Positions 1 to 57,301 of a stretch of DNA of 57,301 nucleotides are shown in pieces (within the stretch, counting starts at the first letter, position 1; every line of letters starts with the position of its first letter). The notes under the pieces are model-generated. The model was not told the origin of the DNA, searched no databases, and saw nothing but the letters and a program-made list of their open reading frames with translations. The DNA comes from Thermoplasmata archaeon (lineage in GTDB: Archaea; Thermoplasmatota; Thermoplasmata; Lutacidiplasmatales; UBA184): NCBI GenBank assembly GCA_022750455.1, contig JAKIVR010000007.1, positions 1 through 57,301 on the forward strand. Reading direction: 5' to 3'. A program made the position numbers and the translations under genes.

Positions 1-163
1 CCTGGAGGCGGCGATACTTCTCCTTCAGCTCCCGATGCTCTTGCTCGATTCGGTCGGCTCGTTCGAGCCGCTCCCGAAGCTTCTTGCGATCGGGCGGATA
101 GATCGTGATGGGCTCATCGTCCTCGGTCGGGGCGAACTGGAAGGCCGAGCGCGCCGAGAGCAC
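1..163 (-). CDS. partial protein with charged coiled-coil N-terminus
   Basis: This is the N-terminal end of a gene that runs off the left edge, so it is absent from the ORF track. A GTG start preceded by GAGGGG opens a frame of 54 codons without a stop. The peptide begins with a short segment ending FQFAPTEDDEPITIYPPDRK and becomes strongly charged and helical (LRERLERADRIEQEHRELKE), which is typical of a coiled coil. An N-terminal coiled coil like this is found in proteasome-activating nucleotidase, but nothing diagnostic is visible and the function is unassigned. It lies downstream of tRNA-Met on the same strand. Confidence 0.5.
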   Translation of the reverse strand, partial: MLSARSAFQFAPTEDDEPITIYPPDRKKLRERLERADRIEQEHRELKEKYRRLQ

Positions 164-378
164 TGTCCCCTCGGCAAGAGGGAAAGAGCTACCTAGAGAA
201 AGTACTTTCGGTACTCAAGAATCGAGGGGAAAGTGGTGGTCACAAACCTGAGCAGCTACGACCCGTGACCTCTCAGGATTCTGGCACAAGTCTTCGATCC
301 AAGGGCCGGGCCGATTTGAACCCCCGGGGGCGGTGTTGGAAAGAGAATTCGAACGGCCCGAGGGTTCAAATACGACTT
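164..378. other. intergenic spacer with tRNA T-arm-like repeats
   Basis: No gene is convincing here; the 71-codon minus-strand ORF in the track is an antisense or spacer frame. The spacer contains a 14-base direct copy of part of the tRNA-Met T arm (ATTTGAACCCCCGG at 314-327, repeated at 391-404 inside the tRNA gene). It also has an inverted 10-base copy (GGGTTCAAAT at 362-371). These may be remnants of decayed tRNA sequence or an old integration scar. Confidence 0.45.
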
Positions 379-479
379 GTCGGGGGGGGGATTTGAACCC
401 CCGGCCCCAGGATCTCTCCCGCGACGGCAAAGCCGTCGCGCTATGAGTCCCGTGCTCTACCGGTCTGAGCCACCCCGAC
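379..479 (-). tRNA. tRNA-Met (CAT) with intron
   Basis: The cloverleaf folds cleanly: acceptor GTCGGGG pairs with CCCCGAC, the D stem is GCTC/GAGC, the anticodon stem is CGGGA/TCCTG with loop CTCATA-A, and the T stem is GGGGG/CCCCC around TTCAAAT. A 28-base intron (plus-strand 414-441) sits between positions 37 and 38 and contains a strong hairpin, GCGACGGC-TTT-GCCGTCGC, as expected for the bulge-helix-bulge substrate of archaeal tRNA endonuclease. No CCA is encoded. The G1:C72 pair argues for elongator Met over initiator; a CAT-anticodon tRNA-Ile2 cannot be fully excluded by eye. Confidence 0.9.
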
Positions 480-513
480 GTCGGCGCGCCCGGGACTCCT
501 CACGAACGGACGG

Positions 514-1215
514 TTATGCGGTTGACGGCTCAGGAGACGCCGGGGGCTCGATCGGGGTCTCGGCCGCCGGCATCGACTCCGAGGTCGGCTCCTCGTCGGG
601 GATGGTCCCGAGGATGGTGGAACTGCGGATCTCGATTTTCTTCAGCGGATAGAGCGTTCGAAGGCCCTGGGCGACCAGCCGGGAGAGCTCCCCTCCGAGC
701 ATGTCGCGGATGAACTCGGGGGCGGTGCGGGTGGTGGCGCTCTCGACGAGGATCGCCTTGAACCGGTGGCGGAGCTCGGTCTGCAGCCGGGATTGCAGCC
801 GCTGCTCCCCGACCGCGACCGCCTTGAGGACGATCTGGACTCCGTCCTTGGTCGTGACGGTGACGACCGCTTCGATCTTCGAGCGCTTGCGGCGGGCGAG
901 CCGGCGCACATAGTCGGTGGTCAGGTCGTGCCCGACGAGCCGGGTCTCGGCGATCCCGTCGCCGGTGATCGCGGTGATGGAGAATCGGAGCTTGATGTGG
1001 GCCTTGCCGACATCGGAGCCCCCGCCGAGCTCCTGCATGGTGGTCTCGAGGGAACGGCCGATGATGCTCTCGGACTCGGTGGCCATCGTCTCGCCGAGGG
1101 CGGCGTGCTGGAACAGGCCCGGGGCCCGGACCTTGAACCACTGCTTGGCCCGCCACTTGTCCTTGACCGTCCGGGTCAAGGTCGTCTTCTTCTTGTCGGA
1201 GTCCGTCTCGGCCAT
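514..1215 (-). CDS. rps3ae: 30S ribosomal protein S3Ae (eS1)
   Basis: The 233-residue product matches the archaeal/eukaryotic small-subunit protein eS1. It has a basic lysine-rich start (DSDKKKTTLTRTVKDKWRAK), then KQWFKVRAPGLF, the conserved central segment around GRSLETTMQELGG and KAHIKLRF, and the VTVTTKDG region. The C-terminal tail is acidic and proline-rich. The true start is the ATG at 1215, not the much longer track ORF, which extends antisense into the next gene. A TATA-like element (ATTATGTA on this strand, 1246-1253) lies about 35 bases upstream. tRNA-Met follows about 35 bases downstream on the same strand and may be co-transcribed. Confidence 0.95.
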   Translation of the reverse strand: MAETDSDKKKTTLTRTVKDKWRAKQWFKVRAPGLFQHAALGETMATESESIIGRSLETTMQELGGGSDVGKAHIKLRFSITAITGDGIAETRLVGHDLTTDYVRRLARRKRSKIEAVVTVTTKDGVQIVLKAVAVGEQRLQSRLQTELRHRFKAILVESATTRTAPEFIRDMLGGELSRLVAQGLRTLYPLKKIEIRSSTILGTIPDEEPTSESMPAAETPIEPPASPEPSTA

Positions 1216-1245
1216 CGTGGGGTAGCGCCGCCCACCGGGGCACCC

Positions 1246-1253
1246 TACATAAT
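1246..1253 (-). promoter_or_regulatory. TATA-like box of rps3ae
   Basis: ATTATGTA on the minus strand is an isolated A/T-rich island in a very GC-rich spacer, about 35 bases before the eS1 start codon. It fits an archaeal TATA box giving a very short leader. Confidence 0.55.
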
Positions 1254-1383
1254 GGTGCCGACCCGGGCCGTTGGGCGATCTACGGGGGTCGACCCGGTCG
1301 GCCCCCCTCCGAGCCGATTCGGCGTGCGCCGTTCGACCGCCGTGCGCGGCAAGCATGATATGGCCGCCGCGCTCGGCTCGCCT

Positions 1384-2928
1384 ATGGCTGGTCGTTCGAC
1401 CCCCGCGCCGAAGGCAACTGCCCCCGCCGGCGCCCAGGCGACGGCGGCGGACCTCCAGAGCCGGGGCGTGATCCTCGAGAGCCCCACCCAGCGGTTCCGA
1501 ACCGAGGTTCTCCGACTGCTCGCAGCGTTGCGGGCCAAGGGCCTTTCGCAGGAGGAGGCGATCGCGGCCCTCTTTCCGCGCACCGTGCTCGAAGGTTCGA
1601 CGTACGAGGACGTCGTCGCCGCCCTGGTGTCGGGTGCCCACCTGCTGTTCTTCGGGCCTTCGGGCGCCGGCAAGACGACGCTCGCCAAGGAGCTCTGGGA
1701 CCTGTATCCGAAGACCACCTGGGTCGTCCACGACTGCCCGGTCCTCGACCATCCTCTGAGCGTCGTCGACCCCGCCACCGCCCGCCGCTTCCCCCCGTGC
1801 CCGATCTGCCAGCGACGGTTCGCCCCGAACAACGACGTCGCCCGGTTCGATCCCGCCAGCGTCGACCCGACGCAGGTCCCGGCGGACAACGTCCAGCTGC
1901 GGGAAGGATTCGGCCTCGCCCGCCTGCAAGGAAGCAGCGAAGTGTTCCCGGACCACCTGACGGGCAACGTCAACCTCCGTCGCCTCGAGGAGATCGGGGA
2001 TCCGATGAGCCCGCTCGTGCTCGAGCCGGGCAAGCTGCTCCAGGCGAACCGGGGCATCCTCCTCGTCGACGAGATCGGCAAACTGCCCCTCGGCACCCAG
2101 AACGTCCTCCTCCAGGCGCTTCAGGAGGGGACGGTCACGCCGTCCAAGTCGAGGGAGAGCTTCCCCGCGGCGTTCGTGGCGATCTGCACCTCCAACCTCT
2201 CCGACCTCGACAACATCAACGACCCGCTCTCCGACCGCCTGACGAGCATCCACGTCGGCTTCAACCCGCACCACGCCGCGAACCGCCGGATCGTCTCAAT
2301 CGGGACCGCCGCGAGCGGGGCCCCGTACGTTCCCGAGATCCTGGTCGACGCGGGCGTCCGCGTCATCGAGTCGTGGCGCCTGAAGGCCGGCGACGACAAT
2401 CCGGACGTGGGCGAGGTCGGTTCGAACCGCACGCTGCTCGATGTGACCCAACGGACCGGCGCGTTCGCGACGTTGGGCGGCCGCGCGGTGCCCAGCGCCG
2501 AGGACCTGCGCGCCGGGCTCTGGCACGCGATGCGCGGCCGGATCCGCGCCCGCAGCGGCGACGCCTTCCAGCAGAACTCCAAGCGCGTCGCCGAGTTCCT
2601 CGACCGCGGCATCGAGGAGGCTCTCAAGCAGAGCGCCCTCGTCTACTGGTGCCGGTACTACACGACCGTCCTGAAGGAGAACGCCGTGGAGTCCCAGGCG
2701 CTGATCAGCGAGGGCCGGCGCCTTCTGCCGGACCCCGCGGTCCAGGCCCAGCTCTCCGGAGCCGACGGGACGTTCCCGCGGTTCCGTGCATTCCAGGAGT
2801 TCGTCAAGGCCCGGGAGGCGCCGAGGGCCCCCGCCACGGAGCGGGACGCCGCCCTCGCCGAGTTCGCCCTTCTCGACAAGTTCTCGCTCTTCACCTGTAC
2901 GCCGGGGAGCGAGGACGACGTCCGCTAG
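1384..2928 (+). CDS. Mg-chelatase subunit I-like AAA+ ATPase
   Basis: This is a 514-residue AAA+ protein of the ChlI/MoxR helix-2-insert type. Walker A is GPSGAGKTT near residue 92, Walker B GILLVDEIGK near 224, followed by a sensor-1-like AICTSNLSD. Unusually, a CPIC pair lies between the two Walker motifs. ChlI-like ATPases remodel partner complexes together with a vWA-domain protein, and such a protein is encoded directly downstream. The start is chosen at ATG 1384 because a TATA-like ATGATAT lies about 26 bases upstream; ATG 1360 is the alternative. The track ORF from 766 is antisense to eS1 in its first part. No porphyrin genes are near, so a chelatase role is not supported. Confidence 0.85.
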   Translation: MAGRSTPAPKATAPAGAQATAADLQSRGVILESPTQRFRTEVLRLLAALRAKGLSQEEAIAALFPRTVLEGSTYEDVVAALVSGAHLLFFGPSGAGKTTLAKELWDLYPKTTWVVHDCPVLDHPLSVVDPATARRFPPCPICQRRFAPNNDVARFDPASVDPTQVPADNVQLREGFGLARLQGSSEVFPDHLTGNVNLRRLEEIGDPMSPLVLEPGKLLQANRGILLVDEIGKLPLGTQNVLLQALQEGTVTPSKSRESFPAAFVAICTSNLSDLDNINDPLSDRLTSIHVGFNPHHAANRRIVSIGTAASGAPYVPEILVDAGVRVIESWRLKAGDDNPDVGEVGSNRTLLDVTQRTGAFATLGGRAVPSAEDLRAGLWHAMRGRIRARSGDAFQQNSKRVAEFLDRGIEEALKQSALVYWCRYYTTVLKENAVESQALISEGRRLLPDPAVQAQLSGADGTFPRFRAFQEFVKAREAPRAPATERDAALAEFALLDKFSLFTCTPGSEDDVR

Positions 2929-4708
2929 CGCCCGCGGCCTCCCCGACTGCTCCCTCGCGACCGACGACGTCTCGAGCGACGATCTCCTCGATCGGATCGA
3001 CCGGACCACGCTGGTCGAAGCGCTCGCGCAAGAGGGCGTCGACGCCGCGGACCGGCTCCTCAACCAGCAGGCCGGGACCGATCGGGAGCTGGCGAACCGT
3101 CTGGAGCGGCTCCGCGCCCGCCTCCGGCAGCAGTACCTCGCCCGTCTCCATCGTCTCGAGGGGGAGTACGGGGACCGGATCCGCGAGCTCCACACGCTCC
3201 GGGGGCAGGAGGCGGCCCAGGTGGACGCCGAGATGCGCGCGCTGGAGGCGCGTCTCCGCCGCGCCCGGAGCTGGGACGGGGCCGGGTTCGACTCTGACCT
3301 GCTGGACGGCGTGCGGGAGGCGCTGTTGCTTCCCGAGATCGCCGAAGCGCCGGCCCGGAAGGTCGGCCTCCTGGCGCGGTTGAAGGCCGCCCTGGCCCGA
3401 TTCATCGACTGGCTGCTCGGACTGTTCGGCCGCAAGTCCCGGCGACCGGTCCCCGCGCCGGTCAAGGGACGACAGATCACGCTCGCCGCGCTCGCGATGG
3501 ACGGTCGCGCCATGGCCCCGTCGGACCTCGGGGAGGCGATCGCCCGCCTCGCTCCCGAGGACCAGTCGACCTTGCGCAGCGGGGTCGAGAAGACGGTCCA
3601 GCGCCGGGAGGCCGAACTGCGCGAGGAGGCCGAGGCGAAGCGTCGGGCCGCCGAGCGGGAGCGGGCGCAACTGGAGGCGGAGCGGGACGAGGCGAAGCGC
3701 CGCGGCGAAGCGGCGGCGGACAAGGAGGTCCGCTCCCAGGTCCACGACCAGCTGACCCAGGAGCTGAAGGACCGCGGCCTTGTCACCGAGAGGAACGGGG
3801 AGATCGCCGTCACGTACACCCTGATCGAGCGGTTCGCCCGCCTGCTGTTGGAGGAGGAGCGCCGGTCGCTTCCGGGATCCGTTCAGATGAGCCGCCGGGG
3901 CGGCGGGGCGACGGGGATCTACGAGAAGTCCCGGCTCCGGCAGCCCGAGGAGGTCGCCCACCTCGACATCGTCTCCTCGGTGATCGCGTCGCGGCTCGTC
4001 GGCTCGAAGCACCTCGACGAGTCCACGAGCATCGTCTTCCGCGAGGTGATGAGCGAGCGGGTCCACGTCGTCCTCGCGCTCGACAAATCCGGCAGCATGG
4101 ACGAGGCCGGCAAGTTGACGGCCGCGAAGAAGGCGCTCCTCGCGCTCTACACCGCCGTCCGGCAGCGGTATCGGGACGCCACCGTCGACGTCCTCGCGTT
4201 CGACAACGACGTGCGCGCCCTCGACCTCCTCGAGCTGTGGGAGTGCCGCCCCGGCTCGTTCACGAACACGGGCGAAGCGCTGCACGCCGCCCACCTGTTG
4301 CTCCGCAGCTCCCGCGCCACGAGGAAGGAGGTGTTCCTGGTCACCGATGGATTGCCCGAGTCGTTCACCGATCGGGATGGGCAGGTCCGCTCCGGCCTCG
4401 TCGAGGAGGCGCTCGACTCGGCGCTCCTGCGCGCGCACGAGCTCGCCACGGTGACGCCGCTCGCGTTCACGATGATCCTGCTCAAGTCGGAGCACCCTGA
4501 GTACGAGGTCGCCGCGCGCCAGATCACCCGGGTGCTGGGCGGCGAGCTGATCGTCACGGACCCGTCCCACCTCGGGTTCGAGCTCCTCGTGCGCTGGGCC
4601 GGCGGGCGGGAGACGGCGCGAGCCCCCGAGCCGTCGCCCTCCGGTTCCCTCGCACCGGCCCCCGTCCCCCGCAAGAAGAGCCGGCGGGATCGCCGCATGG
4701 GTGGGTAG
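2786..4708 (+). CDS. vWA-domain protein, partner of the ChlI-like ATPase
   Basis: The C-terminal third is a von Willebrand A domain with an intact MIDAS motif (ALDKSGSM near residue 432, then TNTGEALH and LVTDGLPE). Before it are a hydrophobic segment (FIDWLLGLFG) and a long Arg/Glu-rich coiled coil (about residues 265-320). This arrangement resembles ChlD/ViaA-type partners of MoxR/ChlI ATPases. The start is doubtful. The only upstream canonical start, ATG 2786, forces a 143-base overlap with the ATPase gene through a Ser/Arg/Pro-rich, shadow-like segment. The next in-frame starts (GTG about 3222, ATG 3234) would remove plausible helical sequence starting around DDVSSDDLLDRI. A non-canonical start or a sequence error near 2900 is possible. 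Confidence 0.8.
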   Translation: MHSRSSSRPGRRRGPPPRSGTPPSPSSPFSTSSRSSPVRRGARTTSASARGLPDCSLATDDVSSDDLLDRIDRTTLVEALAQEGVDAADRLLNQQAGTDRELANRLERLRARLRQQYLARLHRLEGEYGDRIRELHTLRGQEAAQVDAEMRALEARLRRARSWDGAGFDSDLLDGVREALLLPEIAEAPARKVGLLARLKAALARFIDWLLGLFGRKSRRPVPAPVKGRQITLAALAMDGRAMAPSDLGEAIARLAPEDQSTLRSGVEKTVQRREAELREEAEAKRRAAERERAQLEAERDEAKRRGEAAADKEVRSQVHDQLTQELKDRGLVTERNGEIAVTYTLIERFARLLLEEERRSLPGSVQMSRRGGGATGIYEKSRLRQPEEVAHLDIVSSVIASRLVGSKHLDESTSIVFREVMSERVHVVLALDKSGSMDEAGKLTAAKKALLALYTAVRQRYRDATVDVLAFDNDVRALDLLELWECRPGSFTNTGEALHAAHLLLRSSRATRKEVFLVTDGLPESFTDRDGQVRSGLVEEALDSALLRAHELATVTPLAFTMILLKSEHPEYEVAARQITRVLGGELIVTDPSHLGFELLVRWAGGRETARAPEPSPSGSLAPAPVPRKKSRRDRRMGG

Positions 4709-4850
4709 CGCCGGCCGCCCAGGTCCATCGGGGAGGCGATCGCGCCCAGGGGGACGTGAGGTCGGGGCCCGGCCCTCCTCGTCGTCACGACCAGTCGTTC
4801 GGTTCGCTCCCGCGCCAACGATATCCCGCCGCGTCCTCTCTTCCCGGGCG

Positions 4851-5627
4851 ATGCCGAGGGGGCGCCCCACCGCGGACTGGGCCGCCTGGCTCGCGAGCTG
4901 GGACCGCCAGCAGTCCTCGTTCATGCCGACGAGGGAGCACCGATTCGAGGTGATGCTCGACGTGCTCCAGTCGTCGTTGCCGCCCCGATTCACGGCGATC
5001 GACCTCGGGTGTGGCCCCGGATCCCTGAGCGAGAGGCTCCTCACCCGCTTTCCCCGGGCCCGGACCGTCGCCGTCGACTTCGACCCCGTCCTGCTGCGCC
5101 TCGGCGAGAGGTCGCACCCGACGCTGCGCGGTCGCATCCGCTGGGTCGACGTCGACATCACCTCCGCCGACTGGACGGAGAGCCTTCCGGTCCGGAAGGT
5201 CGACGCCATCGTCAGCACCACGGCGCTCCATTGGCTCGAGGGGAAGGAGATCAAGCGGCTGTATGCGGACCTCGGGCGCCTGCTCCGCCCCGGAGGGGTG
5301 TTCCTGAACGGGGACTACCTGCCGTGGTCGGAGGAGCGACGCACGCTCCGCCGCCTCTCGGCCGGGGTGCGCACGGCGAAGGCGGGCGGGAGAGACCCGC
5401 GGGCCTCATGGGAGCGCGAATGGAACCGATGGTGGAAGGGGATCGAGAAGGAGCGGGCGCTCCGCACGGCGTTCCAAGAGCGAAAGGTGCGCGGGTACCG
5501 ACCTCACCCCCACCACGAGGACCTCTCGCTCGGTTTCCACAAGCGGGCCCTGCGCCGGGCCGGGTTCCACGAGGTCGCTGTCGTCTGGCAACGGTTCGAG
5601 AACCGTGTCCTCCTCGGGATCCGCTAA
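4851..5627 (+). CDS. class I SAM-dependent methyltransferase
   Basis: The 258-residue protein has a Rossmann-type SAM domain: motif I AIDLGCGPGS near residue 47, the acidic VAVDFDP that ends strand 2, VDVDI, then STTALHWL and LLRPGGVFLNGDY. HWL after motif IV is common in trans-aconitate/UbiE-like small-molecule methyltransferases, but the substrate is not predictable. The ATG at 4851 is preceded by ATATC about 27 bases upstream, which suits a leaderless transcript. It follows the vWA gene by 142 bases on the same strand. Confidence 0.8.
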   Translation: MPRGRPTADWAAWLASWDRQQSSFMPTREHRFEVMLDVLQSSLPPRFTAIDLGCGPGSLSERLLTRFPRARTVAVDFDPVLLRLGERSHPTLRGRIRWVDVDITSADWTESLPVRKVDAIVSTTALHWLEGKEIKRLYADLGRLLRPGGVFLNGDYLPWSEERRTLRRLSAGVRTAKAGGRDPRASWEREWNRWWKGIEKERALRTAFQERKVRGYRPHPHHEDLSLGFHKRALRRAGFHEVAVVWQRFENRVLLGIR

Positions 5628-5703
5628 GCCGCCCGACTAGGGTTGCCACTCGAACCTGTTGCCTTTAAGCCGCGAGGCCGACGGGTAGTTCGGGTCGATT
5701 CCC

Positions 5704-6102
5704 ATGGGGACTTCCGAGAAAACTGAATTCCGCCGCCACCTTCACGAGATGGGCCACGCCGCCGGTTCGATGGGACACGATGTCCGGGTCGAAGGGGAGC
5801 TCGCCGCCGAGAGGCTGAAGGATCTGCCCGAAGAGACCGCCCGGGCCGCGAAGTACATCGCGTACGACATCCAAGATGGACTGGCCGTCGCGGGTCAGGA
5901 GATCCGCGAGGACATCCACAAGGTGCCGGGCGAGGTCCGCGATGGACTGCAGATCGTCGGTCACGGCGTCGCACGCGCCGCCGAGGCGACCCACGAGGCC
6001 GTCGAAGACGCGGAGCACGTGGCGAAGGAGACGACCAAGAACGGGTTCGCCCGCGCCGCGGGCGTGAAGCGCAAAGCGATGCGCGAGTGGCACGGGGCGT
6101 AA
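5704..6102 (+). CDS. amphipathic-helix repeat protein, function unknown
   Basis: This small hydrophilic protein of 132 residues has no membrane segment and no cysteine. It is built of amphipathic helices with an imperfect internal repeat (IQDGLAVAGQEIREDI versus VRDGLQIVGHGVARAA) and many Ala, Glu, His and Lys residues. The pattern recalls apolipoprotein- or LEA-like proteins that bind membranes or protect against stress, but that is only a resemblance. A TTTAAG element lies about 38 bases before the ATG. It sits alone between the methyltransferase and arginine deiminase genes. Confidence 0.7.
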   Translation: MGTSEKTEFRRHLHEMGHAAGSMGHDVRVEGELAAERLKDLPEETARAAKYIAYDIQDGLAVAGQEIREDIHKVPGEVRDGLQIVGHGVARAAEATHEAVEDAEHVAKETTKNGFARAAGVKRKAMREWHGA

Positions 6103-6213
6103 GCCCGCCCTCCGAGCGAGGGAGCGACCGGTCCCGGCGGGAGAGACCCTCCCGGGCCCGGCCGAAGCGTCATCCGTGCCGAAGGCTCCTCACGACGGGG
6201 TGCGAGAAGCTCC

Positions 6214-7494
6214 GTGACCGCGCGCGTCACCGCCGAGTGGAACCCGTTGCGCCGCGTGGTGGTCCGCTCCCCGGGCATGGAGGCGTTCTTCGGCCTCCTG
6301 GAGCCGTATGCGGCGCTGTACGAGCGGGTCTTCTCCCTCGCCAAGGCTCGGAAGGAGCACGAAGAGCTGGTCGAGACGTTGCGCACCGGCTTTGGGGTCC
6401 ACGTCGCCTACCTCGACCAGATCCTGTTGCAGGCCGCCGGACGCCAGACCCATGTCGCCGAGGAGCTCGTGGAGCGCGTCCTCGCCACCGTCGCGTTCCG
6501 GGGTCCGACGGCGGCCCGGGCCCGGCGGGAGTTCCGCCAATCGATCCGCTCTCTCGACAGGGAACAGCTGATCGAGACGCTCGTCCTCTCGCCGGAGTTC
6601 CGGTTCGAGCAGGGCCGAGGCCCCCGCTCCGTCGAGAGCTACGCGACGCTTCGCCAGCCGCTCACGAACCTGTTCTTCCTGAGGGACCAGCAGGCCGTGA
6701 CGGACCGGGGGATCGTGCTCGGTCGGCCGGCGAAGCCGCCCCGCCGCCGGGAGGCCGAGCTGACCGGCTTCATCTGGCGGGTGAGCGGCGAAGCGCCCGT
6801 GGCCGAGATCCAGCGCGGAACGTTCGAAGGCGGCGACTTCCTGCCGGCAGGTTCGTTCGCGCTCCTGGGGACCGGCGACCGGACGAACGCCACGGGCGTC
6901 CAGGAGTTCCTCGCCGGCGGTGTCGGCGTGCCCGAGGTCGGGGTCGTCCACCAGCCGCGCCATCCGCTCCTCGACCGGGCGGACCCGATGGTGAACATGC
7001 ATCTCGACACGTACCTCAACTTCCCGGGGGAGGGGATCGCCGTCGGCTACCGGGAGATGCTGGCCCTCGCCCGGGTGGACATCTACCACCGAGAGGGCGG
7101 CAAGTACCGAAAGCGCGAGTGCTCGTGGCTGCTCCCGTACCTCGAGAAGATCCACGGGTTCCGGGTCATCGGCATCTCCACGCTGGAGCAGCTGTGCTAC
7201 GCGTCGAACTTCCTGACCGTGCGGGACCGCGCGATCGTCGTACCGGACGTCGCCCGCAACGCCGAACGCGTCTTGGCGAACCTAGGTCGAGTCGCCGAGC
7301 GCGACCCCCGGTACAACCGACTGTACCTGCAGGCGGCCCACGACTACGCCGAGCTCCGGGCGAACGGGCAGTTCTTCCCCCACAAGCCCGCGGCGAAGGA
7401 GCTCGGCCTCGAAGCCGTCCGCGTCCCGTTGGAGAACTTGACCGGGGCGTTCGGCGGGGCCCACTGCCTCACGGCGACCCTCGAGCGGGGCTGA
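6214..7494 (+). CDS. arcA: arginine deiminase
   Basis: The 426-residue product matches arginine deiminase, which converts L-arginine to citrulline and ammonia. Guanidino-group-modifying landmarks are visible in order: an N-terminal EWNPLRRVVVRSPG, FEGGDF (catalytic and substrate Asp region), MHLDTYLNF with the catalytic His, and the C-terminal GGAHCLT carrying the nucleophilic Cys at about residue 417. Length is normal for the family. The start is GTG. No ornithine carbamoyltransferase or carbamate kinase is adjacent, so the ATP-yielding pathway is not complete locally; ammonia release against acid is an alternative role. Confidence 0.92.
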   Translation: MTARVTAEWNPLRRVVVRSPGMEAFFGLLEPYAALYERVFSLAKARKEHEELVETLRTGFGVHVAYLDQILLQAAGRQTHVAEELVERVLATVAFRGPTAARARREFRQSIRSLDREQLIETLVLSPEFRFEQGRGPRSVESYATLRQPLTNLFFLRDQQAVTDRGIVLGRPAKPPRRREAELTGFIWRVSGEAPVAEIQRGTFEGGDFLPAGSFALLGTGDRTNATGVQEFLAGGVGVPEVGVVHQPRHPLLDRADPMVNMHLDTYLNFPGEGIAVGYREMLALARVDIYHREGGKYRKRECSWLLPYLEKIHGFRVIGISTLEQLCYASNFLTVRDRAIVVPDVARNAERVLANLGRVAERDPRYNRLYLQAAHDYAELRANGQFFPHKPAAKELGLEAVRVPLENLTGAFGGAHCLTATLERG

Positions 7495-7507
7495 ACGGAC
7501 CGTCGCC

Positions 7508-8275
7508 CTACGGTTCCCGCCACCGCGCCAGCTGCATGGAGGCGAGGACGAAGAGCAGCGTGAACCCGACGAGGCCGACGAGGTCAAAACTGGCCGACGA
7601 GAGGATCGGGTTCCCGTTGATCGACGCGACGCTCAGTCCGGCCGCGCGATCGGCCAGCTGCCCGGCGTAGGTCGAGGGGACGAGGAACGCTAGCCAGCGG
7701 TACCCGGGCGGGATCACGCTCATCGGGTAGAAGACCGGGGGCAGGACGGAGAGCGCGGTGAAGACGACCGCCCCGATCGGCCAGATCTCCCGGAGGCGCC
7801 GGAAGAACGTGGAGAGCAGGAATCCGAAGCTGCTCGCCATCAGCCACGTCAGCAGCACCACGCCGAGAAGCGCCAGGACCGGGAGGGCGCCGATCCCCGT
7901 GACGATCCAGAGGATGACGAGGAACATCACCAGCGCGGGGAGGGTGAAGGCGAGCTCGCTCAGCGCCATCCCGAGGGCGTACGCCGTCGGCCGGACTGGG
8001 CTCGCCACGAACACCTGCTGCAGCTGGCGCTCGAGCCGGAGGTACGCGCAGTCGTTCATGATCCCGTTCCCCGTGAACAGTGCCGTGAACAGGATCGCGC
8101 CGACGATCCCGTACGGCAGGATGGCGCTGGGCGCGATCACCACCAGGAAGAAGACCAGCGTGAGCGGGGTGAGGAACCCGGCGAGCAGCATCACCGGCGA
8201 CCGCCACAACGGCACGATCCCGTTGGCGTAGCTCAGGCGCACGACGGCGTTCCCCTGGACGCGCCAGTTCACCAT
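7508..8275 (-). CDS. ABC-2 type transporter permease
   Basis: The 255-residue integral membrane protein has about six hydrophobic segments and the layout of ABC-2 export permeases (cytoplasmic amphipathic start, RLERQLQQVFVASPVRPTAY between early helices, LASMQLARWREP tail). Its start overlaps the end of the ATPase gene by seven bases, so the two form one transcription unit and presumably one exporter. Likely substrates of the family are drugs, lipids or polysaccharides; none can be chosen here. It is convergent with arginine deiminase. Confidence 0.88.
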   Translation of the reverse strand: MVNWRVQGNAVVRLSYANGIVPLWRSPVMLLAGFLTPLTLVFFLVVIAPSAILPYGIVGAILFTALFTGNGIMNDCAYLRLERQLQQVFVASPVRPTAYALGMALSELAFTLPALVMFLVILWIVTGIGALPVLALLGVVLLTWLMASSFGFLLSTFFRRLREIWPIGAVVFTALSVLPPVFYPMSVIPPGYRWLAFLVPSTYAGQLADRAAGLSVASINGNPILSSASFDLVGLVGFTLLFVLASMQLARWREP

Positions 8276-9213
8276 GCGCCCCCCTCGTCGGAGCCCTCTT
8301 CGTCCTCCTCGATGCCGCGCCCCACCAACTTCAGGAACGCCTCCTCGAGCGTGACCGGCCCCATCGAGAGGTTCAGGTTCCTCGACAGGGCGAGCTCGGT
8401 CAACGTCGGCACGTGCGCCCGGGTCGTCAGGAGGATCGACCGATCCTCCTCATGGAAGAGGTCGCCGTACGGTCGGAGCAGCTCGGCCGGGACCGCCCCG
8501 TCGAACTGCACGCGGACCTCTCGGCCGACGCGCGACTTGAGCGCCTCGGAGCCGCCCCGATACAGGATCTTCCCATCCTCGATGACCGCCAGCTCGTCGG
8601 CGAGGTGTTCGGCCTCGTCGAGGTAGTGGGTGGTGAGCAGGATCGTGGACCCGGAGCGGGCCGCCTGACGGATGACCTTCCAGACCTGGCGTCGGGCGAC
8701 CGGGTCCATCCCGAGCGTCGGTTCGTCCAGGAAGAGGAACGGGGCGTCGGTGGCGAGGATCATGGCGACGAGCGTCCGCTGCTGCAATCCGCCCGAGAGC
8801 CGGAGCGCCGGCTCGTCCGCCGAGTCGTCGAGCCCCATGGCGTGCAGCACCTGGGCGGCCCGGTCCGAGGCCCGCTCGGCGCCGCTCCCCCGCATCCGCA
8901 GGTACTCCCGGATGTGCTCGCGCGGGGTCAGGTGGTCGAACGGCCGTCCTTCCTGGGGGACGAGCGCGATGCGGTCCCGCACGTCGGTCGGCTGCGTCAC
9001 CACATCGTAACCGAACAGCCGGACCGATCCCGAGGTCGGCAGGAGGAGGGTCGAGGCGATGCGGATGAACGTCGTCTTGCCCGCCCCGTTGCGGCCGAGG
9101 AAGGCGAACAACTGCCCCTTCTCCACGGTCAAGCTGACGTCGTCGAGGGCCCGGATCGTCCCGCGGGCGCCGGTGTACGTCTTGACGAGGTTCTCCGCCT
9201 CCAGGACCGGCAT
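8269..9213 (-). CDS. ABC transporter ATP-binding protein (drug/export type)
   Basis: All nucleotide-binding motifs are present: Walker A GRNGAGKTT, Q-loop LVPQEGRPF, signature RLSGGLQQRT, Walker B FLFLDEPTLGMD and the H-loop TTHYLDEAE. The C-terminal extension of about 90 residues is typical of ATPases that pair with ABC-2 permeases, one of which follows directly with a seven-base overlap. The protein energizes export across the cytoplasmic membrane. Length (314) is normal. Confidence 0.92.
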   Translation of the reverse strand: MPVLEAENLVKTYTGARGTIRALDDVSLTVEKGQLFAFLGRNGAGKTTFIRIASTLLLPTSGSVRLFGYDVVTQPTDVRDRIALVPQEGRPFDHLTPREHIREYLRMRGSGAERASDRAAQVLHAMGLDDSADEPALRLSGGLQQRTLVAMILATDAPFLFLDEPTLGMDPVARRQVWKVIRQAARSGSTILLTTHYLDEAEHLADELAVIEDGKILYRGGSEALKSRVGREVRVQFDGAVPAELLRPYGDLFHEEDRSILLTTRAHVPTLTELALSRNLNLSMGPVTLEEAFLKLVGRGIEEDEEGSDEGGAW

Positions 9214-9308
9214 CGGCCGGTGAACGAAGGCGCCGCGGAAAGGCTCTTCGCGGCGGGCGGGCCGAACGGCTAATGGTCCCGGGGGGGCCTCCCCCGGCGA
9301 GCAAGGTC

Positions 9309-9716
9309 ATGGCGAAAGCAAGCCCCGGAGTTCGAAATCTCAAGCAGACCGCGACGTTCCGTGCCTCCCCCCACGACGTCTACCAGGCGCTGGTGGACCC
9401 GCAGGAGCACGCCAAGTTCACCGGCGAGCCCGCGACGATGGTCGCCCACCCCGGCGGCCCGTTCACGGCGTACGACAGCGGTCTCGAAGGATATGTCCTC
9501 CAGCTCGTCCCCGACAAGCGGATCGTCCTCGCCTGGCGGGCGACGGGCTGGCCGAAGGGCCACTGGTCGATCGCCCAGTTCGTCCTCACGAGGTCCGGGA
9601 AGACGACGAAGCTCGAGTTCTCCCAGTTCGGCGTGCCCCTCTCCGACTGGAAGGGGATCGTCGACGGCTGGAAGCAGTTCTACTGGGCGCCGTTGAAGGC
9701 GTACCTGGAAGCCTAG
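9309..9716 (+). CDS. SRPBCC/AHSA1-family protein
   Basis: The product of about 135 residues has the AHSA1-like START fold pattern: TATFRASPHDVYQALVDPQE at the N-terminus, then KRIVLAWRATGWPKGHWS, and a closing GWKQFYWAPLKAYL helix. These small lipid- or ligand-binding-like domains have no single function. ATG 9309 is preferred over ATG 9273, which would add an unlikely proline-rich segment. Its last 131 bases overlap the end of the convergent DNA methyltransferase ORF. It is separate from the AHSA1 cluster at 52-53.6 kb. Confidence 0.8.
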   Translation: MAKASPGVRNLKQTATFRASPHDVYQALVDPQEHAKFTGEPATMVAHPGGPFTAYDSGLEGYVLQLVPDKRIVLAWRATGWPKGHWSIAQFVLTRSGKTTKLEFSQFGVPLSDWKGIVDGWKQFYWAPLKAYLEA

Positions 9717-10602
9717 GCGTCCCGAGCTGCTCGTCGAGCCGCCGCGCGGCGACCGCGAGGTACGCGGCATCGATATCGAAGCCGACGAACGGCAGCCCCA
9801 GCTGGGCCGCCGCGGTGGCGGAGGAGCCGATCCCGACGAACGGATCGGCCGAGAGGGCGATCCGGGCGAGCCCGTGCAGCCGGAAGCAGCGCTCGGCGAG
9901 CGCGGGCGGGAACGACGCCGGGTGGGGCCGGTCCGACGACCGGCGCTGGATCGTGGCGTACGGGAGGAACCACGTGTTCCCCCGGCACCGTCGGCCGCCT
10001 CGGGCCCCGTTCCAGCGCCCGACGTTCGAGCGATCCTGGTAGGCGACGCCGATCGCGAGACGGTCGATCCGCACGTCGCCGCGGTGGCTGAAGTGGAAGA
10101 CGTACTCGTGCGCCCCGTGGACGAACCGGTCCGAGTGGAGCGGTTTGTAATGCCCGACGGCGAGGTCCCGATCGAGGCCGGCCGCGCGGCCGACGTGGGC
10201 CCTCTCGATGACGATCGACTTCACCCAGTGGAGCACGTTCTGCAGGCGGAGGTGCTCGCCAACCTCCCGGGCGACGTCCCACGGTAGCCACGGGTCGGAG
10301 GGAGGCCCCGCGACGTTCAGGAAGAAGGAGCCGTCGTCTGCCAGCGCGCGATCCACCGCCTGGGCGACGGTGCCGATCCAGGCGAGGTACTCCTCCCGGG
10401 GGCGCCGGTCGTGGTACATGGAGTACCGGACGCCGAGATTGTACGGTGGCGAGGTGACGATCGCATCGACCCCGTGGGCCGGGACCTTCTCCCGCAACCC
10501 CCGGACGGCATCGAGGCGCCAGAGGGCGATGGTGCCGGGCTTCTTCGGAAGGGGCCACGACCCGAACGGAGCCGGGGCTCGGACGTCCGTCGGGCCCCTC
10601 AC
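9586..10602 (-). CDS. orphan beta-type DNA methyltransferase (TSPPY motif)
   Basis: The frame shows catalytic motif IV TSPPYNLG near residue 48 and, much later, SAM-binding motif I DPFVGIGSSATAAAQLG near residue 252, followed by VGFDID. Motif IV before motif I is the permuted beta arrangement, and an SPPY-type motif suggests N4-cytosine methylation, although N6-adenine is possible. The GTG start overlaps the TGA of the pilus ATPase gene (GTGA), so translation is probably coupled. No restriction endonuclease is nearby. The last 44 or so codons are Ser/Arg-rich and lie antisense to the AHSA1 gene; they look like a shadow frame, so the natural C-terminus may be disturbed. Confidence 0.85.
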   Translation of the reverse strand: MRGPTDVRAPAPFGSWPLPKKPGTIALWRLDAVRGLREKVPAHGVDAIVTSPPYNLGVRYSMYHDRRPREEYLAWIGTVAQAVDRALADDGSFFLNVAGPPSDPWLPWDVAREVGEHLRLQNVLHWVKSIVIERAHVGRAAGLDRDLAVGHYKPLHSDRFVHGAHEYVFHFSHRGDVRIDRLAIGVAYQDRSNVGRWNGARGGRRCRGNTWFLPYATIQRRSSDRPHPASFPPALAERCFRLHGLARIALSADPFVGIGSSATAAAQLGLPFVGFDIDAAYLAVAARRLDEQLGTPRLPGTPSTAPSRTASSRRRSPSSRRGARRTGRTRASSSSRTS

Positions 10603-12356
10603 GACGCCGCGCGGTCGGCGGCTTTCGCCGTCTCCATCTCTTTGCGGACCTCGGCGAGCGCCTGCTGGGGGGCATTGCCGTACGAGGCCACGAGCCGTCC
10701 GACGTCGCGGTGGGTGAACGGCTTGGCGCGCGTCGCCCGGGAGTCGCGCCACAGCATGTACTGCAGCATCTCGACCCGGTTGCGGACCTCGCGCTCGATG
10801 TCCTTCATCGTCCAGTTCTTCATCACGGCGACGCGCTCGTAGATGTACGAGTGGCCGCTGAACAGGAACGTGTCGTCGGCCGGGTTCCACGAGTAGACGG
10901 AGTTCGTGATCAGTTCGTTCGTCTCGGGATCGAGACCGACGATCTCCACGAGCCCTTGGACGCGGCGCGTCATCTTCGTGCCGACCTTCACCTGCCGCTG
11001 GAGCAGCACCAAGTTGAGCGCGCTCACGAGCGACCGGGGGAGGGTGATGGGGGGGTTCTCCATCCGGTGGACCATCGCCGAGACGGACTCGGCGTGGAAC
11101 GTCGTGTAGCAGGTCTTGCCGGTCGCCATCGCCTGGAAGACGATGAACGCCTCGGCGCCCCGCACCTCTCCGACCATCAGGTACTGGGGACGCTGGCGGA
11201 GGGCGGCCGCGAGCAGGTCGAACATGTCGATCTCGCCCGGCGCCTTCCCGGTGATGATGTTCTTGGCACCGAAGCCGCTCCGGGTCAGGGACGGGACCCA
11301 GTTCTCGTGGGGAAGGTTGAGCTCCCGGGTGTCCTCGATGGAGACGATCTTCATCTGGGGGGGGATGAACAACAGCGTCGCGTTGAGGGTGGTGGTCTTG
11401 CCGCTCGCCGTGCCGCCACAGACCATCATCGACTGGCCGCTCTCGATGGCGATCCAGAGGTATGCCATCATCTCCTGGCTCATCGTCTTGAACTTGAGCA
11501 GGTCGACGGGCGTGAACGGATTGTCCCGGAACCGCCGGATCGTGAACGACGACCCGCGCTTGGTGACGTGCATGCCGAGCGTCGCCTGCAGACGCGACCC
11601 GTCCGGGATGGTGGCGTCGAGCAGCGGGCTCGCGACGGAGATGTGCTTCCCCGAGCGCTGGGCGAGCCAGACGACGTACTTGTCGAGCTCCTCGCTGTTG
11701 GTGAACTTCAGGTTCGAGCGGATCGACCCGTGCTTGCGGTGGTAGATGTACAGCGGGATGCCGACCCCGTCGCAGGAGATGTCCTCTACCTCGACGTCGG
11801 ACATCGGCCCGTCGACGACCCCGTAGCCGATGAAGTCCCTCTCGAGGTAGTACAGCACGCGGCCCTTGGTGGTCGCGCTCGGCGCGAGCCCCCACTCCAC
11901 GAGTAGCTCGTCGACCATCCGGCGCAGCTCGATCTTCTTGGTGGCAACGTCGAACTCGGGGAGCGGCTTGAACCGGTCGATGAGAGCGACGCGGGCCTTC
12001 TCGAAGATCTGGCGCTCCAGGGAACCCATCGGCGGCTCGATGACCTCGTACAGGAACTCATTGCGGACGTTCTGGTAGGAGATCCGGATGAACGAGAACG
12101 GGTCCTTGATCGGGTCGAGGCTGTTGACCGTCACGTCCGGGTCGCGGATCGGGGGGATCGGCGTGATCGGGCCGGAGGTCCCCGCCCCCGAGACCCCGAG
12201 CTTGGCGAGCCGGACCGCGCGGTGGCTGTTGCCCTTGCCGAACTTGGCGGCGAGGCGCAGCCACGCGGGGAAGTACGCGTCGTGTCGCTCCTCGATCGTC
12301 GGGACAGCTTCCTCCTCGGGCGCCTCCATCGTCGGCGCTTGCGCTTCTCCTGCCAT
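10599..12356 (-). CDS. type II/IV secretion (TadA/FlaI-like) ATPase, second copy
   Basis: This 585-residue VirB11/FlaI/TadA-family motor ATPase carries the archaeal N-terminal domain (LYEVIEPPM, then EDISCDGVGIPLYIYHR). Walker A is GGTASGKTTT near residue 313, the Asp box is SIEDTRELNLPHENW, Walker B LMVGEVRGAEA, and the His box TTFHAESV. Such ATPases power assembly of type IV pili or archaella from the cytoplasmic face. It follows two TadC-like platform genes with a 10-base gap and is the second ATPase of the cluster. Its TGA overlaps the GTG of the DNA methyltransferase gene. Confidence 0.93.
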   Translation of the reverse strand: MAGEAQAPTMEAPEEEAVPTIEERHDAYFPAWLRLAAKFGKGNSHRAVRLAKLGVSGAGTSGPITPIPPIRDPDVTVNSLDPIKDPFSFIRISYQNVRNEFLYEVIEPPMGSLERQIFEKARVALIDRFKPLPEFDVATKKIELRRMVDELLVEWGLAPSATTKGRVLYYLERDFIGYGVVDGPMSDVEVEDISCDGVGIPLYIYHRKHGSIRSNLKFTNSEELDKYVVWLAQRSGKHISVASPLLDATIPDGSRLQATLGMHVTKRGSSFTIRRFRDNPFTPVDLLKFKTMSQEMMAYLWIAIESGQSMMVCGGTASGKTTTLNATLLFIPPQMKIVSIEDTRELNLPHENWVPSLTRSGFGAKNIITGKAPGEIDMFDLLAAALRQRPQYLMVGEVRGAEAFIVFQAMATGKTCYTTFHAESVSAMVHRMENPPITLPRSLVSALNLVLLQRQVKVGTKMTRRVQGLVEIVGLDPETNELITNSVYSWNPADDTFLFSGHSYIYERVAVMKNWTMKDIEREVRNRVEMLQYMLWRDSRATRAKPFTHRDVGRLVASYGNAPQQALAEVRKEMETAKAADRAAS

Positions 12357-12366
12357 TCTTCGACTC

Positions 12367-13395
12367 CTACGGGGTTGGGGGGATCACCACCGGGGGCAAG
12401 ACGAACCGCATGAGGATCCAGCCGACGAGGAGCAGGATCGAGGCGTGGCGGAAGCCGTTGGAGATCCGTCCGTTGTGGAGCACGCCCGCCATGATGCCAT
12501 CCCCGGCGGCGTGCGCGATGACGGCGACCAAGAACGCGAGATAGAGCTCGGGCACGAGGGCGAACTGCAACGGGACGGCACTCGCCCCCCCGGCCAGCGA
12601 GCTCGAGGTGGCGACGCTCTGTCCCGCCGAGATCATCGCGGGGAGGAAGTCGCCCGCGAGGATCAGGATCGTGAACAGGAACACGCCGAACGAGATGTAG
12701 ATGACGATGAGGTAGGTGATCAGCGTCTGCTGCCGGGAGATGATCGAGAGCTGCTCCTCCCGGGCGTTCTTGGCGACCATCGTCAGGACGTCGGCGACGT
12801 TCCCCCCGGCCTCGTTGGCGCGGATGACGATCGACACCATCCGCTGCACGAGCGGGGTCGGGACGCGCTCCTCGAACAGCAAGAGCGCCTGGGCGACGGG
12901 CACGCCCCACTCCAGCTGGCTCGCCATGCGCCGGATCTCCTCGGTGAGGATCCCGTAGTGGCCCGTGCTCGCCGAGATGATGGCGTCCGGGAGGGTCATG
13001 CCGAACCGGCCGGCTTCGGAGACGTCCCGCAGGAAGTCCGGTAGGCGCGCCTCGATGGCGTCGACCCGGGCGTCCTCCCTGGACTTCAGGAAGCCGTAGG
13101 GGGCGAAGAAGGCGACGAGCCCGAGGACCATGAAGTCGAGGAAGACGTTGAGGCCGGTCGGCTCCCCGTTCACGAACGTCCAGTTGAGGATCCCGACCCA
13201 GTTCAGCGCCCCGAGCAGGAACAGCACGATGGAGAGCGGGGCCCCGAGGATCAGGCCCCAGGTGGAGAGCGGGAGGACCTTCTTCTGCTGGGCATCGGAG
13301 ACGAGCTTCATCGTCGCCGTCTGGCTGGCGGCCGAGGAGGCGCCCCCGCCGCCGCGGCTCGCGAGAGGATGGGCCGGTGCGTTCGCCGTCGCCAT
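12367..13395 (-). CDS. type IV pilus platform protein (TadC/FlaJ-like), second copy
   Basis: The 342-residue multi-pass membrane protein has the T2SF/TadC layout: early hydrophobic pairs, a cytoplasmic loop with EARLPDFLRDVSEAGRFGM and an EWGVPVAQALLLFEERVPTP segment, then a hydrophobic C-terminal half. This family forms the inner-membrane platform on which the pilus ATPase acts. It is separated by three bases from the other TadC-like gene upstream and by 10 bases from the ATPase gene downstream. The tail VVIPPTP is short. Confidence 0.9.
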   Translation of the reverse strand: MATANAPAHPLASRGGGGASSAASQTATMKLVSDAQQKKVLPLSTWGLILGAPLSIVLFLLGALNWVGILNWTFVNGEPTGLNVFLDFMVLGLVAFFAPYGFLKSREDARVDAIEARLPDFLRDVSEAGRFGMTLPDAIISASTGHYGILTEEIRRMASQLEWGVPVAQALLLFEERVPTPLVQRMVSIVIRANEAGGNVADVLTMVAKNAREEQLSIISRQQTLITYLIVIYISFGVFLFTILILAGDFLPAMISAGQSVATSSSLAGGASAVPLQFALVPELYLAFLVAVIAHAAGDGIMAGVLHNGRISNGFRHASILLLVGWILMRFVLPPVVIPPTP

Positions 13396-13398
13396 GAT

Positions 13399-14397
13399 CT
13401 AGCCCCCCGCCGCGATGACTTTCATGACGAAGATGAAGAGCCCTTCGATGCACGGGATGACGAGGGCGACGATCACCCAGATGAACGTCAGGACGACCTG
13501 GCCGCTCCCGATGATCGCGAAGATGGCGAGGATGATCATCAGGAACAGTGGGAACGCGAAGACGGTGATCACGAACACTTCGGCCATCAGGCCCATCGTC
13601 TCCGTCTGCTGCTGCAGGTCGAGCTTCGCCTCGCGCTCGTACTGCTCGGCCTTGATCAGGAAGTACGGCTTCAACTGCCCCCCCGATGTGGCGGTGGTCA
13701 CGACGCCCTGCAGGAAGTCCTGGAACCGCTTGGAGGGCGTGCGCGCGGCCGCCTCCCGGATCGCCGTCAGGATGTCGACGCCGAGGATCTCGGTGTCGCG
13801 GGTGATCCACGCCGCCTCTTCGGCGACGGCGCCGTAGATCCGGGTCTGCCGGGCGAGCTCCCGGAAGATCTGGTCGATGTTGACGTCCGCGCTCGCCATG
13901 GCGCTCATGAAGTTCATCGCCGACGGGACCTTCTTGTCGATCGCGTGCCCCCGCGACTTCGCCGTGCGGCCGGGGGAGCCCATCACCATCAGGAAGATCA
14001 CCGGGGTCAGGAGCACCGGGAGCAGCACGGCGAGGACGAGGCCGAGCACCAACGAGCCGAGGGCGAGGTCCATGAACAGGAACAGCGCGACGCCCGCCGC
14101 GACGAGGGCGATCGCGGCGATCATCGTGTAGGCGTACGCCTGGGCGGTGAACTCGTCGGCCCGGATCCGCATGTGGGCGCGGACGAGGTTCTCCTCCAGC
14201 ACCGGGTTCGATGGGCGCGAGGTCGCCCGGTGCTTGAACGTCTTCCAGGCGAACTGCTGGAACGCGTCGAGCTCGGAGTGGGGCGGTGTCTCTCCCCGGG
14301 CGACGCGGATGATCCGGCCTTCGGGCTCCACCTCGGGGAGCGGATCGGCCGGGGGCGCGGCCGCGAGCTTCGGGATCTTCAGGGTCTTGGTCGCCAA
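13399..14397 (-). CDS. type IV pilus platform protein (TadC/FlaJ-like), first copy
   Basis: The 332-residue protein has a long soluble N-terminus (about 90 residues), two hydrophobic hairpins, and a T2SF-type cytoplasmic loop (KKVPSAMNFMSAMASADVN and SKRFQDFLQGVVTTATSGG), followed by C-terminal membrane helices. It resembles its neighbour in plan but not closely in sequence, so the two probably form a hetero-pair as TadB/TadC do. One base separates it from the upstream ATPase stop. Confidence 0.9.
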   Translation of the reverse strand: MATKTLKIPKLAAAPPADPLPEVEPEGRIIRVARGETPPHSELDAFQQFAWKTFKHRATSRPSNPVLEENLVRAHMRIRADEFTAQAYAYTMIAAIALVAAGVALFLFMDLALGSLVLGLVLAVLLPVLLTPVIFLMVMGSPGRTAKSRGHAIDKKVPSAMNFMSAMASADVNIDQIFRELARQTRIYGAVAEEAAWITRDTEILGVDILTAIREAAARTPSKRFQDFLQGVVTTATSGGQLKPYFLIKAEQYEREAKLDLQQQTETMGLMAEVFVITVFAFPLFLMIILAIFAIIGSGQVVLTFIWVIVALVIPCIEGLFIFVMKVIAAGG

Positions 14398-14398
14398 C

Positions 14399-16027
14399 TT
14401 ACCGGACCCCCCCGGAGGTGATCATGTCGGCGACGGCCTTCGGGTCCTTGTAGTACCCCGCCACCAGCCGCCAGAGCTGGCGGTAGTCGGTGATCTTCTT
14501 CTCGGCGAGGTAGTGGATGACGGCGACCCGGCGCTGGAACTCGGCGTCCATGTCCTCGTGGGTGTAGTTGCGGACCTCGATGATCTTGTCGAAGAGGAAC
14601 GAGTGTCCCTTGAACAGGAACGTGTCGTTGGACGCGTCCCACTCGTAGACGGTGTTGGTGATCAGTTCGTTCGTCTCGGGCTCGAACCCGACGATCTCCA
14701 GCACCTGCTTGATCCGGCGCACGACCCCGTGCTCGGTCCGGGTCTGGACCTGGATGATGACGTTGTTGAGCGCGGAGAGGAGGATCCGGGGGGTGTTGAT
14801 CGGCGGGTTCTCGAGGCGGTTCACCATCGACTTCACGCTGTCGGCGTGCATCGTCGAGTAGGTGGTGTGCCCGGTCGCCATCGCCTGGAACATGGTGTAC
14901 GTCTCCTTGCCCCGGACCTCGCCGACGATGATGTAGTTCGGCCGTTGCCGCAGCGCGGCGCGGACCAGGTCGAACATGTCGACCTCCCCGGCGGACTTGC
15001 CGTCGGGGCCCCGGTCGCCGGCGCCGCTGCGCGTGGCGCCCGGGATCCAGTTCTCGTGGGGGAGGTTCACCTCGCGGGTGTCCTCGATGGAGACGATCTT
15101 CGCCGTCGGGGGGATGAACAGCGAGATGGCGTTGAGGGTGCACGTCTTGCCCGAGGCGGGTCCGCCGCAGATGATCAGCGACTCGCCGACCTCGGCCGCG
15201 AGCCAGAAGTAGGCGATCATCTCCTCGCTCGCCGTGTGGTTCAGGACGAGGTCGACCGGGGTGAACGGCTTCTCCTTGTACCGCCGCAGGGTGAAGCTGC
15301 CGCCGCGGGTCGTCACCTCGCGCCCGTACGTCGCCTGGACTCGGTGGCCTTCGGGGGTGGTGCCATCGAGGATCGGGGCCGACACCGAGACGGCCTTCCC
15401 GCAGCGCTGGCCGAGCAGGATGATGAACGAGTCGAGCTCCTCCTCGTGGGCGAAGGCAAGGTTCGTGCGGACCGACTCGTACTTGCCGTGGAAGATGAAC
15501 AACGGCACGTTGACGCCGTCGCACGAAAGGTCCTCCACCTGGGGGTCGCCGATCAACGCGTCGACGGCGCCGAACCCGACGAAGTCGCGCTGGATGTAGT
15601 AGATGATCCGCTCGGCCGAGAGCGGACTGAGGGAGACGCCCCGGGAGCGCAAGTACGACTCGACCTCGCCCCGGAGGAACGACCGCTTCTGCCCGCCGGT
15701 GAGGGACGCCACTTCCGGGCCGATGATCCGGGTGAGGGTCTCCTTGAGGTGCTCGAGCACCTCTTGCTCGTGGCGGGAGAGTTGGGGCTCAATGACCTCG
15801 TACAGGTACTCCTTGGTCCGATCGTTGTACGAGACCCGCGCGTAGGAGTACGGGGCGTTGATCGCGCTGACCTGGAGCTCGCGCATATCCGGGTCGGTGA
15901 GCGGCGGCATCGCCGTGATGAACGTCCCCGGGAGGTCCGTGGTCGAGCCCTCGAGGTTCTTGTCCCCGGCGGCGCGTCCGTCCGTCCGGGCGGTCCGGGG
16001 GATCCGGATCCGCATCGTCGCGCTCAT
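14399..16027 (-). CDS. type II/IV secretion (TadA/FlaI-like) ATPase, first copy
   Basis: The 542-residue ATPase is of the same family as the second copy in this cluster. LYEVIEPQL and EDLSCDGVNVPLFIFHGKYE mark the N-terminal domain. Walker A is GGPASGKTCT near residue 286, with the Asp box SIEDTREVNLPHENW, Walker B YIIVGEVRGKET and the His box STMHADSV. All catalytic elements look intact, so neither copy is an obvious dead paralogue. It begins 10 bases after the pilin-like gene and is followed one base later by a TadC-like gene, indicating one operon. Confidence 0.93.
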   Translation of the reverse strand: MSATMRIRIPRTARTDGRAAGDKNLEGSTTDLPGTFITAMPPLTDPDMRELQVSAINAPYSYARVSYNDRTKEYLYEVIEPQLSRHEQEVLEHLKETLTRIIGPEVASLTGGQKRSFLRGEVESYLRSRGVSLSPLSAERIIYYIQRDFVGFGAVDALIGDPQVEDLSCDGVNVPLFIFHGKYESVRTNLAFAHEEELDSFIILLGQRCGKAVSVSAPILDGTTPEGHRVQATYGREVTTRGGSFTLRRYKEKPFTPVDLVLNHTASEEMIAYFWLAAEVGESLIICGGPASGKTCTLNAISLFIPPTAKIVSIEDTREVNLPHENWIPGATRSGAGDRGPDGKSAGEVDMFDLVRAALRQRPNYIIVGEVRGKETYTMFQAMATGHTTYSTMHADSVKSMVNRLENPPINTPRILLSALNNVIIQVQTRTEHGVVRRIKQVLEIVGFEPETNELITNTVYEWDASNDTFLFKGHSFLFDKIIEVRNYTHEDMDAEFQRRVAVIHYLAEKKITDYRQLWRLVAGYYKDPKAVADMITSGGVR

Positions 16028-16037
16028 GCGGACTCCA

Positions 16038-17000
16038 TCACCCTTGTCCCACTCCTGTGAAGATCGTCGCCGTATTGACGATCAAATTGTACTTCGATAG
16101 CTGGCGCAACGTCAGCTCGACCATGGTCGATCCGCCCGAATTGTAGGCGACCCCCGAGCAGGTCGAGGGGCTCAGGGTCCAGAACGACTTTGGGAGGTTC
16201 GACGCGTTGAGGGTGGTCTGGAGGTAGTTCACCCACGCGCATCCGTAGGAGGTGCCGAGCTTGACCGTGACGTTGAATGGGGTCCCGGGCGCGCTCGTGC
16301 TCCCGTTGGTGGGGAAGATCTGCTGGGTCCCGTACCGGCTGAACACTTCGATGGTGCCGGACGAGACGACCTGGGTGGCGTTCCCGTAGAGCTGGAGGAT
16401 GCCCATCGTCACCTGGCGGTACGTCCCCGAGGTGTTGATCGTGAAGATCGGCGGGTACAGGAGCGCCTGCTGGCTCTGCTGGGAGCTCCCCTGGCTTTGG
16501 ATGACCGCGTCGTCCTCGAACTCGAAGACCTGAGGCGGGTAGTAGCGGTTTGGGATGGTGAGACGGACGGTCCCGAGCGTCTGGTTGTAGACGAAGTTCG
16601 GCTTGCCGCCCGGGCCGTACTGCATGGTGATGTTGGCGTAGACGCCGTAGGTGTGGGGGATGTAGTTCAGGACCGCCGTCGTCGGCTGGGCGAAGAGCGG
16701 GATACCGTCGGAGGAGAGCGGGAGCGGCGCGGCGAGGATCGGGGGACCGGCGAGCTCCGACTGGAGGTCGATGTTCGCCTTCAGCTCCGCGAACGCGCGC
16801 TGGGCGTCGTCGCTGAACGCCTGCTCGTTCTCGTCCATCCAGACCGGGACGTACTGCGTGACGAAGATGCCGAACAGGGCGAAGAAGACGAGGAGCGAGA
16901 GCAGCGTCCCCACCACCGAGACGACGGCGTGGGATCGTCGCCAGCGGATCCGCCGGGACGGGCGCCGACGGGGCTGAAGGGCGGGGGATGGTCTGTGCAT
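16038..17000 (-). CDS. pilin-like secreted protein with type IV pilin-type N-terminus
   Basis: The 320-residue protein starts with a very basic stretch (RRRPSRRIRWRRSHA) followed by one long hydrophobic helix (VVSVVGTLLSLLVFFALFGI). This resembles archaeal pilin or archaellin precursors with a class III signal peptide. The rest is an extracytoplasmic, Thr/Ser/Asn-rich beta-type domain with several NxT/S sequons. It heads the pilus operon, so it is the best candidate for a pilin or minor pilin. At 320 residues it is long for a major pilin. The exact processing site is not clear. Confidence 0.75.
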   Translation of the reverse strand: MHRPSPALQPRRRPSRRIRWRRSHAVVSVVGTLLSLLVFFALFGIFVTQYVPVWMDENEQAFSDDAQRAFAELKANIDLQSELAGPPILAAPLPLSSDGIPLFAQPTTAVLNYIPHTYGVYANITMQYGPGGKPNFVYNQTLGTVRLTIPNRYYPPQVFEFEDDAVIQSQGSSQQSQQALLYPPIFTINTSGTYRQVTMGILQLYGNATQVVSSGTIEVFSRYGTQQIFPTNGSTSAPGTPFNVTVKLGTSYGCAWVNYLQTTLNASNLPKSFWTLSPSTCSGVAYNSGGSTMVELTLRQLSKYNLIVNTATIFTGVGQG

Positions 17001-17035
17001 GGAGGGGCCCTTCGGCTCGCCGCAGCCTCGGGCAG

Positions 17036-17064
17036 ATTTTAGAGCCGAGTTCCCGTATAAATAG
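17036..17064. promoter_or_regulatory. promoter region between the pilus operon and ACT gene
   Basis: Two A/T islands lie in this divergent spacer: ATTTTAGA at 17036-17043, about 40 bases before the pilin-like ATG on the minus strand, and TATAAATA at 17056-17063. The second is the closest match to a consensus TATA box that I noticed and could serve either strand. The ACT gene also has a weaker TTTAG about 37 bases before its ATG. Confidence 0.5.
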
Positions 17065-17137
17065 GTACGGAACCCGACGACGAAGGCACAGGCGGCAACG
17101 TTTAGCCGAACGACCCTTGCCCCGTTCGTCGAAGACC

Positions 17138-17626
17138 ATGCCCATCGTGGAGATCGCCACCAAACTTCCGGACCGGGCCGGAGCGCTCGCGGCGATGGTC
17201 CGCCACCTGGCGGAGCACCAGATCAACCTCGCCGCGATCACCGTCGACCAGGCCGGGCCCCGCAGTTCGGTCCGGATGGTCGTGAACGACCCGAAGCGGG
17301 CGATGCCGCTCCTGAAGAAGGCCGGGTACACGGTCACGACCCGGGAGCTGCTCGTCGTTCACTTGGAGGACCGGGCCGGCAGCCTCCTGCGCGTCCTCAC
17401 CCAGCTCGCGGAGGCGAAGATCAACGTTCACGGGCTCACGATCCTCGTGCGGCGCGACGGGACGCGGGTGCTCGTCGCCCTCTCGGTCGACGCCCCGGCG
17501 AGGGCGCGCAAGATCCTGCGCGACTCCGGCTACTATGCGCCTGGCGCCGAGACGACGATCTCAAACTCGGATCTCGTCGCGGCGGCGCCGAAGATCCCGC
17601 CCGAATCCGTCGGCCTTCTGCTCTGA
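17138..17626 (+). CDS. tandem ACT-domain regulatory protein
   Basis: The 162-residue protein consists of two ACT domains: residues about 3-65 (ATKLPDRAGALAAMVRHLAE) and about 70-130 (VVHLEDRAGSLLRVLTQLAE), each with the D-R-A-G-x-L ligand-binding turn. There is no catalytic domain, so it is probably an amino-acid-sensing protein that acts on another enzyme or regulator. The start is ATG 17138. It is divergent from the pilus operon and followed by tRNA-Gly. Confidence 0.85.
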   Translation: MPIVEIATKLPDRAGALAAMVRHLAEHQINLAAITVDQAGPRSSVRMVVNDPKRAMPLLKKAGYTVTTRELLVVHLEDRAGSLLRVLTQLAEAKINVHGLTILVRRDGTRVLVALSVDAPARARKILRDSGYYAPGAETTISNSDLVAAAPKIPPESVGLLL

Positions 17627-17669
17627 CGGCCCGGAAGGCCTAAGTTCGGCTGCCGCTGGGACGGGGCGC

Positions 17670-17741
17670 GCGGTTGTGGTCTAGTGGTTAGGACGGTAGC
17701 TTCCCAAGCTACCTACTCGGGTTCGAATCCCGACAACCGCA
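17670..17741 (+). tRNA. tRNA-Gly (CCC)
   Basis: Acceptor GCGGTTG pairs with CAACCGC, the anticodon stem is GTAGC/GCTAC with loop TTCCCAA giving anticodon CCC, and the T arm is TCGGG-TTCGAAT-CCCGA. The discriminator is A and CCA is not encoded. There is no intron. Confidence 0.95.
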
Positions 17742-17852
17742 TCGACCCGGTCGAAACCCCCGATCGGACGCAGTTCCCGTCTCTACGTAGCCTATTATGA
17801 CACGGCACCCCTTGGCACTCGTGAGCTGGGGCCGCTCCCCTCCTCGATTTCC

Positions 17853-18314
17853 ATGAGTGCGAAGGTACTGATCGTCGAGGATGCGGCGTCGGTCCGCATG
17901 ACGCTGGAGAGGATGCTCGAGCAGGCGGGGATCCCCAAGGATCGGATCTCCTCCGTCGACTCGGGCGAGACGGCGCTGAAGGTCTTCGCCGAGGTCTCTC
18001 CCACGATCGTCTTCCTCGACATCGAGCTCGGCACCTTGAGCGACGCGAGCACCGACTCCGCGGCCCGGAAGGTCCGGGACATCTCCGGCGGGGCCGCCGC
18101 GGAGTGGGACGGCGTCAAGGTCGCCCGCCGGATGCTGCAGACGAACCCGTTCCTGAAGATCGTCGTCGCGACCGGATTGACGCGGGACCACCCGAAGGTC
18201 CGCGCGATGATCCAGGTCGGCGTCTTCGAAGTGATCGAAAAACCGCTCCGCCTCGCCCGGATCCAGCAGGTGCTGAAGCTGATCGAGGACGAGGAGCAGG
18301 GGATCATCCCTTAG
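17853..18314 (+). CDS. stand-alone response regulator receiver protein
   Basis: The 153-residue protein is a single CheY-like receiver: LIVEDAAS supplies the acidic pair, IVFLDIELG the phosphoacceptor Asp, VVATGLT the Thr position and EKPLR the conserved Lys. The beta3-alpha3 region holds an insertion of about 25 residues (LGTLSDASTDSAARKVRD...) compared with ordinary receivers. There is no output domain. It is convergent with, and only 22 bases from, the hybrid histidine kinase gene, which makes it a possible phosphotransfer partner. Confidence 0.88.
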   Translation: MSAKVLIVEDAASVRMTLERMLEQAGIPKDRISSVDSGETALKVFAEVSPTIVFLDIELGTLSDASTDSAARKVRDISGGAAAEWDGVKVARRMLQTNPFLKIVVATGLTRDHPKVRAMIQVGVFEVIEKPLRLARIQQVLKLIEDEEQGIIP

Positions 18315-18336
18315 CGCGCCCGCGCGCGGACGGCCC

Positions 18337-21297
18337 TCAGCGGGTCGGGCGGGGCCAGGCGAGCTCGACCCGTCGGAGCTCCCGGCGCGCGGCGGCGATC
18401 GTCCGGCGGGCCGCCGGCCACGCCAGTCGGCCCGGGCCGGCGTCCTGGCCCGCCTGCTCCATCTGCGCGGCGAGCTCGCGCAACCGTCCGGCGCCGACCT
18501 CGCCGCTCGCCGACTTCAGCGCGTGCGCGGCGAGACGGAACCGGTCGGCCTGGCCGGCCGAGCTCGCCCGCTCGAGCAGCTGGAGGTGGCGGTTCGATTC
18601 CGTACGGAAGGTGGAGAAGAGGCGTCGGAGGAACCGGCGGTCCGTCCGACCGTTCATCTCGGCGAGCCCGAGCAGCCGGGTCGTATCGAGGACGAGCGCG
18701 GGCCCCGGCGCGGTGGCCATCGGCTCCTCCCGGGCGGGGGGGCGCGCCACCCGTTGGAGCGCCTCCCGCAGCTCGTCGAGCCGGACCGGCTTCGAGACGA
18801 AGTCGTCCATGCCGGCGGCGATCGCCGACTCCCGGTCGGCGTCGCTCGAGTGCGCGCTAAGGGCCGCGATCCACGCGTGCCGCAGACCGCCTTCGAAGGT
18901 CCGGATGCGGCGGGTCGCCTCGAGGCCGTTCAGCTTCGGCATCTCCACGTCCATGAAGATGAGGTCGTAGGGGACCCGACGGGCGGCGTTCACCGCCTCG
19001 ACCCCGTCGACGGCGACGTCCGCCGTCACGTGGAGCTGGGCGAGCATGCGGTCCATGACGCTCCGGTTCACCGGGTGGTCATCGACGACGAGGACCCGCA
19101 GAGAGGAGGCGGCCTTCGGCGCCCGGGGGAGATCCCGCCGCGCGGGCGGGACCAGTGCCGGCAGCTCGACGCCCCCCTCGGGGAGGAGGAGCGCCTGACG
19201 GAGCGAGGAGAGCAACAGCGGCTTCCGCAGCTGCCGGACGGTCCGCGCGGTCCCGACGTGATGCGGCTCCGACCCGTGCCGTCCCCACTGGAGCGCCAGC
19301 ACGGGGGAGGGGAACGGCGAATCGCTCCGGATCGCGTCGTGGAGCGAGCTCTCCGTCGCGCCGGTCCGGTCGGCGTCCCACAGGACGACGTCGAAATGCC
19401 GCCGGTCGCGGGCCCGCAGCGTCCCGTTCGCCCGGCTCTCCACTGGACCGAACCCCCACCGACGCAGCCACGGCACGAGGCCGGCCTGCAGGAACGGGGA
19501 GACGCCGACGAGCAGGACCCGACGGCGGCGGGCGGTGGGGATCCGGGTCGATCGCTCCTCCGCCGATTCGAACTCGACCGACTTGGCGAGGATGCTTGCG
19601 TGGAACGTCGATCCATGCCCCGGGGAGCTCTCCGCACGGACGTGACCGCCCAGCGCCTCCGAGAGCCCTTTGGAGATGGCGAGGCCGAGACCGCTCCCCT
19701 CGTACCGTCGGGGCGAGGCATCATCGATCCGGCTGAAATCATGGAACAGCTCGGGGAGGCGATCGGGAGGGATGCCGATCCCGGTGTCCCGCACCGCGAA
19801 GGTGATCTCCTGGGCGCCGCCGGGGGCCGGCCGGACCCCGACGGTCAGCTCCACCGAACCTTTCTCGGTGAACTTGATCGCATTTCCGAGGAAGTTCGTC
19901 AGGATCTGCTGGAGGCGGACCGGATCGCTATCGAGCGCCGCCGGGACGTCGGTCGGGAGCGCATATTCGAGCTCGATCCCTCGCTCGGCCGCGCGGACGC
20001 CGGTGAGCGCCAGCGCCTCCTCGATGACCTGGTTGAGGTCGAACGGTCGCCGCTCGATCGAGATCCGACCGGCCTCGATCTTCGCGAAATCGAGCAGGTC
20101 GTTGATGACCGCCAACAGCGTCTTGCCGCCGTTGCGGATCGTCCGGACGTACTCCTCCTGCTCCGGGGTGAGCCCGCTCTCCGCGAGGACGTCGGACATC
20201 CCGATCACCGCCGTGAGCGGGGTCCGGATCTCGTGGCTGATGTGGGCGAGGAAGGCGCTCTTCACCCGGTTCGCCCCTTCCGCGTCGCTGCGGGCCCGCC
20301 GCAGCTCTTCGAGACTGAGACGGCGGTCGGCGTAGTCCCGGATCAGCTCGGAGACGGTGCGCAGCGTCGCAAGGAGCGCCTCGTCCGGCGGGAGCCTCTC
20401 CATGTGGTAGAAGATCAGCACCGCCTCCCGGCCCCCGACCGTCGGGACGGGGACGAGGACGGCCGAGCCGAGTCCCATCTCCCGGGTCAGCTTCCGCCGG
20501 GCGATCGAGACCGACAGCGGGAGGTCGGGGATCCACAGGGGGACCCCTCCGGCCAAGGCGCGGGACGGCAGGCTGCCCCCCTCGATCGGGAAGACCAGCT
20601 TTCGGCTCTCCCGGGTCCACCGTCGGATCCCGGTCGGGTCCGACCACGGCCACGCCTTCGTGGTCAGGACCTCGGAGAGACGGACGGTCTTGCGTCGGTC
20701 GTCGGTCTCCCAGATCTCGGCCATCGGCCATCCGATCCCCTCGAGGATCTCCTCGGAGAGCTGGCGGAGACCGCTGCGCAGGTCCGGGTGCGGAAGGATG
20801 ACGCCCTTCACCCGCTCGAGCAGACGCAGCTGTTGGAGGTTGAACGTCGACTCCGTGATGTCCCGGAAGTTGGCGACCGCCCCGATCTGGCGGCCGCGCA
20901 GGGAGAAGAGCGGGTCCGCGTCGCTGATGATGTAGCGACCGCCGGAGACCCCCGGGGTCCGGAAGAACATCTCCATGCCGCGCACCGTGCGGCCTCCCAT
21001 CGCGAGCGCCAGCGCGGACTCCGCATCGGAGATCGGCGTCACCCGGTCCGGCTTGAAGATCCCGTAGCTTCCCGTCGCCAACCCGAGGGTCGCCGCTTGC
21101 GGAGCCGCGGTGGGGCTCTGGAGCATCCGGGCGGCGCGGTTGATGAGAAGGAACTCTCCCTTCGTGTCCACGACGACGACGCCCTCGGAGATCTTGTCCA
21201 ACAACTCCGTGAGGAATCGCACGCCGGTCTCGAGCCCCTCCTCGACGGCCGGCGGGGGGCGACGCGCCCGCACCCTCCGACCGTTCGGCCGCGCCAT
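18337..21297 (-). CDS. hybrid histidine kinase: PAS, GAF-like, HisKA, HATPase, two REC, Hpt
   Basis: This 986-residue cytoplasmic-looking sensor has no clear membrane helix. A PAS domain (about 25-140, GVVVVDTKGEFLLINRAARM) and a GAF-like region (about 160-330) precede HisKA with the phosphorylatable His in SHEIRTPL near 352. The HATPase has N box NFLGNAIKF and G boxes DTGIGIP and GSGLGLAI. A first receiver lacks the acidic pair (VLLVGVSPF) and is probably inactive. The second has VLVVDDHP and FMDVEMPK near 779. A C-terminal Hpt has AAHALKSASGEVGA near 922. This BarA-like full phosphorelay in one protein is uncommon in archaea. It lies beside a lone receiver gene. Confidence 0.92.
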   Translation of the reverse strand: MARPNGRRVRARRPPPAVEEGLETGVRFLTELLDKISEGVVVVDTKGEFLLINRAARMLQSPTAAPQAATLGLATGSYGIFKPDRVTPISDAESALALAMGGRTVRGMEMFFRTPGVSGGRYIISDADPLFSLRGRQIGAVANFRDITESTFNLQQLRLLERVKGVILPHPDLRSGLRQLSEEILEGIGWPMAEIWETDDRRKTVRLSEVLTTKAWPWSDPTGIRRWTRESRKLVFPIEGGSLPSRALAGGVPLWIPDLPLSVSIARRKLTREMGLGSAVLVPVPTVGGREAVLIFYHMERLPPDEALLATLRTVSELIRDYADRRLSLEELRRARSDAEGANRVKSAFLAHISHEIRTPLTAVIGMSDVLAESGLTPEQEEYVRTIRNGGKTLLAVINDLLDFAKIEAGRISIERRPFDLNQVIEEALALTGVRAAERGIELEYALPTDVPAALDSDPVRLQQILTNFLGNAIKFTEKGSVELTVGVRPAPGGAQEITFAVRDTGIGIPPDRLPELFHDFSRIDDASPRRYEGSGLGLAISKGLSEALGGHVRAESSPGHGSTFHASILAKSVEFESAEERSTRIPTARRRRVLLVGVSPFLQAGLVPWLRRWGFGPVESRANGTLRARDRRHFDVVLWDADRTGATESSLHDAIRSDSPFPSPVLALQWGRHGSEPHHVGTARTVRQLRKPLLLSSLRQALLLPEGGVELPALVPPARRDLPRAPKAASSLRVLVVDDHPVNRSVMDRMLAQLHVTADVAVDGVEAVNAARRVPYDLIFMDVEMPKLNGLEATRRIRTFEGGLRHAWIAALSAHSSDADRESAIAAGMDDFVSKPVRLDELREALQRVARPPAREEPMATAPGPALVLDTTRLLGLAEMNGRTDRRFLRRLFSTFRTESNRHLQLLERASSAGQADRFRLAAHALKSASGEVGAGRLRELAAQMEQAGQDAGPGRLAWPAARRTIAAARRELRRVELAWPRPTR

Positions 21298-21344
21298 CGC
21301 GGCGCCCCAAGACCGCGGAGACCAAAGCCAAGACCGTAGGAGGA

Positions 21345-21448
21345 TCCCGGCTGCCTGACTCGAACAGGCGACCTGAGGATATCTGCGGGGACCCGCCCGA
21401 AGGCGGTCGCAACTACAGTCCCCCGCTCTACCACTGAGCTAAGCCGGG
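21345..21448 (-). tRNA. tRNA-Tyr (GTA) with intron
   Basis: Acceptor CCCGGCT pairs with AGCCGGG, with C1:G72 as in archaeal tRNA-Tyr. The D stem is GCTC/GAGC, the anticodon stem GGGGA/TCCTC with loop CTGTAG-A, and the T arm GCCTG-TTCGAGT-CAGGC. A 32-base intron (plus-strand 21381-21412) lies at position 37/38. The discriminator is A and CCA is not encoded. Confidence 0.93.
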
Positions 21449-21546
21449 ACCCGCCGGAGCACCGACGCCCGCTCCTTAAGGGTTTGCGCCCCCACGAGAG
21501 CGGCGACCCCCGGGAGGGGAGGCCGGCCGGCTCTCGGCGGGGACGA

Positions 21547-22503
21547 CTACAGGCGATCGGCCCGTCGGAGCGCGGCGAGCGCCGTGGTGGTGATCCACCG
21601 GCTCGGGCGTCCCGGCATCTCGAGCCACATCGGGTAGTTCGGGCCGCGGGGCGCGTACTCCTCCTCGGGCGGGAGGTCCGGGTGCGCCGCCTCCATCGGC
21701 CACCGCCCCGCGGCGTCCCGCTTCGACTCCAACAGGTCGAACGCCGGTCCGAGACGGGGGTCGGTCGCGTAGCCGAGACGCGTGATCATGTCGAGCCCGA
21801 CCAAGAAGTCGTAGTAGTAGTGGTGGGGATAGTGGAGCCGTCGCCACGGCGCGTACGGAGCGCTCCCCTCCTCGAGGAGATGGCGCGCGAGATAGAACTC
21901 CACGCCGCGTTCGATGGCGCGCTGCATCGCCGGGGATCGCTCCGCGGGCGGCAGGGCGGCGAACGCGGCCAACGCCTCCCACCCGTCGAGGGTACCGCTC
22001 TCGGACGGGAAGCAGTGCCAGCCGCCGTCCGCCTTCTGCTGGGTGATCAGCCACTCGATTCCCTGCCGCACGTTCGGGTCGGAGCCGTATCCCAACGCGT
22101 GGAGCATCCGGACCGCGTTCCCGGTGACGCAGAGCTCGCCGTCCCGGCCGTCGAAGCATCCCCCCATGGCATATCGATCGAGCAACAGCTCGGCGCTCCG
22201 GGCGACCCGGGGATCGGCGCGGTTCGCCCCGAGCTCGGCGAGCACGAGGAGCCGCCAGTTCGTCGACGTGTACTTGGGCAGGTAGAGATCTTCCGCGGTC
22301 GTCCGGGGGGAATCCCACTGGCCCTCGGGGCCTTGCTGGGAGAGGATCTTCGCGGCCCACCCCTCCTGGCCGATCCGGGCCTGGGCCGCGCGGACCTCGG
22401 AATCCTCCGGTCGGGCGCCCAGGACATCGAGCCGGAACCGTACCTCCACGCTGGGGTCGGGCGTGTCGAGCACCCACGCCTGCAGCTCGTTCGAGAGCGT
22501 CAC
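21547..22503 (-). CDS. prenyltransferase/squalene-cyclase-like alpha-toroid protein
   Basis: The 318-residue protein is made of alpha-alpha repeats like those of squalene-hopene cyclase and prenyltransferase beta subunits (WDSPRTTAEDLYLPKYTSTN, then WLITQQKADGGWHCFPS, and GRWPMEAAHPD). It is half the length of a true triterpene cyclase and lacks a visible DxDD motif, so cyclase activity is unlikely. The GTG start at 22503 has GGAGAGGAGAGG just upstream, one of few Shine-Dalgarno-like sites here; the longer track start would overlap the adenylate kinase gene. It follows adk by 31 bases on the same strand. Confidence 0.75.
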   Translation of the reverse strand: MTLSNELQAWVLDTPDPSVEVRFRLDVLGARPEDSEVRAAQARIGQEGWAAKILSQQGPEGQWDSPRTTAEDLYLPKYTSTNWRLLVLAELGANRADPRVARSAELLLDRYAMGGCFDGRDGELCVTGNAVRMLHALGYGSDPNVRQGIEWLITQQKADGGWHCFPSESGTLDGWEALAAFAALPPAERSPAMQRAIERGVEFYLARHLLEEGSAPYAPWRRLHYPHHYYYDFLVGLDMITRLGYATDPRLGPAFDLLESKRDAAGRWPMEAAHPDLPPEEEYAPRGPNYPMWLEMPGRPSRWITTTALAALRRADRL

Positions 22504-22534
22504 AAAACCTCTCCTCTCCGGGCTCTCGGGGCCG

Positions 22535-23218
22535 TCAGGACGGATGCGCGGCGCTCCGCCCCGGCGCGGCGGCGGCGACATCCGCGGCGTGGACGGCGGC
22601 CATCAGCCGGGTCCGGACCTGCTGGGGCGTGCCGGTGGCGTCGATCGAGTGCAGCCGGCCGGACATGCGATAGTGGTCGAACACCGGGGACGTCGCCGCG
22701 TGGAACGTCCGCAGTCGGGTCGCGACCGTCTCCGGGCGGTCGTCCGTGCGATGGACGAGCTCGGTCCCGTCGACGTCGCACTGTCCGTGGAGCTTGGGGG
22801 GCAGGGTCACCAGATTGTACGTCCGTCCGCAGGCGGGGCAGATGCGCCGTTCGGTCATCCGCACCATCAGCTCCGACTCCGGGACCGTGAAGACCAGGAC
22901 GAGGTCGATGGGGATGATCGCATCGAGGGCGTTCGCCTGCTCCATGTTCCTCGGATAGCCGTCGAGCACGAATCCGTGCTGGGCGTCCGGCCGATCGATC
23001 CGCTCCTTGAGGATATCGAGGACGAGCGAATCCGGGACGAGCTGTCCGGCGCGCATGTACCCGTCCGCCCGCAGCCCGAGCGCCGTGCGCTCGGCGACGG
23101 CCCCCCGGAGGAGATCCCCCGTCGACAGGTGGGGGACGCCCAGTGACTTCGCGAGCTCCATCGCCTGGGTGCCCTTGCCCGCGCCGGGCGCTCCCATGAG
23201 GACGATCCGAGAAGGCAT
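22535..23218 (-). CDS. adk: adenylate kinase (long form with Zn-type lid)
   Basis: The enzyme interconverts AMP plus ATP and 2 ADP. P-loop GAPGAGKGTQ is near residue 9, HLSTGDLLR and DGYPRNMEQA are conserved AMP-binding segments, and the lid carries CPACGRTYN plus GQCDVDG, the Cys-Cys-Cys-Asp pattern of zinc-binding lids. At 227 residues it is a long-form Adk, the form common in bacteria. ATG 23218 lies about 30 bases after an AAAAAGTTT box, fitting a leaderless message; ATG 23224 is two codons upstream. Confidence 0.93.
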   Translation of the reverse strand: MPSRIVLMGAPGAGKGTQAMELAKSLGVPHLSTGDLLRGAVAERTALGLRADGYMRAGQLVPDSLVLDILKERIDRPDAQHGFVLDGYPRNMEQANALDAIIPIDLVLVFTVPESELMVRMTERRICPACGRTYNLVTLPPKLHGQCDVDGTELVHRTDDRPETVATRLRTFHAATSPVFDHYRMSGRLHSIDATGTPQQVRTRLMAAVHAADVAAAAPGRSAAHPS

Positions 23219-23242
23219 CGACATCAGCGAGTCGTGAGGGGG

Positions 23243-23252
23243 CAAAAAGTTT
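23243..23252 (-). promoter_or_regulatory. TATA-like box of adk
   Basis: AAACTTTTTG on the minus strand is an A/T island about 24-30 bases before the two possible adk start codons. It lies just inside the spacer after the UMP kinase stop. Confidence 0.5.
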
Positions 23253-23262
23253 GGGTGTAGGC

Positions 23263-23970
23263 TCAGTCGATGCGGGTGCCGACGCACGACTTCCCCTCGA
23301 GGGCCCGTTCGAGGTTCGGGAGGTCCCGGCCATCGACGATGAGGAGGGGGATGCGCGCCCGGGCGAGCTGCTCGGCGCCGAGGGCGTCGAAGACAAAGTT
23401 CTGGCCGGCGACGCTGCGACCCCGTCCGTGGACGAGGTCGAGGAACGCGGGCCAGCGCATGGAGGGGATCCGTCGCGCCTCGCGGTGGACGGCGGGGTCC
23501 TTGTCGTATAGACCGGCGACGGCGGTAGCGTTGACCACGCGGGCGGCGCGCAGTCGGGCGGCCATCAAGGCGGCGACGCCGTCGGTCGTGTGGCCCGGCT
23601 CGGTGCCGCCCAGGATCACGGGAGAGACGCGGTGGGCGTCCCGGACCGCGTCGGTCAGGGTCGTCGGGGGATGGGCGGGGGCGGGCGGTCCCACCAGCGC
23701 GGCGAGGAGGCGGGCGTGCAGACGGGTGACCTCGATCCCCAGCTCGTCGAGCTCGACCTCGGTGAGCCCGAGGCTGCGTCCCATCTCGATGTACTCCCGG
23801 GCCGGGCGACCGCCCCCTGTCGTGACGATCAAGGGGAAGCGCGGGGCGAGTCGGCGCAGGAGGTCGGCGAGATCGCGCACGTACTCGACGTCCCCGTCGC
23901 CGGTCCGAAGGATCGACCCACCCACGGAGAGCACCACGGGAGCTGGGACCGAATGACGCGCGGGGGGCAT
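23263..23970 (-). CDS. pyrH: UMP kinase-like amino acid kinase
   Basis: The 235-residue protein belongs to the amino acid kinase fold: VVLSVGGSIL at the N-terminus, VTTGGGRPAREYI, ILGGTEPGHTTDGVAALMA and NATAVAGLYDKDP. These match archaeal UMP kinase, which makes UDP from UMP in pyrimidine synthesis. ATG 23970 puts the beta-strand at the usual place; an upstream GTG at 24003 is possible. It is followed by adk on the same strand, so two nucleotide monophosphate kinases lie together. Confidence 0.85.
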   Translation of the reverse strand: MPPARHSVPAPVVLSVGGSILRTGDGDVEYVRDLADLLRRLAPRFPLIVTTGGGRPAREYIEMGRSLGLTEVELDELGIEVTRLHARLLAALVGPPAPAHPPTTLTDAVRDAHRVSPVILGGTEPGHTTDGVAALMAARLRAARVVNATAVAGLYDKDPAVHREARRIPSMRWPAFLDLVHGRGRSVAGQNFVFDALGAEQLARARIPLLIVDGRDLPNLERALEGKSCVGTRID

Positions 23971-24083
23971 GCGATTCTCTCCCGAAGGACGGCGGAGCGT
24001 CACGAGGCGCGCCCCGTGATAAGGTGTCGGCCGTCCGGCCCCTCGACCAAACCGTATTGACCTTCCGGCCACGTCGCCGGACG

Positions 24084-24788
24084 ATGCCGGATCCCGACAC
24101 CGAGAAGAAGGCGGCGGCGACGGCAGGCGTTTCCCACCTCCGGGCGGGGATGCGGGTCGCTCTCGGGACGGGATCGACGACCCGATTCGCGGTGCAGGAG
24201 CTCGCCGAGCGGTTCCCGAACGGCGAGGGGCTCGAGCTCCTCGTCGCCAGCTCCCGCGCGACGGAGGCCGAGGCGACGGCGCATGGATTGCCGGTCCGTC
24301 CGTTGCACGGCACGGACCGTTTCGATGTGATGTTGGACGGGGCCGACGAGGTCACCCCGTCGTGGGCGCTCACGAAAGGCGGCGGGGGCGCGCTGCTGCG
24401 GGAGAAGCTGCTCGCCCGTCTCAGCCGGGAACTGATCATCATGGTCGACGCCTCCAAGCTCGTCAGCCGGCTCGGCGACAGCCACCGGATCCCGATCGAG
24501 GTGGTACCGTTCGCCCGGCCCGTCGTGGAGGACACGCTGCGCCAAGGGGCGTGGGACGTCCAGCTCCGGCGGGCTTCCGGCGGGGACGCCCCTTGGTTGA
24601 CCGACAACGGCAACGAGATCCTCGACCTCCAACCGGCGTTCCCGATCCTCGACCCCCGCGCCGTGGCGGGTCAGCTCCGCGACCTCACCGGCGTCGTCGA
24701 GACCGGGATCTTTCTCGGCCTCGCCCACCGGATCTACGTCGGGCAGCCGGACGGGACGGTCCGCGAGTTGCCGCTCCCCGTGCCGTAG
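24084..24788 (+). CDS. rpiA: ribose-5-phosphate isomerase A
   Basis: The 234-residue enzyme interconverts ribose 5-phosphate and ribulose 5-phosphate. Conserved segments are ALGTGSTTRF, DVMLDGADEVTP, LTKGGGGALLREK and VDASKLV, with the catalytic Asp, Glu and Lys within them. ATG 24084 has GTATTGAC about 28 bases upstream. With the transketolase half and transaldolase at 30.4-32 kb it supports non-oxidative pentose phosphate interconversion. Confidence 0.94.
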   Translation: MPDPDTEKKAAATAGVSHLRAGMRVALGTGSTTRFAVQELAERFPNGEGLELLVASSRATEAEATAHGLPVRPLHGTDRFDVMLDGADEVTPSWALTKGGGGALLREKLLARLSRELIIMVDASKLVSRLGDSHRIPIEVVPFARPVVEDTLRQGAWDVQLRRASGGDAPWLTDNGNEILDLQPAFPILDPRAVAGQLRDLTGVVETGIFLGLAHRIYVGQPDGTVRELPLPVP

Positions 24789-24872
24789 CGGCCGGTCGGT
24801 CGCCCGGGGTTCCCCCGCGCGTCAGACTTAAACAAGGCCTCCGCGTCGCGGGCCTGCTTACAGCGAGGATCC

Positions 24873-25655
24873 ATGGAAGGGAAGTTCATCGGCACGCGGA
24901 CCGACGACGGGATTGGCTACATCGAGATCAACAAGCCGAAGGCGAACACGTACGACCTTGACATGATGAAGGAGCTTCACCAGGCGATCGAGGCGATGCG
25001 GTTCGACGAGGCCGCGCGCGTCATCGTCCTCACCAGCAAGGTGCCGGGGTTCTTCAGCGCCGGCGCGGACATCGAGATGCTCCGCACCAGCCACCCGGAC
25101 TTCAAGGCGATGTTCTGCTTGTACTGCCAAGAGACGCTCGACAAGTTCGCGAAGACCCCGAAGGTCGTCATCGCGGCGATCCCCGGTCACTGCGTCGGGG
25201 GCGGGCTCGAGATCGCCCTCGCCTGCGACCTGCGCGTCATGGCGAAGGACTCAGGCAAGATCGGCCTCCCCGAGGTCACCTTGGGCGTCCTCCCCGGCAC
25301 GGGCGGCACGCAGCGCCTGCCGCGCGCCATCGGCACCTCGCGCGCCCTCGACATGATGATCACCGGCCGGCTGCTCAGTCCGGACGAGGCGCTCCAGATC
25401 GGTCTCGTGAACTACGTCTTCCCAAAGGAGACGTTCGAGGCGGACGTGCGGAACTACGCCCACGCCCTCGCGAAGGGACCGGCGAAGGCGATCTCGTTGA
25501 TCAAGCGCTCCGTGGTCGAAGGCGTGGAGATGCCGCTCACCGCGGGCCTCGCCCTCGAGCGCGAGCTGCAGAACCGACTGTTCGTCAGCGAAGACGCGAA
25601 AGAGGGGCTCGCCGCGTTCGCGGAGAAGAGAAAGCCCAGCTTTAAGGGCCGTTGA
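24873..25655 (+). CDS. enoyl-CoA hydratase/isomerase family protein
   Basis: The 260-residue crotonase-fold protein shows the oxyanion-hole segments FFSAGADIEML and AIPGHCVGGGLEIALACDLR, and LPEVTLGVLPGTGGTQRLPR with the usual catalytic Glu region. It probably hydrates trans-2-enoyl-CoA in fatty acid or related acyl-CoA breakdown. The PaaA-like gene begins at or soon after its stop, suggesting one unit handling CoA thioesters. Confidence 0.9.
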   Translation: MEGKFIGTRTDDGIGYIEINKPKANTYDLDMMKELHQAIEAMRFDEAARVIVLTSKVPGFFSAGADIEMLRTSHPDFKAMFCLYCQETLDKFAKTPKVVIAAIPGHCVGGGLEIALACDLRVMAKDSGKIGLPEVTLGVLPGTGGTQRLPRAIGTSRALDMMITGRLLSPDEALQIGLVNYVFPKETFEADVRNYAHALAKGPAKAISLIKRSVVEGVEMPLTAGLALERELQNRLFVSEDAKEGLAAFAEKRKPSFKGR

Positions 25656-25696
25656 CGCCTAGCAATCCATCCGAGAACCTCTCGGCCGGAACCCCG

Positions 25697-26530
25697 ATGG
25701 AGAGCCCGAAGGAGCCGATCGTCGTCAGCAACCCGCCGACGGGCGTACTCGCCGAAGGCGGTCGGGTCGAACCGGTCCGCGAGATCCTCTGGGGGGATTT
25801 CGCCGGCTCGAGGAAGTTCGAGACCTCCGAGGAGCTTCCCGCCGAGATGCGCAAGCTGATCATTCGGCTGATGGTCGTGCAGGCGGACACCGAGTTCGCC
25901 TCGATCCAGCAGCACCGCCCGTGGCTCGACAGCTCCCCTACGCTCGAGGACCGGTGGGTCCAGGCTCGGATCGTCGCCGACGAGGCGCGGCACGGGCTCC
26001 AGGCGTGCCGGATCCTGCGGGACTTCGGCGAGGAGGGGCAGAAGTACATCGACGAGTTGCTCACCAAGAAGGAGGGCGAGCACAAGCTCGACGCCTTCAA
26101 CATGAAGTTCGAGCGCTGGGGCGACGTCGGCGGCTTCACCTGCTTCGTCGACCGCGTCGGTGTCTACCAGCTCCGCGCGTTCCAGGAGTGCTCGTACGGC
26201 CCACTCGCCCGGGCGATGCCTCTCATGCTGAGCGAGGAGCAGCTCCACCTGAACTTCGGCCTCAACGTGCTCCGACGGATGGTCAAGGACGGAGCCCGAT
26301 ACGCCGGCTCCAAGGAGGAGGCGCAGGAGGCCGTCAACAAGTGGTACCCCCGGGCGCTCGACATGTTCGGCCACTCCCACTCGGACACCAGCCTGCGCGC
26401 GATCAACTTCGGACTGAAGCGCTGGACGAACGAGGAGGCCCGCGCCCGGTACATCCAAGAGATCACCCCGCTGGTCCACTCGATCGGGCTCGAGCTCCCC
26501 TCGCCGGATTTCGACCGGCACATCCTCTGA
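25697..26530 (+). CDS. PaaA/BoxB-like di-iron (ferritin-like) oxygenase-type protein
   Basis: The 277-residue helical protein resembles the phenylacetyl-CoA epoxidase subunit PaaA family. Metal ligands are suggested by VQADTEFASIQQH, the ExxH of VADEARHGLQ, AFQECSYGP and a second ExxH in LSEEQLHLNFG. Whether it oxygenates a CoA-thioester substrate is not known, because the reductase and other Paa subunits are absent here. ATG 25697 is preferred. A TTG at 25652 that overlaps the preceding TGA (TTGA) would add 15 residues and couple translation to the hydratase gene. Confidence 0.8.
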   Translation: MESPKEPIVVSNPPTGVLAEGGRVEPVREILWGDFAGSRKFETSEELPAEMRKLIIRLMVVQADTEFASIQQHRPWLDSSPTLEDRWVQARIVADEARHGLQACRILRDFGEEGQKYIDELLTKKEGEHKLDAFNMKFERWGDVGGFTCFVDRVGVYQLRAFQECSYGPLARAMPLMLSEEQLHLNFGLNVLRRMVKDGARYAGSKEEAQEAVNKWYPRALDMFGHSHSDTSLRAINFGLKRWTNEEARARYIQEITPLVHSIGLELPSPDFDRHIL

Positions 26531-26540
26531 GTCCGCGGCC

Positions 26541-27590
26541 CTAGCGGCGCGGCTTCGCCGCGCGTCCGAGGTACCGACCGCCGGGTCCCGGGGTCAGTCG
26601 GACGGTCCGTCGGATCCCCTTCACCTCCTCGAGCGCGTCCCGTACCTTCCGCAGGTCCCGGGCGAGCGTGAAGACGTGCACGTGGGCTCCGGCGTCGTGG
26701 GTGTAGGCGGCGACCGCGCGTCCCTCCGTCCCGTTCAGCTCGCCGACTGCCTCGAGGATGTTGCGCGACGTCTCGGTGAGGTAGTCGAGCGACGGGTCGG
26801 TCGTCTCGCAGACGTGCCGGAAGTCGTCGCACTCCTCCATGATGAGGGGGAACAACTGGGAGGCATCGCGGAGCCGGATCGCCCGTCGCATCGCCGCGAC
26901 CCTCCGCGGGATCGACCGTAGGCGCGTCTGGTACTCCCGCGACGTGGCGACCGAGAGCTGCATGGCGTCCTGGGAGCGCACCTCCTTCTCCGGCGCATCC
27001 GCGACGATCGCCACGAGGTCGATCAGTTCGGGCCAGTGCCCGGGTTCGAACAGCGGCTTCGCGTAGCAGTCGTGCCCGTCGGGTCGTCGACCGGCCTGCC
27101 ACTCGACGAACCCGCCGTAGATGGAGCGGCACGCCGAACCGGATCCGAACCGGGCACGGATGGAGAGCGTCGCCGGCGCCTCCGCGAGCCCGGCTGCGCG
27201 CGACGCCGCCCCTGCCAGTGCGGCGAACCCGCTCGCGCTGGACGCGAGTCCGCTCGCCGTAGGAAAATTATTCCGGGTGACGATCGAGGCGGCCATCTCG
27301 AGCTTCGCCTCCTGGCGGATCCGCTCGAGGAAGCGGCTCGCCGCGAGCAACGGTCCACCGCCCGTGCGCTTGCCGTTGAGCCGCAGCTCGTCGGCGGTCA
27401 GCTCCGGATCGAACCGGACCACCGTCTTGGTGACCAGGCCCGAGAGGGTGACCGAGAGAGAGGTGTTGTAGGGAAGCATCCGGGCGGTGTCGCGGATCCC
27501 CCAATACTTGACGAGGGCGATATTGGGCGAAGCCTGGTACGTCGCGGCCCGCGGGACGCCTCGGTCCAAGAGAGTGTTCCTCGCCCCCAA
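26541..27590 (-). CDS. mvaD: diphosphomevalonate decarboxylase
   Basis: This GHMP-family protein of 349 residues shows the mevalonate diphosphate decarboxylase landmarks: SPNIALVKYWGIRD, NFPTASGLASSASGFAAL, GSGSACRSIYGGFVEW and YTHDAGAHVHVF with the catalytic Asp region. The enzyme yields isopentenyl diphosphate for archaeal lipids. Classical Thermoplasma species instead use mevalonate 3-kinase and a 3,5-bisphosphate decarboxylase from the same family, so the exact substrate deserves care. The start is a TTG (27590, or 27569 which fits the promoter spacing better). It is divergent from the thioesterase gene. Confidence 0.85.
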   Translation of the reverse strand: MGARNTLLDRGVPRAATYQASPNIALVKYWGIRDTARMLPYNTSLSVTLSGLVTKTVVRFDPELTADELRLNGKRTGGGPLLAASRFLERIRQEAKLEMAASIVTRNNFPTASGLASSASGFAALAGAASRAAGLAEAPATLSIRARFGSGSACRSIYGGFVEWQAGRRPDGHDCYAKPLFEPGHWPELIDLVAIVADAPEKEVRSQDAMQLSVATSREYQTRLRSIPRRVAAMRRAIRLRDASQLFPLIMEECDDFRHVCETTDPSLDYLTETSRNILEAVGELNGTEGRAVAAYTHDAGAHVHVFTLARDLRKVRDALEEVKGIRRTVRLTPGPGGRYLGRAAKPRR

Positions 27591-27603
27591 GGCCCGACCG
27601 GAG

Positions 27604-27611
27604 TACTTATG
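27604..27611. promoter_or_regulatory. shared divergent TATA-like box (mvaD / thioesterase)
   Basis: TACTTATG lies about 27 bases before the thioesterase ATG on the plus strand. Its complement, CATAAGTA, is placed to serve mvaD on the minus strand if the TTG at 27569 is used. It is the only A/T-rich element in this short spacer. Confidence 0.45.
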
Positions 27612-27633
27612 GGCGACGCACGTTCGGACCGAT

Positions 27634-28143
27634 ATGGCCTCGCGTCCGTCGACCCCCGAGCCCCGTCCGGTCCGTCCGCCCCGCGATTGGACCGCGATGG
27701 GCGCGCTCGGTGGATTTCACCAGGAGGTGGGCTTCCTCATCGATCCCGCCGCTTCGAGCCCGGGGACGTGCACCGTCACGGGACGCGTCGAGAAGCGCCA
27801 TCTGAACATCAATGGCGTCGTACACGGCGGGGTCTTCGCCACGATCCTCGACACGGCGATGGGCGGCGCGGTCGTCTCGCTCCTCCACGAGGACGAGGTG
27901 ACGGCCACGACCTCTCTCTACGTCGAGTTCCTTCGGCCCGCGGGAGAGGGGGACGCCCTGAAGGCGAGGGGCGAGGTGGTGCGCCGCGGCCGCCATATGG
28001 CGTTCGTACGCGGGGAGCTCGATGACGCCTCCGGTCGCCGGCTCAGCCAGGCGCAGGGGACGTGGTACATCTGGTCGCGGGAGGACGCGACCTGGACCGC
28101 GCGGAACGCCCCCGAGTCGCCTCCGCCTTCCCCGAAGACCTGA
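27634..28143 (+). CDS. PaaI-type hotdog thioesterase
   Basis: The 169-residue protein has the hotdog-fold signature: HLNINGVVHGGVFATILDTAMGGA (central helix with HGG), then TATTSLYVEFLRPA and a closing strand QAQGTWYIW. Such enzymes hydrolyse acyl- or aryl-CoA thioesters. ATG 27634 is at the expected distance from the TATA-like box at 27604-27611. Downstream is a convergent membrane protein gene. Confidence 0.88.
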   Translation: MASRPSTPEPRPVRPPRDWTAMGALGGFHQEVGFLIDPAASSPGTCTVTGRVEKRHLNINGVVHGGVFATILDTAMGGAVVSLLHEDEVTATTSLYVEFLRPAGEGDALKARGEVVRRGRHMAFVRGELDDASGRRLSQAQGTWYIWSREDATWTARNAPESPPPSPKT

Positions 28144-28185
28144 TCGATCTCCCCGGCCGAACCGGATCCCGCGCCGGGCGCCGCC

Positions 28186-29166
28186 CTATCTTGTGGTCGG
28201 GTCCGGTGCGAGCGCGACGAAGTACCGCTGGCAGGCGATCAGGAGCCGGATCGGCCCGACCACGACCACGGCACCGAGCCCGATCCGGACGAGGTTGAGG
28301 AGGCTGGCTCCCCCGAGCGCCACGCCGGCGTAGACGAGGAGTCGCGTGGAGCGAAGCGATTCGGTGGACATTCCGGAGCGTGAGAGTTCCACGATCCCTT
28401 CGAGGCTTTGGGTGACGTACTGCGCGAGGACCATCTCCATCCCGAGAAGAACGCCGGTGAAGACGATCGAGACCCGGAGGACCTCGGCGCACGAGGCATT
28501 GACCTGGGCCTGTTGGGACGGCGAGACCGGCAGGGGCGTACCGTTCGGGCTGACGGTTGGATGCAACGGACCGACGAGGATCACCCCCGTCACTCCGATC
28601 AAGGCGACCCCGGTCAAAACGATGAGCAGAAGCGTCCCGAAGGCGAACCGATAGTTGGTCTGGGCGTTCCTGGCGGCCCCGGAGGGCGGGACCACGCGGT
28701 ACACTCCCGAGACGACCGGGAACTGACGTAGCGCGTGGATGCCCTCCCGCCACCGGAGGAATCCAATCAGTGACAGGATGAGCGCCGCCAGACCGCCGAG
28801 TGTTGCCAACCCGACCAGCCCGATCTCAGTCAGCGGGATTCCACTCGGCCCGGCAGAGAACGGCAGCCCGGCCGACGACGAGCCGTTGAAGAACCGTCCG
28901 GACGCGGGATCCACGAATAGGAGCGCGATCCCAATGAGTTGGATTCCCAGCATGAGGAGCAGGGCCCACCGATGGAGGGCGAGTCCACTCCGCACCGAAC
29001 GGACGCCCTGGAGTTCCGGGGGTCCGAACGAAGGAACCGGAACCGGTGTCGAGGGAATCTCTCGAACGCCCGATGGGCCGGCATACCTCGAAGGCGGCGG
29101 CCGCATTCCGTCCGGAGGGGGAGGGACGGAGGGCGATGGCGGATCCGGAGAGGACGGGGTGGCCAC
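28186..29166 (-). CDS. membrane protein with proline-rich N-terminus, unknown function
   Basis: The 326-residue protein begins with about 60 proline/serine-rich residues, likely disordered and cytoplasmic. Hydrophobic segments follow at about residues 70-86, 112-140, 175-200, 235-255 and 280-310, with an extracytoplasmic loop PLHPTVSPNGTPLPVSPSQQ between the third and fourth. I recognise no family. It is transcribed away from the 5S gene. Confidence 0.7.
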   Translation of the reverse strand: MATPSSPDPPSPSVPPPPDGMRPPPSRYAGPSGVREIPSTPVPVPSFGPPELQGVRSVRSGLALHRWALLLMLGIQLIGIALLFVDPASGRFFNGSSSAGLPFSAGPSGIPLTEIGLVGLATLGGLAALILSLIGFLRWREGIHALRQFPVVSGVYRVVPPSGAARNAQTNYRFAFGTLLLIVLTGVALIGVTGVILVGPLHPTVSPNGTPLPVSPSQQAQVNASCAEVLRVSIVFTGVLLGMEMVLAQYVTQSLEGIVELSRSGMSTESLRSTRLLVYAGVALGGASLLNLVRIGLGAVVVVGPIRLLIACQRYFVALAPDPTTR

Positions 29167-29304
29167 GGATCGGCGCAGGGAGTCCGACGATACGAACGCG
29201 CGCGGCTGTTCGAGGGCCTGGGCCGGCTCGTCGAGATTCTGACTCGCCGCCGCCGACGGGCCGGGTCGCTCCGCGGAGCGGGTCGGGCCCCCGCCCGCAC
29301 GACG

Positions 29305-29312
29305 TTAAATAG
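29305..29312 (+). promoter_or_regulatory. TATA box of the 5S rRNA gene
   Basis: TTAAATAG is centred about 25.5 bases before the first base of 5S rRNA, the expected spacing of an archaeal TATA box to its transcription start. Confidence 0.7.
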
Positions 29313-29333
29313 GGTGCCACAGTCGCCCCGCTC

Positions 29334-29456
29334 GGCTGACGGTCATAGCGGCGGGGTCACACCCGGTCTCATTCCGAACCCGGCAGTTAAGCCCGCTGGC
29401 GTTCCGCGTGGTACTGAAGTACGCGAGTCTACGGGAAGCGCGGAGAGCTGTCAGCC
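29334..29456 (+). rRNA. rrf: 5S ribosomal RNA
   Basis: The terminal helix I is formed by GGCTGAC and GTCAGCC. Inside are the universal 5S segments GGGTCACACCCGGTCTCATT, CCGAACCCGG and AGTTAAGCCC, and the helix IV/V region GGTACTGAAGTACGCGAG. The length of about 123 bases is normal. No 16S, 23S or tRNA gene is next to it, and it has its own TATA box. Confidence 0.96.
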
Positions 29457-29511
29457 ACTCTCCCTCTGAGCGGTTAAATTCCGGTTCCGTTCACGAGCGT
29501 CAGGTCCACCC

Positions 29512-30360
29512 ATGATGCTCGGAGCGCACGTCGGAACCTCCGGCGGGATCGCCAAGGCGCCCGAACGAGGGAAAGAGATCGGCGCCGAGGCGATCCAGAT
29601 CTTCTCGAAGAGCCCCCAGATGTGGAAGGGGCCTCCGATCCTCCCCGAGGCCGCCGCCGCCTTCCAGTCGGCCGTGAAATCCGCGGGCCTGCAGCGGACC
29701 GGTATCCACCACTGTTACCTGACGAACCTCGCCTCGCCGGACCCGCGGATCCAGGCCTCCTCCCGGGCGGCATTCCTGGACGAGCTGCACCGGGCCGAAC
29801 AGCTCGGGGTCGACCACGTCATCTTCCACCCCGGGTCCCACCTGGGCGCCGGATTCGAGGAAGGCTCCCAGCGGATCGTCGACGCCCTGCTCTGGGCGAT
29901 CGGCGAGGCCCCGAACGGAAAGTTCCGGATCCTTCTGGAGAACGCCGCGGGCCAGGGCAACGCCGTCGGCTCGACGTTCGAGGAGCTGGCGTCGATCCTC
30001 GATCGTCTCGCCCCGAAGGAGCGGTTCGGGATCACGGTCGACACGTGCCATCTCTTCGCGGCCGGGAACGACTTCCGCACCGCGGAGGGGTACGCGGCCG
30101 TCGTGGAGCAGATCCGCTCCACCGTCGGGATCCGGCGAGTCGGCGCCTTCCATCTCAACGACAGCAAGGCGGAGCTCGGCAAGCATCTCGACCGACACGA
30201 GAACATCGGCAAGGGCCACATTGGCACCGCCGGATTCAAGCCTTGGGTGAACGACCCGAGCTGGGCGAAGGTTCCGGGATACCTAGAGACTCCGATGGGC
30301 GACGACGAGTACGCCGCCTACGTCACCGACCTCGCGACGCTGCGTTCGCTCCTCGACTGA
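29512..30360 (+). CDS. nfo: endonuclease IV (AP endonuclease family 2)
   Basis: The 282-residue TIM-barrel enzyme cleaves DNA at abasic sites in base excision repair. Zn-ligand segments are visible: GAHVGTSGG, GIHHCYLTNLAS, FHPGSHLG, LLENAAGQGN, VDTCHLFAAG, FHLNDSKAELG with the following DRHENIGKGHIG, and LETPMGDDEY. A GGTTAAATT element lies about 36 bases upstream, just after the 5S gene. Confidence 0.95.
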   Translation: MMLGAHVGTSGGIAKAPERGKEIGAEAIQIFSKSPQMWKGPPILPEAAAAFQSAVKSAGLQRTGIHHCYLTNLASPDPRIQASSRAAFLDELHRAEQLGVDHVIFHPGSHLGAGFEEGSQRIVDALLWAIGEAPNGKFRILLENAAGQGNAVGSTFEELASILDRLAPKERFGITVDTCHLFAAGNDFRTAEGYAAVVEQIRSTVGIRRVGAFHLNDSKAELGKHLDRHENIGKGHIGTAGFKPWVNDPSWAKVPGYLETPMGDDEYAAYVTDLATLRSLLD

Positions 30361-30406
30361 GCTCGGCCGAATCCCTCTTGTACGGTCGCTCGCTCCGCGG
30401 GCCGGC

Positions 30407-31294
30407 GTGGGGACCGAAGCGGCGGCGGGGACGAGGTCGAGCCCCGCGCGGGCGCTCGTGGAACTGTTGCTCGGCCGCGGGGGCGACTCTCCGGCGATCA
30501 GCGACGCCGCAGCCGCCCTGATTCCCAGCCCCCCGTTCCCGGGCCCTTTCCGAACGCCCCTTCAGCAGTTCGCCGACCCTCCGTCCGCCGCGATCCGCCC
30601 CATCGTCGCCACGGCGGCGGAAGCGACCGAGTCGTTGTGGCATCCGTTCCGACGAGCCGCGCTCGCCGGGGGATTTCCGTGCGTCGTCGGGCTCGACGTC
30701 CCGGGCGGCGCGGGGGCGTCGTGGGACGATTTTGCGCTGTTCGGCAGCGTTCCCCGAGCGAGGGTCGTCGCTCCCCCCGATGCGGCGGGAGCCCTCGCCG
30801 CCTTGCGCGCGCTCGAGAGGGTCCCCGGTCCCACGTACCTCCGGATCCCGGCCGAAGAGGGGCCGACCGCCGGCGGGACCGCGTTCGCGTTCGGCGTCAC
30901 GCCGGAGCTGCGGGCCGGCAACGACCTCACGGTGATCGGGGTCGGGCGGGGCGTCTGGCTGGCGCACGGCGCCGCGGAGGCAATGGGCCGGCAGGGGGCC
31001 TCGGTCCGCGTGCTCGACGGCTCCTCGATCAAACCGGGCGACTCGGCCGCCCTCCTGCGTGCCGCCCGGCAGACCCGCGGGATCGTCGTGGTCGAAGAGC
31101 ACATCGCCCGCACCGGGTTCGGGAGCTTCGTCGCGGCGACCGTGACCGAGTCGGCGCCGGTCCCGATCCGTCGGGTCGGTATCCCCGACCTGCCTCCGAC
31201 CGACCACCAGGGAGCGGCGGCCTGCGGCGTGACCCTCGAACGGGTCGTCGAAGAGGCGTCGGCGCTGCTCCGGTCGAGTGGAAAACTACACTAA
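30407..31294 (+). CDS. transketolase C-terminal subunit-like protein
   Basis: The 295-residue protein corresponds to the pyrimidine-binding and C-terminal domains of split archaeal transketolase or related ThDP enzymes: ARVVAPPDAAGALAALRALE, GPTYLRIPAEEG, DLTVIGVGRGVWLAHGAAEA and VVVEEHIARTGFGSFV. The N-terminal half seems weakly conserved, and the ThDP-binding N-terminal subunit is not encoded in the window. Placement directly before transaldolase supports a pentose phosphate role. GTG 30407 has TTGTACG about 28 bases upstream. Confidence 0.75.
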   Translation: MGTEAAAGTRSSPARALVELLLGRGGDSPAISDAAAALIPSPPFPGPFRTPLQQFADPPSAAIRPIVATAAEATESLWHPFRRAALAGGFPCVVGLDVPGGAGASWDDFALFGSVPRARVVAPPDAAGALAALRALERVPGPTYLRIPAEEGPTAGGTAFAFGVTPELRAGNDLTVIGVGRGVWLAHGAAEAMGRQGASVRVLDGSSIKPGDSAALLRAARQTRGIVVVEEHIARTGFGSFVAATVTESAPVPIRRVGIPDLPPTDHQGAAACGVTLERVVEEASALLRSSGKLH

Positions 31295-31318
31295 CGGGCG
31301 CGGCTACGCGGACGGACG

Positions 31319-32002
31319 ATGAAGCTCTTCCTCGACACCGCGAGCGTCTCCGAGATCCGCCGGATGTGGGAGGTCGGGATCCTCGACGGGGTCACCACGA
31401 ACCCGTCGCTCGTCTCCAAGGAAGGCCGCGTCTTCGAGGACATCATCGAGGAGATCTGCGCCCTCGGGGTCCCGTCGGTCTCCGCGGAGGTCGTCGCGAC
31501 CGACGTCGACGGGATGCTGCGGGAAGGGCACCACCTGGCGGCGCTGCATCCGTCCATCTACGTGAAGATCCCGATGACGGCCGCCGGCTTGCAGGCGACC
31601 AAGCAGCTCAGCCGCGAGAAGATCCGCGTCAACATGACTCTCGTCTTCTCGGCGAACCAGGCGTTGTTGGCGGCCAAGGTCGGCGCCGCCTACGTCAGCC
31701 CGTTCATCGGCCGACTCGACGACCAGGGGCAGGACGGGATGGAGCTGATCCGGGACATCCATACGATCTACCAGGCGTACAAGTACCCGACCGAGATCCT
31801 CGTGGCGAGCATCCGTCATCCGATCCACGTGCTCGAGGCCGCCAAGATCGGCGCCGACATCGGAACGATGCCGTTCGCCGTGATGGAGAAGCTCGTCCAA
31901 CATCCGTTGACGGACATCGGGCTCGCCCGGTTCCTGAAGGACTGGGAGAAGGTCCCCGTCCGGGCGAAGGTCACGGGACCGGGACCCCAATCGACGCGAT
32001 GA
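31319..32002 (+). CDS. tal: transaldolase (TalC/fructose-6-phosphate aldolase type)
   Basis: The 227-residue short transaldolase starts MKLFLDTAS and has DGVTTNPSLVSKEG and YVKIPMTAAG with the Schiff-base Lys, plus NMTLVFSANQALLAAKVGA, VSPFIGRLDD and ILVASIRHP. It moves dihydroxyacetone units between sugar phosphates. Its TGA overlaps the ATG of the next gene (ATGA), making a coupled transcription unit with the transketolase half upstream. Confidence 0.95.
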   Translation: MKLFLDTASVSEIRRMWEVGILDGVTTNPSLVSKEGRVFEDIIEEICALGVPSVSAEVVATDVDGMLREGHHLAALHPSIYVKIPMTAAGLQATKQLSREKIRVNMTLVFSANQALLAAKVGAAYVSPFIGRLDDQGQDGMELIRDIHTIYQAYKYPTEILVASIRHPIHVLEAAKIGADIGTMPFAVMEKLVQHPLTDIGLARFLKDWEKVPVRAKVTGPGPQSTR

Positions 32003-32283
32003 GCTCCACTCCGCTCCTCGACAAGTATCTCGTTCTCACCGCCGAGGCGCTGGCGCGCGTACGTCCGGCCCCCCCCGCCCGCTCGTTCCTCGTCGGGGCG
32101 TCGGAGGATTTCCTCTCCATGGCCCGGGCCTACCTCGCGGACGCTCGACACTTCCAGTCGCAGGGGGATGCGGAGCGCGCTTTGGCGGCCGTGAGCTACG
32201 CCCATGGCTGGATCGACGCCGGGGTACGGCTGGGACTCTTGGATGGAGGGGATGACGACGTCCGATTCACCCCGTTCAAGTGA
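31999..32283 (+). CDS. DUF357-like small helical protein
   Basis: The 94-residue protein resembles the archaeal DUF357 family: ARAYLADARHFQSQGDAERALAAVSYAHGWIDAGVRLGLL, a helical pair with a conserved SYAxGW/L pattern. The function is unknown. ATG 31999 overlaps the transaldolase stop, and the gene end overlaps the translin-like gene by about 32 bases. Such overlaps imply coupled translation of all four genes in this unit. Confidence 0.75.
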   Translation: MSSTPLLDKYLVLTAEALARVRPAPPARSFLVGASEDFLSMARAYLADARHFQSQGDAERALAAVSYAHGWIDAGVRLGLLDGGDDDVRFTPFK

Positions 32284-32905
32284 GCCCGCGCCCGAGCCGG
32301 TCCCCGAGGCGGTGCTCGCCGCGATCGAGTCCCACCTCTCGGGACGGGAGAAGATGCGCGACCGGTTGCACGACGAGGCCCGGCAACTCCGCCGGAACGC
32401 GCAGCGTGCGATGACCGCTTTGCACGCCGGGCGGGTCGCGCCGACGGCGCTCGCCGAGATCCGATCGGAGCTGGACCGGCTCGTGCTCGCGGCCCGCGGC
32501 GCCGACCCCCACGACGTCTCCGTCATCGACCCGGCGCTGCAGGAGGCCGTCGAGGCGCTGCTCCTCGGACGGGTGATGGAGGGCGGAGCGTGGCCCGGAC
32601 CCGCCGAGCTGGGCGTCGATCCCGAACCGTACGTCTACGCGCTCGGCGATCTCGTGGGAGAGGTCCGTCGCCTGACGCTCCAATCGCTGTCGAACGGTGA
32701 CCTGCCGAAGGCCGAGTCCCGTCTCGCGCTCATGGAGGCGCTGCAGGTCGCCCTGTTCCGCCTGGAGGCCCCGCGGAGCGTGTTGACGTTGAAACCGAAA
32801 CAGGACACGGCGCGCGCCCTCGTCGAGCGGACCCGGGGGGAGATCACCGTGGCGCGGCTGCTCGCCCAGGCGCGCCTCCCGCCTCAGCTCGGAGGGTCGG
32901 CGTGA
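32252..32905 (+). CDS. translin-family protein
   Basis: The 217-residue all-helical protein resembles archaeal translin: REKMRDRLHDEARQLRRNAQRAM near the N-terminus, and the acidic/basic signature VYALGDLVGEVRRLTLQSLSNGD followed by a paired-helix end. Translins form rings that bind or cleave single-stranded RNA or DNA; activity is not shown here. ATG 32252 and ATG 32243 are both possible, and both lie inside the DUF357-like gene. Its TGA overlaps the GTG of the next gene. Confidence 0.78.
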   Translation: MTTSDSPRSSEPAPEPVPEAVLAAIESHLSGREKMRDRLHDEARQLRRNAQRAMTALHAGRVAPTALAEIRSELDRLVLAARGADPHDVSVIDPALQEAVEALLLGRVMEGGAWPGPAELGVDPEPYVYALGDLVGEVRRLTLQSLSNGDLPKAESRLALMEALQVALFRLEAPRSVLTLKPKQDTARALVERTRGEITVARLLAQARLPPQLGGSA

Positions 32906-33690
32906 GCGCTCCCCTCCGGACGATCGGCGTGATCGGGGGATCCGGGATCCAGAACCTGGGAGGCGCGGTCCTGGCGACGCATCGGGTCTCCACGCCGTGG
33001 GGCGCTCCGTCCGCCGCGATCGAGGAGCGTCGGATCGGGGAGCTCCGGGTGCTCTTCCTGCCTCGGCACGGCGTGGGCCACACCATTCCGCCGCACCGGG
33101 TCAACTACCGAGCGAACATCGATGCCTTGGTCCAGCTCGGGACCGAGCGGATCATCACGGCGAGCTCCGTCGGCTCGCTCCAAGCCGAACTGCCTCCCGG
33201 GACGTTCGTGGTCCCGAACCAGTTCCTCGATTTCACTCACCAGCGGCCGACGACGTTCTTCGATGGAGGTCGGGTCGTCCATCTCGGGATGGCCGACCCG
33301 TTCTGCCCGGAGCTCACTCGGCACGCCGTCGCGGCCGGCCAGGAGATGTCGATCCTCGTCCGGGAGAATGCGACGTACGTCTGCATCGAAGGGCCCCGGT
33401 TCTCCACCCGGGCGGAGTCCCGATTCTACCGGACCTTGGCGGACATCATCGGGATGACGCTCGTGCCCGAGATCACGCTCGCCCGCGAGCGCGGCCTCTG
33501 CTACCTCTGCCTCGCGACCGTCACCGACTTCGATGTGTGGCAGGAGACCCCGGTCCAAGCCGAGGAGGTGGTCCGGGTGATGCGAGCGAACACCGACCGA
33601 GCGTTACAGCTGTTGGGGAAGATGATTCCCCGCTTGGCGCCGGCGCCCACCTGTGCGTGCGCCGCGGCCCTGCGCGGGGCCGAGATCTGA
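32902..33690 (+). CDS. mtnP: S-methyl-5'-thioadenosine phosphorylase
   Basis: The 262-residue purine phosphorylase has TIGVIGGSGIQNLGG, FLPRHGVGHTIPPHRVNYRAN, ASSVGSLQ, CIEGPRFSTRAESRFYR and the C-terminal ATVTDFDVW, all typical of MTA phosphorylase/PNP class II. It recycles methylthioadenosine formed in polyamine and SAM metabolism. The GTG start overlaps the translin-family stop (GTGA). It is convergent with rpoK, with an eight-base gap. Confidence 0.92.
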   Translation: MSAPLRTIGVIGGSGIQNLGGAVLATHRVSTPWGAPSAAIEERRIGELRVLFLPRHGVGHTIPPHRVNYRANIDALVQLGTERIITASSVGSLQAELPPGTFVVPNQFLDFTHQRPTTFFDGGRVVHLGMADPFCPELTRHAVAAGQEMSILVRENATYVCIEGPRFSTRAESRFYRTLADIIGMTLVPEITLARERGLCYLCLATVTDFDVWQETPVQAEEVVRVMRANTDRALQLLGKMIPRLAPAPTCACAAALRGAEI

Positions 33691-33698
33691 TCGTCGGA

Positions 33699-33950
33699 TC
33701 ACTCGTCGCGCGGTCCCCATCGGACCGTGATCGGGACGACGCCGGCGTCGAACTCCTTCTCCGCGATCGTGACCGGGTCGATCAGATCGTCGGGCACTTC
33801 CACCAGGATCGGCGCGCCCAGCGAGACCTGCAGGGCCCGGGCACCGAGGATCCGTGCGCGCTCGAATCGGGTATACACTCTACCCGTCTCCGAGGTTTCA
33901 TTGGACACAGCGGATACCCTCAGAGCCGGGGCAACATCCCCAGCTGACAA
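33699..33950 (-). CDS. rpoK: DNA-directed RNA polymerase subunit K (Rpo6)
   Basis: The conserved core [40 protein letters not shown] and [14 protein letters not shown] is that of archaeal Rpo6/eukaryotic Rpb6, which stabilises the assembled polymerase. The start is uncertain. TTG 33950 lies about 26 bases from the centre of a perfect TATA box (33973-33979) and would be leaderless; GTG 33908 gives a more typical 69-residue protein. The track ATG at 33983 lies on the TATA box itself and is unlikely. Confidence 0.88.
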
Positions 33951-33971
33951 GGTGGCGAGCACCCCGGGTGG

Positions 33972-33981
33972 GTTATATACC
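33972..33981 (-). promoter_or_regulatory. TATA box of rpoK
   Basis: GGTATATAAC on the minus strand is one of the best TATA-like sequences in the window. It lies upstream of rpoK and argues against the start codon at 33983 given by the longest ORF. Confidence 0.6.
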
Positions 33982-34231
33982 ATTTGCCGGGCCGCAAATC
34001 GGTCTTACTAAGCGCCCATCGGCCGAAAACTCACTAACAAAATTCCCCCGGTTCCGCGGTCCGAGCGGGCGGAGATCCCTCGCGTGGGGGGTCCCACGTT
34101 CGACCGCCACCGGGCGGAGCCGGAGCTCCGGCATCGGCGCCGACATCCGGGCGCGCTCGCCCTCTCCCCGCCCCGTCCCGGTGCCGGTTCCGTTTCGCGT
34201 AGGTTTATGGGCCGGCGCCCCTCGACCGAGC

Positions 34232-34714
34232 ATGCCTCGGAAATGGGCCATCCTGGGGGGAGTGGCCATCGTCGCCGGGATCGTCCTCTTGTTCCTCTCG
34301 GTGTCGATCCAGACCACGCCAACCACGGTGGTGGTCCCGGCGGGACAGGTGGACACACCCGCCTCCAACGTCCTCGGCACCGAGACGTTGACGGCCTCAT
34401 GGTCCGGCGGCAACCCGTTGACCTCGTTCTATCTCGTCGCCGGCACGCCGACGTGCCACGGAACTCCCGCGGGGATGGTGGCGGAGGGTTCGGGCGCCAA
34501 CGGGACTCTCTCCGCGGCGATCCCGAGCGGCGGCTCCTACTCGATGTATGCCTGCCTCGGTGGATCGGGCGAGGAGATCACGGTCAGTTGGACGGCTACT
34601 GGATATTCTCCTCTCGGGGTCGCGGGAGGAGTGGCCTTGGTCGGCGGAGCGATGGTTCTCCTGGCCGAATTCCTCTCGAAGGCGCGGATCCAACCCCCCG
34701 ACGCTCCCGTCTGA
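34232..34714 (+). CDS. small membrane-anchored protein, unknown function
   Basis: The 160-residue protein has an N-terminal membrane helix (WAILGGVAIVAGIVLLFL), an extracytoplasmic beta-type segment with LTASWSGGNPLTSFYLVAG and two cysteines (about residues 80 and 110), and a C-terminal helix (LGVAGGVALVGGAMVLLAEF). No family is recognised. TTTATGG about 28 bases upstream of ATG 34232 fits a leaderless promoter. The 248 bases before it show no other gene. Confidence 0.7.
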   Translation: MPRKWAILGGVAIVAGIVLLFLSVSIQTTPTTVVVPAGQVDTPASNVLGTETLTASWSGGNPLTSFYLVAGTPTCHGTPAGMVAEGSGANGTLSAAIPSGGSYSMYACLGGSGEEITVSWTATGYSPLGVAGGVALVGGAMVLLAEFLSKARIQPPDAPV

Positions 34715-34861
34715 GGGGACGCTCGATACGAGCCGCCGTCCGGGAGTGAGTCCCGTCCCGGCCCACCTCGATCGTTTGTTGGGCGTTCCAGAGCGCGTCG
34801 TTCCGGAGCTCGCGGATCCGAACGTTGGCAACCTTTTCCGTCGCGCGGCCATTCGCCGATC

Positions 34862-35263
34862 ATGGCGAAGGAGCCGGTGGAACCGACCTTCTTCGGTCCT
34901 CTGCTCCTCGCTCGGGAGTTCGCCCAGACCGTGAGCTTCTATCGCTCCGTCTGTGAGCTCCCCGTCGAGGGCGCGGCTCCGTACGCCAAGTGCATCTCGA
35001 AGCCGTCGTCGTTCTCCATCGTCGACGGCCGATGGTGGGCCGAGGTTAACGGCTCCGAGAATCCGTTCCAAGGAGAGAGTTCGGTCTCGAATGTGGTGCT
35101 GATGATCCAAGTGGAGAACGTGGAAGAGATGTTCCAACGATTGACGGTCACCGGAAAGAAGTTCCTGAGCCCCCCGCTGGTCCGCGAGCGGTTGGGGATC
35201 CGCAACGTCTTCCTAAGGGATCCCGACGGCCGATCGGTGATGTTGACGTCCCCACTCGGTTGA
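34862..35263 (+). CDS. VOC/glyoxalase-like domain protein
   Basis: The 133-residue single-domain protein has the VOC beta-alpha-beta-beta-beta repeat pattern: LLLAREFAQTVSFYRSVCEL at the start and IRNVFLRDPDGRSVMLTSP at the end, where DPDG is the common turn before the last metal-ligand strand. Metal ligands are not clearly conserved. The substrate is unknown. Confidence 0.78.
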   Translation: MAKEPVEPTFFGPLLLAREFAQTVSFYRSVCELPVEGAAPYAKCISKPSSFSIVDGRWWAEVNGSENPFQGESSVSNVVLMIQVENVEEMFQRLTVTGKKFLSPPLVRERLGIRNVFLRDPDGRSVMLTSPLG

Positions 35264-35301
35264 ACGGGTCCCGCGTGGGGTAAGTACGACCCGGCCCCTG
35301 G

Positions 35302-35760
35302 ATGGACGTGATCCAGCCCGGCGTGGCCGCCCCGGATTTCCAGGGACTGACGCAGGACGGACAACCGATCTCGCTCGCGACGTTCCGCGGACGCCCGGTG
35401 ATCCTGTTCTTCTATCCGAAGGCGAACTCGGGCGGCTGCTCCACCGAGGCGCGGGGATTCGCGGAACACTACACCGAATTCCAGCGGGCCGGAATGGACG
35501 TCATCGGCATCAGCGTCGATTCGATCGAGGAGCAGAAGCGGTTCGCGGAGAACTGCCACCTCCCGTTTCCTCTCGTCGCCGACCACGACAAGTCGATCGC
35601 CCGCCAGTACGGGGTGCTCGGGTTCCTCGGGATCGCCCAACGGGTGACGTTCTTCCTCGACGCGGACGGGAAGGTCGTGGAACGCGTGGAGGGCCTCCTC
35701 CCCACCCGGCACGTCCAACGCGCCCTCGAACGACTCAGCGAATCGCGTCCCCCTCCCTAG
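35302..35760 (+). CDS. peroxiredoxin (PrxQ/Bcp-like)
   Basis: The 152-residue thioredoxin-fold protein starts with PGVAAPDFQGLTQDGQPISL and has the peroxidatic site FFYPKANSGGCSTEARGF. The Cys that in PrxQ follows five residues later (CTxEACxF) is replaced by Arg, so it probably works as a 1-Cys enzyme or uses a partner for reduction. It removes hydroperoxides. It is 38 bases after the VOC gene. Confidence 0.88.
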   Translation: MDVIQPGVAAPDFQGLTQDGQPISLATFRGRPVILFFYPKANSGGCSTEARGFAEHYTEFQRAGMDVIGISVDSIEEQKRFAENCHLPFPLVADHDKSIARQYGVLGFLGIAQRVTFFLDADGKVVERVEGLLPTRHVQRALERLSESRPPP

Positions 35761-35829
35761 TCGGTCCCGTTGGACGGGGCGAGGACAACGTCTAATCCCT
35801 GGGACGACCGAGCTCCCGCGCGGTCGTCC

Positions 35830-36495
35830 ATGAAGGTCATTCTGACCGGAGCCACCGGGATGGTGGGCCAGGGGGTCCTGCGCGAGTGCCTCCTCGACCC
35901 GCAGGTGGAATCCGTCGTATCCCTCGGTCGGAGCGCGACCGGCAAGAGCGACCCGAAACTACGCGAGCTCGTCCGCTCGGATCTCACGGACCTCGACCCG
36001 GTCGAGGACCAGCTCCGGGGGTTCGATGCCTGCTTCTTCTGCCTCGGGATCCCCTCCGCGGGGATGTCCGAGGCCGACTACACCCGGGTGACGTACGATC
36101 TCACGATCGCCGTGGCCCAGAAGCTGGTGAACCTGAATTCGGCGATGACGTTCATCTACGTCTCCGGGGCCGGGACCGACAGCTCCGAGCACGGACGATC
36201 GATGTGGGCCCGGGTGAAAGGTCGGACCGAGAACGCGTTGTTGCGGATGCCGTTCCGGGCCGCCTACATGTTCCGCCCGGGAGTGATCCGGGCCCGGCAT
36301 GGGATCCGGTCGCGCTCCACGACGTACCGCGTACTGTATGCCGTGCTGCTGCCCGTCGTGCTCCTGGCCGCGGCAGTCGCCCCCAGCGCGATCACCTCGA
36401 CCGAACAGGTCGGACGTGCCATGATCCACGCGGCCGGGCGAGGGGCCCCGAAGCCGCTCCTCGGGACCCGCGACATCAACGAGCTGGCCCGGTGA
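35830..36495 (+). CDS. NAD(P)-dependent epimerase/SDR-like protein
   Basis: The 221-residue Rossmann protein begins MKVILTGATGMVGQGVLREC, an extended-SDR nucleotide-binding glycine motif. It continues with ACFFCLGIPSAGM and FIYVSGAGTDSSEHG. The usual catalytic YxxxK appears replaced by MWARVKGRTE, as in the atypical SDR subgroup related to NAD-binding proteins of unknown role. A hydrophobic C-terminal stretch (LLPVVLLAAAVAP) may associate with membrane. Confidence 0.8.
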   Translation: MKVILTGATGMVGQGVLRECLLDPQVESVVSLGRSATGKSDPKLRELVRSDLTDLDPVEDQLRGFDACFFCLGIPSAGMSEADYTRVTYDLTIAVAQKLVNLNSAMTFIYVSGAGTDSSEHGRSMWARVKGRTENALLRMPFRAAYMFRPGVIRARHGIRSRSTTYRVLYAVLLPVVLLAAAVAPSAITSTEQVGRAMIHAAGRGAPKPLLGTRDINELAR

Positions 36496-36563
36496 TCCCG
36501 AACGTTCGGGTCGCTCCCCGGTCGCGGTAAGCCCTAAGTCTCGGCCCGGTTCCCGCCCTCCAT

Positions 36564-37619
36564 ATGGCGAGCCAACAGTGGCGCTTCCTTTCCGTCGTCC
36601 TTCGACGGATCAGCAAGTTCCTGGCCCTGTTCGGCATCCTCTACGTCGCCGCGGCGGTCCTGTTCTATGTCCTGCAAGGCGGAGGGGTCTCGCTGTTCAC
36701 GTCGTTCTACTGGGCGATCGTCACTCTCTCGACCGTCGGTTATGGCGACGTGTTGCCGACCACGGGCGCCGCCCGGCTGATGACCATCGTGCTCCTCTTC
36801 GTAGAGATCTTCTTGGGAGCGTACCTGATCGGAACGGTGGGAGGAGTCATTACGGAGGAGAACCAGCGGCGTCAGATGGGCCTGTTGGGAACCGACATGA
36901 AGGCGCACATCGTCGTGCTCGGGTACGGAGGGGTCGGCAAGGCGGCCGTACGCGAGCTGCTCCAGCAGGACCAGACCACGGCGGTCGTCACCGAGAGGCC
37001 CGATGAGGTGCCGCCGCTCCGGTCCTTGGCCGGGGAGGACGAGCTGTTCGTCACTTACGGCGAGATCGCCGACACCGAGGTCTTGAACCGCGTCAGCGTC
37101 TCCACCGCTCGCGCCGTGATCGTCTGCAGCCAGGACGACGCGGCGAACCTGATCGCGTCGTTGAACGTCCGCACGCTCGCCCCGAAGGCCCGGATCGTCG
37201 TCGCGGTGAACCGGCCGGAGCTGCGGGAGACATTGCACGCGGCGGGGGTCACCTACGTGAGCTCGCCCGCCGACATGGGAGGACGGATGTGCGCGAGCGC
37301 CGCGTTCGAGCCGGAAGTGGCGCGGGCGATCGACGACATCACGGCCGCCGACGTCGCGGCCGACATGCAGGAGTACGTCCTCACCGACCGCACGCCCGTT
37401 CGCTCGGGGACGTTCGTCGAGGTCGAGGGGCAGGTGCGCGCCGCCTCGGGTTGCATCCTCGTCGGGCTCGCCCGGCGTCAGCCGGACGGCGAGTACCGGG
37501 GAACGGTCAACCCGGCGCCGACCGAACGGCTCGGACCGGGCGACGCCCTGCTGGTGCTCGGGAACCTTCCGAACCTGGAGAAGTTCCGCGCCTGGTTCGG
37601 CGTCGACCAGGGCCGCTGA
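36564..37619 (+). CDS. potassium channel with RCK (TrkA-N/TrkA-C) domains
   Basis: The 351-residue MthK-like channel has two membrane helices (FLALFGILYVAAAVLFYVL and MTIVLLFVEIFLGAYLIG) around a pore with the K+ selectivity filter STVGYGD near residue 57. An RCK-N Rossmann domain (IVVLGYGGVGKAAVREL) and an RCK-C domain (about 275-345, PTERLGPGDALLVLG) complete it. It would conduct K+ under ligand control. An internal start before the RCK domain (as in MthK) is possible at ATG 36898 (GTDMKAH). Confidence 0.93.
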   Translation: MASQQWRFLSVVLRRISKFLALFGILYVAAAVLFYVLQGGGVSLFTSFYWAIVTLSTVGYGDVLPTTGAARLMTIVLLFVEIFLGAYLIGTVGGVITEENQRRQMGLLGTDMKAHIVVLGYGGVGKAAVRELLQQDQTTAVVTERPDEVPPLRSLAGEDELFVTYGEIADTEVLNRVSVSTARAVIVCSQDDAANLIASLNVRTLAPKARIVVAVNRPELRETLHAAGVTYVSSPADMGGRMCASAAFEPEVARAIDDITAADVAADMQEYVLTDRTPVRSGTFVEVEGQVRAASGCILVGLARRQPDGEYRGTVNPAPTERLGPGDALLVLGNLPNLEKFRAWFGVDQGR

Positions 37620-37703
37620 TCCCGGTCCTCTGAGTGGCTCGCCGCCTCGACCCGGGGGGGCAGGGAACGGCCCGTTCGAGGGCGCCGCTCCGGGGGCGGG
37701 AGG

Positions 37704-37777
37704 TGCGGGTACCGGGATTTGAACCCGAGTTATAGCCTTGGCAAGGCTATGTGATAACCAGACTACACCATACCCGC
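37704..37777 (-). tRNA. tRNA-Gly (GCC)
   Basis: Acceptor GCGGGTA pairs with TACCCGC, the anticodon stem is TAGCC/GGCTA with loop TTGCCAA giving anticodon GCC, and the T loop is TTCAAAT. The discriminator is A, with no CCA and no intron. It is the second tRNA-Gly in the window. Confidence 0.95.
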
Positions 37778-37890
37778 GCGGCTCCGCTGTGACTCTGTGC
37801 CCCCGGACCTTTCGGGCGTACGGTCGGAGTGTCTTGAACTCTTCTGCTCCGCGACGGACGGGGCTCCCCACCCGCGGGGGACCCCTCCCT

Positions 37891-40062
37891 TCACGGGCGA
37901 GAGGGACGGCGACGCCAGACGACGAGGGTCGCCACGCCGACGAGCGCCACCACGGCGATCCCGATCGCGGCGAGCTCCGCAGGAGTCGCCCCCGAACCGG
38001 CCGCCGAGGTCGAGCCGTGGCCTCCCGGGGGAGGCGGGGGGTTGGAGACCTCTGCGAGGAGATTGATCGACTCGGGCGTGATGTTGGCGGGGGTCAGCGT
38101 CACGAGCCCGCTCGAGGAGGTGTATCCGACCTCCGACGCATTCAACCAGTAGACGCCGGCGACCAGCTGGACAAGGAACCCGCCCTGGACTAGGGGGACG
38201 AGCATCCCGTTGACCGAGACCGTGGCGTTGGCCGGATCGACCGTACCCGAGAGCACGGCGTACCGGGGAGCGAACGCGGCGGTCACGGTGAGCGGCCCGC
38301 CGATCACGGTGAAGTTTCCAAACGGGGCGGTCGAGAAGTACGCGTACGAATCGACCGAGAGCTGGTACGCGTAGCTGCCGTTCGGGAGAGAGATCGGGAT
38401 CGAGGCGTTCGTCGAGGATCGGTAGACGATGTCACCGACCGAGATCGACCAGCCGATCCCGGCGGGGAGTCCCTGCGTCTCGACCCGCACCCCGTACGGG
38501 ACGGGGATCCACTGGATCGTGAGAGACGCCCCGGCGGGGCCGACCGCGAGGCTCCCCGAGGCGTTCCTCGGGGTGAAACCGGCTTGGTACCCGACGGAGT
38601 ACGCGAACTCTCCCTGGGGCAGGAACACCTCGATCGATCCGTTCGTCGTCGAATAGTTCACCCCGTCGACGGTGAGCGTCCAGTTCGTTCCTGCCGGCAG
38701 CCCGCTCTCATTGAACCAGACCGAGCGCCACCCGAGGTTCAGGGGAAGGTATTCCCCCGGCGAGAGGGTGATGTTCGCCTCCCCCTGCCAGGAGGAGTTC
38801 GGGCCGTCGAGCTGCACAAGATACGTGCCGGCAGCGAGGGTGAGGTTCACCTGACCACCGACGAACGGCGTGGGAGTCCCGTTCACGAACAGCGTCCCGT
38901 CCGGGACCGCGGAGGTGACGTTCAGAAGTCCGACTTGCCCCGGCCCGTACAGCGCCTCGGGCGTCCCGTTCCCCGCGGTGTACGACGCCGCCGGGATGCC
39001 CCCCGTCGCGTTGAGCGCGGCCTGGGAGATCACGTTCTCCGCGGACTCCCCCGTGATCCCGAAGTTGAACGCGTTGGTCACGGCCTGGAAGTTGTGGCCG
39101 TTCCAGTACTCCAAGCTGAGATTGGCGCTCGAGGCGATGTCGGTGCCGGTCGTACCGCCCCCGGGTCCGTCGATGGTCCAATCGGCGTCGATCGGATCCC
39201 CGATCGGAGCCGTCTGATACCCATCGACCACGAAATTGTCGTCGGTCCAGCCGTGGGCCCAGGGGAACGTGATGTTGTCGTACGTCCACCAGCCGTAGCC
39301 GTCGTTGTACTGCATCAGCACGTACGGCACGCCGTTCGCCGTCGCCGAGACGGACTGCGCCTGGATCGTCGCCGGGTCGCTCAGGTCGACGTCGTTCCCA
39401 GGGAGGCCGGCCGGGGCCGCGTACGCGTAGTAGGTATGGCCTTGCACCGAGCCGTTGCCGACGATCGTCGAGTCGGGCATGGCGATCGTACTGGAGCTGC
39501 TGTAGTTCCAGACGTTGTCGTCCATCTCGAGGTACTGCGAATTCGTGTCCTGCGTGTCGAGGAACGGAACGTTCTGCACCCAGAACTCCATCGTCCGGGA
39601 CCCGTTGATCAGGACGAGGTTCAGGTTGAGCTGGACCGAGACCTCCGGGTAGTAGCACTCCGAGGAGTTGCAGGTGTAGAGCACGCCTTCATTGAGCGAG
39701 TTCACGGTCAGCTCCGCGCGGAACACCGGGGACGAGTACTCGTACGGGACCATGTCGGGAGTGATCCCGAAATCGCCGATCCCCATGGCGATCGGTTCCG
39801 TGAGCCCGAACTGCAACGGGTGTATTCCGCTCCCGGCGGGGCCCGGGCCCCGCCGAAGGAGGACGCTCTGGGACGCCACGGTCCGAGCCGAGGCGTGCCC
39901 GGCGACCGAGATCGAGACCGGGGCCGCCGAGGGCGCCGGCGGGATTGGGCTCGGCGCGTGAACCGGAAGGAAGGAGGAGCTCGCGAAGGCGCTCCCCGCG
40001 AGCAGCGCCAGGACCGCCAAGGTCCCGACGGCGCTCTTCGAAGATGCGGGGACGTACGTCAA
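37891..40062 (-). CDS. thermopsin-like (peptidase A5) surface protein with C-terminal anchor
   Basis: The 723-residue secreted protein begins with a signal peptide (SAVGTLAVLALLAGSAFA). Residues about 85-330 match the thermopsin plan: EPIAMGIGDFGI, then FWVQNVPFLDT, DNVWNYSSSSTI, YNDGYGWWTYDNITFPWAH, NFVVDGYQ and DGPGGGTTGT. After it come about four beta-type PEGA-like repeats (for example WFNESGLPAGTNWTLTVDG), many NxT/S sequons, and a C-terminal GIAVVALVGVATLVVWRRR anchor. Thermopsins are acid proteases acting outside the cell. The start is taken as TTG 40062, about 30 bases after ATATAT. The longer track ORF reaches antisense into trmI. Confidence 0.82.
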   Translation of the reverse strand: MTYVPASSKSAVGTLAVLALLAGSAFASSSFLPVHAPSPIPPAPSAAPVSISVAGHASARTVASQSVLLRRGPGPAGSGIHPLQFGLTEPIAMGIGDFGITPDMVPYEYSSPVFRAELTVNSLNEGVLYTCNSSECYYPEVSVQLNLNLVLINGSRTMEFWVQNVPFLDTQDTNSQYLEMDDNVWNYSSSSTIAMPDSTIVGNGSVQGHTYYAYAAPAGLPGNDVDLSDPATIQAQSVSATANGVPYVLMQYNDGYGWWTYDNITFPWAHGWTDDNFVVDGYQTAPIGDPIDADWTIDGPGGGTTGTDIASSANLSLEYWNGHNFQAVTNAFNFGITGESAENVISQAALNATGGIPAASYTAGNGTPEALYGPGQVGLLNVTSAVPDGTLFVNGTPTPFVGGQVNLTLAAGTYLVQLDGPNSSWQGEANITLSPGEYLPLNLGWRSVWFNESGLPAGTNWTLTVDGVNYSTTNGSIEVFLPQGEFAYSVGYQAGFTPRNASGSLAVGPAGASLTIQWIPVPYGVRVETQGLPAGIGWSISVGDIVYRSSTNASIPISLPNGSYAYQLSVDSYAYFSTAPFGNFTVIGGPLTVTAAFAPRYAVLSGTVDPANATVSVNGMLVPLVQGGFLVQLVAGVYWLNASEVGYTSSSGLVTLTPANITPESINLLAEVSNPPPPPGGHGSTSAAGSGATPAELAAIGIAVVALVGVATLVVWRRRPSRP

Positions 40063-40087
40063 GGTGGAGTTGACTACGAGGCATCCC

Positions 40088-40097
40088 GATATATTCC
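40088..40097. promoter_or_regulatory. TATA box in the thermopsin/trmI divergent spacer
   Basis: GATATATTCC is a strong A/T island about 30 bases before the proposed TTG start of the thermopsin-like gene on the minus strand. It could also direct transcription toward trmI on the plus strand, leaving a leader of more than 100 bases. Confidence 0.55.
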
Positions 40098-40242
40098 TTG
40101 AGGGACCTCCGGCCGACGGTCCCCCCCGCCGTCGGGAGCCGAGGCAGGTCGGCCCCGGGCGACGGCGGGCCCGATCGAGCTCCCGAGAGGTAGACGGACG
40201 ACCGCAGAGAACGCGCCATTTCAGGAAGGGGAGCTCGTCCTC

Positions 40243-40992
40243 TTGCGGCGGGGTCCGGTCGACTCGTTCCTCCTCCGCCTGACTCCCGGGTTGCAGGTCA
40301 TCGAGGGTCGCGGAACCCTCGATCTGACGGCGGTGGTCGGCGCGCGGCCGGGCGTCGAGATCCCCTGGGCCGGTGCGACGTATCGCATCGTGCGTCCCCA
40401 GCTCTCCGATCGGCTCGCCCATCTCAGGCGCCGGGCCCAGATCGTCACGCCGAAGGACGCGGCCTTCTTGTGGTACCTCGCCGGGGTCGGGCCCGGCTCC
40501 ACCGTCGTCGAGGTCGGCGCCGGCAGCGGCGCCCTCACCGTCCTCCTCGCCCACGCGGTCGGCGACGCCGGTCACGTGATCTCCTACGACCGTCGACCGG
40601 ATTTCCGGGACGTCGCGGAGCGCAACGTCGCGGCCGCCGGATTCGCCAGCCGGGTGGAGTTCCGGCTACGTCCGATCGGGGAGCAGCCGTTCGACCTCGA
40701 TCCCGCGAGCGCCGGGGCGGTGATCGCCGACGTGCCCGCCCCGTGGGAGATCGTTCCGCACGCGATCCCGGTCCTCGTCCCCGGGGGCGCGCTCGTGCTG
40801 TACACGCCCACGTACAACCAGCTCGAGCACGCCGTCCGTGAACTGCGGAGCCACGGGTTCGAGGAGACCCGCAGCGTCGAGCTCCTCGAGCGGGCGCTGC
40901 ACGTGGGCGACGGGGGGACCCGCCCGGATTTCGAGATGCTCGGGCACACCGGATTCCTCACCGGGTCCCGGTGGTTCGGGGGTCGCCGATGA
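40243..40992 (+). CDS. trmI: tRNA (adenine-58-N1) methyltransferase TrmI-like
   Basis: The product of about 249 residues matches TrmI: an N-terminal beta domain, ILVRP-like IVRPQLSD, QIVTPKDAAFLWYLAG, SAM motif I VVEVGAGSGALTVLLA, ISYDRRPDF, VIADVPAPWE and LVPGGALVLYTPTYNQ. It methylates A57/A58 in the tRNA T loop. TTG 40243 is the first canonical start, but in-frame sequence just upstream (PFQEGELVLL) aligns with the family N-terminus. The true start is therefore probably upstream and non-canonical, or the region has a base error. Its stop overlaps the next ATG (ATGA). Confidence 0.88.
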   Translation: MRRGPVDSFLLRLTPGLQVIEGRGTLDLTAVVGARPGVEIPWAGATYRIVRPQLSDRLAHLRRRAQIVTPKDAAFLWYLAGVGPGSTVVEVGAGSGALTVLLAHAVGDAGHVISYDRRPDFRDVAERNVAAAGFASRVEFRLRPIGEQPFDLDPASAGAVIADVPAPWEIVPHAIPVLVPGGALVLYTPTYNQLEHAVRELRSHGFEETRSVELLERALHVGDGGTRPDFEMLGHTGFLTGSRWFGGRR

Positions 40993-41714
40993 CGACGAGC
41001 GCCCTCTCCATCGGAGGGTTCGTCGGCATCCTCCTCTCGGGGGCGTTCATGTACTGGCAGGTCGGCCGGTACGCCACGCCTCAGGTCCCCGAGACGCTGT
41101 TCGACGAGCGCAAGGAGTTCATCGCCTACTTGGTCGGACTCTTTGCCGGCGTTCCGCTCGTCATCCCTCTCATCTTCCTCCTCGATTCCACCTCGCTCGT
41201 CAGCGCCCTCGTCGACATCGCTCTCGTCGTCGTCGGGGCGGAGGTCATCCAGTGGGCCGCGGGCCGCTCGGTGTACTTCCACCGGGAGGCGTTCCCGTTC
41301 TACGCGCTCGGGATCCGCGCGGGGATGGGGGGGATCCTTGCGCTCGGGATCGTGGACACGTTCCTCAGCGGCTCCCCGACGATCGAAGGGGGCCTCTACG
41401 CCGCCGCGCAGTCCGTTGCCGTCGTCTTCGTGATCGTCGCGGCCGGGATCGCCTCGTTGCCGAACCGGGGCGAGGCACCGACCTGGAGGACCGGCTCCCC
41501 GGTCCGGGGCATGCTGTTCGCGTTCCTCGGCCTCGCGCTGCTCAGCTTCGGTGAGGCTGTCGATCCGTTGACGGGAACCGCCGGGGCCGGGTTGGCCGCC
41601 CTCGGGGCGCTGTGGCTGTACCTCCAGCGGAGGGACAAGGTCCTGGGGAGCGTCGTGCCCCCCGGCGCCGATGCGAAGAGCCTCGCCTCGTCGCCGTTCC
41701 GGCGCACGAACTAG
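40989..41714 (+). CDS. multi-pass membrane protein, unknown function
   Basis: The 241-residue protein has about seven hydrophobic segments (for example IGGFVGILLSGAFMYW, AYLVGLFAGVPLVIPLIFLL, LVDIALVVVGAEVIQW, SVAVVFVIVAAGIASL) and a short charged C-terminus. ATG 40989 overlaps the trmI stop, so it is translated in a coupled manner with a tRNA-modification gene. No family is recognised. Confidence 0.78.
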   Translation: MTTSALSIGGFVGILLSGAFMYWQVGRYATPQVPETLFDERKEFIAYLVGLFAGVPLVIPLIFLLDSTSLVSALVDIALVVVGAEVIQWAAGRSVYFHREAFPFYALGIRAGMGGILALGIVDTFLSGSPTIEGGLYAAAQSVAVVFVIVAAGIASLPNRGEAPTWRTGSPVRGMLFAFLGLALLSFGEAVDPLTGTAGAGLAALGALWLYLQRRDKVLGSVVPPGADAKSLASSPFRRTN

Positions 41715-41740
41715 GTCCGCCCGTCGTAACTCGCTCGCCA

Positions 41741-41750
41741 ATTATTATAT
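41741..41750 (+). promoter_or_regulatory. TATA box of the GT4/GH57 operon
   Basis: ATTATTATAT is a ten-base pure A/T run about 31 bases before the GT4 start codon ATG 41778, fitting a leaderless transcript. Confidence 0.65.
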
Positions 41751-41777
41751 GGCCCATGGCGGGCTGCCGAGACCCCC

Positions 41778-43214
41778 ATGCGGCACCCCCCGAACCCTCC
41801 GGTCATCGACGGTCCGCCCCCCGCGGAGCGTTCGGCGTCGGCTCCGGAACCGGTCGGCGCCCGCCGAAAGGAGCCGCAGACCCTGACGCCGGGTCGACCG
41901 GTCCCTCACACGACCCGGCAGCCGCCCCTCCCGACCGTCGTCGTCCGTCCGACCGCGGCTCGGCGGGAAGCGTTGGAGGGGCTCTCCCTGGACCTGAGCT
42001 GGCACCGTCCGCCGGAGCGGGCCCCACCCCCCGACCGCTCCCCGCTGCGTCCGGTCCACGTGGTGATGGTCGGGTGGGAGTTTCCCCCGTTCCACTCCGG
42101 TGGGCTCGGGGTGCACTGCTACGAGATCGTTCGCGAGCTGACGGCGCTCGGGCACCGGGTCACGTTCCTCACCCCGTTCCCCGGCCCGTTCCAGGACGGG
42201 AGCGGCGCCGAGTTCCGCACGCCGTCCGAACCCCGCCGGGCCGGTGTCGGCCCGACCGAGGCGTACGCCCCCGGCTCCCAGTTCTGGACCGGCGACGGGG
42301 TCCCGACCGTGGAGCGGTACAACGAATGGGTCGGATCGTTGCCCGACCCCGGTCAGGTCGACCTCGTCCATGTCCACGACTGGTTCGGCACCGTCGGCGC
42401 GACCACGCTCGCACGCCGGCTCCACGTGCCCCTCGTGATGACCGTGCACTCGACCGAGTACGACCGCTCGCTCGGCCAGCCGACCCCGGAGATCCTGCAG
42501 CGGGAGGCGTTCGGCATCGGGTCGGCCGATCGCGTCATCGCCGTCAGCCGGCATCTGAAGCAGCAGCTGGTGGAGCGGTACTTCGCGGCCCCGGACAAGG
42601 TCCGGGTCATCTACAACGCCGTGCGCCCGGCGTCGCGGGCCGACCCGAAGCTCGCGCCGGCGCAGCCGATGGTGCTGTACCTGGGACGACTCGCGGCGAT
42701 GAAGGGGATCGAGACGTTCCTCCGGGCGGCCGCGCTCGTCGCCCCGATCGCCCCCCGCGCGCTGTTCGTGGTCGCCGGGGACGGGCCCGAGTACCCTCGG
42801 CTCCTCACCCTCGCCGCGCATCTCGGCATCGCCGACCGTGTCCTCTTCTTGGGACGCGTGAGCGAGGACGAGCGGGAGTCGCTGCTCGCCCGGGCCACGG
42901 TGTTCATCCTGCCGAGCGTGGTCGAACCGTTCGGGATCGCGGCGCTGGAGGCGATGGCCGCCGGGGTCCCGACGATCCTCTCCAAGACGAGCGGCGTGGC
43001 CGAGGTGACGGAGAACGTCTTCACCGTCGACTTCTGGGACATCGACGAGTTCGCCAGCCGGATCGCCGAGCTCCTCGCCTATCCGGCGCTGCGCCGGACC
43101 ATGGGCGAGCTGGGGCGGGAGGATGCGACCCGGCACGGCTGGGCCGAGCGGGCCCGCGAGACGACCGGCGTGTACCGCGAGATGCTGGCCCGGCGATCGG
43201 GGCGGCATCCGTGA
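41778..43214 (+). CDS. GT4 family glycosyltransferase (glycogen synthase-like)
   Basis: The 478-residue protein has a disordered proline-rich N-terminus of about 85 residues, then a GT-B fold: VVMVGWEFPPFHSGGLGVHC, LVHVHDWFG, TVHSTEYDRS, VIAVSRHLKQQL, KVRVIYNAV, LYLGRLAAMKGIE, FVVAGDGPEY and the retaining EX7E-type segment PSVVEPFGIAALEAMAAGVP. The first motif resembles archaeal ADP/UDP-glucose-using starch or glycogen synthases. Its stop overlaps the GTG of the GH57 gene, and this pairing supports storage-glucan metabolism. Confidence 0.9.
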   Translation: MRHPPNPPVIDGPPPAERSASAPEPVGARRKEPQTLTPGRPVPHTTRQPPLPTVVVRPTAARREALEGLSLDLSWHRPPERAPPPDRSPLRPVHVVMVGWEFPPFHSGGLGVHCYEIVRELTALGHRVTFLTPFPGPFQDGSGAEFRTPSEPRRAGVGPTEAYAPGSQFWTGDGVPTVERYNEWVGSLPDPGQVDLVHVHDWFGTVGATTLARRLHVPLVMTVHSTEYDRSLGQPTPEILQREAFGIGSADRVIAVSRHLKQQLVERYFAAPDKVRVIYNAVRPASRADPKLAPAQPMVLYLGRLAAMKGIETFLRAAALVAPIAPRALFVVAGDGPEYPRLLTLAAHLGIADRVLFLGRVSEDERESLLARATVFILPSVVEPFGIAALEAMAAGVPTILSKTSGVAEVTENVFTVDFWDIDEFASRIAELLAYPALRRTMGELGREDATRHGWAERARETTGVYREMLARRSGRHP

Positions 43215-44413
43215 AGATCGTCCTCTACCTGCATCTGCACCAGCCGTGGCGGCTCGCTCGGTACCGGTACGTCGATGTCGGCAGCGGCCAAACGTACGTC
43301 GACCGGGAGCGGAATCTCGCCATCTTCCGGCGGATCGCCGAGCAGAGCTACCGCCCGGCGTTCCTCCGCCTGCGCCGGATGCTCGAGGAGGATCCGGGCT
43401 TCCGCCTCTCCCTCTCCGTCACGGGCCCGTGGATCGAGCAGGCGCGGGAGGCGGCGCCGGACCTGTTGCCGGCGCTCGCCGCGATGGTCCACACCGGCCA
43501 CGTCTCGATCGTGGGCGAGACGTACTACCACTCCCTCGCCTTCCTCCTGCCCGCACCCGAGCTCCAGGAGGAGGTGGCGATGCACCGGGCGGTGGTGCGC
43601 CAGGAGTTCGGCACGCAGCCGCGCGTGCTGCGGATGACGGAGCTCGCCTACTCCGACGACCTGGCGCGGTTCGCCGCCGAGCAACACTTCTCCGGGATGC
43701 TCGCCGAAGGCTGGGACGGGACGCTCCAGGGCCGTCCTCCGACCCGGGTCTACACCTCGGCCGCCGCGCCGTCGGTCGCCCTCCTCCTGCGCCACTACCC
43801 GTTGAGCGACGATGTCGGGTTCCGCTTCTCCTCGAGGGAGTGGAAGGAGTACCCGCTCACGGCCGAGAAGTACGTCGGCTGGATCTCCCGGCTCGACGGG
43901 GACGTGGTGAACCTCTTCTTGGATTTCGAGACGTTCGGCGAGCACCACGCCCCCTCCACGGGCATACTCGACTTCCTCCAAGCGCTCCCGACGCACGTAC
44001 GATCCTACCCCCATCTCGGGTGGGCCACCGTGGAGGAAGCGATCGAGCTGCCGAAGTTCGGCGAGCTCTCGGCGCCCCGCACGACGACGTGGGCGGACCA
44101 GAACCGCGACCTCGGCGCCTGGCTCGGGAACGACCTGCAGCGCTCCGCGTTCGAGACGGCGAAGAGCGTCGGGGAGATCGTGCGACGCAGCCACGACCCG
44201 GACCTACTCGACATCTGGCGCCAGCTGTTGACCTCGGACCACTTCTATTACATGTATCTGGGAGGCCACGGGGCGGACCTCGGGGTCCACCAGTACTTCA
44301 GCGCGTACGGCAGCCCGTACGACGCCTACGCGACGTACATGAATGCCTTGACCGATTTGAGGCAGCGGGCGCTGCGCGCGCCCGCCGCCGGGGAAAAAGG
44401 TTCGACGGCTTAG
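43211..44413 (+). CDS. glycoside hydrolase family 57 protein
   Basis: The 400-residue protein shows GH57 conserved regions: LHLHQPWRLARY at the N-terminus (HQP), then SIVGETYYHSLAFL, which has the region II Glu context, LAYSDDLARF and FLDFETFGEHHAPSTG with the catalytic Asp/Glu region, followed by a helical C-terminus. GH57 includes alpha-amylases, 4-alpha-glucanotransferases and branching enzymes; the exact activity is not settled. The GTG start overlaps the GT4 stop by four bases, indicating coupled expression. Confidence 0.9.
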   Translation: MKIVLYLHLHQPWRLARYRYVDVGSGQTYVDRERNLAIFRRIAEQSYRPAFLRLRRMLEEDPGFRLSLSVTGPWIEQAREAAPDLLPALAAMVHTGHVSIVGETYYHSLAFLLPAPELQEEVAMHRAVVRQEFGTQPRVLRMTELAYSDDLARFAAEQHFSGMLAEGWDGTLQGRPPTRVYTSAAAPSVALLLRHYPLSDDVGFRFSSREWKEYPLTAEKYVGWISRLDGDVVNLFLDFETFGEHHAPSTGILDFLQALPTHVRSYPHLGWATVEEAIELPKFGELSAPRTTTWADQNRDLGAWLGNDLQRSAFETAKSVGEIVRRSHDPDLLDIWRQLLTSDHFYYMYLGGHGADLGVHQYFSAYGSPYDAYATYMNALTDLRQRALRAPAAGEKGSTA

Positions 44414-44997
44414 CCGGCCACCGGGGTCGGGGGCGTCGGCAGCCCGTTCACGCTGGTCAGGACCATCCAGATCACAACGATCAGGACGATGATCAGAACC
44501 GCGTGCCAGAACCGCTCGAAGCCGACGTAGCGCCAGACCGCGTCCTTCGAGTCATCGGACGGGCGAGGCAGTCCCCACTGGAGCTTGGAGCCAAGTCCGA
44601 CGATGATGAACGTCAGGCCGAGCACCCAGAGGATCTTGCCGATCATCAGGCCCGTCGCGGCGGACTGGTAGGTCGACTGCCCCAGGCACGTCGGCGTGTT
44701 GAACGCGCACGAGGGGTACGCGACGACCGAGATGATCCAGACCGTGCCGATGAAGATGAACAACAGGCCGAGCGCCTGGATGATCCACCCGAACTTGAGG
44801 GCCATGCTGCCGATGTCCATCGCGGCCCGGGGGGCGGCGGGGGCCATCGGTTGCTGCCACGTTTGGGGGGCAGCAGGTTGTCCCGCCGCCGGCTGGGTCC
44901 ATCCCTGTTGCTGGGGATAGGCCTGGGGCGGGTACTGCTGCGGAGGGTATCCGGCCGGCGGTGGCGACCACGGCTGAGGCGGTGGGGTAGCTGGCAT
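44410..44997 (-). CDS. membrane protein with Pro/Gln/Tyr-rich N-terminus
   Basis: The 195-residue protein starts with about 57 residues rich in Pro, Gln, Tyr and Ala (PAGYPPQQYPPQAYPQQQGW), a low-complexity cytoplasmic tail. Three or four membrane helices follow (WIIQALGLLFIFIGTVWIIS, GLMIGKILWVLGLTFIIVGL, HAVLIIVLIVVIWMVL). No family is recognised. GCTTATTC lies about 26 bases before the ATG. The last four bases overlap the end of the convergent GH57 gene. Confidence 0.75.
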   Translation of the reverse strand: MPATPPPQPWSPPPAGYPPQQYPPQAYPQQQGWTQPAAGQPAAPQTWQQPMAPAAPRAAMDIGSMALKFGWIIQALGLLFIFIGTVWIISVVAYPSCAFNTPTCLGQSTYQSAATGLMIGKILWVLGLTFIIVGLGSKLQWGLPRPSDDSKDAVWRYVGFERFWHAVLIIVLIVVIWMVLTSVNGLPTPPTPVAG

Positions 44998-45060
44998 GGC
45001 GGGCAGTCAGCGAACGGGTGAATAAGCCTATCCCTCAAGGGGGGGAGGTGAGATTTCGGC

Positions 45061-46101
45061 CTAGTTCGGGCCGTCAGCGGCCTTCGGCCGGACCGCCCAC
45101 GATTGGGCGCCTTCGAGGCAGAACGCGAAATCGACGATGTGGCCGCCGGCGCTCGTGACCGCCTTCGCGACCTCCTGGCGCCGCCGGAAATCGCAGAAGA
45201 GGAGGAGGTAGCCGCCGCCCCCGGCCCCGGTGAGCTTGCCCCCGAGCGCCCCCGCCCCGCGCGCCGTTGCGTAGAACTTGTCGATCGCCGGGTTCGAGAC
45301 GCCTTCGGTGAACTTCTTCTTCGCCTCCCACCCCTCGTGGAGCAGCTCCCCCATGGCGTCCAGGTTCCCGGTGAGCAGCTCCTTCTTCATGGCGAAGGCG
45401 AGCTTCTTCGCGTCGTCCAACCCCTGCACGGTCGACGAGCGCCCTTCCTTGTAGGCGGTCGTCTGGTTCTCGATGATCGTCCCCGAGTATCGGGTGACCC
45501 CGGTGTAGACGAGCATGAGGCGGTAGGCGAGCTCGTTCGACACCTCCGGGTCGATCCGGAGCGGATTGACGACGGTGGAGTTGCCGGTGAACTCGATGAA
45601 GTTGAACCCCCCGAAGGCGGCCGCGTACTGGTCCTGGCGACCCCCGGGCTCGCCGAGGTCGACGCGCTCGATCTTGTAGGCGAGCTCCGCCACCTCGTAG
45701 GTCGTCATCGGGAGCTTGAGGTAGCGCTGGAACAGCGTGACGAGCGAGACCGAGAGGGTGGAGGAGCCTCCGAGACCCGTCCTCGGCGGGGCGTCGCTGT
45801 GCAGGAAGATCTCCATGCTGCGGTCGGAGCGGTGGAAATGCTTCAGGAACGCCTTGACGAGGTCGAGCTCCCCATTGTACACCATCTCGTGGGGGGCCCG
45901 GTACTCGGCGGTGACGTCGAAGTCGAGGGAGTGGACCTTCGCCTCCCCGTGGCCGGGGTCGGCGTACAACGTCGCGTAGGCGTACTTGTCGATGGTCGCA
46001 TTGAGGACGGCACCCCCCCGCTCCTCCGGGTAGGGACTGACGTCCGTTCCCCCCCCGGCGAACGAGATCCGGAGAGGTGCCTTGGACCGGAGGATATCCA
46101 T
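45061..46101 (-). CDS. GHMP kinase, heptose-7-phosphate kinase (HddA)-like
   Basis: The 346-residue kinase begins LRSKAPLRISFAGGGTDVSP, then GGAVLNATIDKYAYATL. It has the GHMP ATP loop PPRTGLGGSSTLSVSLV and the C-terminal KLTGAGGGGYLLLFC, matching the HddA/LmbP-like branch that phosphorylates C1 of sugar phosphates such as heptose 7-phosphate. In archaea these act in surface or N-glycan sugar synthesis; the substrate here is unproven. ATG 46101 is preferred over the longer track start. It shares a promoter spacer with the divergent membrane protein gene. Confidence 0.85.
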   Translation of the reverse strand: MDILRSKAPLRISFAGGGTDVSPYPEERGGAVLNATIDKYAYATLYADPGHGEAKVHSLDFDVTAEYRAPHEMVYNGELDLVKAFLKHFHRSDRSMEIFLHSDAPPRTGLGGSSTLSVSLVTLFQRYLKLPMTTYEVAELAYKIERVDLGEPGGRQDQYAAAFGGFNFIEFTGNSTVVNPLRIDPEVSNELAYRLMLVYTGVTRYSGTIIENQTTAYKEGRSSTVQGLDDAKKLAFAMKKELLTGNLDAMGELLHEGWEAKKKFTEGVSNPAIDKFYATARGAGALGGKLTGAGGGGYLLLFCDFRRRQEVAKAVTSAGGHIVDFAFCLEGAQSWAVRPKAADGPN

Positions 46102-46128
46102 GGGCGGCTCGGCGAGCGAAAGATAGCT

Positions 46129-46136
46129 TCTTAAGA
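46129..46136. promoter_or_regulatory. palindromic TATA-like box shared by divergent genes
   Basis: TCTTAAGA is a perfect 8-base palindrome in the 58-base spacer. Its centre is about 31.5 bases from ATG 46101 on the minus strand and 27.5 bases from ATG 46160 on the plus strand. One TATA box could therefore position transcription in both directions. Confidence 0.55.
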
Positions 46137-46159
46137 GTGCCCCCCTCCCCCCGACCGGA

Positions 46160-46597
46160 ATGCCCGCACAAGCCGAGGAAGAGTTCGGCACCATCGTCAA
46201 CAACTGGTTGCGGACCCACCGCTACCTGCTGTCGATCCTGGTGTTCGCGGGGGGGATCGTGCTCTCGACGCTCGCCTTCGGCGATTTCACCCCGGCGTCG
46301 AGCGTGTGGCCGTTCAGTGTCATCAACACGTACACCGACGGCACGCTCAACGGCGGGTCGGGGGTCAACTACAATCTCGGGTTCGTCATCCTGGGCCCGA
46401 TCATCGCCCTCATCGGCGCGTACCTCGTCGGCGCCTACATCCTCGCCCGCCGCAAGTTCGAGCACCTGATGGTCACCAAGAGCAAGGCCGAGTTCCTCCG
46501 GAACATCCCCGACCTCGAGCAGCTGCTCTGGGACCTCACGCCGGCCGACGAGACCCGCTACCTCCAGAAGTTGGGGGACCTGCGCATCCGGCGCTGA
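46160..46597 (+). CDS. small two-helix membrane protein, unknown function
   Basis: The 145-residue protein has two membrane helices (YLLSILVFAGGIVLSTLAF and LGFVILGPIIALIGAYLVGAY) and a cytoplasmic C-terminal domain of about 45 charged residues (KSKAEFLRNIPDLEQLLWDL). It may belong to a small archaeal DUF family seen in Thermoplasmata, but I cannot name it securely. The C-terminal domain could bind a cytoplasmic partner. Confidence 0.75.
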   Translation: MPAQAEEEFGTIVNNWLRTHRYLLSILVFAGGIVLSTLAFGDFTPASSVWPFSVINTYTDGTLNGGSGVNYNLGFVILGPIIALIGAYLVGAYILARRKFEHLMVTKSKAEFLRNIPDLEQLLWDLTPADETRYLQKLGDLRIRR

Positions 46598-46646
46598 CGA
46601 CGACCGACCGCGCCGGCGTCAAGTAGCCCACCCGATTGGATGGCCG

Positions 46647-47561
46647 ATGGCCGTCCCCTCCGTCGATCACGTCAAGGGATTCCGGTTCCGACGCCTCGAC
46701 AAGCCCGAGGAGTTCCGCACCGCCGAGGAGCTCCAGCGCGAGGTGTGGGGGACGGGGGAGTCGGCCCCGGTCTCGGCCCCGCGCCTGCGGGAGATGCAGG
46801 ACCACGGCGGCCACGTGCTCGGGGCGTACGTCGATATCTACCTCGCCGGCGTGCTGGCGAGCTCCCTCGGCTGGGACGGGAAGGAGCTGTACCAGTTCGT
46901 GGCGATGGCCGCCGTCCGGCCCGAGTACCGCCAGCACCGGGTCGGGATCCGGCTCGGGGCGTACTTGCGGGACCAGACGATGCAGCAAGGTCTGACGACG
47001 GCGCGCTGGATGATCGATCCGCTCGATGGCCGCGCGGCGCACGTGGCGATCCGGGCGCTCGGGGCGGTGCCGGACCGGTACCTGACCCACTACTTCGGCA
47101 CCCTCGCGACCCCGCCGGACCGCGGTCTGGAGACGGACCGCCTCTCGGTGCGCTGGACGCTGAGCGATCCGACCGTCGAATCGCGGCTGAACGCCACGCC
47201 CCCGCCGGGCGCCAAGCCTCGAACGGCCCCCGCGCCGCTCGAGGGGGCGCCGATGCTCGTCACCGACGTCGCGGAGAGCGGGCTGCGGTTCCCGACCGAG
47301 GTGCGGGAACCGTCGGAGCCCCGGGCGACGATCGAGGTCCCGTTCGACCTCGACGCGATCCAACACCACGAACCGGCCCGGCTCCGACCGTGGCGACACG
47401 CAGTGCGGGACGCGTTCCGCGCCGCCCTCGACGCGGGCTACGCGGTGACCGACTTCACCGTGCAGACCGTCGAGCACGAGCGCCGGAGCTTCTACCTTCT
47501 CGAGGCTCGACCTCCGGCCCCGCCACCCCCGACCGGCGCGGTGGCGATTCCCCCTAAGTAG
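46647..47561 (+). CDS. GNAT-like acetyltransferase-fold protein
   Basis: The N-terminal 150 residues resemble a GNAT domain: RRLDKPEEFRTAEELQREVW at the start, then YQFVAMAAVRPEYRQHRVGI, equivalent to the acetyl-CoA binding RxxGxG loop but with QHRVG in place of the glycine-rich form. The C-terminal half (about 170-304) is not a standard GNAT domain and ends with VEHERRSFYLLEARP. It resembles a predicted acetyltransferase superfamily of unknown substrate. Confidence 0.75.
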   Translation: MAVPSVDHVKGFRFRRLDKPEEFRTAEELQREVWGTGESAPVSAPRLREMQDHGGHVLGAYVDIYLAGVLASSLGWDGKELYQFVAMAAVRPEYRQHRVGIRLGAYLRDQTMQQGLTTARWMIDPLDGRAAHVAIRALGAVPDRYLTHYFGTLATPPDRGLETDRLSVRWTLSDPTVESRLNATPPPGAKPRTAPAPLEGAPMLVTDVAESGLRFPTEVREPSEPRATIEVPFDLDAIQHHEPARLRPWRHAVRDAFRAALDAGYAVTDFTVQTVEHERRSFYLLEARPPAPPPPTGAVAIPPK

Positions 47562-47581
47562 AGTCCTTCCGTACCAACCCC

Positions 47582-48529
47582 GTGACCCCGTTCCCTCGTC
47601 CCTCCGCGACCTCCGGTCGTCGGGCGTTGTTCGGTCTGACGTTCCTCTCGGTCGGCCTCGGGGCGGCGGCGGCGCTGCTCGCCGTCCCGAGCTCGGCCGG
47701 GGCGGGGAAGGCCGCCACGCCGAGCTTCGCCTCGGCGCTGTTCCCCAGCTGGGCGGTCCTCCTGGGGGCGGAGGTCGTCTTCCCGATCTTCCTCGGCGCC
47801 TTCATCCTGTTCCTGTACGCCCGCGTTCGATCCGGGGAGCAGTCGTTCGCCGGCGGGTTGGCGCTGATGGGATTCTCGGTCATCGCGATCGGCGTCCTCT
47901 TCGTCTGGCTGTTCCAGGTGATCCACTACCCGGGGTATCAGTGGTTCCAGGGAGCGCAGGGCAGCCCTCCGAGCAACCAGACGATCGTCCCGCCCGTCGG
48001 CCAATCCGTGCCTCCGGGGAACCAGACCGGAAATCCGATCCCCGGATCCTCCGGCGGCCCCTCGTGGTGGGCCTCGCTCGTCGACTGGCTCCCGATCGTC
48101 GGGGGGATCGTCGCCGCCCTCGTGGTGGCGCTGCTGGTACTGCCGAAGCTCGCCCCTCCCCAGGCACCGGAGACGGAGGAGTCGACCGAGGCTCCGGCGA
48201 AGCGGGCGCTGGAGGAAGCGATCGATTCGCTCGACCGGGAGGGGAGCGATCCCCGGCTCGCGATCCGGGCCGCGTACGCCCGGCTCCTCCTCCGGGCGCA
48301 GAATCGCCTGCCCCCGTTGGATCCGGCCACGCCCCGAGAGATCGAGGAGCTGCTCGTCCACCGCCTTCGGGTCGCCCCGTCGGTCGCCGGTGAGCTCACG
48401 GCGCTGTTCGAGGAGGCTCGGTATTCCACGCACCCGCTCGGTCCCGAGACCGTCGAACGGGCCCGCCGGCTCCTCGGTCAGGCGTTGGCGGAGATGGAGC
48501 CTCGCGCGAGGAGCGGCCCGTCGGAATGA
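47582..48529 (+). CDS. DUF4129-type membrane protein
   Basis: The 315-residue protein has an N-terminal helix, two further helices (WAVLLGAEVVFPIFLGAFIL and LMGFSVIAIGVLFVWLFQVI), an extracytoplasmic Pro/Asn/Gly loop and a fourth helix (VGGIVAALVVALLVL). The cytoplasmic C-terminus has the DUF4129 plan (DPRLAIRAAYARLLLRAQ, TPREIEELLVHRL, LFEEARYSTHPLG). The start is GTG. It opens an operon of four genes that overlap by four bases each. In related clusters DUF4129 accompanies DUF58 and transglutaminase proteins. Confidence 0.82.
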   Translation: MTPFPRPSATSGRRALFGLTFLSVGLGAAAALLAVPSSAGAGKAATPSFASALFPSWAVLLGAEVVFPIFLGAFILFLYARVRSGEQSFAGGLALMGFSVIAIGVLFVWLFQVIHYPGYQWFQGAQGSPPSNQTIVPPVGQSVPPGNQTGNPIPGSSGGPSWWASLVDWLPIVGGIVAALVVALLVLPKLAPPQAPETEESTEAPAKRALEEAIDSLDREGSDPRLAIRAAYARLLLRAQNRLPPLDPATPREIEELLVHRLRVAPSVAGELTALFEEARYSTHPLGPETVERARRLLGQALAEMEPRARSGPSE

Positions 48530-48924
48530 ACCGCGACCCTTTCCTCTGGGCATTGAGCGGGCTCGCCCTGCTCGCGGGCCTGTTGTCGGTGTGGGCCGGA
48601 TCTTCGATCACGTTCGCGCTCCCGTTCGCGGCGGTGGCGGCCGTGCCGGCTCTGGTGGTCTTGGTTCTGGCGTTGACCGGCTCCGGGCTCGGCGCTCCCT
48701 CCCCCCACCGTACGAAGGACGCCGTGCCTCGCGTGCCTCTCCGAGAGGCGATGACCGGGGATCGTTCCGGCGTCTTCGACGCTCTCCACTCCTTGGAGCG
48801 GTCCGCCGGTAGGTCGCTGGGGCCGGGGGATCGAGAGGAGGAGGCTCGGCTGCTTCGGGCGCCCCACTCCGAGTTCCTCGACCACGTGGAGCGTCGGATC
48901 GAACAGCTCGAGAGATCCACGTGA
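48526..48924 (+). CDS. small membrane protein of the DUF58 operon
   Basis: The 132-residue protein has two hydrophobic helices (LSGLALLAGLLSVWAGSSI and LPFAAVAAVPALVVLVLAL) and a polar cytoplasmic tail of about 75 residues rich in Arg and Glu (EFLDHVERRIEQLE). It overlaps both neighbours by four bases (ATGA and GTGA), so it is almost certainly part of the same complex or process. No family is recognised. Confidence 0.78.
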   Translation: MNRDPFLWALSGLALLAGLLSVWAGSSITFALPFAAVAAVPALVVLVLALTGSGLGAPSPHRTKDAVPRVPLREAMTGDRSGVFDALHSLERSAGRSLGPGDREEEARLLRAPHSEFLDHVERRIEQLERST

Positions 48925-50222
48925 GCGACCCCACCGGCGCCGCCGAGGACGGGCCTCCCCTGCATTGGACGCCCCGGGCCGTACTCCTCGTCGCCGCCGT
49001 CGGCGTCTTCGTCACGCTCGCCATCGTCCTCCGCTCCGGGGTCCCGTTGATCCTGGCCGCTCCGCTCCTCGTCGCCCCGGCGGCTGCCGGCCTCCTCGCC
49101 CCACGCCGGTCGGTCTCCGGTCGTCTCACGTGGAGCGCGGAGGGAAGTCGGGCCGAGGTCGACGTCCGGGGACGGATCGAGTGGGACCATCTGAAGGCCG
49201 CCCAGGTCCGGCTGAGCGTCCTCCCGGCCCCGCCCCTCCTTCTCGAGGCGCCCATCGAGATCCAACCGGAGGGGCGCGTCCTGGAGTTTCACCTCCAGTA
49301 TCGCTCCCCGATCCCCTGCGCTCTCTCCCTCCCATTGCTTCGGGCGAGTTGGCGGGATCCGTTCGGACTCCTCGAGACGGAGATCCCGCTCGACGGCGAG
49401 CCTCTCCCGGTCGATCGCTTTCCTCCGGAGATCCAGAACCTCGGGGGGATCAAGCTCCGTCACACCACGCCCCTGCCCGGGGAGAACGTCTCGCGTGCGA
49501 TCGGCGCTTCGGGAGAGTTCTTCGGGGTCCGGCCCGCGGTACCCTCCGATCCGGCCCGTCGGCTGAACTGGCGCGCGACGGCCCGGGCCGGACGCCCGCT
49601 CGTGAACGAGTTCCGGATCGAACGGACCGGAGACGTGCTGTTGTTGATCGATGCCCGGCCGACCAGTGCCGGACCGTCCCGAGACGCGGAGCTCCTCGCT
49701 CTCTCGCGCGTCGCGGTGACCGGGATCGCCGATCGAGTGCTCGACTCGAAGTCCCGCGTCGGCGTCGGTCTGTTCGGAGAGTTCCTCGACGCGGTACCTC
49801 TCGGGACCGGCCGTCGTCACCGGTTCCGCATCCGCGACCAGCTCGCCCGCGCCACCGTCTCCTCGGTAGCAGGCCCGGCGGAGAGGCTGGCGGTCTCCCT
49901 GCGCCGGCACTTTCCGCCGGGCGTGCTGACGATCCTGCTCTCTCCGATGATCGACGAGGACCAGCTCCCCGTCCTTCTCCACCTGCGACGCCGCGGATTC
50001 CCCGTGGTGGTCCTGAGCCCCTCGGCGATCCCTCTCCTCGTACCCGCCGACCGGACGGATCGGGAGGACGTCCTCTCCCGACGCCTCCTCCAGCTGCAAC
50101 GCGACCGTCGGCTCCGCCAGGTGTGGACGGAGGCCCCGGTCGTCGACTGGGCCGACTACTGGTCCCTCGCCGGGATGGTCGCCCTCCTCGAACGTCCGGA
50201 CCCGCGGCGGAGGGCCTCGTGA
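48921..50222 (+). CDS. DUF58 protein with vWA-like C-terminal domain
   Basis: The 433-residue protein has two N-terminal membrane helices, a beta-type domain, and the DUF58 signature SGEFFGVRPAVPSDPARRLN followed by WRATARAGRPLVNEF. A vWA-like domain (VLLLIDARPTSAG in the MIDAS position, but without DxSxS) completes it. DUF58 proteins usually work with a MoxR ATPase; here the closest MoxR gene is about 4 kb downstream. The GTG start overlaps the preceding stop. Confidence 0.87.
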   Translation: MSDPTGAAEDGPPLHWTPRAVLLVAAVGVFVTLAIVLRSGVPLILAAPLLVAPAAAGLLAPRRSVSGRLTWSAEGSRAEVDVRGRIEWDHLKAAQVRLSVLPAPPLLLEAPIEIQPEGRVLEFHLQYRSPIPCALSLPLLRASWRDPFGLLETEIPLDGEPLPVDRFPPEIQNLGGIKLRHTTPLPGENVSRAIGASGEFFGVRPAVPSDPARRLNWRATARAGRPLVNEFRIERTGDVLLLIDARPTSAGPSRDAELLALSRVAVTGIADRVLDSKSRVGVGLFGEFLDAVPLGTGRRHRFRIRDQLARATVSSVAGPAERLAVSLRRHFPPGVLTILLSPMIDEDQLPVLLHLRRRGFPVVVLSPSAIPLLVPADRTDREDVLSRRLLQLQRDRRLRQVWTEAPVVDWADYWSLAGMVALLERPDPRRRAS

Positions 50223-50731
50223 GCGTCGGCCCGCCCACCCGATGGGTCCGCCCGGCGATCGTCGGACCGGGCCTCCTCGCCGTCGTCTCCATCGGTCTGG
50301 CCCTGGAGGCGCGCATCGGTCTCGGCCTCGGACTCGGCGTCGCCCTCGGAGGGGTCGTACTCTGGGTGGTGGTCCGGCGCCTGCCGATCCCGTACGCCGG
50401 TCTGGTGGCGCTCCTCGGAGCTCTCACCTCCTTGGGCGCTCTGGTGTCGTGGGTCCCGGATACTCTCTCCAGCGACCTCCTCGCCGGGATCGGGGGAATC
50501 ACTCTGTTGCTCTCCATGGTCGAGGGAGCGGACTCGCCGAGCGACTGGGGCGACGCGACCAACGCGCTCGCCGTTCCCGTGCTCGCCGTGGTGGTGGCGT
50601 TCCTGACCCGCGCCGCTGTCCCTCTGGGGACCGCCAACATCGGGGATGCCGGCCTTCTGCTCGTGATCCTCCTGCTGGGCGGAGCGTTCCTCTACCGCGA
50701 CCCGACGTGGCTCGGGTCGCCAACCTCTTGA
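50219..50731 (+). CDS. multi-pass membrane protein ending the DUF58 operon
   Basis: The 170-residue protein has five or six hydrophobic segments (for example AIVGPGLLAVVSIGLALEA and AVPVLAVVVAFLTRAAVPL) and little else. The GTG start overlaps the DUF58 stop (GTGA). It may act with the DUF58 and DUF4129 proteins in a membrane complex. No family is recognised. Confidence 0.78.
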   Translation: MSVGPPTRWVRPAIVGPGLLAVVSIGLALEARIGLGLGLGVALGGVVLWVVVRRLPIPYAGLVALLGALTSLGALVSWVPDTLSSDLLAGIGGITLLLSMVEGADSPSDWGDATNALAVPVLAVVVAFLTRAAVPLGTANIGDAGLLLVILLLGGAFLYRDPTWLGSPTS

Positions 50732-51061
50732 GAGAGGCCGTCGTGGACGGCCCGAGGCGACCCTGCGGGGTCGACTTCGGACGACGACGAAGGCCCCTCC
50801 GGACCGCCAGCGGACGGGACCGTCCGCTCTCATGAAGCGAGGACAACCCCGTCGTCCGAGAGCCCCGGCCCGGGTCAGGACACCGAGAGGGTCGTACGGC
50901 CTACCGTGACGTGAGCCGTTGCGGCTGGGGCATATTGGGACGGAGACGCTGAGCGGTGCCTGTCCGCGCGCGCCGGTCCGCCCGCATTCGGCGCGGTCGC
51001 GTCGCAGGGGTCTTAGACCTCCTCACGATGAGGGACCGCGACCACGGAGGGGAAGAGTGCC
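50732..51061. other. gene-free spacer of about 330 bases
   Basis: No convincing gene, tRNA or repeat is visible. The ORFs listed in this stretch have arginine/proline-rich shadow composition. It separates the DUF58 operon from the SRPBCC/ArsR island. Confidence 0.4.
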
Positions 51062-51580
51062 ATGCCGGTTCATTCGATCAGGTATCGATTCCGACAACCG
51101 TTCCGCGCCCCGGCGAGCGCGGCGTTCGCCTGGTGCGTCGACTTCCGTCCGTCCGATGCCGCACTCCTTCCCCATTGGGAGAGTCGATCCGTCGAGTGGA
51201 TCTCCGACGACGCGCTCATCCTGACCGACACGAGCGCTCGTCGAGGGAAGAGCACTCGGATCCGCCGGCTCGTTCGGATCGATCCGTCGGAGATGTCGTG
51301 GACGAACACTCACCTCGATGGGCCCCGCCGCCACTCGCAGTTCTGGTACCGGGTCGTCCGGGACGGTCCGAACCACTCCCACCTCGAGTTCGAGGGTCTG
51401 GAGCTGGTGACCGCGGCTCGCGCCCTCACGCCGAAGCAGATTACGACGCTCGCGGCCTCCCACCGTACCGAGGACGCGGGAATGTGGCGACGGGAGTTCG
51501 CCCCCGTGCTCGAGGCCGACGCGAAACGGTCCCGCTCCCGCCGAGCTCCGCGGACGAAAGGACGAACGGCTCGACGCTGA
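51062..51580 (+). CDS. SRPBCC-like protein
   Basis: The 172-residue protein has a START-like pattern: IRYRFRQPFRAPASAAFAWC, a central IRRLVRIDPSEMSWTNTH, then SQFWYRVVRDGPNHSHLEFE and a C-terminal helix, ending in a very basic tail (SRSRRAPRTKGRTARR) that could bind nucleic acid or membrane. It is the first of four SRPBCC-type genes within 2.6 kb and lies upstream of the ArsR operator, so it is a separate transcript from the ArsR operon. Confidence 0.68.
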   Translation: MPVHSIRYRFRQPFRAPASAAFAWCVDFRPSDAALLPHWESRSVEWISDDALILTDTSARRGKSTRIRRLVRIDPSEMSWTNTHLDGPRRHSQFWYRVVRDGPNHSHLEFEGLELVTAARALTPKQITTLAASHRTEDAGMWRREFAPVLEADAKRSRSRRAPRTKGRTARR

Positions 51581-51664
51581 ACCGGATCGCGGCCGGTCCC
51601 CGCGAGGGGAGCCGAAGCGTCCGAAACGAAGTACGAGGGGCGCCCGCGGCGTGGCCCAGAATGT

Positions 51665-51692
51665 AACCGATTAGTTAATTAACTAGTTGGTT
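51665..51692. promoter_or_regulatory. palindromic operator over the ArsR gene promoter
   Basis: AACCGATTAGTTAATTAACTAGTTGGTT is an imperfect 28-base inverted repeat: the 14-base arms differ at two positions and the core AGTTAATTAACT is perfect. It is a striking A/T island in this GC-rich region and is centred about 29 bases before ATG 51708, where the TATA box of a leaderless gene would be. This is the expected geometry for autorepression by the winged-helix dimer encoded next. Confidence 0.75.
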
Positions 51693-51707
51693 TTGTATCC
51701 CGTGCCG

Positions 51708-52085
51708 ATGTCCGCTGCCACTCTTCGCACCGAGAACGATCGACTGAGCTCGACGTTCTCGGCGCTCGCCGATCCGACCCGACGGGCGATCCTGGCCCGG
51801 CTCGCCTCGGGAGAGGCCTCGGTGACGGAGCTGGCGGAGCCGTTCGAGATGAGCCTCCCGGCGATCTCCAAGCACCTCCGGGTGCTGGAAGGAGCGGGCC
51901 TGATCGCGCGCCGGAAGGAGGCGCAATGGCGGCCCTGCCGACTGGAGGCCCGGCCGCTCAAGGACATCGCGCACTGGACGGAGAACTATCGCCAATTCTG
52001 GGACGAGAGCTTCGATCGTCTCGACGCGTACTTGCGCGAAGTCGAATCGGAGGCGAAACACCATGGTCGAACCAAGAAACACTGA
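51708..52085 (+). CDS. ArsR-family winged-helix transcriptional regulator
   Basis: The 125-residue protein has an ArsR-type winged helix: FSALADPTRRAILARLASGE, VTELAEPFEMSLPAISKHLR (recognition helix) and VLEGAGLIARRKEAQWRPC, then a C-terminal helix with YRQFWDESFDRLDAYLRE. There is no CxC metal site, so it is of the SdpR-like non-metal subgroup that often precedes AHSA1 genes. ATG 51708 is chosen by promoter spacing. It overlaps the next gene by 23 bases and is probably autoregulated through the palindrome upstream. Confidence 0.92.
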   Translation: MSAATLRTENDRLSSTFSALADPTRRAILARLASGEASVTELAEPFEMSLPAISKHLRVLEGAGLIARRKEAQWRPCRLEARPLKDIAHWTENYRQFWDESFDRLDAYLREVESEAKHHGRTKKH

Positions 52086-52599
52086 GATCCACGCCGGACG
52101 CCGACCGAGTAGCCCGGAGAGCCTGAAGACCGGGTTCGTGCTGACCCGAGAGTTCCGCGTGCCCCGGCAGGTGCTCTGGTCGGCGCTCACCGATCCCCGG
52201 AAGCTGGCGATCTGGTGGGGACCTCGCGGGGCCACCAATCCGGTCTGTGAGCTCGATCCCCGGGTCCACGGCGCTCTTCGGATCCACTCCCAAAACCCGG
52301 ACGGGTCCATCTTTCCGGTCACGGGAACCGTACGCGAGGTCGATGCCCCTCGAAAGTTCGTCTTCGTTCTCTCGGTCGCGTTCCCACCCGGCGTGGTCCC
52401 CTTCGAGGTCCTGCACACCCTTCGGTTCGACGAGCACGGGGGCACGACGACCTTGACCCTCGAGGCCCAGCCCCTCCAGACCACGCCCGCCTCCCTCGAG
52501 TGGATCGCGGGAGCCGATCCGGGGTGGGGCGAGAGCCTCGAGCGACTCGCCGAACTGGTCCAAGCCGGCCCCGGGGAGGCAGTCCGTGCCCGCGCATAG
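52063..52599 (+). CDS. AHSA1/SRPBCC protein, first of three in tandem
   Basis: The 178-residue protein has the AHSA1 signature VLTREFRVPRQVLWSALTDP followed by RKLAIWWGPRG, then VTGTVREVDAPRKFVFVLS and a C-terminal SLERLAELVQ helix. It starts inside the ArsR gene and ends over the next gene, so translation is coupled. AHSA1-only proteins have a hydrophobic cavity but no fixed function. Confidence 0.88.
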   Translation: MVEPRNTEIHAGRRPSSPESLKTGFVLTREFRVPRQVLWSALTDPRKLAIWWGPRGATNPVCELDPRVHGALRIHSQNPDGSIFPVTGTVREVDAPRKFVFVLSVAFPPGVVPFEVLHTLRFDEHGGTTTLTLEAQPLQTTPASLEWIAGADPGWGESLERLAELVQAGPGEAVRARA

Positions 52600-53101
52600 G
52601 CCGAAGGCCGCCTCGGACTCCGAAGAGGGGGGTCCCGAGATCGTCCTCTCCCGAGTGATCCACGCACCGCGGGAGACGGTGTGGAAGGCGTGGACCGAGC
52701 CCCGAAGGCTGGCGAACTGGTGGGGACCCGAGAGTTTCACCAACCCCGTCTGTGACGTCGAGGTCCGAGCGGGGGGAGCGATCCGGATCGAGATGCGCGC
52801 CCCCGACGGGGTCGTCTATCCGATGACCGGGACGTTCCGGGAGGTGTCGCCGCCCGAGCGGCTCGTCTTCTCCAGCGCGGCTCTCGACGCCGCCGGGGTC
52901 CCTCTGTTCGAGGTGTTGAATACGGTGACGTTCGCCGAGCGACCGGGATCGACCGAGTTGACCGTCCGATTCCAGGTCGTTCGCCGGACCGGCGAGGCGG
53001 GGCCGTACTTGGCGGGCGCGAAGGTCGGCTGGACCCAGAGCCTCGCGCGCCTCGCCACGCTCGTCGAGACCAACCCCGAGAAGGGACATGTCAAGAGGTG
53101 A
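52586..53101 (+). CDS. AHSA1/SRPBCC protein, second of three in tandem
   Basis: The 171-residue protein has LSRVIHAPRETVWKAWTEPR with RLANWWGPESFTNPVCDVEV, MTGTFREVSPPERLVFSSAA and SLARLATLVE. It is a clear paralogue of both neighbours (shared WWGP and TGTxREV segments), suggesting local duplication. The GTG start overlaps the preceding gene by 14 bases. Confidence 0.88.
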   Translation: MPAHRPKAASDSEEGGPEIVLSRVIHAPRETVWKAWTEPRRLANWWGPESFTNPVCDVEVRAGGAIRIEMRAPDGVVYPMTGTFREVSPPERLVFSSAALDAAGVPLFEVLNTVTFAERPGSTELTVRFQVVRRTGEAGPYLAGAKVGWTQSLARLATLVETNPEKGHVKR

Positions 53102-53612
53102 CGCTGAACTTCCCCCGTCAGAGGGAACGAACGACAGCGAGGTGGTCATCTCCCGCATCGTGGACGCAACCCGCGAGCGAGTGTGGGACGCGATGACGGA
53201 CCCCACGCAGCTCGTCCACTGGTGGGGCCCCCGAGGCTTCACCACCACGGTCCGGGAGATGGACGTGAAGCCTGGGGGGGTCTGGATCCAGGTCATGCAT
53301 GGACCGGATGGCGTCGACTCCCCGAACGTGAGCCGGTTCTTGGAGGTCGTGAGACCAGAGCGCCTCGTGTACTCACACGGTGGAGGGCGCCCCGGCGACG
53401 CGGCGGTCCAGTTCGAGTCGACGTGGACGTTCGAGTCGCTGGCCGAGGGGAGGACCCGCGTGACGATTCGCCACGTGTTTTCCTCCACCGCGGAGCGGGA
53501 CCGAGTCGTACGCGAGTACCACGCGATCGACGGGGGCCAACAGACCCTCGAGCGCCTGGCGGAGTTCGCCGCGCCGGATCGCGCGGCCTCCCCGGGAACC
53601 GCGAGTACTTAG
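53088..53612 (+). CDS. AHSA1/SRPBCC protein, third of three in tandem
   Basis: The 174-residue protein has ISRIVDATRERVWDAMTDPT with QLVHWWGPRGFTTTVREMDV, then RFLEVVRPERLVYSHGGG and RVTIRHVFSSTAERDRVV, closing with QTLERLAEF. It overlaps the second copy by 14 bases and differs more in its second half, so the three copies may bind different ligands. Confidence 0.88.
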   Translation: MSRGDAELPPSEGTNDSEVVISRIVDATRERVWDAMTDPTQLVHWWGPRGFTTTVREMDVKPGGVWIQVMHGPDGVDSPNVSRFLEVVRPERLVYSHGGGRPGDAAVQFESTWTFESLAEGRTRVTIRHVFSSTAERDRVVREYHAIDGGQQTLERLAEFAAPDRAASPGTAST

Positions 53613-53636
53613 ACCCGAGATCTCTCCCCCTCTGGG

Positions 53637-54191
53637 ATGACACCGCGGGCCCCGCGCGCCAGGAAGGCGGACCCGGATCCGAAGATCCGACCGCTCCGAC
53701 GGTCGGATCGGTGGGGGTTCCAGGCGCTCCGGCTGGAGGCGTTGGCGACCGACCCGCTGGCGTTCGGCAGCACCTTTGTGCAGGAATCGAAGGATTCGGA
53801 GTCTCGATGGGAGGAGCGGGTCCGGGGGGCCGTCGGATCAACGACCGAGGCGGTCTGGGTCGCCGAGTCGACGGATGGATCGCTCATCGGGATGGTGGGG
53901 ATGTTTGTCGAGAAAGGTCGCGACCATGCCCATCTGTGGGGGATGTGGGTTCATCCGGAGCACCGACGACGCGGCGTGGGCGCGGCCCTGGTCGATGCGC
54001 TCCTCGAGCACGCGGACACGGTGTGGCTGACCCCGGAGCTGAAGCTCTCGGTGAATCCGACCCAGAAGGCCGCGGTGAACCTGTACCGGTCGAGAGGGTT
54101 CGTCCCCACGGGCCGTACCGAGCCTCTCGGTCACACGGAAGGTGCGATCGCCGCGGAGTGGAGACGGCGGCGGGCGAGGCTCGCGCCCTAG
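53637..54191 (+). CDS. GNAT family N-acetyltransferase
   Basis: The 184-residue protein has a clear GNAT fold: IRPLRRSDRWGFQALRLEAL, then HLWGMWVHPEHRRRGVGAAL with the acetyl-CoA binding R/QxxGxG/A loop intact, and LSVNPTQKAAVNLYRSRGF. It transfers an acetyl group to an unknown amine. It starts 24 bases after the last AHSA1 gene and may belong to the same transcript. Confidence 0.9.
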   Translation: MTPRAPRARKADPDPKIRPLRRSDRWGFQALRLEALATDPLAFGSTFVQESKDSESRWEERVRGAVGSTTEAVWVAESTDGSLIGMVGMFVEKGRDHAHLWGMWVHPEHRRRGVGAALVDALLEHADTVWLTPELKLSVNPTQKAAVNLYRSRGFVPTGRTEPLGHTEGAIAAEWRRRRARLAP

Positions 54192-54267
54192 CGCTCCCAA
54201 CTCCGTCCGCGGCGTCGGGCCATCCCTCGCCATTCGTCGGGATCGTGCGCGGGGGAATGGCGTCGGT

Positions 54268-54275
54268 CTAATACC
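54268..54275 (+). promoter_or_regulatory. TATA-like box of the MoxR gene
   Basis: TCTAATAC is centred about 30 bases before ATG 54302 and is the only A/T-rich element in the spacer. Confidence 0.5.
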
Positions 54276-54301
54276 GACCGAACGCTCCGCCGCGCCAAGC
54301 G

Positions 54302-55252
54302 ATGAAGGGTCCCGATGCGCGAATCCGCATGCAGGCGGTCCAAGCCGCGGTCCACCAAGCGGTCGTCGGACGGGACGACGCGATCGACCTGATCAGTACG
54401 GGGCTCCTGGCGGACGGACACATCCTTCTCGAGGACCTCCCCGGTCTCGGCAAGACGCTCATCGCCAAGTCGTTCGCCGCCGCCCTCGGCCTCAGCTTCT
54501 CCCGCGTCCAGTTCACGGCCGACCTGATGCCTCAGGACATCACGGGCGCCGAGATGCTCGACGCTACCGGGCGGGACCTCAAGTTCCGACCCGGACCGTT
54601 GTTCGCCAACATCGTACTCGCCGACGAGATCAATCGGGCCCCCCCGAAGGTCCAGTCCGCCCTTCTCGAGGCGATGCAGGAGTTCCAGGTGACGAGCGAT
54701 CGGAGCTCGCACGCGCTCGAGCGTCCGTTCCTGGTCCTCGCCACCCAGAATCCGCTCGAGCTGGAGGGGACGTACCCGCTCCCCGAGGCCCAGGTCGACC
54801 GGTTCCTGATGCGGATCGCCGTCGGTTACCCGACCGTCGAGGAGGAGGGGATGATCCTCCAGCGCCGGGGCGAACGGAAGGAGGACGACGCCCGGGTCCC
54901 CCCGGTCCTCGCGCCGGGCGAGTTCAAGGAGATGCAGCGGAGCGTCGAGGAGATCGAGATCGAGGCCACCATCCAGCGGTATGCCATCGAGGTGGTCCGG
55001 GCGACTCGGGGCGACGCACGGGTCGAGGTCGGCGCGTCGCCCCGGGGCTCCCTGGCCCTACTCAAGCTCTCCCGCGCCCGGGCGCTCCTGCAGGGCCGGG
55101 ACTACGTCGTGCCGGACGACGTGAAACAGATCGCCCTGCCGGCGCTCGCCCACCGAGTCCTCGTCAAACCCGAGCCGTACCTCCGAGGCATCCGAGGGGA
55201 GCAGGTCGTCAAGGCGGCCCTCGAACGGGTCCCCGTGCCAAAGGTAGGCTGA
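54302..55252 (+). CDS. MoxR-family AAA+ ATPase
   Basis: The 316-residue ATPase has Walker A LEDLPGLGKTLIAKSFA near residue 45, MoxR-specific FTADLMPQDITGAEM, Walker B NIVLADEINRAPPKVQSALL and FLVLATQNPLELEGTYPLPE, then the helical lid domain with SPRGSLALLKLSRARALL. MoxR proteins act as chaperones for membrane or cofactor complexes, normally with DUF58 and vWA partners. Its likely partners are in the DUF58 operon about 4 kb upstream, with the SRPBCC/ArsR island in between. Confidence 0.93.
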   Translation: MKGPDARIRMQAVQAAVHQAVVGRDDAIDLISTGLLADGHILLEDLPGLGKTLIAKSFAAALGLSFSRVQFTADLMPQDITGAEMLDATGRDLKFRPGPLFANIVLADEINRAPPKVQSALLEAMQEFQVTSDRSSHALERPFLVLATQNPLELEGTYPLPEAQVDRFLMRIAVGYPTVEEEGMILQRRGERKEDDARVPPVLAPGEFKEMQRSVEEIEIEATIQRYAIEVVRATRGDARVEVGASPRGSLALLKLSRARALLQGRDYVVPDDVKQIALPALAHRVLVKPEPYLRGIRGEQVVKAALERVPVPKVG

Positions 55253-55293
55253 CCTCCCCCCAAGCTTTTGCCCCTGTTTTTTCTCCCTTCGTT

Positions 55294-56241
55294 GTGTCCG
55301 AGCCCCGCGTCATCGTCATCGCGGACCCGATCGCGGCCGACGCCGTGCGCCAGCTCCGGGAGGCGGGTTGCCAGGTCTTGGACGTCAGCGGGACGCCCGA
55401 GAAGATCCCGGAGTCATTGGCGAACGCGTGGGGGCTCGTGGTGCGCAGCCGGACGAAGGTCAACGCGGAGCTGCTCGGTCGCGCCCCCCACCTCGCCCTT
55501 GTCGCCCGGGCCGGGGTCGGCGTGGACAACATCGACATGGCCGCGACGGCGCAGCGCCACGTGCAGGTCGTGAACGCGCCCACCGCCGCCACGGTGAGCG
55601 TCGCGGAGCTCACGGTCGCCCTCTACCTCCTCCTCGTGCGGGAGATCGTACCGGCGATCGACGGCACGCGCCAGGGACAGTGGCCCCGCGGCACCCGGGG
55701 ACATGAGCTGGCGGGGCGAACGATCGGCTTCGTCGGGTACGGCCGGATCGGACGCGAGGTCGCCGCCCGGGTTCGCGCCTTCGGCGTCCAGCTCATCGCC
55801 TTCGACCCGTTCGTGACGACGACCTCCGACGGGACCCGGCTCGTGCCGTTGGAGGAGCTCATTCGCACGGCGGACATCGTCAGCCTCCACGCCGCCGCCA
55901 CTCCCGAGAACCATCATCTGATCAATGCGGCCAGGCTCGCCCAGATGCGCCCCGGCGCCTACGTGGTGAACGTCGCCCGCGGGCCCCTCGTCGATGAAGA
56001 GGCGCTCCTCGACGCGCTCACGAACGGCCCGCTGGCCGGCGCCGCCCTCGATGTCTACGAGGTCGAGCCCCCGAAGCGCCCGGGCCTGCTCGCGCATCCG
56101 AAGATCGTTCCCACGCCCCACATGGGGGCGTCCTCCCACGAGGCGCAGCAGCGCGCCGGCGCCCTGGTGGTCGAGGAGATCCTCCGAGCGGTCCGGGGCG
56201 AGCCGCTCCAGTTCGAAGTCCAACCGGAGAAACCAACATGA
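55294..56241 (+). CDS. serA: D-3-phosphoglycerate dehydrogenase (short form)
   Basis: The 315-residue D-2-hydroxyacid dehydrogenase has ARAGVGVDNIDMAA, NAPTAATVSVAELTVALYL, NAD motif GFVGYGRIGREVAAR near residue 148, and the catalytic Arg, Glu and His in NVARGPLVDEEAL, DVYEVEPP and PHMGASSHEAQ. It has no ACT or intervening C-terminal domain, so it is not serine-inhibited in the usual way. The GTG start is 28 bases after CTTTTG. Its stop overlaps the aminotransferase ATG, a pairing that supports serine synthesis. The longer track ORF is mostly antisense or shadow sequence. Confidence 0.9.
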   Translation: MSEPRVIVIADPIAADAVRQLREAGCQVLDVSGTPEKIPESLANAWGLVVRSRTKVNAELLGRAPHLALVARAGVGVDNIDMAATAQRHVQVVNAPTAATVSVAELTVALYLLLVREIVPAIDGTRQGQWPRGTRGHELAGRTIGFVGYGRIGREVAARVRAFGVQLIAFDPFVTTTSDGTRLVPLEELIRTADIVSLHAAATPENHHLINAARLAQMRPGAYVVNVARGPLVDEEALLDALTNGPLAGAALDVYEVEPPKRPGLLAHPKIVPTPHMGASSHEAQQRAGALVVEEILRAVRGEPLQFEVQPEKPT

Positions 56242-57301
56242 CCGCATACGACCCCGAAACCGCCACGTTCCTCGTCGCCGGACCGGTCCGAATCCACCCG
56301 CGCGTCCTCCGGGTCATGAGCACCCCGTCGCTCAATCACCGCGGAGACGCGTTCAAACAGGTCGTCGGAGACATTCGCGAGTTGCTCCCGGTGCTGTTCG
56401 ATGCGAAAGGCCACCAGTCCGTGATCACGGGCAGCGGGACGGCCGGCATCGAGGCCGTCTACTCGAACCTGCTCCGAACGGGAGACCGGACCCTGGTGAT
56501 CACCAACGGGAACTTCGGCGAGCGGAGCGAGGACATCGCCCGGCGGTACTGCGACCATGTGACGACGATCAAGGCGCCGTGGGGCCAGGGCCTCCCGGTG
56601 GAGGCGGTCACGGCGGAGCTCGAGAAGGGCGACGTCCGGGCCGTCTGCGTCGTCTACAACGAGACGAGCGTCGGATTGACGAACGATCTCGCCCGCATCC
56701 AGGCCCCGATCCGAAAGTCCGGCGCCCTGTTCCTGGTCGATGGGATCTCGGCGGTCGGAGGGATCCGCGTGCCGATCCAGGAGTGGGGGGTCGACGCGCT
56801 CGTGGCCGGCAGCCAAAAGGGGCTCGCCGCGCCCGCGGGTCTCGCGCTGGTGCACCTCTCGGACCGGGCCCGGGCCGAGCTGAAGCCTCGGAGCTACTAT
56901 CTCGACCTCGTCAGCCACCTCGCGAGCTTCGAGAAGAACGAGACCCCGTTCACCCCGGCCGTCCCCCTCTTCCTCGCCCTGCGCGAGGCGCTGCGCCTCC
57001 TGAAGGAGGAGACGTTGGCCGGCCGCATCGAGCGAGGCCACCTCCTCGCGGAAGGGACACGCGCGGCGGCCGCCGCCATCGGGCTCTCCCTGTTCCCGGA
57101 TCCCCGGTTCGCGTCCGACACCGTGACCGCGCTGAAGAACCCCGAGGGGCTTCCCGAGGACTCCGTGCGCAAGGAGCTCCAATCGAAGTACCACGTCCTG
57201 CTGCAGGGCGGTCAGGCTTCGCTCAAGGGGAAGATCTTCCGGATCGGCCACATGGGCATCGCCGACTGGTCGGACCTTCTCATCACCTTCGCGGGGCTCG
57301 A
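56238..57301 (+). CDS. class V aminotransferase (alanine/serine-glyoxylate type), truncated by window end
   Basis: This reading frame runs off the right edge and is missing from the ORF track. About 354 residues are visible: LVAGPVRIHPRVLRVM, SLNHRGDAF, VITGSGTAGIEAVYSNLL, VVYNETSVGLTN, LFLVDGISAVGGIRV with the PLP-binding Asp, and AGSQKGLAAPAGLALVH with the PLP Lys near residue 192. It belongs to the small-subunit class V aminotransferases that act on alanine, serine or phosphoserine. The ATG overlaps the phosphoglycerate dehydrogenase TGA (ATGA), so a phosphoserine role is plausible. Confidence 0.9.
   Translation, partial: MTAYDPETATFLVAGPVRIHPRVLRVMSTPSLNHRGDAFKQVVGDIRELLPVLFDAKGHQSVITGSGTAGIEAVYSNLLRTGDRTLVITNGNFGERSEDIARRYCDHVTTIKAPWGQGLPVEAVTAELEKGDVRAVCVVYNETSVGLTNDLARIQAPIRKSGALFLVDGISAVGGIRVPIQEWGVDALVAGSQKGLAAPAGLALVHLSDRARAELKPRSYYLDLVSHLASFEKNETPFTPAVPLFLALREALRLLKEETLAGRIERGHLLAEGTRAAAAAIGLSLFPDPRFASDTVTALKNPEGLPEDSVRKELQSKYHVLLQGGQASLKGKIFRIGHMGIADWSDLLITFAGL

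Follow-up and report, generated by a model that had tools for sequence, protein, structure and literature searches.

Type IV pilus machines with two ATPases and a divided platform have been reported in Cuniculiplasma. In C. divulgatum S5 the ATPases CSP5_0712 and CSP5_0715 flank the TadC-like proteins CSP5_0713-0714, an arrangement that is the same in PM4 and was likened to that of Aciduliprofundum (PMC5155288, 2016). The names CdiPE1/E2 and CdiPFa/Fb followed in 2025, with Fa and Fb matching the N- and C-terminal halves of AapF; that paper regarded the possession of two ATPases as unique among archaeal operons and described the second as enigmatic (PMC12448462). Two tadC-like genes are also present in some other archaeal pilus loci (PMC4858521, Makarova 2016). 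Bacterial pili, with PilB, PilT and PilU, likewise employ more than one ATPase per machine.

Here we analysed a 57,301-nucleotide stretch of the genome of a Thermoplasmata archaeon (the window), which carries five open reading frames on the minus strand between positions 17000 and 10599, separated by 10, 1, 3 and 10 nt and probably forming one operon. A sequence-only reading had described the order as pilin-like gene, ATPase, TadC-like, TadC-like, ATPase with almost no spacers, and the reading frames and Pfam matches bear this out. That reading placed the start of the cluster at 9586, which wrongly takes in a neighbouring methylase gene, and it presented the arrangement as not yet described, whereas the layout had been reported in Cuniculiplasma (PMC5155288, 2016; PMC12448462, 2025). 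The features of the locus are as follows, with gene starts being approximate:

17056..17063, minus strand: possible archaeal TATA box, TATTTATA, 56 nt upstream of the first-gene ATG, proposed from reading the sequence
16038..17000, minus strand: pilin-like first gene, 320 aa, with a class III type N-terminus, a single long helix and a beta-rich head
14399..16027, minus strand: ATPase A, 542 aa, the upstream copy of the FlaI/GspE2-type secretion ATPase (Pfam T2SSE, 4.8e-30)
15344..15346, minus strand: codon for His228 of A, in the EGHR motif and adjoining the conserved Arg229
13399..14397, minus strand: T1, 332 aa, platform protein, N-terminal half of FlaJ/ArlJ (Pfam T2SSF, 6e-17)
12367..13395, minus strand: T2, 342 aa, platform protein, C-terminal half of FlaJ/ArlJ (Pfam T2SSF, 1.6e-19)
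10599..12356, minus strand: ATPase B, 585 aa, the downstream copy of the FlaI/GspE2-type secretion ATPase (Pfam T2SSE, 1.2e-33)
11115..11117, minus strand: codon for Lys414 of B, in the TGK motif, replacing the first histidine of the His box
about 9586-10530, minus strand: N6/N4 DNA methylase, adjoining the cluster (Pfam match)

Besides the window, just five close relatives, all of family f1 (L043-L047), have this methylase next to the cluster. Scans of the cluster for bacterial promoters and terminators were uninformative. Elsewhere in the window Rfam matches tRNAs at 378-479 and 21345-21448, both on the minus strand, long enough to contain introns and missed by ARAGORN, the second of which looks like tRNA-Tyr; a 5S rRNA gene lies at 29335-29456 on the plus strand, with no other rRNA match within the window.

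The cluster shares with the CdiP machine its two FlaI-type ATPases placed around a platform made of N- and C-terminal halves, the order ATPase-TadC-TadC-ATPase, and pilins encoded elsewhere. In contrast to CdiP, the operon of the window opens with a conserved pilin-like gene, which was not found upstream in the putative CdiP locus L111 of G093. Nearly all homologs of this first gene have a class III (prepilin) type N-terminus, (E)GVASTVGTIMALxVF, following a basic stretch, and in family f44 the gene is placed after B rather than before A. No Pfam or NCBIfam family matched the protein. An AlphaFold model built with 28 homologs (pLDDT 86.7, pTM 0.80) predicts a 63-residue N-terminal helix (residues 21-83) followed by the beta-rich head, for which a fold search of the PDB returned no match at E<=0.001. 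We infer that the protein is a minor pilin or a machine-associated pilin. The same genome encodes a prepilin peptidase on contig C64 and PilA-type pilins (Pilin_N above the cut-off) on contigs C76 and C3, unlinked to the cluster, and it is these pilins that would serve the two-ATPase machine. A second pilus locus in this genome (L083, G000:C13) contains one ATPase, T1, T2 with an N-terminal extension, a Pilin_N pilin and a KaiC-like ATPase.

Against the NCBIfam FlaJ models T1 aligns to positions 9-245 of 555 and T2 to positions 296-543, showing that the two proteins are one FlaJ in two pieces. A duplicated platform was ruled out by this match to complementary halves; the identity between T1 and T2 is 26% over 163 aa. 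The division of the platform probably predates the doubling of the ATPase, as T1 and T2 are also encoded separately in single-ATPase relatives within the phylum. These single-ATPase split-platform pili (PMC4858521; L122-L130, L083) likewise combine a FlaI/GspE2-type ATPase with two TadC-like genes, but their one ATPase keeps both the first histidine of the His box and a serine before the Arg finger. The ATPase and platform are also homologous to ArlI and ArlJ of the archaellum; the platform here, however, is split, and no ArlF, ArlG or ArlH was found beside the cluster.

The two ATPases of the window are 49% identical, and for both the closest solved structure is Archaeoglobus GspE2 (2oap; A E=4e-119, B E=2.5e-119). 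This protein and Sulfolobus FlaI (4ihq) are the closest solved relatives of A and B, although they are single ATPases. A and B score about 400 bits against the FlaI model, yet stay below its cut-off. Unlike the ATPase of the bacterial Tad pilus, neither belongs to the TadA family by model score (130 and 141 bits; cut-off 373), and by their PilT model scores (46 and 38 bits; cut-off 319) neither is a member of the PilT family, which sets them apart from bacterial PilT and rules out a PilT-type retraction ATPase as the identity of either protein.

This comparison bears on whether A and B are opposed motors, one hexamer extending and the other retracting the pilus on the same split platform in the manner of PilB and PilT. 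Bacteria employ such pairs, the idea has been raised for CdiPE1/E2 (PMC12448462), and both ATPases appear active and differently specialised. However, neither is PilT-like, C. divulgatum adhered without twitching (PMC12448462), and Sulfolobus retracts its Aap pili although it has no PilT homolog (PMC11178785). If one of the two were a retraction motor, it would also be expected to be lost alone at times, and we saw no such loss in the class. We regard opposed motors as unlikely, though they are the foremost of the rival explanations.

How widely the pair is kept was examined by searching a profile of A and B across 120 genomes of the class and typing the loci with family HMMs; most of the genomes compared are metagenome-assembled, and the counts come from samples rather than a census. 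The search matched 98 of the 120 genomes, 89 of them at least twice, and most visible ATPase pairs lie about 2 kb apart on the same strand. Contiguous A-T1-T2-B was found in 66 distinct genomes, far more often than chance would give; they represent 28 families, of which two fall in a second class of the phylum. A scan of named GTDB genomes gave 79 loci, with the titles Thermoplasmata, DHVE2 group, Methanomassiliicoccales and Aciduliprofundum; 56 have the full cluster in order, and most of the remainder are truncated by contig ends. The conserved synteny that the sequence-only reading had suggested looking for therefore exists, and its concern that the order might be unique to this contig does not hold.

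Nine of the 98 genomes gave a single match. In five the match lies at a contig end (G218, G240, G253, G256 and G261), and in G205 a run of 100 N bases directly 3' of T2 probably hides the B gene, so these apparent single-ATPase genomes are explained by contig ends or the N run. The remaining three, G054, G096 and G099, belong to family f4, and their single matches have values of about 1e-98. The G096 match proved to be an ATPase of the archaellum type accompanied by a full-length platform gene (L133), and those in G054 and G099 are presumably also archaellum-type. Within the class, among the 98 matched genomes, we found no confirmed system with only one of A and B. G090, a 97% complete genome of the window's genus, matches neither ATPase and would represent a recent loss of the whole system, A and B being kept or lost together in the class.

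Linkage alone does not account for this co-retention. In four genomes A lies apart from pil-T1-T2-B, on another contig in G279, G280 and G281 and on the opposite strand at a distance of about 8 kb in G278, yet all four retain a single A and a single B. In L216 the order has changed to pil-A-B-T1-T2. Outside the class one ATPase can serve the platform, as two sister-class genomes of the same genus (G035 and G041, 81% and 72% complete) have pil-ATPase-T1-T2 with no second ATPase seen, and this counts against obligate pairing.

In IQ-TREE analysis the A sequences of the class form one clade and the B sequences another, each with support of 100/100, and the window A and B fall in their respective clades (100/100 each). 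The ATPase tree that the earlier reading had proposed thus resolves the two copies as old paralogs. The ATPases of the sister-class pairs (G005, G017 and G026) fall into two further clades, ATP1 and ATP2, and a single duplication before the split of the sister class, joining A with sister ATP1 and B with sister ATP2, has a p-AU of 0.71; the tests permit either one old event or separate duplications. The TGH/TGK pattern common to the sister-class pairs and L216 is suggestive of a single old event accompanied by some gene conversion, but in the tree the two L216 copies group together (98/95). In both L106 (G014:C11) and L216 (G282:C115) adjacent ATPases accompany T1-T2 and are each other's sisters in the tree, which may reflect separate duplications or gene conversion. 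The ATPases of family f4, on the Cuniculiplasma side, have long branches and were omitted from the careful IQ-TREE analysis; in a quick tree they fall outside the A and B clades, and as these sequences evolve fast their orthology is assigned by HMM score and position. In L111 of G093, for example, the upstream copy scores 568 against A and 523 against B, the downstream copy 551 against B and 484 against A. Very diverged ATPase-T1-T2-ATPase clusters were also observed in L237 (G278:C66), the second such cluster in that genome, and in L134 (G096).

Comparison with three relatives gave pN/pS values of 0.36-0.41 (A) and 0.41-0.43 (B), which are low and similar and argue that neither gene is decaying. 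ATPase pairs recur within the phylum in several forms, as might be expected of tandem duplications left behind neutrally, but such a leftover, or an assembly artefact, is refuted by the order in 66 genomes of 28 families, the old clades, the intact motifs and the low pN/pS, and is hardly credible. The synteny, the trees and the constraint dispose of the related worry, voiced in the earlier reading, that one ATPase and one TadC might be recent non-functional copies.

Motifs were compared across 56 sequences of A and 56 of B from the class, together with divergent copies (n=7) and an outgroup (n=9). The Walker A GKT, the Asp-box glutamate, the Walker B GE, the arginine of xxGxR and the second histidine of the His box are present in 56/56 A and 56/56 B sequences. 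The first histidine of the His box is kept in every A sequence (56/56) and in the outgroup (9/9), whereas in B the position is K in 48, T in 7 and H in 1 of the 56; it is R in the divergent f4 B copies and Q in G154. The residue before the conserved arginine is H (EGHR) in all 56 A sequences and all 7 divergent A copies, but S (DGSR) in 55 of 56 B sequences and in the whole outgroup (9/9), and the full EGHR motif occurs in nearly all A sequences. The sequence-only reading had credited both proteins with all four motifs, which stands for Walker A, the Asp box, Walker B and the His box of A (TGH...TMHA), although the His box of B is incomplete (TGK...TFHA). Its suggestion that both ATPases could be active appears probable, given catalytic cores that are intact and conserved across genomes.

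Altogether 22 differences between A and B are fixed, 10 derived in A and 8 derived in B. The Arg-finger strand, a region of 34 residues that was picked post hoc, contains six of the 22 (p=0.002 when all columns are considered, 0.036 among the conserved ones). Sister-class pairs and L216 have TGH in ATP1 and TGK in ATP2 without EGHR, so the His-box change seems to have preceded the EGHR change. Loss of the first histidine is not specific to pairs, since some single ArlI proteins (L135, L136 and L143) are also without it.

These differences raise the question of whether one ATPase, B or A, is mainly structural or regulatory, binding ATP but hardly hydrolysing it and tuning its partner. B is without the first histidine in 55 of 56 sequences, A has the histidine before the Arg finger in all 56, and PilT-type ATPases are reported to need both His-box histidines for function (PMC6762196). 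Yet the catalytic glutamate, Walker A, the Arg finger and the second histidine are invariant in A and B, the two proteins are under equal constraint, and single ArlI ATPases without the first histidine exist. We consider a mainly structural or regulatory partner improbable, more so than opposed motors.

Our preferred interpretation, held with modest confidence and drawn from sequence comparison, is that the cluster encodes the assembly machine of a CdiP-kind type IV pilus in which A and B form an obligate, cooperating pair on one platform. The all-or-none retention, the equal constraint and the position of the changes at contacts together suggest such a pair. In PilB, the packing unit whose Walker A binds ATP is not the one that supplies the Arg fingers and the threonine flanked by the two His-box histidines; these come from its neighbour and lie where the two units touch, and the His box has been proposed to mediate inter-chain cooperativity (PMC5424180). 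By alignment with this geometry the A- and B-specific changes would sit at contacts between units. A and B would then together drive one split platform, with T1 as its N-terminal half and T2 as its C-terminal half, A being specialised beside the Arg finger and B in the His box, both where neighbouring subunits are predicted to meet.

Several arrangements could accommodate a cooperating pair. The one we prefer is a single composite ring of A and B, and a mixed ring would account for the complementarity of the A and B changes. That the two alternate in one ring with two kinds of ATP site is a more tentative proposal, made by analogy with PilB and appreciably less probable than the cooperating pair itself. 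Our next choice would be a pair of coupled rings in which one depends on the other, by analogy with PilU, which functions only together with PilT (PMC6762196); stacked rings of this kind would also explain the pattern. All-or-none retention would fit two separate motors, each essential, as well. Simple antagonism of the PilB/PilT type is less likely.

Doubled ATPases were also observed in archaella. Tandem ArlI pairs lie between ArlH and a full-length ArlJ in 15 archaellum loci, L241-L255 (in G236, G220, G022, G014, G108, G100, G335, G305, G077, G091, G187, G094, G069, G152 and G088), and adjacent ArlI pairs occur in about 25 genomes. All known archaella have been stated to encode one ATPase (PMC12448462), and our literature search returned no report of tandem ArlI pairs. 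In L241 and L242 the first ArlI is without the first histidine of the His box (TGI and IGN) and the second keeps it, resembling the pilus pair, although some single ArlI proteins are also without it.

In contrast to the description of two ATPases as unique (PMC12448462), here they occur class-wide. Our literature search, which covered main texts (supplementary figures may show more), returned no report of this class-wide all-or-none conservation or of the residue asymmetry, the layout itself being known. The second ATPase is no single-species oddity: two ancient, differently specialised ATPases are held class-wide, all or none, and the near class-wide joint retention of both motors makes the unexplained second motor testable. 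Two residues, His228 of A and Lys414 of B, are sites at which one can probe the use of two subunit types by a type IV filament motor. Should the alternating ring be true, A sites would combine the EGHR of A with the TGK of B, and B sites DGSR with TGH, following the PilB geometry, and the result would be a type IV filament motor with built-in asymmetry on a heteromeric platform, fixed across an archaeal class. Together with the tandem-ArlI archaella, the pilus pair suggests that doubling of the ATPase is recurrent in the phylum.
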